From assembly GCA_947626185.1 (NCBI GenBank), contig CANQRD010000015.1, forward strand, positions 1-36,365: a DNA stretch of 36,365 nucleotides, read 5' to 3'. The position numbers and the translations under genes were made by a program. Positions within the stretch are counted from its first letter, which is position 1. Each line of letters opens with the position of its first letter. Of the stretch, positions 1 through 36,365 are shown piece by piece. The stretch comes from an uncultured Flavobacterium sp. GTDB lineage: Bacteria > Bacteroidota > Bacteroidia > Flavobacteriales > Flavobacteriaceae. The notes under the pieces are model-generated. The model was given only the letters and a program-made list of their open reading frames with translations. It was not told where the DNA came from and ran no database searches.

Positions 1-77
1 ACAGGGACTCGAACCCTGGCGACCGTTACCAGTCGACAGATTAGCAATCTGCTCCGTTACCACTCCGGCACCTCTCC
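1..77 (-). tRNA. tRNA-Ser (GCT), 3' end cut by window edge
   Basis: Reverse complement GGAGAGGTGCCGGAGTGGTAACGGAGCAGATTGCTAATCTGTCGACTGGTAACGGTCGCCAGGGTTCGAGTCCCTGT has a D-arm, an anticodon arm with GCT, the long class II variable arm (CGACTGGTAACGGTCG) and a T-arm GGTTCGAGTCC. Confidence 0.93.
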
Positions 78-363
78 GTTGCTCAAGACAAATACTTCTC
101 TATTGCGGATGCAAAAGTAACACGACTTTTCATTCTATCCAAACATTTACAAGTTATTTTTTAGAAAAAAAACAACATTATTTCAAATCAATTGTCAATC
201 AACTAGATATACTAATAATAATTTCTTATTATTTCTCTTGAATTTAGATTTATCACCACTTTTTCGGTTATACAGAGAAGCAAATAATATCTTGAACTAT
301 CTATCATAGATAAATAGCTAGGAAGAAATTCTGTTTGATTTTATGACAAAACAATTTAAGATG

Positions 364-371
364 TATATTTG
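364..371 (+). promoter_or_regulatory. Putative Bacteroidota -7 element (TATATTTG) upstream of thiolase
   Basis: Matches TAnnTTTG about 50 bp upstream of the ATG at 420. No well-spaced TTTG -33 element seen. Confidence 0.4.
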
Positions 372-419
372 TCATTAATATATTTATAATAACTAAACTT
401 AAATAAAAACTATACAATT

Positions 420-1598
420 ATGAGTAAAAGAGTAGTAATCGTTTCTGCTGCAAGAACACCAATAGGTAGTTTTCTAGGAGCATTATCGACTGTACCAGCA
501 ACTAAATTAGGAGCAACAGCTATTAAAGGTGCTTTAGATAAAATTAATCTTAATGTAAATTTAGTAGACGAAGTATTAATGGGTAATGTAGTTCAGGCTG
601 GTGTTGGACAAGCTCCTGCTCGTCAAGCAGCAATATACGCTGGTTTACCAAATACAGTTGCTTGTACTACTGTAAATAAAGTTTGTGCTTCTGGTATGAA
701 AGCTATTATGCAAGGTGCTCAAGCTATTATGGCTGGAGATGCTGATGTAGTTGTAGCCGGAGGAATGGAAAACATGAGCTTAATTCCTCATTATGTACAC
801 ATGAGAAACGGTCAAAAATTTGGACCAACAACATTAGTTGATGGTTTACAAAATGACGGTTTAGTTGATGCTTATGATAAACAAGCAATGGGAGTTGCTG
901 CTGACTTATGTGCTAAAGAATACAACATTACTAGAGAAGAGCAAGATGCGTTTGCTGTACAATCTTATGAGCGTTCTACAAAAGCTTGGGACGAAGGAAA
1001 ATTCAATATGGAAATTGTTCCCGTTGAAGTACCTCAACGCAGAGGTGAACCAGTTATTGTTGCTAAAGACGAAGAATATACAAACGTTAGATTAGATAAA
1101 ATTGCTAGTTTAAACCCTGCTTTTACAAAAGAAGGTACAGTAACTGCTGCTAACGCTTCTACAATTAATGACGGTGCTGCCGCAGTTGTTTTAATGAGTG
1201 AAGAAAAAGCAAAAGATTTAGGTTTAAAACCTTTAGCATATATTAAAAGTTATGCAGATGCTGCACAAGAGCCAGTTTGGTTCACAACAGCTCCTGCAAA
1301 AGCATTACCTATTGCATTGAAAAAAGCAAACTTAGAATTAGCTGATGTTGACTTCTTCGAATTTAACGAAGCTTTTTCAGTAGTTGGATTAGCTAACGCT
1401 AAAATTTTAAACTTAGATGCAAATAAAGTAAACGTAAACGGAGGTGCAGTTTCTTTAGGTCACCCTCTAGGATGTTCTGGAGCACGTATTGTAGTTACTT
1501 TATTAAGTGTTTTAGAACAAAACAATGCTAAAATTGGTGCAGCAGCTATCTGTAATGGTGGTGGTGGTGCTTCTGCTATTGTACTTGAAAGAGCATAA
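420..1598 (+). CDS. acetyl-CoA C-acetyltransferase / thiolase family protein
   Basis: 392 aa; thiolase signatures: VVIVSAARTPIGSFLG, NKVCASGMKA (active-site Cys), GGMENMS, NVNGGAVSLGHPLGCSGAR and CNGGGGA. Confidence 0.95.
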   Translation: MSKRVVIVSAARTPIGSFLGALSTVPATKLGATAIKGALDKINLNVNLVDEVLMGNVVQAGVGQAPARQAAIYAGLPNTVACTTVNKVCASGMKAIMQGAQAIMAGDADVVVAGGMENMSLIPHYVHMRNGQKFGPTTLVDGLQNDGLVDAYDKQAMGVAADLCAKEYNITREEQDAFAVQSYERSTKAWDEGKFNMEIVPVEVPQRRGEPVIVAKDEEYTNVRLDKIASLNPAFTKEGTVTAANASTINDGAAAVVLMSEEKAKDLGLKPLAYIKSYADAAQEPVWFTTAPAKALPIALKKANLELADVDFFEFNEAFSVVGLANAKILNLDANKVNVNGGAVSLGHPLGCSGARIVVTLLSVLEQNNAKIGAAAICNGGGGASAIVLERA

Positions 1599-1622
1599 TC
1601 TTATACAGCTCATATAAATATT

Positions 1623-1657
1623 AGATGAGTTTGATATGTTCAAACTCATCTTTATTT
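1623..1657 (+). terminator. Rho-independent terminator of the thiolase gene
   Basis: AGATGAGTTTGA-tatgt-TCAAACTCATCT hairpin followed by a T-rich run. Confidence 0.75.
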
Positions 1658-1683
1658 TTGTAATATTAAAAAAATACCTTTTT

Positions 1684-2448
1684 ATGATGTTTGCCTACTG
1701 TAATCTTTCTATTGTTCCTTTGCGTGCAGAACCAAGCGATAAAAGCGAACTTGTGTCTCAATTACTTTTTGGCGAACATTTTACTATTTTAGAACAAACC
1801 GAAAAATGGTCTAAAATAGAACTGGCATTTGACAAATATCAAGGTTGGATTGACAATAAGCAATTTCAAATTATCTCATCTGAAGATTTTGACAGTCTAA
1901 ATAAAGTAGCGCCAATTTACGCGGGTGATATGGTAGAGTTTTTACATTCAGCAGACGATCAATTAACCTCTATACCTTTGGGCAGCACATTAAATGTGTT
2001 GAAAAAAACTTCTACAAATCCTCAAAAATTCACTTTTGAAGGAAGATATATTACAGGTACATTTTCAAAAAGCCAGTTTATGAAAACTGCTTTTATGTAT
2101 CTAAACTCTCCTTATTTATGGGGAGGCAAAACTCCTTTCGGTATTGACTGTTCAGGTTTTACACAAATGGTTTACCGCATAAATGGACACCAAATTCCGC
2201 GCGATGCATCTCAACAAGCAACTATTGGCGAACCTTTGAGTTTTATTGAAGAGAGCGAACCAGGAGATTTGGCTTTTTTTGACAATGCAGAAGGAAACAT
2301 TATTCATGTAGGAATTATAATGGACAATAATTACATTATTCACGCCCATGGAAAAGTGAGAATTGACAGATTAGACCATCTAGGTATTTATAACGTTGAT
2401 TCTGGCAGACACACACATAAATTACGTGTAATCAAAAAAATATTATAA
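1684..2448 (+). CDS. C40 (NlpC/P60) family peptidase with N-terminal SH3-like domain
   Basis: Catalytic motifs FGIDCSGFTQMVYR, HVGIIMD and HAHGKVR; SH3b-like N-terminus (PLRAEPSDKSELVSQLLFGE). The ORF-track start at 1636 lies inside the preceding terminator hairpin, so the ATGATG at 1684/1687 is preferred. Confidence 0.9.
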   Translation: MMFAYCNLSIVPLRAEPSDKSELVSQLLFGEHFTILEQTEKWSKIELAFDKYQGWIDNKQFQIISSEDFDSLNKVAPIYAGDMVEFLHSADDQLTSIPLGSTLNVLKKTSTNPQKFTFEGRYITGTFSKSQFMKTAFMYLNSPYLWGGKTPFGIDCSGFTQMVYRINGHQIPRDASQQATIGEPLSFIEESEPGDLAFFDNAEGNIIHVGIIMDNNYIIHAHGKVRIDRLDHLGIYNVDSGRHTHKLRVIKKIL

Positions 2449-2503
2449 CGCTATAATATTTTCAACCTTATTTTTTGAATTTCTTACAAAAGCATAAAAA
2501 ACG

Positions 2504-2511
2504 TATCTTTG
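2504..2511 (+). promoter_or_regulatory. Putative -7 element (TATCTTTG) upstream of the DEAD-box helicase
   Basis: Matches TAnnTTTG 19 bp upstream of the ATG at 2530. Confidence 0.4.
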
Positions 2512-2529
2512 TCCAAATAAGATAATTTT

Positions 2530-3885
2530 ATGCATACTTTCGAGCAATTTAATCTCCCAAAAGCCTTACAAAAGGCATTAGATTTACTGCAAATTACCAC
2601 ACCTACTCCTATTCAGAAAAAATCATTTCCTATGATTTTATCAGGAAGAGATATGATGGGAATTGCACAAACAGGTACCGGAAAAACTTATGCTTATTTA
2701 CTGCCTATTTTAAAGCAATGGAAATTTGCTCATATTGATACTCCTAGAGTTATTATTATTGTACCTACGAGAGAACTTGTGGTACAAGTGGTAGAAGAAG
2801 TAAACAAGCTAACTCAATTTATGTCTATCCGAACCTTAGGTATATACGGAGGTACAAACATCAATACACAAAGAAAAGCAGTGTATGATGGTGTAGATAT
2901 TGTTGTAGGTACTCCAGGTAGAATGATGGACCTTGCTTTGGATGGAGTATTGCGCTTTGATAATTTACAAAAATTAGTCATCGATGAGTTTGATGAAATT
3001 TTAAATCTTGGATTTAGAACACAACTTACTTCTATTTTGTCAATGATGAAAAATAAAAGACAAAACATTCTATTTTCTGCAACTATGACAGAAGAAGTAG
3101 ATGAAGTTCTAGATGATTACTTTGATTTTCCTGAAGAAGTTTCTTTAGCGGCATCAGGTACACCTTTAGAAAAAATTGACCAACAGTTATATAAAGTTCC
3201 TAACTTTTACACAAAAATGAATTTATTAATGCATTTGTTAAAGGACAAAGAAACCTTTAATAGGGTATTAATTTTCATCAACAGTAAACGTTTAGCAGAT
3301 GTTGTAATGGATATGTTAGAAGAAGCTTATCCTGAAGAATTTACAGTAATTCACTCCAACAAATCGCAAAATTTCCGTTTGCGTTCAATGGCAGAATTTC
3401 AAGCTAATGAATTAAGAGGATTATTAACAACGGACATCATGTCTCGTGGATTAGATATTTCTGATATTAGCCACGTTATCAACCTTCAATTTACCGATTC
3501 TCCAGAACAATACATCCACAGAATTGGACGTACAGGACGTGCAGACAAAGAAGGAGTTGCTATTTCTTTTGTAGATCCTAAAGAAGAAGATATGCTTTTA
3601 GAAGCTGAAGCTCTAATGGAGAAAGAGCTTCGAATAATAGATATTCCTGAAGAAGTAGAAATCTCAGATAAATTAATGGAATTTGAAAAATCTAAATTAA
3701 AAGCAAAACAATTAGTAAAAGCAAAGAAACCAATTGAAAAAGGAGCTGCTTTTCATGATAAGAAAGAAAAAAATCAGAAAGTTAATTTAGGTGGACCTGG
3801 AAAACGCAAACCAAGAAAAACGAAACCAAGAAATAGAGCCGTAGATGCAAAACGTGCCAACAAACGAAAATCAAATAATGATTAA
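2530..3885 (+). CDS. DEAD/DEAH-box ATP-dependent RNA helicase (motif II is DEFD)
   Basis: AQTGTGKT (motif I), PTREL (Ia), VIDEFDE (II), SAT (III), HRIGRTGRA (VI); basic C-terminal tail. Confidence 0.95.
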   Translation: MHTFEQFNLPKALQKALDLLQITTPTPIQKKSFPMILSGRDMMGIAQTGTGKTYAYLLPILKQWKFAHIDTPRVIIIVPTRELVVQVVEEVNKLTQFMSIRTLGIYGGTNINTQRKAVYDGVDIVVGTPGRMMDLALDGVLRFDNLQKLVIDEFDEILNLGFRTQLTSILSMMKNKRQNILFSATMTEEVDEVLDDYFDFPEEVSLAASGTPLEKIDQQLYKVPNFYTKMNLLMHLLKDKETFNRVLIFINSKRLADVVMDMLEEAYPEEFTVIHSNKSQNFRLRSMAEFQANELRGLLTTDIMSRGLDISDISHVINLQFTDSPEQYIHRIGRTGRADKEGVAISFVDPKEEDMLLEAEALMEKELRIIDIPEEVEISDKLMEFEKSKLKAKQLVKAKKPIEKGAAFHDKKEKNQKVNLGGPGKRKPRKTKPRNRAVDAKRANKRKSNND

Positions 3886-3887
3886 AT

Positions 3888-3921
3888 AAAAAAGGGTTAG
3901 TTTTTAAACTAACCCTTTTTT
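3888..3921. terminator. Bidirectional intrinsic terminator
   Basis: A-run + GGGTTAGTTT-tt-AAACTAACCC + T-run, between convergent genes. Confidence 0.85.
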
Positions 3922-3924
3922 ATT

Positions 3925-5259
3925 TTAATGAGATATATTTTGAACATCTTCTGGTTTGTGTTTGTATTTAAATATAATAGCAAATAAGATAGTTACTATT
4001 AATGAATACAATGCAAATATTAACCAAGAATGTCTCCATCCTTCTAGTTGTGCCATTACGTCAACCTGATCATATACATAACTATTTACAACGTATTGTG
4101 CCAAGAACATTCCAATTGTTGCTCCAAATCCGTTAGTCATCATCATAAATACACCTTGTGCTGATGAACGAATATCTTCACTAGTTTCATTATCTACATA
4201 TAAAGATCCTGATACGTTAAAGAAATCAAAGGCAATTCCATAAACAATCATTGATAAAATAAACATCCAAACTCCATTACCTGGATCACCAATACCAAAC
4301 AATCCAAAACGAAGTACCCAAGCTACCATTGACATTAACATTACTATTTTAATACCAAAACGCTTTAATACAAATGGAATTAAAAGAATACATAATGTTT
4401 CAGAAATTTGCGATAACGAAATTAATGCGTTAGCATTATTAGCTCCCCAAGTATCTGCATACATTGGAATACTTTTAAACCCTGTAATAAATGGATTTGC
4501 ATAACCATTGGTAATTTGAAGAGACACCCCTAATAACATCGAAAAGATAAAGAAAACAGCCATTTTTCTTTGCTTAAATAAAGCAAAAGCTTTTAAACCA
4601 AAAGCATCTACCAATGTTCTTTTTTCAGTACTTTTATTAATAGGACAATTTGGCAATACCAAACTATAGAAAAATAAAACAACTCCTAAGAAACCTGACA
4701 CATAAAACTGATAATAGTTCGATTGAAAACTCACAAAATTCGGGTCTGTAGAGAAATTAAATCCAAATGAACCATCTCTAAATCCTGCAAAGTTGACAAA
4801 AAGCATAGCAACAATAAAACCAATAGTTCCGAAAGTACGAATTGGTGGGAACGCCTTAATAACATCTAAACTATTTTGTTTTAATATTGTATAAGCAGTT
4901 GAATTAGACAAAGCGATTGTTGGCATAAAAAACGCCACGCTAAAAGTATACAACGTAAAAATTGTTGTAAAATCAACAGCATCGCCGGCCATAAATCCAT
5001 AATATCCGGTAGCAAACATAAATAAGGCTGCCAACAAATGATTAATACCTAAAAGACGTTGTACCGGTACCCAACGATCGGCTACAATTCCCATTATAGC
5101 TGGCATAAAAATCGATACAATTCCTTGCATAGCATAGAACGAACCTATTTTAGGTCCTAATCCTACCGAACCAAGATAGTTTCCCATAGACGTTAAATAA
5201 GCTCCCCAAACTGCAAATTCCAGGAAACTCATAAACGTTAATTTCATTTTAATATTCAT
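3925..5259 (-). CDS. MFS transporter, nucleoside permease (NupG/XapB-like) family
   Basis: 444 aa, about 12 hydrophobic segments; MKLTFMSFLEFAVWGAYLTSMGNYL N-terminus typical of nucleoside:H+ symporter family members. Confidence 0.85.
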   Translation of the reverse strand: MNIKMKLTFMSFLEFAVWGAYLTSMGNYLGSVGLGPKIGSFYAMQGIVSIFMPAIMGIVADRWVPVQRLLGINHLLAALFMFATGYYGFMAGDAVDFTTIFTLYTFSVAFFMPTIALSNSTAYTILKQNSLDVIKAFPPIRTFGTIGFIVAMLFVNFAGFRDGSFGFNFSTDPNFVSFQSNYYQFYVSGFLGVVLFFYSLVLPNCPINKSTEKRTLVDAFGLKAFALFKQRKMAVFFIFSMLLGVSLQITNGYANPFITGFKSIPMYADTWGANNANALISLSQISETLCILLIPFVLKRFGIKIVMLMSMVAWVLRFGLFGIGDPGNGVWMFILSMIVYGIAFDFFNVSGSLYVDNETSEDIRSSAQGVFMMMTNGFGATIGMFLAQYVVNSYVYDQVDVMAQLEGWRHSWLIFALYSLIVTILFAIIFKYKHKPEDVQNISH

Positions 5260-5305
5260 AAGTGTAAGTGCGATTAAAAAGTAAGTGCTAAGTTATTTTT
5301 TAATA

Positions 5306-5998
5306 TTAATTGATTTTTATTTTTTCGTTTGCTAAATTTAATATAATATCAAATTGTTCTTCTCTAGTTAATTCAGAATTATCAATTTCTATTGCATCCT
5401 CTGCCTTTACGAGAGGAGAATCTACTCTAGAAGTATCAATTTCATCTCGCTGTACTACATTCTGAAATACTTCATCAAATGTAATGTTTTGATTTTTTTC
5501 TTTTAACTCTTGAAATCTTCTTTCTGCGCGAATCATTGGCGAAGCAGTCATAAAAATTTTTAATTCTGCATCGGGAAAAACTACTGTTCCAATATCTCTT
5601 CCATCCATCACAACACCTTTAGACTTTCCGAATAATTGTTGTTGTTCTACCAATTTTTTTCGTACTTGAGAAATTTCTGCAATTTGACTTACATATTTTG
5701 ATACTTCTAAAGTTCGGATTAATTCTTCAACATTCTCATCATTCAAAAAAATATCTGCATATCCTTTTGAAACATTGTACTCAAAATGTAGACTTACTAA
5801 TTCCAAAACCTCAATCAATCCTTCTTTATTAAAAGAAGTTGCTGTAATGTAACCTTTTCGCATAGCATATAAAGTAATAGCACGATACATTGCTCCTGTA
5901 TCGATGTAAACATACCCTAAAGCTTTTGCTAAGGCTTTTGCTAATGTACTTTTTCCTGTAGAAGAAAAACCATCAATAGCTATAGTTATCTTTTTCAA
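5306..5998 (-). CDS. cmk: (d)CMP kinase
   Basis: IAIDGFSSTGKSTLAKALA P-loop, YIDTGAMYRAIT, VVMDGRDIGTVVFPDAELKIFMTAS, RRFQEL. Confidence 0.96.
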   Translation of the reverse strand: MKKITIAIDGFSSTGKSTLAKALAKALGYVYIDTGAMYRAITLYAMRKGYITATSFNKEGLIEVLELVSLHFEYNVSKGYADIFLNDENVEELIRTLEVSKYVSQIAEISQVRKKLVEQQQLFGKSKGVVMDGRDIGTVVFPDAELKIFMTASPMIRAERRFQELKEKNQNITFDEVFQNVVQRDEIDTSRVDSPLVKAEDAIEIDNSELTREEQFDIILNLANEKIKIN

Positions 5999-6014
5999 AA
6001 TTGAAAATTTATAA

Positions 6015-7037
6015 TTAATTCATATTTATTACAACACCAAACACACTTGTGTTGGCAGCTGTAGTTTGACGCGCGTAGGAATAATCAAATCTAAATCGAT
6101 TTGTTTTAAATCCTACACCAAATGTTAGACCTGCAAAATGCCTTTGATCTACAATTTTTAATTCTTCTCCTTTTCGGAAGTTATATCCTAAACGAGCTGA
6201 TATTTTTTTTTCGGGAAAAAATTCCAATCCCAAAATAAGGTGACGAAGGGCATTATTGAAAAAGCCAACCTTTTCCTCTGTGGTATTTCCTTCAATTGAT
6301 GTTTGACCTCTGTTTGGATTTACAGGAGACAAATTCCATTTTTGTAGATTATCAATCGTAACATACCATTGCAAAGGTACATTTTCTAATTGTTTCGAAA
6401 TTGAAATTGCTACATCTATTGGCAATTTTTCTCGTGTATCATTATAGGTTTTTAATTGCGCTCCCATATTTCGAGCAGCAAGTGCAATATTCCATCCTTC
6501 CATTTCATCTTTATACAGAAAGCCCAAATCAATAGCTGCACCAATTGAATTATATATTTCCATTTTAGAAAATATGAATTTCACGTTTGCTCCTACATAC
6601 CAATTAGATTGTTCTATTTGATAGGAAGATCCTACAACTAACGCAACTTCACTTCCTGAGAAACTGCCAGTAGAATTTCCAAACATATCATATCCGTCTA
6701 AATCGCCGTAATTAATATAATTTGCACCAACGAAGATATTTTTTTTAGAACGAAATGTTTTCGAATATCCTACAGAACCATAATTAGCCACTCCGTAAAC
6801 TTTACTAAAATTTACAGCCAATTGATTATCCATTGCTGAATTGATAAGTGCTGGATTCCAAAAAGATTGTGATACTTGCCTTTGGTTAATAAGATTTTTA
6901 CCACCTAAAGAAGCTTGCAAAGGAGCAGTGGGCAGGTTTAGAAAATGATAAGTATAATCGCTACCTACTTGACTATATGTTTTTATTGTCAATAGACCGA
7001 ATATGATTATACAAACAAACCATTTAGCTGCCGTCAT
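6015..7037 (-). CDS. porQ: type IX secretion system protein PorQ
   Basis: 340 aa, signal peptide, FLNLPTAPLQASLGGKNLINQ... beta-barrel-like (PorV/PorQ family); directly upstream of cmk, an arrangement I recall from Bacteroidota. Confidence 0.85.
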   Translation of the reverse strand: MTAAKWFVCIIIFGLLTIKTYSQVGSDYTYHFLNLPTAPLQASLGGKNLINQRQVSQSFWNPALINSAMDNQLAVNFSKVYGVANYGSVGYSKTFRSKKNIFVGANYINYGDLDGYDMFGNSTGSFSGSEVALVVGSSYQIEQSNWYVGANVKFIFSKMEIYNSIGAAIDLGFLYKDEMEGWNIALAARNMGAQLKTYNDTREKLPIDVAISISKQLENVPLQWYVTIDNLQKWNLSPVNPNRGQTSIEGNTTEEKVGFFNNALRHLILGLEFFPEKKISARLGYNFRKGEELKIVDQRHFAGLTFGVGFKTNRFRFDYSYARQTTAANTSVFGVVINMN

Positions 7038-7088
7038 TTTGTGTATAAATTAAACCGCTAATATATTACATTTTTCAAAAGCAGACAT

Positions 7089-7124
7089 AAAAAAAGTACA
7101 GCGCAATTGCGCTGTACTCTTTTA
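7089..7124 (-). terminator. Intrinsic terminator downstream of lon
   Basis: Perfect palindrome GTACAGCGCAATTGCGCTGTAC (7096-7117) with flanking A/T runs. Confidence 0.8.
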
Positions 7125-7139
7125 TTCATTTTTAATAAT

Positions 7140-9608
7140 TTATTTTTTTTCAACTATTAATCTTTTTTCTTTTTTTACTTTTTCTTCTAGCAAAGCAATA
7201 TCCAACACTTCTTCCATTTTATCTACATAATGGAATATTAGTCCTTTGATGTAGTCTTCTTTTATTTCTTCTACATCTTTTCTATTATCCTTACAAAGAA
7301 TAATTTCTTTGATATTTGCTCTTTTTGCAGCAAGAATTTTCTCTTTAATTCCACCAACCGGCAATACTTTACCTCTCAAAGTAATTTCTCCTGTCATGGC
7401 TAAATTCTTCTTTACTCTGCGTTGCGTAAAAGTAGATACCATAGATGTAAGCATTGTAATACCCGCACTTGGCCCATCCTTTGGCGTTGCACCTTCCGGA
7501 ACGTGGATATGAATCTTATATTGTTCAAAAATCTCGTTATCTATTCCTAATTCATCCGCATGCGCTTTGATGTATTCTAAAGCAATTGTAGCAGATTCTT
7601 TCATAACAGTTCCAAGATTTCCAGTAATACTTAAACCTCCTTTTCCTTTAGAAATAATCGACTCAATATAAAGAATATCTCCACCAACACTTGTCCAAGC
7701 TAATCCTGTTACAACTCCTGCTACATCATTATTCTCATATTTATCGCTTTCAAAACGCGGAGTACCTAAAATTTTGCGAATATCTTCTTCTGTCATTTTA
7801 GGATTAAACTCTTCTTCTAAAACAATACTTTTAGCAATTCCACGAGCAACATGAGCTAATTGTTGATTTAACCCTCTTACCCCAGACTCTCTAGTATAAT
7901 GAGTAACAATGTATTCCATTTGCTTTTTACCAATAACGATCTCTTTATTATCAATACCGTGTTCTTTTAATTGTTTTGGCAACAAATGTTGTTTACCGAT
8001 TTCTACTTTCTCCTCAATAGTATAACCTGTCATCTCAATAATCTCCATACGATCTCTAAGCGCTGGCTGAATAGTTGACAAGCTATTGGAAGTTGCAATA
8101 AACATTACTTTTGATAAATCGTATCCAATTTCTAAGAAATTATCATAGAAATCATTGTTTTGTTCTGGATCTAAAACTTCTAATAAAGCAGAAGATGGGT
8201 CTCCATTATGACTTGAAGACAATTTATCTATTTCGTCTAATAAGAAAACAGGATTGGATGTACCAGCCTTTTTCAAACCTTGAATAATTCGTCCTGGCAT
8301 AGCTCCAATATATGTTTTTCTATGCCCGCGAATTTCAGCTTCATCTCTTAATCCACCTAGTGAAATACGAACATATTCTCTTCCTAAAGCTTTTGCTATT
8401 GATTTACCTATTGATGTTTTCCCAACTCCCGGAGGTCCGTATAAACATAAAATAGGCGATTTCATGTCGTTCTTTAACTTTAGAACAGCCATTTGCTCAA
8501 TTACACGCTTCTTAACGTCTTCAATTCCGTAATGATCTTTATCTAAAATTTTTTGCGAACGTTTAAGGTCAAATTTGTCCTGAGAATATTTATTCCAAGG
8601 CAAATCTAACATCAATTCAAGATAGTTTCTTTGAATACCAAATTCAGCAACTTGTGGATTCATTCGTTGAAACTTTAACAACTCCTTATCAAAACGTTCT
8701 TTAACTTCCGCACTCCACTTTTTCTTACCTGCTTTTTTGCGCATATCTTCAAACTCTTCTTCATTCGAAAAACCACCCAATTCTTCTTGAATTGTTTTCA
8801 TTTGTTGGTGAAGAAAATATTCTTTTTGCTGTTGATCTAAATCAACTCTAACTTTTGCTTGAATAGTATTTTTCAAGTGCAATTTTTGCAACTCTACATT
8901 CATCATTCGCAAAGTTTCAAAAGCTCTCTCTTTTAAATCGTTGATCTTTAAAAGATTTTGTTTATCACTTACTGGAAGCGTTAAATTTGAAGACACAAAG
9001 TTGATTAAAAACGAATTGCTTTCGATGTTTTTAATAGCAAACGTTGCTTCACTCGGAATATTTGGATTTTCTCTTATAATATCAATAGAAACTTCTTTTA
9101 TTGAATCAACAATAGAAAGAAATTCCTCATCTCCCTCTACTGGCCTAATTTCAGTATATTCTTTTACCGAAGCAGTTAAGTAAGGCTCTTCGGTAAGCAT
9201 GTCTACGATTTCGAATCTTTTCTTTCCTTGAATAATTACAGTAATATTTCCATCAGGTAATTTAAGTACTTTAATTATACGAGCTACCGTACCTTGATGA
9301 TAGATATCGCTTATTGTCGGATCTTCAACATTTTCATCAATTTGAGCAACTACTCCAATGTTTTTTCCTGATTTATGAGCAGCTTCTATCAATTTTATAG
9401 ATTTATCTCTTCCTGCAGTAATAGGAATTACCACTCCCGGAAATAGCACTGTATTTCGCAAAGGTAAAATAGCTAATTCTACCGGAAGTTCTTCCTTATT
9501 CATTTCTTCTTCGTCTTCTTGACTCAACAATGGAATAAACTCAGAATCTGCGTCTAAAAAATCGTCTAACATTATGTTATCAAGTGTTACTATTTTTCGA
9601 TTTGCCAT
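7140..9608 (-). CDS. lon: endopeptidase La (ATP-dependent Lon protease)
   Basis: 822 aa; LON N-domain, [22 protein letters not shown] Walker [11 protein letters not shown] Walker B, catalytic DGPSAGITM. Confidence 0.98.
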
Positions 9609-9739
9609 ATTTATTTCTTATGTCATTTTGTCAGCAGCATCAATATAACTTTGCTTTTTAAAAAAGTACAACACTATATATCAACAACTTTACTTAGATA
9701 TTTGCTTTTACAAGTAGTGTAAATCAATCTTTATGCCAC

Positions 9740-9770
9740 AAAAAAACCTCGTATTAAACGAGGTTTTTTG
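9740..9770 (-). terminator. Intrinsic terminator
   Basis: AAAAAACCTCGT-attaa-ACGAGGTTTTTT, downstream of the minus-strand lipoprotein gene. Confidence 0.8.
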
Positions 9771-9780
9771 TCAGTCTTAA

Positions 9781-10812
9781 TTAAATTTGAATTGGTCCAC
9801 CACCGCCTCCAGGAATTGAAGGACTTGTAGTTCTTTCTTTTGTATTTACTAATACTTTAAAATCTCCATCTTTAATTTCTATAATTTTTCCATCTCTATC
9901 TTTTACTTTATAAAAGAAAGATCCTGAATACATTTTTACATTCGCTTTTACATCAGTAATATTAGTGATTTCTAAATAACTTCCTAGTAAACTTTCGTCT
10001 TGTTCATTTGAATTATAAATAACTCCATCTGCAGAAACAAATTTAACTATCACATTATCATACCCGTATTTTCCTATTGCGGCTTCTTTAGGAAAACTAA
10101 ATTCTAATGCTCTTTTTCTCATGTATTTACTTTCTGCAACAATGGTAATTCTACCGTCAACAATATCTCCCTTATCATTTGATTTTAGTACAAAATCATT
10201 AACATCAGTATTATTTACATAAGCATAAATATAAGTACCATCTTCATTTTTAGATTCTCTTTCGTAACGAACGTTTTTAAATTCACCGTCTACACTTAAT
10301 GGAAAATTCATTAATTCATTAAGAGGCCCTGCTAATAGACGAGTATTAAAAGTTCCACTTATCAACTTATTTTGCTTATCTATTTTTGTAACTTTTATAA
10401 GCCCATTGTTCCGTTTTGGATCATTCAGATCCTGTGAAAGGAAAAAATCATCTAATCCTGGTATATTTAAACTTGTACCATCACTTACAGAATTAAAGTA
10501 AGGATAATAATACATTACGTTCACATTGGTGGGAAAAGTACCTTCTTGAAATCTTTTTAATTCAAAACCTAAAACCGCAGCATTGTTAGGAATTCCTTCT
10601 AGTTTAAGTTCAAACGTACCGTCTGTTCGTAAATATGCTTCAATATTTTCTGTTCTTACATAAGTTGTATCGAGCATATTAATTTTAAAATATGAATTTC
10701 CAGGAAGATTTGGATCATCAATTGAATCATCTTTCGAATCACATGCTGTAAATAATCCACTTGTAAGTGCAAAAACTCCTAATCCTAATAATATTGAATA
10801 AAATCTTTTCAT
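9781..10812 (-). CDS. hypothetical lipoprotein with two apparently repeated beta-rich domains
   Basis: Signal peptide with lipobox (SGLFTAC); both halves contain an 'SG(T/S)F...(D)G(E/D)FK' motif; Gly-rich tail GGGGGPIQI. Confidence 0.75.
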   Translation of the reverse strand: MKRFYSILLGLGVFALTSGLFTACDSKDDSIDDPNLPGNSYFKINMLDTTYVRTENIEAYLRTDGTFELKLEGIPNNAAVLGFELKRFQEGTFPTNVNVMYYYPYFNSVSDGTSLNIPGLDDFFLSQDLNDPKRNNGLIKVTKIDKQNKLISGTFNTRLLAGPLNELMNFPLSVDGEFKNVRYERESKNEDGTYIYAYVNNTDVNDFVLKSNDKGDIVDGRITIVAESKYMRKRALEFSFPKEAAIGKYGYDNVIVKFVSADGVIYNSNEQDESLLGSYLEITNITDVKANVKMYSGSFFYKVKDRDGKIIEIKDGDFKVLVNTKERTTSPSIPGGGGGPIQI

Positions 10813-10901
10813 AATTCTATAACTTGTTACAAGTCCAAATATATATATTTTAATATATTTTTAAATATATTTTAACATAATTATATTGCTGAATGTGAAT
10901 T

Positions 10902-12209
10902 TTACTTCTCAGCTCTTTTTACACGAAGCAAAAGAAAGAAACCGAAAACAAAAAATACTACTAAAAATAAAATAGCATTTTGCATCTTTCCAGTCAAATC
11001 ACTGACCAAACCATACACAAACATTCCTACAACAATTCCAATTTTTTCGGTAACATCATAAAAACTAAAAAAAGATGTAGTATCGGTTGTTGCTGGTAAT
11101 AATTTAGAATAAGTAGATCTTGATAGCGATTGTATCCCTCCCATTATTAAACCAACCGCTGCTGCTGCAATATAAAACTCATTCGGAGTAATAATTGTAT
11201 ATGCATACACACAAACAATTATCCACAAAAAATTTAAAATACAAAGGGTGTAGATATTTCCTATCTTCTTTGAAAGTGACGATGTAGCATAGGCCCCAAC
11301 TATTGCAATAATTTGAATAAGCATTATGCTTATTATTAAACCACTACTGCGCTGACTATCATCTTTCCAATCGATTTCTTTTTCACCAAAAAAAGCAGCT
11401 ATAATCATTACGGTTTGAACCGCCATACTATAGACGAAAAAAGCCGTTAAATATCTTTTTAAAATTGTATTTTCTTTTACTTGATAGTATACCTTTTTTA
11501 GCTCTTTAAATCCTTTAAAAAAAACAGATTTATTTAAAGTTTTACCTGTTTTTAAATCGGGCAATCGACAAAAAGTTATTTGACTAAAAGCCAACCACCA
11601 TATTCCAACCAGAACAAAAGAAAAACGCATTGCTTCTAATTCATTATCGAAGCCAATTGCTTTTGCATTCATTATCATTCCAAGATTAATTAAAAGCAAC
11701 AAAACGCTACCGATGTATCCTAAAGCATAACCTTTTGCACTAATATGATCTTGTTGCTCTGGAAGTGCAATATTGGGCAGATAAGAATTATAAAAAACTA
11801 AACTTCCCCAAAAACCAATTAGACCAAACATATAAACCAGTAAACTCAACACAAAATACTCTAAACTAAAAAAGTATAAAAGCATACACGATATAGCACC
11901 AATGGTACAAAACAATCTCATAAAGAACTTTTTATTACCTAGGTAATCTGCAATTCCGGATAAGAATGGAGAAATAGCAGCAATTATCAAAAAACTTATT
12001 CCTGTAGCGTAGCTGACAATACTTTCGCTATTTATTTCAACTCCAAAAAAAGAATATCCATTTAATTCTTTCAATCTAAATAACATTCCATAATATAATG
12101 GAAAAATAGATGATGAGATTACTAAGGCATAAACCGAATTTGCCCAATCGTAAAAGGCCCATGCGTTTAGTATTCTTTTATCTCCCTTAAAACTCTGTTG
12201 ATTGAGCAT
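10902..12209 (-). CDS. MFS transporter, UMF1/Atg22-like family
   Basis: 435 aa, about 12 TM segments; NAWAFYDWANSVYALVISSSIFPLYY and GGIQSLSRSTYSKLLP signatures. Confidence 0.9.
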   Translation of the reverse strand: MLNQQSFKGDKRILNAWAFYDWANSVYALVISSSIFPLYYGMLFRLKELNGYSFFGVEINSESIVSYATGISFLIIAAISPFLSGIADYLGNKKFFMRLFCTIGAISCMLLYFFSLEYFVLSLLVYMFGLIGFWGSLVFYNSYLPNIALPEQQDHISAKGYALGYIGSVLLLLINLGMIMNAKAIGFDNELEAMRFSFVLVGIWWLAFSQITFCRLPDLKTGKTLNKSVFFKGFKELKKVYYQVKENTILKRYLTAFFVYSMAVQTVMIIAAFFGEKEIDWKDDSQRSSGLIISIMLIQIIAIVGAYATSSLSKKIGNIYTLCILNFLWIIVCVYAYTIITPNEFYIAAAAVGLIMGGIQSLSRSTYSKLLPATTDTTSFFSFYDVTEKIGIVVGMFVYGLVSDLTGKMQNAILFLVVFFVFGFFLLLRVKRAEK

Positions 12210-12221
12210 ACATATATTATT

Positions 12222-12259
12222 AAAAAAATAGCTACCTATTAAACAAGGTAGCTATTTTA
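12222..12259 (-). terminator. Intrinsic terminator
   Basis: AAAATAGCTACCT...AGGTAGCTATTTT stem. Confidence 0.75.
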
Positions 12260-12269
12260 CTGATAAATA

Positions 12270-13082
12270 TTATTTATAAATAACTCCAAATTTAGCAGCC
12301 TCAGCCTTCGCTTCTGGAATTAATCTTTTTAAATCTGCAATGCGTTGTTCATTTGATGGGTGAGTACTCATAAATGTTGCTACTCCTGCACCTCCACTAT
12401 TGGCAGCCATTCGTTCCCAGAATGCTACTGCTTCATCTGGATTATAGCCTGCAATTGCCATTAATGTAAGTCCTATCTTATCTGCTTCACTTTCATTGCT
12501 TCTACTAAACGGCAGCATTATACCATATTCTGTACCTAAACCATATGCCATAGCTAATGCTTGTTTAGTTCCTTCTTTACTATTTGCTGTTGCAGCACTC
12601 AAACCTGTACCCACTGCTTGTTGAATCATAGCATTACTCATTCGCTGTTGTCCATGATTGGCTAAAGCATGAGAAACCTCATGTCCCATTACAGTTGCAA
12701 TTCCTGCATCTGTTTTACAAATTGGTAAAATACCAGTATAAAAAACAATTTTACCACCTGGCATACACCAAGCGTTCACATCTTTACTATCTATTAAATT
12801 ATATTCCCATTTATAATTAGCTAAATAATCCGCATGACCATTGGCTGTAAGCCATTTTTCTGCAGCCATCCTAATCTTATTCCCAACATCTTCTACACGT
12901 TTAGCATCTGCGGTTCCTTTTATTACTTTATTCTCTTTCAAAAAATCGCCGTATTGTTGAAACGAAGAAGGAAATAATGCATCATCAGAAACCAAAGCTA
13001 AAGTACTTTTACCACTAAAAGGATTGGTTTTACAACCAACTAATAACATTAAACTTGCAGCTGCAAAAACTATTTTTCTCAT
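12270..13082 (-). CDS. M48 family metallopeptidase (lipoprotein)
   Basis: Lipobox LMLLVGC; HEVSHALANHG (HExxH), NESEADKIGL, STHPSNEQRI. Confidence 0.94.
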   Translation of the reverse strand: MRKIVFAAASLMLLVGCKTNPFSGKSTLALVSDDALFPSSFQQYGDFLKENKVIKGTADAKRVEDVGNKIRMAAEKWLTANGHADYLANYKWEYNLIDSKDVNAWCMPGGKIVFYTGILPICKTDAGIATVMGHEVSHALANHGQQRMSNAMIQQAVGTGLSAATANSKEGTKQALAMAYGLGTEYGIMLPFSRSNESEADKIGLTLMAIAGYNPDEAVAFWERMAANSGGAGVATFMSTHPSNEQRIADLKRLIPEAKAEAAKFGVIYK

Positions 13083-13288
13083 AACTTGAATCTTTTCTTC
13101 AAAAATAGAATATATCTAGTTAGTTCAAAAATTTTTATCTACTTGAAAACTGACTTTTTTAAAAAAATATTTTTCATTTATATTAGATATTCATTAGAAT
13201 TAATAAACAAACAACCAGCTAAATATTACTTAGCTTCTTTTAAAATGCATTACAATATTTTGTATTTTTACAACAAAGACTAAAACTA

Positions 13289-14161
13289 ATGCAAAAACAA
13301 GCAAAACATTCATTAGAAATACCCCGAAAAATAATTTGGATTGGTAAGTTTTTACAATTCTTCTCTATAAATTTAGCGAGTAAATTTGCTCAAAATTTAT
13401 TTATTACACCTATCAAGTTTAAAACTCCTAAACGAGAAAAGGAAATGCTTTTGAAAAGTAAAAGAAGTAAAATTTTAGTAAATAAAATCCGCAAAGATGT
13501 AGTTGTTTATCAATACGGAATAAATAAAAAAGCGAATAAAAGAGCATTGCTAATTCATGGCTGGAATGGTAGAGGTACACAACTGGTTACTATTGCAAAT
13601 ATGTTAATTAAGCTAGATTACGATATTGTAAGCTTTGATGCTCCTGGCCATGGATTATCTCCAAAAACAAAAACAAATCTAACCGAATTTATCGCCACTA
13701 CACATGAAGTTGAGAAACAATTTGGCCCATTTGATGTAATAATCGGGCATTCGTTAGGAGGTATGACAACGATCAATTCTTTAAAAGAAGGACTAAAGAC
13801 TAATAAAGCAATTATTATTGGTAGCGGAGATGTTGTACAAGATGTTATTGACGATTTTGTGCAACAATTAGAACTAAATCAAAAAATTGCTACTATTATT
13901 AAAAATAGATTTGAAAAACAATTTAATACTACAATGGAAAGTTATTGCGTGCACGATGCAGTAGAAAAATTAGACATCCCTTTACTTATTATACATGACG
14001 AAGATGATATTGATGTTCCTATCAAAGCGGCTTATCAAATTAACAAACATGCAAAAAACTCCAAAATAATGGTAACTAAAGGTCTAGGGCATCGTAAAAT
14101 TTTAGGAGATAAAAAAGTAATCGAAAGAATTAGAGATTTTATTACAGAAAATAATTTGTAA
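13289..14161 (+). CDS. alpha/beta hydrolase
   Basis: LIHGWNGRGTQ (oxyanion region), FDAPGHG, GHSLGGM nucleophile elbow, HDEDDIDVP, GLGHRKIL. Confidence 0.9.
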   Translation: MQKQAKHSLEIPRKIIWIGKFLQFFSINLASKFAQNLFITPIKFKTPKREKEMLLKSKRSKILVNKIRKDVVVYQYGINKKANKRALLIHGWNGRGTQLVTIANMLIKLDYDIVSFDAPGHGLSPKTKTNLTEFIATTHEVEKQFGPFDVIIGHSLGGMTTINSLKEGLKTNKAIIIGSGDVVQDVIDDFVQQLELNQKIATIIKNRFEKQFNTTMESYCVHDAVEKLDIPLLIIHDEDDIDVPIKAAYQINKHAKNSKIMVTKGLGHRKILGDKKVIERIRDFITENNL

Positions 14162-14182
14162 TAATACAAAAATAGAATAAGC

Positions 14183-14575
14183 ATGAAGAAGAATAAAAAC
14201 ACAACACCTGAAGAGTGGAAAGAAATCCTAACCCCCGAAGAATATTATATTTTAAGAGAAAAAGGAACAGAACGTCCATTTACTGGAAGTTATAATGACT
14301 TTTATGAAAAAGGACAATACAATTGTGCTGGATGCGGGCAATTATTATTTAATGCTGACAATAAATTTAATTCACATTGCGGTTGGCCCTCATTCGACCA
14401 AGCCATCGAAGGTAGCATTACCTACGTTAAAGATTTATCACACGGAATGGTACGCGTAGAAGTAGTTTGTTCCAACTGCAATGGACACTTAGGGCATGTT
14501 TTCCCAGACGGCCCTCAAGAAACAACTGGACAGAGATACTGTATTAATTCGATTTCAATAAAACACACCAAATAG
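14183..14575 (+). CDS. msrB: peptide-methionine (R)-S-oxide reductase
   Basis: CAGCG and CSNCNGHLGHVFPDG zinc motifs, CGWPSF, catalytic RYCINS. Confidence 0.97.
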   Translation: MKKNKNTTPEEWKEILTPEEYYILREKGTERPFTGSYNDFYEKGQYNCAGCGQLLFNADNKFNSHCGWPSFDQAIEGSITYVKDLSHGMVRVEVVCSNCNGHLGHVFPDGPQETTGQRYCINSISIKHTK

Positions 14576-14585
14576 AATTTCATCT

Positions 14586-14624
14586 AAGAGATTAAGCATT
14601 AATATAAAAGCTTAATCTCTTTTA
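14586..14624. terminator. Bidirectional intrinsic terminator overlapping the birA 3' end
   Basis: AAGAGATTAAGC...GCTTAATCTCTT stem with T-run, between convergent msrB and birA. Confidence 0.7.
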
Positions 14625-15330
14625 TTGCAAATTCTTTCTGTTCGTTATCTTCGCACTGCACAACTAATTTCCCATAATTAGTTACATCTCTAATTATTCC
14701 GACAAATTTTTCTTCAGAAGGTAACTGAAAAGTAGAAACTTTATTTTTTCTAAATAATACTTCTTTGTATTCTCGCCAAATTACTTTTTCTTTTTGATCT
14801 TTAAGATCAGCATACCCTTGCTTTATTTCTTCAATAATTTGTTGTAGCAAAAGCTCTTTATCTATCATTTCACCACTCAATAATTTTAACGAACTAGCCT
14901 GCTCTAATTGCGTAAAATTTGTTTGGTTTACATTAATACCAATTCCAACAATAGAAGTAATACTCCCATCCGATTTTAGAATATTTTCGATGAGTATGCC
15001 ACCAATTTTTTTATTTTGCGACATAATGTCATTTGGCCATTTTATAAAAAAAGAAAGATTTGTATTTTTTTTCAATGCCTTTACAATAGATAAAGCTATC
15101 ATGACATTTAAATCAAAAACACTGGTAAAACCCCCTGTAAAATTAGAAACCAAAACACTAAAAGTCAGATTACTACCCGCTTCAACAACCCATTCAGCAC
15201 CTCGCTGTCCTCTACCTGCAAATTGATTTTCAGTAACCACAGTTGTAAAATTTTCTAATTCACAACTATTCAATAATTCTCTTAAATAAGTATTAGTAGA
15301 CGCTGTGGCATCGAGTTTGATGATATTCAT
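14599..15330 (-). CDS. biotin--[acetyl-CoA-carboxylase] ligase (no HTH domain)
   Basis: ENQFAGRGQRGAEWV, FFIKWPNDIMSQNKKIGGILIEN, GIGINVNQ. Confidence 0.95.
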   Translation of the reverse strand: MNIIKLDATASTNTYLRELLNSCELENFTTVVTENQFAGRGQRGAEWVVEAGSNLTFSVLVSNFTGGFTSVFDLNVMIALSIVKALKKNTNLSFFIKWPNDIMSQNKKIGGILIENILKSDGSITSIVGIGINVNQTNFTQLEQASSLKLLSGEMIDKELLLQQIIEEIKQGYADLKDQKEKVIWREYKEVLFRKNKVSTFQLPSEEKFVGIIRDVTNYGKLVVQCEDNEQKEFAIKEIKLLY

Positions 15331-15365
15331 ATAAAATAATTATAGCCTAATCGGAAGCGATTCAT

Positions 15366-15373
15366 TATATTTG
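15366..15373 (+). promoter_or_regulatory. Putative -7 element (TATATTTG) upstream of rsfS
   Basis: TAnnTTTG match about 60 bp upstream of the rsfS ATG. Confidence 0.4.
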
Positions 15374-15431
15374 AGTCCAAAATTAGGAAACATATTTTTG
15401 TTAAATTAGAAAATTAAGATAAAATCGATAA

Positions 15432-15803
15432 ATGACAAACAAAACTATCAACAACGACGAATTGATTGCAAATATTATCAAAGGAATTGAAGCCGTTAAA
15501 GGAGAAAATATACAAATTCTTGATCTAAGAGAAATCGATAATACACCTTGTGACTATTTTATTATTTGTGATGGAAACTCTAATACTCAAGTAAATGCTA
15601 TTGCTGGTTCTGTACAAAAAGTAGTTTCTAAAGAATTACATGACAAACCATGGCATATTGAAGGAGAAGTTAGTGCAGAATGGGTATTGATGGACTATGT
15701 AAATATCGTTGTACATGTATTTCAAAAAGCGATACGCGAATATTACAACATAGAAAGTTTATGGGGAGATGCGCGAATCACAACAATTAATAGTCAATAT
15801 TAA
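15432..15803 (+). CDS. rsfS: ribosome silencing factor
   Basis: ILDLREI...CDYFIICDGNSNTQVNAIA, WHIEGEVSAEWVLMDYVNIVVHVF, REYYNIESLWGDA. Confidence 0.97.
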   Translation: MTNKTINNDELIANIIKGIEAVKGENIQILDLREIDNTPCDYFIICDGNSNTQVNAIAGSVQKVVSKELHDKPWHIEGEVSAEWVLMDYVNIVVHVFQKAIREYYNIESLWGDARITTINSQY

Positions 15804-15823
15804 ACCTTAAAAAATATATTTTC

Positions 15824-17788
15824 ATGGCAGGTAACATAAAACCAAACCAGAATAAACCAAAATTTAAACCATGGATTTTATACGCAAGTATAATAGTTAT
15901 ATTCATGGTTTTCAATTTTTTATCAAACGGAAGTGGAATTGGTGATTCTAAACAGCTTAGCTTATCTAAATTTTTCGAGTACCTAAATGATGGAAAAGTA
16001 GAAAAAGTAGAATTTAATCGTTCTGTAGCTAAAGTTTATTTAACAAAAGAAGCTTTAAAGAGCTCTGAGTTTGAAAATCTACAAAAAAAATCCATTCTTG
16101 GCAAAGAAAACAATGGTCCGCAATACATTACTGAGATTGGAAATTCAGAAATTTTTCAAAATAAATTAGGAGAAGCTGCAGCTGAAAATAAAATTCAAGA
16201 CTATAGTTCTGAACCTGACAGCAATTGGGGTGATCTTTTTATTAACTTCTTACCTATCATTATCATTATAGCTTTCTGGCTATTTATGATGAGAAGAATG
16301 ACTGGTGGAGGTGGTGCTGGTGGAGGTGGACAAATTTTCTCTATCGGAAAATCGAAAGCTAAATTATTTGACGAAAAAAACGATGTAAAAGTAACTTTTA
16401 AAGATGTTGCTGGTTTAGAAGGAGCTAAAGACGAAATAGTTGAAATAGTTGAGTTTTTAAAAAATCCAGAAAAATACACATCAATTGGAGGTAAAATTCC
16501 AAAAGGAGCTTTATTAGTTGGACCTCCAGGAACAGGAAAAACATTACTAGCTAAAGCAGTAGCTGGAGAAGCACAAGTACCTTTCTTCTCTTTATCTGGT
16601 TCTGATTTTGTTGAAATGTTTGTTGGAGTTGGTGCATCACGTGTACGTGACTTATTTAAACAGGCGAAAGAAAAATCACCAGCTATTATCTTTATTGATG
16701 AGATTGACGCAGTTGGTAGAGCTCGTGGTAAAAGTAATTTCTCTGGCTCAAACGATGAAAGAGAAAACACATTAAACCAATTATTAACAGAAATGGATGG
16801 TTTCGGCTCACATACAAATGTAATTGTATTGGCAGCAACAAACCGTGCAGAAATATTAGATAAAGCGCTTTTACGTGCAGGTCGTTTTGACAGACAAATT
16901 TATGTTGATCTTCCAGATGTAAAAGAGCGTGAAGCTATTTTTAATGTTCACTTAAGAAATATTAAAAAAGTTGATAATCTTGACATTGATTTCTTAGCAA
17001 AACAAACACCAGGTTTCTCAGGAGCAGATATTGCGAATGTTTGTAACGAAGCAGCTCTTACTGCTGCACGTAAAGACAAAAAAGAAGTGGATATGCAAGA
17101 CTTCTTAGATGCAGTTGACAGAATTGTTGGTGGTTTAGAAAAGAAAAATAAAATTATTACACCAGAAGAAAAATATGCTATTGCTATACATGAAGCTGGT
17201 CATGCTACAGTAAGTTGGATGTGCGAACATGCCGCTCCATTAGTAAAAGTAACCATTGTTCCAAGAGGTCAAAGTTTGGGTGCAGCTTGGTATTTACCTG
17301 CCGAAAGACAAATTGTTAGAACGGAGCAAATGCTTGATGAAATGTGTGCTACTATGGGAGGAAGAGCTGCAGAAAAAATTATTTTCGACAAAATTTCTAC
17401 AGGTGCACTAAGTGATCTAGAAAAAGTTACTAAACAAGCTAAGTCAATGGTAACAATTTATGGTTTAAATGAAAAGCTAGGAAATATTACTTTTTATGAT
17501 TCATCAGGACAAAGTGAATACAATTTTGGCAAGCCCTATTCTGAAGAAACAGCAAGAGTAATTGATCAAGAAATTTCAAAGATAATTGAAGGTCAATATG
17601 AAAGAGCACAAGCAATTTTAACAGAGCACAGAGATAAATTAATTCAATTAGCCGATTTACTATGTGAAAAAGAAGTAATTTTCAAACAAGATCTTGAAAA
17701 TATCTTCGGAAAAAGACCTTTTGAAAGTGAAGCACTAGTAGAAGAGATTATTCATGATCAACCAAATACAGATACTGAATTAACTTAG
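15824..17788 (+). CDS. ftsH: ATP-dependent zinc metalloprotease FtsH
   Basis: Two TM segments, GPPGTGKTLLAKAVAGEA, SGSDFVEMFVGVGASRVRDLF, HEAGHA zinc site. Confidence 0.98.
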   Translation: MAGNIKPNQNKPKFKPWILYASIIVIFMVFNFLSNGSGIGDSKQLSLSKFFEYLNDGKVEKVEFNRSVAKVYLTKEALKSSEFENLQKKSILGKENNGPQYITEIGNSEIFQNKLGEAAAENKIQDYSSEPDSNWGDLFINFLPIIIIIAFWLFMMRRMTGGGGAGGGGQIFSIGKSKAKLFDEKNDVKVTFKDVAGLEGAKDEIVEIVEFLKNPEKYTSIGGKIPKGALLVGPPGTGKTLLAKAVAGEAQVPFFSLSGSDFVEMFVGVGASRVRDLFKQAKEKSPAIIFIDEIDAVGRARGKSNFSGSNDERENTLNQLLTEMDGFGSHTNVIVLAATNRAEILDKALLRAGRFDRQIYVDLPDVKEREAIFNVHLRNIKKVDNLDIDFLAKQTPGFSGADIANVCNEAALTAARKDKKEVDMQDFLDAVDRIVGGLEKKNKIITPEEKYAIAIHEAGHATVSWMCEHAAPLVKVTIVPRGQSLGAAWYLPAERQIVRTEQMLDEMCATMGGRAAEKIIFDKISTGALSDLEKVTKQAKSMVTIYGLNEKLGNITFYDSSGQSEYNFGKPYSEETARVIDQEISKIIEGQYERAQAILTEHRDKLIQLADLLCEKEVIFKQDLENIFGKRPFESEALVEEIIHDQPNTDTELT

Positions 17789-17816
17789 TATACAAAAACT
17801 ACACTACTTTACATAT

Positions 17817-17857
17817 AAAATCTTAACTTAAAGCTTATTTAAGTTAAGATTTTTTTT
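17817..17857 (+). terminator. Intrinsic terminator downstream of ftsH
   Basis: 16-bp stem AAAATCTTAACTTAAA / TTTAAGTTAAGATTTT with loop GCTTA and T-run. Confidence 0.85.
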
Positions 17858-17864
17858 ATCTTTG
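17857..17864 (+). promoter_or_regulatory. Putative -7 element (TATCTTTG) directly after the ftsH terminator
   Basis: TAnnTTTG match abutting the terminator T-run, 39 bp upstream of the LUD ATG at 17904. Confidence 0.5.
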
Positions 17865-17903
17865 AATTTATTATCAAAACCATATTATCTCTGTACAGTT
17901 TGT

Positions 17904-18509
17904 ATGAGTTTTCTAAAAAAGCTAATTAACACGTTTCTATCGCCAAAACAAATCGATGAAGTTGAAGAAGATAAAAGCCAATATCTTCCCGAAATTGTTA
18001 TTCCCGTAGACGAGTTATTTACCATTAACTTTAAAAACAATGGCGGCAAATTCATATACTGTGAAACTCAACAAGAACTTACAGAAGCATTTATTAATAT
18101 TTTAGTAGAAAATGATTGGTTTGAAAAAGAAGCTTTAACACATGAAAAGCAGTTTCATTCTTTACTTAAAAGTAATAATGTAAATTTTACAAACCCAAAA
18201 CATCCCTCCTTTTTTGTAGCTAGTTGTGAAAGTTTAATTGCAGATGATGGAGCAATTTTATTTTGCGAAAAACAATTAAAAGACAACAAACCACATGACA
18301 TACCTGACAATATTATTATTATTGCAGCAACAAGTCAAATTACAAGAACTAAAAGTGATGGACTTAGAGAAATAAAGAAAAAATATAGTCAGGCTATTCC
18401 TAGTAATATTACTGCTATAAATTGCTTTAACCCTTCGGCTAATAAAGATTTTTTAACTTACGGTCGATCAGCAAAAAACCTTTATTTATTATTATTAGAA
18501 GATCTCTAA
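17904..18509 (+). CDS. LUD (LutC-like) domain-containing protein
   Basis: FVASCESLIADDGAILFCEKQL and PDNIIIIAATSQITRT, LUD-like. ORF-track TTG start at 17862 overlaps the putative promoter element, so ATG 17904 (MSFLKKLINTF) is preferred. Confidence 0.75.
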   Translation: MSFLKKLINTFLSPKQIDEVEEDKSQYLPEIVIPVDELFTINFKNNGGKFIYCETQQELTEAFINILVENDWFEKEALTHEKQFHSLLKSNNVNFTNPKHPSFFVASCESLIADDGAILFCEKQLKDNKPHDIPDNIIIIAATSQITRTKSDGLREIKKKYSQAIPSNITAINCFNPSANKDFLTYGRSAKNLYLLLLEDL

Positions 18510-18513
18510 ACAT

Positions 18514-19302
18514 ATGTCTGAAACAATTAAAAGAACAATATCAGGAATAGTATATATTGTTTTGCTTATTAGTGCCACGCTTTATAGTGCGTTTAGCTTC
18601 AAATTCCTTTTTAGTATTTTCATGGTCATTGCGGCCTATGAGTTTTCAAAACTTATTAAACTCTCTAAAACACTATGCATTAGTTTATCGCTAATTGTAA
18701 TAGCTGCAATTTTTCAAACAGCAATTTATCTACCTATCAACACTTTTGTAATAGCTACTGCTTTAGTTATTATAGCTATTTCTGCTGAATTATTTACTAC
18801 TAAAAAACCCAATAGAAGTTTTCCTGTAAAATTGATTATTTTTATCGGTTATATCTTGGGCACATTTACAGCATTAATAAATTTACCCTTTACACAAGAT
18901 GGTTATAAACCGCAAATAATTATTGGTGTGCTAATTTTAGTATGGACAAATGATACCTTTGCTTATATTATTGGAAAACGTTTTGGAAAAAATAAACTAT
19001 TCGAAAGAATATCTCCTAAAAAAACAATAGAAGGATTATTAGGAGGAATATTGTTTGCAATTATAGCCTCAATTATACTAAGTTCGTATTTTACATTTTT
19101 TAGTGTGTATATTTGGATTGCAAGTGCTATTTTTGTAGGGCTATTTGGAACACTGGGTGATTTAGTAGAATCTCACTTTAAAAGAGAAGCTGGTGTAAAA
19201 GATAGCGGAAATATAATGCCCGGACACGGTGGGATACTAGATCGTTTAGACAGTATTTTATTTATTTCCCCATTATTATATATTATTTTTCAAATTCTAT
19301 AA
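18514..19302 (+). CDS. cdsA: phosphatidate cytidylyltransferase
   Basis: Multi-TM; TNDTFAYIIGKRFGKNKLFERISPKKTIEGLLGG and C-terminal signature FGTLGDLVESHFKREAGVKDSGNIMPGHGGILDRLDS. Confidence 0.97.
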   Translation: MSETIKRTISGIVYIVLLISATLYSAFSFKFLFSIFMVIAAYEFSKLIKLSKTLCISLSLIVIAAIFQTAIYLPINTFVIATALVIIAISAELFTTKKPNRSFPVKLIIFIGYILGTFTALINLPFTQDGYKPQIIIGVLILVWTNDTFAYIIGKRFGKNKLFERISPKKTIEGLLGGILFAIIASIILSSYFTFFSVYIWIASAIFVGLFGTLGDLVESHFKREAGVKDSGNIMPGHGGILDRLDSILFISPLLYIIFQIL

Positions 19303-19304
19303 CT

Positions 19305-19958
19305 ATGTTTCACAAGGAAGGAACTAAAATTATTTTTTACTCTTTAGTCACAACTGTGGCTATTATCGTATTATTTGACTACTTAATTACTGTTGAATGG
19401 TTGAGAATGACGCTTTCATCGATCATACTAATCCTTTTAATTTTAGTACTTCAATTTTTTAGAAACCCCAACAGATCTGTTACTCCTAAAGAAGATATTA
19501 TTCTTGCTCCTGTTGATGGTAAAGTTGTTGTCATTGAAGAGGTTTATGAACCAGAATACTTTAAAGACAAACGTTTGATGGTTTCTATATTTATGTCTCC
19601 AATAAATGTACACGTAACAAGATATGGTTTAAGTGGATTGGTAAAATACAGTCAATATCACGCAGGAAAATATTTAGTAGCTTGGCATCCAAAAGCTAGC
19701 GAAGAAAACGAAAGAACAACAGTTGTAATTGACAACAAATATTTTGGTGATATTATGTACCGTCAAATTGCTGGAGCATTAGCAAAGCGTATTGTAAACT
19801 ATGCTAAGCCTGGAATGCAAGTAGTGCAGGGTGAAGATGCCGGATTTATTAAATTTGGCTCTAGGGTAGATTTATATCTTCCAGTAGGTACAAAAGTAGA
19901 TGTTGTTTTAAATCAAAAAGCAGTAGGTAATAAAACTGTAATTGCAAGAAAACTGTAA
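19305..19958 (+). CDS. phosphatidylserine decarboxylase family protein
   Basis: LAPVDGKVVVIEE, FMSPINVHVTR, AGFIKFGSRVDLYLP (self-cleavage GS). Confidence 0.95.
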   Translation: MFHKEGTKIIFYSLVTTVAIIVLFDYLITVEWLRMTLSSIILILLILVLQFFRNPNRSVTPKEDIILAPVDGKVVVIEEVYEPEYFKDKRLMVSIFMSPINVHVTRYGLSGLVKYSQYHAGKYLVAWHPKASEENERTTVVIDNKYFGDIMYRQIAGALAKRIVNYAKPGMQVVQGEDAGFIKFGSRVDLYLPVGTKVDVVLNQKAVGNKTVIARKL

Positions 19959-20224
19959 TGAATAACCAATTAGACAAAGACTTTGCAGAGGCATATAATA
20001 AAATATCAAATGAAGCTAAAAATTTAGCTCCAGATGTTATGTTACGCATTTATGCTTATTATAAACAAGCCACAAATGGGCTAAGTCATCATGATTTTGA
20101 AGACATGTCTACAGATTTAAAAAAAGCGTTTAAATTTAATGCTTGGCAACAAATTAATCATCTCTCTACAAAAGAGGCAAAACAAGAATACATTAAACTA
20201 GCTAAATCAATTCTTAAATACTAA
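19958..20224 (+). CDS. acyl-CoA-binding protein (ACBP) family
   Basis: 88 aa helical; LAPDVMLRIYAYYKQATNG...FKFNAWQQINHLSTKEAKQEYIKLAKSI matches ACBP pattern (YxxYKQAT, K.....AW......S..EA...YI). Confidence 0.93.
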   Translation: MNNQLDKDFAEAYNKISNEAKNLAPDVMLRIYAYYKQATNGLSHHDFEDMSTDLKKAFKFNAWQQINHLSTKEAKQEYIKLAKSILKY

Positions 20225-20991
20225 TGAATTACAAATCCTTTTTATTTTATTCTTTTTCATTAATCATTGTAGTTACATTTTTTTCCTGTCATAAAAACAA
20301 TGATTTAATAGAAGTAGAAATACCTAAAAGAGAAGAGTTCATTGCACCAAAAAAATCTGAATTTGATATTTCTAATGTAAAAACTAAACAAGGCCCGTTT
20401 GAAATGTTTGTCTTACCTTACAATTATGAGGAAGTTGGCAATATATTTAATTCGGAAGAAATGAAATTGCATTATCAGATTATACATCTTAATTATGCAA
20501 ATGATCTAAATACAGCTTTGCACAGTTCTCCATTAGTAAATGATAGCCTAACCGGTATTTTAAACAAAATTACCAATACGGAAGATAAAATAGCTGATTT
20601 AGCAGGAGCCTTTTACAATCACAACTTCTTTTGGCAATCGATTTCGAAAACCAAAACAACTTCACCTAATGCAGAATTAAGTAGTTTAATTAATCAAAGC
20701 TTTGGTTCGTATTCAGCAATGAAAACAGAAATAATTGCGCAAGCAATGAATTACAAAGGCGTTGGTTGGCTTTGGTTAGTAAAAGATCGTTCCAGTAAAT
20801 TACAGCTAATAATTACTGATGATAATCAAAACCCGTTAACATTAAAGTTAGGTACACCGTTATTAGTTATCGATATTTGGGAGCATGCTTATCTAACTAC
20901 TTATAATGCAGACAAAGAAAAATATATTAAAGCACTTTTACCTCACTTAAATTGGGATTTTTCGGCAACTAATTTAGCTAAATCGCTATAA
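20224..20991 (+). CDS. Fe/Mn-family superoxide dismutase, predicted lipoprotein
   Basis: Lipobox VTFFSC; ligands recognisable in KLHYQIIHLNY, FYNHNFFW, DIWEHAY. Confidence 0.9.
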   Translation: MNYKSFLFYSFSLIIVVTFFSCHKNNDLIEVEIPKREEFIAPKKSEFDISNVKTKQGPFEMFVLPYNYEEVGNIFNSEEMKLHYQIIHLNYANDLNTALHSSPLVNDSLTGILNKITNTEDKIADLAGAFYNHNFFWQSISKTKTTSPNAELSSLINQSFGSYSAMKTEIIAQAMNYKGVGWLWLVKDRSSKLQLIITDDNQNPLTLKLGTPLLVIDIWEHAYLTTYNADKEKYIKALLPHLNWDFSATNLAKSL

Positions 20992-21013
20992 AAATTTTCA
21001 ATTAGATATAAAC

Positions 21014-21047
21014 AAAAAGGTCCGGTAACTATGTCGGACCTTTTTTT
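21014..21047. terminator. Bidirectional intrinsic terminator
   Basis: AAAAAGGTCCG...CGGACCTTTTTTT between convergent genes. Confidence 0.8.
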
Positions 21048-21053
21048 ATTTTA

Positions 21054-23012
21054 TTAATCTCTTACTCCCTTAATCCAATCTTTAAATCTAGTAAATTGTT
21101 CAACGAGGTATGATTCATGCTCTTCGTGTGCTTCTTCAGGAATATCTCCTTCTCTACCAATTGGCAAAATATGCTCATAATAAGTCCCTTTAAGAATACG
21201 TTTTAAAAGTGCTTCTCCTGCAAAAGCTTTATCATCATTTAAAGTTTTTGTAGCTTTCAATAAATGACGAATATCATATTGCATTGGGCTAATATCTGGA
21301 ACTTGTTTATTTAAATTTAAAAGTCCGTAAACTGCTAATCTAGCTGTTCTTACCGAACTTTCCATTGTAAATACAACGTCATTATTTGTTTCAACAAACT
21401 GCCCTATTAATCCAAGATTTTTACATCCTTCGGGTACTACAGCCGGACGATCACCTTTTGCTCTTGGCATAAACATTGAAGTAATATAAGGCATATATGC
21501 TGTACGTACAATTGTATTTTCAATTACATTATCAAGCTTGTCTAAAATTCCAATATGATAACATAATTCTGCTAATATCTCGTTTCCTGTACAAGCTGGC
21601 ATTGTTTTCTTGATATAATTCCCTTCTTTATCCATAAACAAAGCATATACCCAAAGAACTAACGTATCTTCTGGTTGGTCTGGAAAGTGTGGTTGTCTGT
21701 TACAAGTAAAACTCATTAACCAGTTGGAGTCTGTAATAGTAATAATACCTCCTGTTACACTCTTTCCAGAATAAGGATCATTGACAGCATATTCTTTCAA
21801 CTTATCAACAAGAGCTGATGGCTTACAAGTAAGCGTTGCAGATTCCCATGATGATTTATCTATGTTTGTGCAGAATTTTTCTGGATTACCAAAAATTGGA
21901 CTTTTTGCAGCTAAATTTTTCCACAGCATCCAACCTGGACTTTTCCCACTAGTAGAGTTATCTACTTTTTGAATTGGAACTGTTGTATTTGTTCCATAAG
22001 AAGTATCTTCTGTCATTGATCCAGTAGTAACAACAACAAAATCATTTTCAGAAATAGAAATAACTTCTTCTTTATTATTTTGTTTGGTAATCAATCCTTT
22101 TACTACTTTTCCTTCTGTATTAATTTGCAAGTCTAAATCTGTTACCAAAATATTGAATTCAAACTTCACTCCTTTTGCTTTTAAATAATCTTTTAAAGGA
22201 CGAACGAAAGTGTCATACTGATTGTATTTTGGGAATACAAGAGAGGATAAATCCTTTAAACCATCAATTAAATGAAGGAAACGGTGCATATACAACTTAA
22301 ACTCTAATAAACTATGCCAGTTTTCAAAAGCAAACATTGTACGCCAAAACGTCCAGAAGTTACTAGCTAAGAAAGTTTCACTAAAGTATTGTTCAATAGA
22401 TAAGTTATCTAGTTCTTCTTTCTTTTTAAGCAATAACTTAACAATAGCTAATTGGTCTTTTTTATTTAAACCAAACTTACTAAAATCTTGTACAACTCCT
22501 TGATTGTGAATCAATCTTGATTTTGAATAATTTGGATCATTATCATTCAATAATCTATACTCGTCTAAAACACTATAAGGCTCTGGCAATTCTAACGCTG
22601 GAATATCCTGAAACATGTCCCATAAGTTTTCATACGCCATTTCCATTTCTCGTCCACCGCGAATAAGGTAGCCATCGTGCGGATTTCCAGATCCATCTAA
22701 AGAACCACCTTCAACAGCTAAATTTTCTAAGAAAATAATATTTTCAGCAGGCATTCTTCCATCACGTATAAAATAATAAGCAGTAGCCAAACCAGCAATT
22801 CCGCTTCCTACAATATAGGCTTTTGAATTTTCTAACGATTTATTCGGAATAGGTTTGTTACGATTATAGTTTCCCATTTGATCAGCAAAAGGCATCGTCT
22901 TTTTTGCTGTATTTCTAGGAGTTTCTGTACTTCCATCTGGTTGATGATTAACGTGATTGTAATCTTCAGATGCTGCTAAAACCTTGTCGAATTTAGAGGT
23001 ATCTATTTTCAT
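21054..23012 (-). CDS. ohyA: oleate hydratase
   Basis: 652 aa; FAD motif [81 protein letters not shown]. Confidence 0.95.
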
Positions 23013-23242
23013 ACTATTATTATTTATTAAAAGAATTTTATGATTAGTACTATTTTGTAAATATTGTATTTCATAAACTTAATAATTTTTTATGACAAAC
23101 TCGTTAACTAATTATAAAAAAAACATTACCTCTATCTTTTTCAAGTATTAGTAATAACAACTCTAAAAATAGCTCTGATATTTATAATAAATAATCATTT
23201 TGTCTTATTCTAAATAAATATTTTATTTTTCAGCTATTTATA

Positions 23243-23275
23243 TTTGCTATTTCAACATTAATAGTTGTATATTTG
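23243..23275 (+). promoter_or_regulatory. Bacteroidota-type promoter of initiator tRNA
   Basis: TTTG (23243-23246) - 21 bp - TATATTTG (23268-23275), ending 11 bp before the tRNA 5' end. Confidence 0.7.
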
Positions 23276-23286
23276 CACCACAAGAT

Positions 23287-23359
23287 CGCGGGATAGAGCA
23301 GTAGGCAGCTCGTCGGGCTCATAACCCGAAGGTCACAGGTTCGAGTCCTGTTCCCGCTA
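23287..23359 (+). tRNA. tRNA-fMet (CAT), initiator
   Basis: Cloverleaf CGCGGGA...TCGGGCTCATAACCCGA...GGTTCGAGTCC...TCCCGCT-A; unpaired position 1:72 and GGG/CCC anticodon stem are initiator features. Confidence 0.92.
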
Positions 23360-23366
23360 CTAAATT

Positions 23367-23396
23367 AAAACCACTTTAAATAAAGTGGTTTTTTTT
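23367..23396 (+). terminator. Intrinsic terminator after tRNA-fMet
   Basis: AAAACCACTTTA-aa-TAAAGTGGTTTTTTTT. Confidence 0.85.
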
Positions 23397-23407
23397 ATAG
23401 ATATAAC

Positions 23408-23446
23408 TTAAAAGCCAATGTAAACTTATTAACATTGGCTTTTTTA
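23408..23446 (-). terminator. Intrinsic terminator downstream of dnaB
   Basis: AAAAGCCAATGT...ACATTGGCTTTTTT. Confidence 0.8.
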
Positions 23447-23462
23447 AATTATATTATTTTCT

Positions 23463-25013
23463 TTAGAACGGAACATCACTATCATCCCCAAACACATCTC
23501 TAGCAGATGGTAGTGACTGTGTCATAATTTTATTTTCTTTATTTTCGTTTAAAGAGGATGAATAAATACCACTTCCAAAAGCTCCTACATCCATTGATAA
23601 CATATCTTCGTCTAAGTTGTCAAACTTACCAAACATTCCTAAAAACTTCAGACGGATATTATCCAATCCACCATTTCTATGTTTTGCAACAATAAATTCA
23701 GCCTGACCAGCTGTTGGTGTGCGCTCTTCATCATCCCATTCTTCAATCTTATAGTACTCTGGACGATAAATAAATGATACAATATCTGCATCTTGTTCAA
23801 TAGCTCCAGATTCCCTTAAATCAGACAATAAAGGGCGTTTTGAAGTACCACGAGTTTCAACAGCACGCGAAAGCTGAGAAAGCGCAATAACAGGTACGTC
23901 TAGCTCTTTTGCCAATGCTTTAAGGTTTCGGGAAATAGTCGATATTTCTTGTTCACGATTTCCACCACCTTTCGAGTTTCCTCCAGCTGTCATTAACTGC
24001 AAATAATCGATAATGATTAGTTTAATTCCGTATTGAGAAGCCAAACGTCTTGCTTTTGCTCGTAAATCAAAAATAGACAAAGAAGGAGTGTCATCAATAA
24101 ATAAAGGCGCTCTTTCTAAATCTTTTACCTTTACGTTTAATTGCTCCCATTCGTGTTTTTCAAGTTTTCCTGTACGCAGTTTTTCAGAAGAAAGCCCCGT
24201 TTCAGAAGAAATTAAACGAGTGATTAACTGTACAGATGACATCTCTAAGGAGAAGAAAGCTACTCCAGCTCCTGTTTCGATAGCAATATTTCGAGCCATA
24301 GATAATACAAAAGCCGTTTTACCCATACCCGGACGAGCTGCAATAATAATTAAATCACTTGGTTGCCAACCAGAAGTTAATTCATCTAAACGATGAAATC
24401 CTGTAGCCAAGCCACTTAACCCTTCTTTTTTACTAATCTCTTCAATTCGCTTTTTAGCTTGAGCAACTAAACTTTGAGCTGTTTCGGAACTCTTCTTAAT
24501 ATTTCCTTGGGTTACTTCATACAAACGCGCTTCTGCTTTGTCTAACAGATCAAAAACGTCTGTTGTTTCATCATAAGCCTCTTCAATGATTTCATTGGAA
24601 ATACGAATTAAACTACGTTGAATGAACTTTTGAAGAATAATACGAGAGTGAAACTCTATATGAGCCGAGGAACTAATTTTTTGAGTTAATCCAACTAAAT
24701 AAGCATCGCCACCAGCAATTTCTAATTTGCCATTTTTTCTTAATTGTGCCGAAACAGTAAGTAAATCAATTGGTTGATTACCAACAAACAACTGATCTAT
24801 TGCTTCAAAAATATACTTATGTCCTTCTTTGTAAAAAGCATCGGGTTGTAGAATATCTATTACCTCATCAATACCTTTTTTATCAATCATCATTGCACCA
24901 AGTACTGCCTCCTCAAAATCAGTTACTTGAGGTGGTAGTTTCCCTTTTTCTAAAGCAATAATTTCTTTAGAAAACGACTTTCCAATTGGTCGTATATCTT
25001 TTGCATTCTCCAT
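23463..25013 (-). CDS. dnaB: replicative DNA helicase DnaB
   Basis: LPPQVTDFEEAVLGAMMID N-domain; IIAARPGMGKTAFVLSMARN Walker A; FFSLEMSS; IIIDYLQLM; LSQLSRAVE; DLRESGAIEQDAD. Confidence 0.98.
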   Translation of the reverse strand: MENAKDIRPIGKSFSKEIIALEKGKLPPQVTDFEEAVLGAMMIDKKGIDEVIDILQPDAFYKEGHKYIFEAIDQLFVGNQPIDLLTVSAQLRKNGKLEIAGGDAYLVGLTQKISSSAHIEFHSRIILQKFIQRSLIRISNEIIEEAYDETTDVFDLLDKAEARLYEVTQGNIKKSSETAQSLVAQAKKRIEEISKKEGLSGLATGFHRLDELTSGWQPSDLIIIAARPGMGKTAFVLSMARNIAIETGAGVAFFSLEMSSVQLITRLISSETGLSSEKLRTGKLEKHEWEQLNVKVKDLERAPLFIDDTPSLSIFDLRAKARRLASQYGIKLIIIDYLQLMTAGGNSKGGGNREQEISTISRNLKALAKELDVPVIALSQLSRAVETRGTSKRPLLSDLRESGAIEQDADIVSFIYRPEYYKIEEWDDEERTPTAGQAEFIVAKHRNGGLDNIRLKFLGMFGKFDNLDEDMLSMDVGAFGSGIYSSSLNENKENKIMTQSLPSARDVFGDDSDVPF

Positions 25014-25103
25014 AGCACAAAAATAATTCTTTTATATCAACAGAATAATTAATTGGTATAATAATTCTATTTTATTGAGTAAAAATATAAGACTAAAATG
25101 AGC

Positions 25104-25139
25104 AAAAAAAATCCGAGCTAAAAAACTCGGATTTTTTTT
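25104..25139 (-). terminator. Intrinsic terminator downstream of accA
   Basis: AAAAAAATCCGAG-ctaaaaa-CTCGGATTTTTTTT. Confidence 0.85.
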
Positions 25140-25154
25140 GTTCTTTATTTATTA

Positions 25155-26108
25155 TTAGCTTTTATACTCTCCCATTTCGAAGTACTTATCCATACGTTCT
25201 TCTAATAGTTTTTTTACAGGCATAGCTGCTAAATCTTTATACGTTGTTACAATATAATTTCTTACTGCATCAAAAGTTGCTTCTCTGTCTGAGTGAGCTC
25301 CTCCTAATGGTTCTTGAATAATATCGTCGATTAACTTGCTTTTCTTCATATCGAAAGAAGTTAACTTAAGTGCCTCAGCAGCTCTTTCTTTATACTCCCA
25401 ACTTCTCCATAAAATAGATGAACAAGATTCTGGTGAAATAACTGAATACCAAGTATTTTCTAACATTGTTACACGATCTCCAACACCAATACCTAAAGCT
25501 CCACCTGATGCACCTTCTCCAATAATAATACAGATAATAGGTACTTTTATACGAAACATTTCGTATATGTTACGAGCAATAGCTTCTCCTTGTCCTCTTT
25601 CTTCTGCCTCCAATCCTGGATACGCACCTGGAGTATCAATTAAAGTAATGATAGGAATATTGAATTTCTCTGCCATTTGCATTAATCGCAAAGCTTTTCT
25701 ATATCCTTCTGGGTTAGCCATACCAAAGTTTCTATACTGTCTTGTTTTAGTATTGTAACCTTTTTGTTGCCCAATAAACATAAAACTTTGATCGCCAATT
25801 TTACCTAAACCACCAATCATTGCTTTGTCGTCCTTTACATTTCTATCTCCGAAAAGTTCTAAAAAAGTATCTCCACAAAGTGCCTTAATATAATCTACAG
25901 TATAAGGTCTGTTTGGATGTCTTGATAATTGAACCCTTTGCCAAGGTGTCAAATTTTTATATATATTCTTTTTTGTTTCTTCTAATTTCTGCTCGATTTG
26001 TGAGCATGTAATTGATACATCTACATCAGACTCTTCTCCAATCAATGTACATTTTACTAATTGCTCCTCAAGCTCTTTTATAGGAAGCTCAAAATCTAAA
26101 TATTCCAT
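25155..26108 (-). CDS. accA: acetyl-CoA carboxylase carboxyltransferase subunit alpha
   Basis: 317 aa; [68 protein letters not shown]. Confidence 0.98.
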
Positions 26109-26141
26109 TTATGAATAAATTTTAGTGTCATTTACGAACTA

Positions 26142-26149
26142 CAAAGATA
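26142..26149 (-). promoter_or_regulatory. Putative -7 element (TATCTTTG on minus strand) for accA
   Basis: TAnnTTTG match 33 bp upstream of the accA start. Confidence 0.45.
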
Positions 26150-26172
26150 AAATTTTCCTGTATATAGCCATA

Positions 26173-27072
26173 CTATATTTTAGCAAGTTTTTTCCTTTCG
26201 CGTTTTTTAACGATAATGTTTAATACTACTGTACTTAATATAAGTAAGGCACCGATGTAAAATTCGATGCTCATTTTTTCGCTGTCTTTAAATAATAGTA
26301 TTGCCATCAGAATACCGTAAATAGGTTCCATATTAACCGTTAGCATTACTGTAAAAGGCGTTAGAAATTTCATCACGTATACCGATCCAATAAATGCAAA
26401 AGCGGTACATATTGTTCCTAAAATAATTAACCAAATCCAATCTTGCATGGTTAAATCAAAAAATGAGGTAGTAAAGCCACCAGATATTGCTAGATAAATT
26501 GATAGTAATAATAACCCTCCAATCATTTCATACAAAGTAATAATAGAAGCTGACGATTCTTTGGCCAATTTACCATTTATAATGGAAAATACTGCAGATA
26601 AACAAGCAGCTGTAAGTGCTAAACATATTCCCGCAACATACTGTGTACTTACGCTAAATATTAAGCCTATAGCACAAACAACAATAAATCCGAAAAACAC
26701 TTCATAAGCAATTATCTTGCGCTTATAAAATATAGGTTCTAATATTGAAGTAAAAAAAGCGCCGGTAGAAATACAAGCCAAAGTAACCGAAACGTTAGAA
26801 ACTTTTATAGCCCAAAAAAAAGTAAGCCAATGAAAACAAATAATTACACCCGCACCTAAAAACGTCCAAAGATTTTTTTTAGTTACTCCAATATGTTGTC
26901 TTTTTACTAAAAACAATAATAAAAGAGTGATCACTGCGATAGCTGTTCTGTACCATACTAGAGGTAATGCCTCTAGGGTAATTAAATTACCTAAAATGGC
27001 TGTAAATCCCCAAACAAAAACGATTAAATGTAATAGTAAGTTACTCTTTAAATTTTCTTTACCTACGAGCAT
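26173..27072 (-). CDS. EamA/DMT family transporter
   Basis: About 10 TM segments in two EamA repeats (FVWGFTAILGNLITLEALPLVWYRTAIA; NMEPIYGILMAILLFKDSE). Confidence 0.93.
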   Translation of the reverse strand: MLVGKENLKSNLLLHLIVFVWGFTAILGNLITLEALPLVWYRTAIAVITLLLLFLVKRQHIGVTKKNLWTFLGAGVIICFHWLTFFWAIKVSNVSVTLACISTGAFFTSILEPIFYKRKIIAYEVFFGFIVVCAIGLIFSVSTQYVAGICLALTAACLSAVFSIINGKLAKESSASIITLYEMIGGLLLLSIYLAISGGFTTSFFDLTMQDWIWLIILGTICTAFAFIGSVYVMKFLTPFTVMLTVNMEPIYGILMAILLFKDSEKMSIEFYIGALLILSTVVLNIIVKKRERKKLAKI

Positions 27073-28132
27073 TTCTTAATAAAAATAAAGCTAAAATTGA
27101 AAATGCAATATTGGGAAACCAAACTGCTATTAATGGCGACATACTTGATGCTTCTGCTAAAACGCTAAAAATTTTATCAAAAAACACATATATAAACGCA
27201 AGAGCGATACCAATTGCTAAATTAACCCCCATACCTCCTCTTCTTTTCATAGAAGATACAGAAACAGCAATAATTGTAAGGATAAATGCAGATACTGGTA
27301 CGCTATATTTTTTATATAAAACTACTAAATGCACATTAATATTGGATGAACCGCGCAATCTTTCTTTTTCAATAAATCGATTTAATTGACCAAGCGTCAT
27401 TGTTTCCGCTGCATAAACTACAGGGCTTAAATCATCTATATCAAAATCCAGTGCTAATTCTTTTGAATCGGCTGTTTCAATAATATCGTCGTGTTCTCCA
27501 ATATCACGTCTTATATAATCATAGAGTGTATACATTTTTGTTTCTTCATTCCATTCTATTCTTCTCGCCGTTACTTTTGACAATAGCTTATTACCTTCAA
27601 AATGTTCTAATGAGAAATTAAAACCAGTATTATTCGAATAGTTGAAATTACTAACGTAAATAAAATCATTTTCATTTATTTGTTTGTATACATTCTGGCT
27701 TTCTCGGACTTGATCGTTTTTTAAATATTTATAACGAAAATCATTATATCCAGCACTGGCTTTAGGTACAATATACATAGCCATCGCTAAGGATAAAAGC
27801 GATATTAAAGTTGCTCCTATTAAATACGGACGAAGAAATCTTCCAAAGGAAATTCCTGAACTTAAAATTGCAACAATTTCTGTATTATTGGCTAATTTTG
27901 AGGTAAACCAAATAATTGAAATAAACAGAAATATAGGAAATAGCATATTTGCAAAATAGATTGTAAAATCTAAATAGTATCCTAATATAGGTTGAAGCGG
28001 AACTTTTTTCTCAATAATTTTATTGATTTTTTCCGAAACATCAATTACAATTCCAATTGGCACAAATAGCAATAGCATCACAAAAAAAGTGGCTAAATAT
28101 CGCTTTAAAATATACCAGTCTAAAATTTTCAT
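27059..28132 (-). CDS. LptF/LptG family lipopolysaccharide export permease
   Basis: MKILDWYILKRYLATFFVMLLLF; periplasmic domain between TM segments; overlaps the EamA start by 14 bp. Confidence 0.93.
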   Translation of the reverse strand: MKILDWYILKRYLATFFVMLLLFVPIGIVIDVSEKINKIIEKKVPLQPILGYYLDFTIYFANMLFPIFLFISIIWFTSKLANNTEIVAILSSGISFGRFLRPYLIGATLISLLSLAMAMYIVPKASAGYNDFRYKYLKNDQVRESQNVYKQINENDFIYVSNFNYSNNTGFNFSLEHFEGNKLLSKVTARRIEWNEETKMYTLYDYIRRDIGEHDDIIETADSKELALDFDIDDLSPVVYAAETMTLGQLNRFIEKERLRGSSNINVHLVVLYKKYSVPVSAFILTIIAVSVSSMKRRGGMGVNLAIGIALAFIYVFFDKIFSVLAEASSMSPLIAVWFPNIAFSILALFLLRNARR

Positions 28133-28155
28133 TTGCTAACTATTTCCCTATTAAA

Positions 28156-29286
28156 TTATAGTCTCTCTCCTAATTTTTTAACCATTTTGTTTTTCCATTC
28201 ATAGAATGTGCCTGCCAAAATTTGTACGCGTGCTTCTCTTACCAACCACATGTAAAAACCAAGATTATGAATAGAGGCAATTTGTTTTCCTAACGATTCA
28301 TTAGCGGCAAATAAATGACGTAAATACGCTTTTGAATATTCTGTATCTACCCATGTATGTCCCATTGGATCAATTGGAGAAAAATCATCTTCCCACTTTT
28401 TATTTTTTATATTGATAATTCCTTCTGATGTAAACAACATACCATTTCTAGCATTACGTGTTGGCATTACACAGTCAAACATATCAATACCCAAAGCAAT
28501 ATTTTCTAGAATGTTTATAGGTGTACCCACTCCCATTAAATACCTTGGTTTATCTACAGGTAAAATTGAAGTTACCACATCGGTCATTGCGTACATTTCT
28601 TCTGCTGGTTCACCAACTGATAATCCTCCAATTGCATTTCCCTCTGCTCCAACATTAGCAATATACTCTGCAGATTGTGCACGTAAATCTTTATAAGTAC
28701 TTCCTTGCACTATAGGAAATAATGCTTGAGAATACCCGTATAATTCTGGTGTTTTATTAAAATGAGTAACACAACGGTCTAACCATCTATGTGTCATATG
28801 CATCGAACGTTTTGCATAGCGATAATCACACGGATAAGGAGTACACTCATCAAATGCCATAATAATATCCGCACCAATAGCACGTTGAGTTTCCATTACA
28901 TTTTCAGGAGAAAAGAAATGGTATGAACCATCTATATGAGATTTAAACTTAACTCCTTCTTCTTTAATTTTTCTATTAGCAGAAAGAGAATAAACTTGAA
29001 AACCACCACTATCCGTTAAGATATTTCTATCCCAATTCATAAATTTGTGCAACCCACCTGCTTGCTTCAAAATTTCAACTTTTGGTCTTAAGTACAAATG
29101 GTATGTATTTCCTAAAATAATATCAGGATTAATTTCTTGTTTCAACTCTCGTTGATGAATTCCCTTTACGGTAGCAACAGTTCCAACTGGCATAAAAATA
29201 GGTGTTTCAATAACACCATGATCAGTTGTAATTTTTCCTGCACGCGCACGTGACTGTACATCGGTATGTAATAATTCGAACTTCAT
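28156..29286 (-). CDS. tgt: queuine tRNA-ribosyltransferase (TGT)
   Basis: HGVIETPIFMPVGTVATVKG, ILTDSGGFQVYSL, MAFDECTPYPC, GGLSVGEP, RYLMGVGTPINILE, DMFDCVMPTRNARNG. Confidence 0.98.
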   Translation of the reverse strand: MKFELLHTDVQSRARAGKITTDHGVIETPIFMPVGTVATVKGIHQRELKQEINPDIILGNTYHLYLRPKVEILKQAGGLHKFMNWDRNILTDSGGFQVYSLSANRKIKEEGVKFKSHIDGSYHFFSPENVMETQRAIGADIIMAFDECTPYPCDYRYAKRSMHMTHRWLDRCVTHFNKTPELYGYSQALFPIVQGSTYKDLRAQSAEYIANVGAEGNAIGGLSVGEPAEEMYAMTDVVTSILPVDKPRYLMGVGTPINILENIALGIDMFDCVMPTRNARNGMLFTSEGIINIKNKKWEDDFSPIDPMGHTWVDTEYSKAYLRHLFAANESLGKQIASIHNLGFYMWLVREARVQILAGTFYEWKNKMVKKLGERL

Positions 29287-29305
29287 ATCATCTATTTACA
29301 GCTTG

Positions 29306-29313
29306 CAAAGATA
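29306..29313 (-). promoter_or_regulatory. Putative -7 element (TATCTTTG on minus strand) for tgt
   Basis: TAnnTTTG match 19 bp upstream of the tgt start. Confidence 0.45.
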
Positions 29314-29361
29314 ATTTAAAAACTACTCATCAAGCTTACTTTTACTACATTTTTATGACAT

Positions 29362-30372
29362 CTAAAAAAATCGATATCTAAAGGTTAAAAACACTACAAT
29401 TGGCGCACCAAATATTGCTGTAATTGCATTGATTGGAAAAACAATTTCTCCTCCTACTTGCGTTAACATATCACATAATAGCATTACTGCGCTGCCTAAC
29501 AATACACAACCAATTACTAAAGTAGAATGAGTACTTTTTCGAAATAAAAGTCGCGCCATATGCGGTACTGCTAAACCTATAAATGCTATCGGACCAACAA
29601 AAGCAGTAGCAGAACCTGCCAATAAGCTAGCAATAACAATAATTACATTTCGAGACTGCTTTACATTTACGCCTAACGAATTAGCATAAGAATCACCTAA
29701 TAATAACACGTCAAGTTTTTTAATCGATATCAAAACCAATAATAATCCAATTAAAATAACTATTGTATAAATTACAATCATGTTTGTCGTTAGATTTCCT
29801 AAACTTCCGGATGCCCAAAGTGTAAACATTTTCAATTGCTCTGCTTCACTAAAATAACTCAAAATACCTACTACAGCATTGGCAAAGCTCCCAAACATTA
29901 GTCCGACTATTAATACAATTACTGAATTATTTACCTTATTAGACACCATTAATATAACAAGTAACAGCGCCATACTTCCTAAAATAGAAACTAAAACCAA
30001 AGAATAACCAGACACAATATATGGCAATAAAAAAGAAGGCAAGCCTGCGCTTCCCATAATTACAAAAGCTACACCTAAACTAGCTCCAGAACTTACCCCT
30101 AAGACATACGATTCTGCCATAGGATTTCTAAAAAGTGTTTGCATTAACAAACCACTTACCGAAAGCGCTATTCCTGTTAATATTGCTACAATAGCTTTTG
30201 GCAACCTATATTCTAAAACAATATATTTCCAAGAAGCTTTTTGAGTATCGTTTCCTAATAATATAGATACTACTTCACTGAAAGGAATTTTAACTGCTCC
30301 AAATGAAATATTACAAACAAAAAGCAAAGCAACTAATATGCACAAAATAAACCACCAAAGCTGTTGTTTCAT
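29362..30372 (-). CDS. FecCD/BtuC family ABC transporter permease
   Basis: 336 aa; LPKAIVAILTGIALSVSGLLMQTLFRNPMAESYVLGVSSGASLG, FVGPIAFIGLAVPHMARLL. Confidence 0.95.
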   Translation of the reverse strand: MKQQLWWFILCILVALLFVCNISFGAVKIPFSEVVSILLGNDTQKASWKYIVLEYRLPKAIVAILTGIALSVSGLLMQTLFRNPMAESYVLGVSSGASLGVAFVIMGSAGLPSFLLPYIVSGYSLVLVSILGSMALLLVILMVSNKVNNSVIVLIVGLMFGSFANAVVGILSYFSEAEQLKMFTLWASGSLGNLTTNMIVIYTIVILIGLLLVLISIKKLDVLLLGDSYANSLGVNVKQSRNVIIVIASLLAGSATAFVGPIAFIGLAVPHMARLLFRKSTHSTLVIGCVLLGSAVMLLCDMLTQVGGEIVFPINAITAIFGAPIVVFLTFRYRFF

Positions 30373-30374
30373 AA

Positions 30375-31511
30375 TTATTGTAATTGCTTATAAAAAAAAG
30401 GTTGATAATTTGGTAACAATTCGGGATGGAAAATTTTTATCAAATCTTTTAAAACCACATCCGGCCGTAGTGGTCCAAGTTCATAAAAAACTGTTCCTCC
30501 GTTTACACCTTTCGTCAATGCCATTGAATATATTTTTTTATTCTTAAATGCACTAAATTGTTTGTAATGAGGGTTTGCCTTTTCTAAATCATTTAATGTT
30601 TCATAATGTCCTGGATTAATCCAAAATTCTGCATCTTGTGCTTTTTCAAATACTTTTTCGAAAGACAAAGCCAAGCTTCCCGTTCCTTTAGTATCTTTCC
30701 ATAAATAATCAGATTGAGCATTATGAAAATAAACCGCTGCCCAACTGTTTCCTTCTGGTAAATACCAAACATCAGAATACATTACACCGCTTAATACTGT
30801 AGGTTTTCTCTTTACATTCTTCACTAATTTAAGGGTAGCATTATAATCGTCAACTACTTTATCAAAAAAATCAAATGCTTCTTTCTTTTTATCAAATAAC
30901 AATCCAAAAAGTTTTATCCACTCTGTTTTTCCTAAAGGATTATTTTCTGTCCAATCTCCGTTATAAATCACTGGAATTCCTGCATTTTTTATTGTTTGCA
31001 ATGCTTTATTTTCACTGTCCATCGCAAATGCAATTATTACATTGGGCTGTAAGTCTATAATCGTTTCTACATTTAAGTTTTCATTTTCGCCAACTTCCTT
31101 TATTTTCCCTTCAGAAATCAACTCAACGACTTTGTTACTAGAAACATAATTTAACCCAGCAAAGCCCTTTAATGTACCTAGTAAATCTAACACTTCTAAT
31201 GCAGGCAGATGGGTTGTTGAAGTACAAACTATTTCTTTTATTGGAATTTGTATGGTAGGATATTGTTTTAGCGAATCTGGTAACTGTATCTCTTCTTTGT
31301 GTAGAATATAAGAAAAATTTTGTTTGGCATTTGCCCAAGGTTGATGAATGGTAAGTAAAGAAAAATTATCATATTCTTGTATAGAAAAACCTTTGGCATA
31401 AGTAACCAAATTATTGTTTTGTAGTGTTTTTTCCTTATTAGGTTGATGTTTACAACTTATAAACAATAGCAATACAATAATAATCCCGATATAGTAAATG
31501 TTTTGTTTCAT
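30375..31511 (-). CDS. BtuF/FhuD-type ABC transporter substrate-binding lipoprotein
   Basis: Lipobox LLLFISC; class III SBP features (ICTSTTHLPALEVLDLLGTLKGFAG...; VETIIDLQPNVIIAF). ATG at 31511 preferred over the ORF-track GTG at 31532. Confidence 0.9.
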   Translation of the reverse strand: MKQNIYYIGIIIVLLLFISCKHQPNKEKTLQNNNLVTYAKGFSIQEYDNFSLLTIHQPWANAKQNFSYILHKEEIQLPDSLKQYPTIQIPIKEIVCTSTTHLPALEVLDLLGTLKGFAGLNYVSSNKVVELISEGKIKEVGENENLNVETIIDLQPNVIIAFAMDSENKALQTIKNAGIPVIYNGDWTENNPLGKTEWIKLFGLLFDKKKEAFDFFDKVVDDYNATLKLVKNVKRKPTVLSGVMYSDVWYLPEGNSWAAVYFHNAQSDYLWKDTKGTGSLALSFEKVFEKAQDAEFWINPGHYETLNDLEKANPHYKQFSAFKNKKIYSMALTKGVNGGTVFYELGPLRPDVVLKDLIKIFHPELLPNYQPFFYKQLQ

Positions 31512-31531
31512 GTTTTTGTTTACTAAAAACA

Positions 31532-31539
31532 CAAAAATA
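31532..31539 (-). promoter_or_regulatory. Putative -7 element (TATTTTTG on minus strand) for the substrate-binding protein gene
   Basis: TAnnTTTG match about 20 bp upstream of ATG 31511; overlaps the alternative GTG start. Confidence 0.35.
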
Positions 31540-31638
31540 AGATTTATTATTCAACTATGATTACTGCGTTTTTTTATCTTATTTAATGTTTATTAGAAAG
31601 CCAAATTATTTACTTATCAATTTATTTTGTCTTTAATT

Positions 31639-32196
31639 TTATTGAGAAATTGTAAAAATAACAGTTCCTTCATAACTATCTGCTGGCAAAGTAACAGATA
31701 CACCAGATAATTTTAATTGTGTTTTAACTTCTGAGAAAGAAAGGCTATTTCCAATTCCTAAAACACCAGCTGTTTGTATTGAAAATAGCAAAAATGAAGA
31801 AGATAATAATGGGGTATAATTTTGTCCTCCGACTATTTGTGATGAACACAATAGACAAATCCCTCCAATTAAAGACCTCCCTCCAATTCGTTTTATCTGT
31901 ATTTGCAAATTATTATTCCAATTAATAGGTTGAAAATTCACTAAAACCTGAACCTTATCTGTTGCAAGTAAATTTAGTAGTGGTCCTGGAAGTGTTCCAT
32001 TCAAAGTAAACAAATCTTCAGCACTTTCATAAGTACCAGCATAATCTGCACCAGCTATTGTAATATCTGGTATTGGTACTTGCCAATTATTACCAATCAC
32101 AGAAATACTTTGCGCTTTTACATGAATAATATTAGTCATTAAGCAAAACAGAAAAAATAAGGCTTGCGTCATTTTTTTATTAAATACTAAATACAT
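31639..32196 (-). CDS. small secreted protein, candidate fibre subunit/tip component (subunit C)
   Basis: Signal peptide (LFFLFCLMTNIIHVKAQ); beta-rich; C-terminus LPADSYEGTVIFTISQ; CLLC pair; last gene of the chaperone/usher-like cluster. Start may instead be ATG 32172. Confidence 0.6.
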   Translation of the reverse strand: MYLVFNKKMTQALFFLFCLMTNIIHVKAQSISVIGNNWQVPIPDITIAGADYAGTYESAEDLFTLNGTLPGPLLNLLATDKVQVLVNFQPINWNNNLQIQIKRIGGRSLIGGICLLCSSQIVGGQNYTPLLSSSFLLFSIQTAGVLGIGNSLSFSEVKTQLKLSGVSVTLPADSYEGTVIFTISQ

Positions 32197-32200
32197 AATC

Positions 32201-32746
32201 TTAATTACTTATGGTATAGATAATAGTTACTGTCTGATTGTTTAGAGCTCTAAGCTTAGAATAATCACTTATTTTTGCTTCTAAATTTATCTGATGCCCA
32301 TTATTTGGTCCAATTCCTGTATAAGCACCTCCTATTTGTGACAAAATAACTTTTGGAGAGGTAGCGAGCAAAACATTTCCATTGCTTTGTCCTAATGCAC
32401 CTTTACCTGTAATTGAGTTTCTTGCATTTATTATAAAATCAATTCCAGGAACAGCATGATCTATCTGAGCAGAAATAGTTCTATTACTAGTATTTACTCC
32501 AATTGCCGAAGTATAATTGAGCCAAGTACTAGTATTGGCATTGGAGTTAATTAATGGCTCACCACTCTGATTAGGACCATTAAATTGAAATAACATTGAT
32601 TGACTTGTCGATTTTATTGCAAGTAAAGCTACTTCTTTTAATCTCACAAACACTTGTTTCCCTTCACTTGACTGCGCTTGTAATGTTGTTAAACTAGAAA
32701 ATAAAAACATTATTACTAGAACACCTATCTTGTATTTTGTTTTCAT
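32201..32746 (-). CDS. small secreted protein, candidate fibre subunit (subunit B)
   Basis: Signal peptide ending LQAQ; beta-rich body (STWLNYTSAIGVNTSNRTISAQI); C-terminus KISDYSKLRALNNQTVTIIYTISN resembles the truncated edge gene. Confidence 0.6.
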   Translation of the reverse strand: MKTKYKIGVLVIMFLFSSLTTLQAQSSEGKQVFVRLKEVALLAIKSTSQSMLFQFNGPNQSGEPLINSNANTSTWLNYTSAIGVNTSNRTISAQIDHAVPGIDFIINARNSITGKGALGQSNGNVLLATSPKVILSQIGGAYTGIGPNNGHQINLEAKISDYSKLRALNNQTVTIIYTISN

Positions 32747-32759
32747 GTATTACTTATTT

Positions 32760-35405
32760 TTAATACCCCACTTTAATAGCTGGTTGTAATAGCTTTATTT
32801 TTGGTTCTTTTTTGCTAATATGTACATTAATCTCTTGAGTTTCATTAGACATCAACGCTATGTCAAATTCGTCATTATCTATTTTAAACTGTGAACCTAA
32901 ATCATGACCATAAATCCTTACCTTCCAATTACCAGGCATTAAATAAGTGAAATAAAAAGGTTCGTTTATTGTACATATTTTACTAAATATTTGTCCAGAA
33001 GATGATCTTACTTCTACTACTACCTTTTGATTAAAAGTATCATCTTTTAAATTATTAACTAAAAAAGAACCTTTAATTGCACTAGCTCTAACAAGATTAA
33101 ATGTAATAAAATTTTCCCCTTCTTCTATTGTAATACTAGTTGGCATACCAATGGTTGGTATATCATCAATATCTAATGTTAGCCTATCTATTTCTAAAAA
33201 ATAATTTCCAGGAACAAGATTATTAAATTTAAAATTTCCGTTCTTATCTACAATCGCAAGTTGTTGACCTAATAGCAATTTTATTCCTTCTGTATTATAA
33301 TTAGACATTATTCTCCCTGCTAAAGTACCACGTTCTTTAATTTTTTTTACGGGTACATTAATATTTACCGTGTACTTTAGTAAAACTGAAAAATCTTTAT
33401 TTTGAATTTCCTCTTTAGCTAAAGTATTCCTAGACTGCAAATAAAGCTGATGATTGGGTAAAAACTGATAAATAATACCTATATCTAACAAATTACGATT
33501 TAAATAATAGTCTTCTAACGCGTGTGAGTTTTGATACATCGCGTTAATAGATAATTCATGTCCAATTTTTGTTTGAAATCTTCCTCCAAATAAATAATAA
33601 GATCTTAAGTCATCTCCATATCTTTTAGACTGATTGTAACTAGAAAAAGCACTAACTACGGTGTTATTTTTACTATACTCTAAACTAGCTGTATACATAG
33701 ATGAATTACCTTCGTTTTTGATTAAATAATTATTGGTTTTTGCCCAATAAGATTGCAAAACACCTCTCCAGTTTTTAATTTGTATTTGCGTTTCTAAACG
33801 AATAAAATTTTCAGCATAATTAAATAACTTCTTTTCCATTTTATCATCTACTTTTTGATTACCTCCAAAAACAGAAAAGAGATTGTTGTTATTTATTTTG
33901 TATCTAATTCCCATTTGTACATTTTGCCTTGTAGGAGCTTGTCCGACAATGGAATCTTTCTGAATATTTTTGTAATCATTTAAAGTATTTAATATAACAG
34001 AAAACTTATCAGACAGCCGATAGTTAACATTAGTTCTATAATATTTAGTGGCATAAAAGTATCCTTTAAAATAAGGTGATGCATAAATATAGCTAAAGTT
34101 AGCGTTGACTTTTCTTCTTACATATTCGGCATTAAATACCCAAGCATATCCATTATCTTTCTCGGCTTTACTCAATGAAAACTCTCCTTTAAGTTTAATT
34201 GATTTACCCAGTTTCCATTGAGATTCAATAAACTGAAGATCTTGATTTTCGTTTTCTTTTTTCAATAAATAACCTATCTTAATATAATTATCCTTCTGAA
34301 AATTATATTTGGTAGCCACCATAAATTCATTTTGTACAGATGAAAAAAAACGAGGAACATTATAAAAAGTAAAAACTTCAAATTTATTCAACTTATAACT
34401 AAGTTCTGCTCCAGTGCCGTATCTTGCTTGTTCAGTTAATAAAGATGATGAAAAGTTTTTATCTCCTACGTGAAAATAAAACTTTTCACTCTGATAATTA
34501 AAGTAATATTCTGAGTAGTTAGAAAAAGAAGAAAAGTCAAATCGATCTGGTCCGAAGAACCTAAACGCATATCTATCTCTTTTTAATGGATCAAAATTTC
34601 CTTCTCCTTTTAATTCATATTGTATTGCACTTTCACTTTCTCCCAATCTATTTCTAAAAAGCAACATTGTAGATGCTTCTATTGGAAATCGGTAATAAAT
34701 ATCTTCCTTAAAACTCAAATTCGAAATGATATTGACTTTTGAAGAAGCTCTTGCTGAAATCACAGAATCTTGCTTAACTAATGCTTCTAATTGTAAATAA
34801 ACAGAAGAAGGATATAAAGTTTTAGCATTAGTTATTTTTGAAATAACAACTTGTTTTTGTTGTCCTGGCAAAAGTTGAATAGAATCATTTTGATTGATTT
34901 GTGTACCTTTCGGATAATTCAACTTTATATTCTCCACTGAATTACCGTTATTGGCTACCAAAAAAACTGCACTAATTGTATCACCAGCTTTAATGAGTTC
35001 ATTTTTAGAGAAAGATGAAACACTTATTTTCGACACTTTTGCCACATTTAATGTGACAGGAAAAATAATTTCTTCTGAAAATTGAGCAGATAAAAACTGA
35101 AAATCAATAATATGATTTCCAAATGAAGTATTATTGGTTATAAATAGTTGACATAATATTATTTTAGATTCGTTAGCAGCCAAATCTATTTCTTCTGCAA
35201 AATTTATCAATTGCCAATTCGTTGGTACAACAATTTTTTGTTGCAACGATAAAGAAACAGCTTGATGATTTGTAATTTTTAAAGGTAAAGAATATATTTT
35301 CCCTGGCTGATAAGTTTCTTTTTTCTGAACAATTTCCAAGGAAATATTTTGAGCCCAAAAGCAGATAGGTAATAATAAAAATAAAACAAGTATTGTTTTA
35401 TTCAT
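32760..35405 (-). CDS. large outer-membrane usher-like protein (N-terminal Ig-like domains, central predicted beta-barrel, C-terminal CarboxypepD_reg/SdrD-B-like domains)
   Basis: 881 aa; signal peptide MNKTILVLFLLLPICFWAQ; ITNHQ.../VANNGNS Ig-like repeats; region about 230-690 rich in alternating aromatic beta-strands (YSEYYFNYQSEKFYFHVGDKNFSSSLLTEQARYGTGAELSYKLNKFEVFTFYNVPRFFSS); NGNFKFNNLVPGNYFLEID and FYFTYLMPGNWKVRIYG modules. Confidence 0.6.
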   Translation of the reverse strand: MNKTILVLFLLLPICFWAQNISLEIVQKKETYQPGKIYSLPLKITNHQAVSLSLQQKIVVPTNWQLINFAEEIDLAANESKIILCQLFITNNTSFGNHIIDFQFLSAQFSEEIIFPVTLNVAKVSKISVSSFSKNELIKAGDTISAVFLVANNGNSVENIKLNYPKGTQINQNDSIQLLPGQQKQVVISKITNAKTLYPSSVYLQLEALVKQDSVISARASSKVNIISNLSFKEDIYYRFPIEASTMLLFRNRLGESESAIQYELKGEGNFDPLKRDRYAFRFFGPDRFDFSSFSNYSEYYFNYQSEKFYFHVGDKNFSSSLLTEQARYGTGAELSYKLNKFEVFTFYNVPRFFSSVQNEFMVATKYNFQKDNYIKIGYLLKKENENQDLQFIESQWKLGKSIKLKGEFSLSKAEKDNGYAWVFNAEYVRRKVNANFSYIYASPYFKGYFYATKYYRTNVNYRLSDKFSVILNTLNDYKNIQKDSIVGQAPTRQNVQMGIRYKINNNNLFSVFGGNQKVDDKMEKKLFNYAENFIRLETQIQIKNWRGVLQSYWAKTNNYLIKNEGNSSMYTASLEYSKNNTVVSAFSSYNQSKRYGDDLRSYYLFGGRFQTKIGHELSINAMYQNSHALEDYYLNRNLLDIGIIYQFLPNHQLYLQSRNTLAKEEIQNKDFSVLLKYTVNINVPVKKIKERGTLAGRIMSNYNTEGIKLLLGQQLAIVDKNGNFKFNNLVPGNYFLEIDRLTLDIDDIPTIGMPTSITIEEGENFITFNLVRASAIKGSFLVNNLKDDTFNQKVVVEVRSSSGQIFSKICTINEPFYFTYLMPGNWKVRIYGHDLGSQFKIDNDEFDIALMSNETQEINVHISKKEPKIKLLQPAIKVGY

Positions 35406-36195
35406 TCTTAATATTTAAATCGATATTAATTCCAAAAACATTTTCATCATTTGTACTAGCATATAAACTTGCTAAATAGTTGCCAAATGGCAAAGATGCT
35501 ATTTCTATTTTGAAACGCTTTGAATTATTGGGTAATAAACTAAGCGTATCTGACTTAAATTCAGCAATTTTATTTCCAGAATTTTTATCAAAAACTTCTA
35601 AAGTATTTACTACGTTATGAAACAATTCACCTGTATTAGCAATATCAACCTCTAAGTAATTTTTATCAGCATTTTTAGTCAACGAAACATTGGTAAATGT
35701 TAATTGGGAATTGGCTTCTAAATTATTATTAGTAATAATCTGAATAGCGAAACGAACTATTGTTTTTATTTGCACTCCCTCTTTATTATTTGAAGCTAAT
35801 TGTTCGTCTACTGGTTCCACTAAAATTACACTCCAGTTACTACCAGGTAATTCTTGCTCTGGGGTATGAATTTCGTATACTACGTCTACTGTAGATTTTG
35901 CCGCAACCTTTACTAAATCTGAACTTAATTTAATCCACTTTAAATTACTTCTTTCATTCTCACCAAAATCTAGATAAGAAGAAATTCCCTCTGCATTATA
36001 GCTATAATCTTTTTGATACAACTTTACGTTTTGAGAAGTATTACCCGTATTTTGTATACTAATTTTTCCTTTGTAAACACTTTTACCATTTATAGCTATT
36101 ATGTGCGTTAATCCATTAGTCACAACAATATTAGCTTTACAAGATAATACAGCAATAAAAAACAACAATAAACTATAAGTAAATTTATTTATCAT
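35398..36195 (-). CDS. PapD-like periplasmic chaperone candidate (two beta-sandwich domains)
   Basis: Signal peptide; YKGKISIQNTGNTSQNVKLYQKDYSY...WIKLSSDLVKVAAKSTVDVVYEIHTPEQELPGSNWSVILVEP resembles fimbrial chaperone domain 1; second domain LEVDIANTGELFHNVVNTLEVFD...LPFGNYLASLYAS. Overlaps the usher-like ORF by 8 bp. ATG 36195 preferred (ORF-track 36231 is upstream of the signal peptide). Confidence 0.6.
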   Translation of the reverse strand: MINKFTYSLLLFFIAVLSCKANIVVTNGLTHIIAINGKSVYKGKISIQNTGNTSQNVKLYQKDYSYNAEGISSYLDFGENERSNLKWIKLSSDLVKVAAKSTVDVVYEIHTPEQELPGSNWSVILVEPVDEQLASNNKEGVQIKTIVRFAIQIITNNNLEANSQLTFTNVSLTKNADKNYLEVDIANTGELFHNVVNTLEVFDKNSGNKIAEFKSDTLSLLPNNSKRFKIEIASLPFGNYLASLYASTNDENVFGINIDLNIKNE

Positions 36196-36294
36196 ACATA
36201 AAAAGTAAGAAATCTTAGGTAAATAGAGCAATTATTATAAATACTAAAAGTAGCATACAACTAAGTATACCACTTACGTTTTTAATGATATAAC

Positions 36295-36365
36295 TTATTC
36301 AGTTATTGTATATGTTACAGTAACCGAAGGTGTTGATGCTATTAAAACCGAATAATCATTAATAG
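36295..36365 (-). CDS. truncated 3' end of a further subunit-like gene (subunit A)
   Basis: Reverse strand reads ...INDYSVLIASTPSVTVTYTITE*; parallels subunit B C-terminus ISDYSKLRALNNQTVTIIYTISN*. Confidence 0.55.
   Translation of the reverse strand, partial: INDYSVLIASTPSVTVTYTITE

Follow-up and report, generated by a model that had tools for sequence, protein, structure and literature searches.

The operon at the end of this contig probably encodes a chaperone-usher-like fibre pathway, equipped with a WxLIP-type chaperone and working by donor-strand exchange. The argument rests on the observed gene content, its recurrence in other genomes and the homology of the chaperone C to WxLIP proteins, together with the predicted folds of the outer-membrane protein U and the subunit S4; function is inferred, with no expression or microscopy data behind it. 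That the locus might be a distinct chaperone-usher-like pathway was the core of the original prediction, which is supported by the U barrel with its fold match to FimD/PapC and by the recurring gene order, the fibre itself being an inference.

Locus and gene layout

The window (the whole stretch of DNA analysed) is the entire 36365-bp contig C15 from a draft genome of Flavobacteriales type (2.43 Mb), and it carries the operon at its right end in the order S1 (truncated)-C-U-S4-S5 (Table 1). The gene coordinates confirmed what had been read from the sequence beforehand: five genes on the minus strand in this order, with gaps of 4 bp (S5/S4) and 13 bp (S4/U) and an overlap of 8 bp (U/C). The truncation of S1 is due to the end of the contig and not to biology; the remaining fragment, INDYSVLIASTPSVTVTYTITE, with its stop ending at 36295, matches the profiles of S1 and S4 with E-values of 7e-6 and 3e-6, respectively (search against one sequence). 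The open reading frame of C would span 35398-36231 with a TTG start, but the alignment favours the ATG at 36195 (265 aa). To the left of S5, from 31532, lie genes judged by sequence to belong to iron/B12-type ABC transport, and none of the relatives that we inspected showed such genes next to the operon. At the opposite end of the window, a tRNA (1-77) is cut off by the left contig end.

Table 1. Features of the operon, in window coordinates.
Feature	Description	Position	Strand	Basis or remark
S1	Pilin-like subunit, last 22 residues (C-terminal) only; proposed major subunit	36295..36365	-	Remainder past contig end
Stem-loop	In S1-C gap; proposed partial terminator/processing hairpin	36248..36275	-	Folding
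C	Secreted two-domain WxLIP (DUF916/DUF3324) family chaperone without membrane helix	35398..36195 (265 aa)	-	Pfam, PDB profile matches
U	Outer-membrane barrel, usher-like, flanked by beta-sandwich domains (N-terminal; two C-terminal)	32760..35405 (881 aa)	-	AF2, Foldseek
S4	Pilin-like subunit, S1 homologue	32201..32746 (181 aa)	-	hhalign, AF2, Foldseek
S5	Small secreted protein; proposed exposed/specialised subunit beside S4	31639..32196 (185 aa)	-	CxxC, fusions

Conservation of the operon in Bacteroidota

When named genomes were scanned with a profile, 118 relatives came up and 80 were kept, mainly from Chryseobacterium and also from Elizabethkingia, Myroides, Paenimyroides, Flavobacterium, Sphingobacterium and Arundinibacter; a scan of genome contigs with a single sequence returned no relatives. 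The U barrel gene served as search bait, and gene order was scored as kept where two small genes, C and U occupied the same positions. By this measure S1-C-U-S4-S5 recurs in 76 of the 80 relatives, so that the operon is not a chance arrangement, and nearly all of them share the 8-bp C/U overlap. A separate protein search (148 relatives) located full-length U outside the source genome in five genomes, one of them Myroides guanonis; all share the five-gene order, save that one locus (L007/L021) starts too near its contig end for S1 to be visible. Of 395 genomes taken from the order, 41 hold a full-length U.

Further afield, a phylum-wide sample of Bacteroidota yielded divergent U proteins in several families. 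A C-type chaperone adjoins U in 16 of the 17 divergent loci inspected, accompanied in most cases by one to five small secreted proteins that carry a terminal strand such as TVTLTLTN or HTITFTIANQ. Searched on its own across 299 genomes of the phylum, the chaperone profile matched in 25, and many of these matches coincided in genome and locus with those of U. A recurring gene order had been put forward as a check on the original prediction, and the order does recur, both in 76 of the 80 close relatives and, as the pairing of C with U, in the divergent loci. Two sets of candidates were discarded: L009-L011, in which only residues ~690-820 matched and which resemble CarboxypepD_reg-like domains of TonB-type receptors, and a 2734-aa protein (G319/L190).

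Several individual loci deserve mention. In Chryseobacterium (L086, L103 and L048) a whole rRNA operon adjoins the operon in convergent orientation on the S5 side, downstream of that gene at about 12.1-17.9 kb of the locus, which is probably why many draft contigs end just past S5. The operon has apparently been lost in L022 (G107), where a degraded U remnant with a stop (about 9.3-9.7 kb) sits behind a 781-aa gene of the kind that precedes the intact operon in L019. A paralogous operon is found in the Weeksellaceae loci L188 and L189, with a U open frame of about 930-937 aa, a C-type chaperone (E 1e-16) and an additional secreted protein of 336-351 aa, L189 also having different small proteins. 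One genome (G389) holds two full-length copies of U (C1:97736-100453 and C1:4239312-4242029), and the long U variants of L176 (1025 aa) and L185 (1388 aa) combine a lipoprotein-like signal at the start (e.g. VFSACVNDE in L176) with an N-terminal extension.

The chaperone belongs to the WxLIP family

By sequence, C is a WxLIP homologue and not a member of the PapD family. The Pfam family WxLIP_HBD matched it over the cut-off (1.7e-7) and WxLIP_PGBD below the curated cut-off (0.0016), while both matched all 37 related chaperones, at best with 3.8e-13 and 1e-6; C has the DUF916 and DUF3324 domains in WxLIP order, with the reservation that PGBD stays under the cut-off in the window protein. Its profile matched the Enterococcus faecium EfmWxLIP1 structures 9i25, which is a solved WxL-WxLIP1 complex, and 9i1y in the PDB (E 5e-11), making C a homologue of solved two-domain WxLIP structures, and aligned with ten Gram-positive WxLIP proteins at a probability of 98% over 247 columns (hhalign). 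A C-terminal transmembrane helix is present in 10/10 Gram-positive WxLIP proteins and in none of the 37 Bacteroidota chaperones. No Pfam match to the PapD family PF00345 was listed for the 37 chaperones, the family gave no match in 140 genomes of the order, and hhalign detected no similarity between C and FimC (probability 0.5). C had been described as PapD-like, a label that fits its two-domain layout at most and not its sequence family. In the absence of binding data, the functional names PGBD and HBD (peptidoglycan and host binding) are not carried over to C.

A hairpin strand of WxLIP has been predicted to become ordered on WxL, parallel to a WxL strand, and to complete its sandwich (Hassan et al. 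2023, PMC10599100). By our comparison, PapD-type chaperones rely on the same principle in donor-strand complementation. In C, domain 1 closes with a strand that reads G-[VI]-x-I-x-S-[IV]-[VI]-R-Y-A-[IV]-Q-[VI]-I-T, with G, R, Q and T invariant, an alternating pattern that would suit donation, although we offer this as a suggestion only. Outside Bacteroidota, a Klebsiella pneumoniae plasmid record (CP069367.1, 101758-102277) contains a segment with 94% identity to an Enterococcus faecium WxLIP, a mixed assembly being the probable cause.

U has an usher-like predicted fold

The AF2 model of U, built on 45 sequences (pLDDT 82, pTM 0.59), comprises, from the N-terminus, two beta-sandwich regions (35-226), a barrel of 24-26 strands (241-680) and, at the C-terminus, two sandwich domains (683-864), with limits read by hand from the strand list of the model. 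When compared with the PDB in Foldseek, ranks 1-10 were all FimD/PapC (E 1.6e-13 to 1.5e-11), mostly aligned over about 780 columns at 9-11% identity, and the best non-usher barrel reached 2e-7. TM-scores to ushers are near 0.3. Barrel-only usher entries scored about 1e-7 to 1e-6, no better than other outer-membrane barrels, so the usher signal rests on the series of barrel, CTD1 and CTD2. The predicted model contains the usher fold of an approximately 24-strand barrel followed by two C-terminal beta-sandwich domains. Of the barrel and plug looked for in U, the barrel and the usher-like C-terminal domains were found, with FimD/PapC as best match; no plug-sized insert was seen between the barrel strands of the model. 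Sequence comparison gave no link to ushers: Pfam PF00577 matched in none of 145 genomes of the order and is not among the families matching the 45 U members, no sequence or profile similarity to FimD was detected (hhalign probability 0.9), and the sole Pfam match of U is a weak carboxypeptidase-regulatory-like one in its C-terminal part.

Small secreted subunits

S1, full-length in the relatives at about 184-195 aa, is homologous to S4 (hhalign probability 100, E 8e-58), whereas S5 is unrelated to either by profile comparison. Pfam and WxL profiles gave no match for the subunits, and sequence searches of the PDB with S1 and S4 (S5 was outside this search) gave none. The AF2 model of S4 (pLDDT 80) retrieved the CFA/I subunit CfaB at Foldseek ranks 1-6 and TasA and an archaeal thread at ranks 7-8, and 34 of its top 50 fold matches are chaperone-usher pilins, weak as these are (best E 4e-3, none below E 0.001). 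Of the further searches, one in NCBIfam found nothing, and one in a viral fold library returned mostly generic Ig-like arrays and porins.

All 53 aligned S1, S4 and S5 proteins end 2-3 residues past a [YFW]T[IV] strand, as expected if the chaperone were to hold the C-terminus, and the N-terminal segment shows alternating hydrophobic residues (HTIxIxIP). Natural fusions of S4 and S5 occur in two relatives, Chryseobacterium tagetis (L080) and Arundinibacter roseus (L104), and join the last strand of S4 directly to the N-terminal segment of S5. The fusions suggest that S4 lies next to S5 in the fibre and that the N-terminus of S5 may fill the groove of S4. S5 has a conserved CxxC and is the fastest-evolving and least conserved protein of the operon (its mean identity is 51%, that of the other proteins 65-79%); we propose it as an exposed or specialised subunit.

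A hairpin downstream of S1

The gap between S1 and C (roughly 97 nt) bears a hairpin in divergent relatives as well. On folding the gap from 38 relatives, the median z was -2.88 and 68% fell below -2, whereas in the two controls, the beginning of the C gene and the sequence following S5, the shares were 0% and 22%; in the window the effect is modest (z -1.8). In pap-type operons a hairpin 3' of the major-subunit gene leaves its mRNA in excess. By analogy, we propose that the S1-C hairpin is a partial terminator or processing element that keeps S1 in excess, and S1 is the probable major subunit. The hairpin, the constant C-terminal strands and the S4-S5 fusions together fit a donor-strand fibre with S1 as its major subunit.

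Proposed mechanism and alternatives

Donor-strand chemistry, export direction, fibre formation and subunit roles are all inferred, without models of complexes. S1, S4 and S5 would enter the periplasm as incomplete beta-sandwich subunits, where C, as a soluble two-Ig protein of the WxLIP family, would lend a strand to each beside its C-terminal strand. The donated strand would probably be the last of domain 1 (GVxIxSxVRYxIQVIT), and it would keep the subunit folded and prevent it from polymerising. U would act as an outer-membrane barrel whose N- and C-terminal domains lie in the periplasm: it would receive the C-subunit complexes, put the N-terminal strand of the following subunit in place of the strand of C and thread the chain outward. 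S1, whose mRNA would end in the hairpin before C, would probably be the major subunit, and S4 and S5 adjacent minor subunits.

The alternative that survives best, though we think it improbable, is a dedicated exporter: U and C would release the three subunits individually, as soluble or surface proteins, and not polymerise them. A usher-like barrel lacking a plug and an S5 unlike S1 and S4 would be compatible with this, but S1 and S4 are homologous, S4 resembles pilins that polymerise, hydrophobic residues alternate in the N-terminal segment, and the S4-S5 fusions suggest adjacency. Still less likely is that U and the Ig-like proteins are unrelated to fibres, their fold matches being generic and their function another one (e.g. 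polysaccharide binding or export). The low TM-scores of U and the weak E-values of S4 leave room for this, and the PDB is rich in Ig folds and barrels; yet three components separately point to donor-strand systems, and the operon layout and the hairpin fit a fibre pathway. Least favoured, by a little, is a Gram-negative WxL platform with peptidoglycan-binding small proteins tethered by C and U as an accessory porin, for which the WxLIP homology of C and the frequent small WxL gene directly before WxLIP in Gram-positive clusters would speak, but which is opposed by the lack of any WxL-domain (PF13731) match over the cut-off in 14 operon-bearing genomes, the subunits without a WxL profile match, the membrane helix missing in 37/37 chaperones and the presence of U in C-adjacent loci elsewhere, even though U was the bait for the 80 relatives.

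Relationship to known systems

The donor-strand fibre pathway that we favour can be set beside three known systems. Type V fimbriae (FimA/Mfa1) are likewise surface fibres of Bacteroidota and are thought to use donor strands; the operon differs in showing no lipoprotein precursor or protease route and in encoding a usher-like barrel and a chaperone. With classical and class 5 (CFA/I, CS1) chaperone-usher systems it shares subunits that end at the last strand, a two-domain periplasmic chaperone and a barrel with periplasmic domains, the best folds being FimD/PapC for U and CfaB for S4. Unlike them, it has no Pfam match to PapD or usher, takes its chaperone from the WxLIP family, has a U without visible plug and with two N-terminal beta-sandwich domains, and belongs to a different phylum. 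The parts of class 5 fimbriae also lack sequence similarity to other chaperone-usher parts and work in the same way (PMC4133393), a precedent by which the operon, though by sequence outside both the chaperone-usher family and the WxL system, most likely works like a chaperone-usher system.

The WxL/WxLIP clusters of Bacillota (PMC10599100) have a homologous chaperone (about 250 residues, hhalign probability 98), a small secreted partner gene upstream and a predicted strand donation, whereas the operon is without the WxL domain, the C-terminal membrane helix and the large WxL protein, and adds the barrel U. A WxL/DUF916-like system had been named as a competing analogy; it is not a rival and supplies half of the explanation, C being a WxLIP homologue, while both the WxL domain and the WxLIP membrane helix are absent.

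Implications

No description of the operon or of Bacteroidota WxLIP proteins was found in the open-access literature, and an earlier one cannot be excluded because subscription journals and preprints lay outside the search. With a chaperone from a family that is known in Gram-positive bacteria, the operon probably represents a route to bacterial surface fibres that has not been described. We raise only tentatively, and consider rather unlikely, the wider idea of an undescribed chaperone-usher-type clade widespread in Bacteroidota, whose WxLIP chaperone would mean that the Gram-positive WxL/WxLIP and the Gram-negative chaperone-usher systems go back to one common strand-donating chaperone.

Chaperone-usher fibres are treated as Gram-negative and are defined by the PapD and usher families; since Pfam finds neither in this order, a large set of Bacteroidota fibres may have been overlooked. 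The Gram-positive role of WxLIP so far rests mostly on in silico inference, and the operon offers a testable one, that of a strand-donating chaperone.
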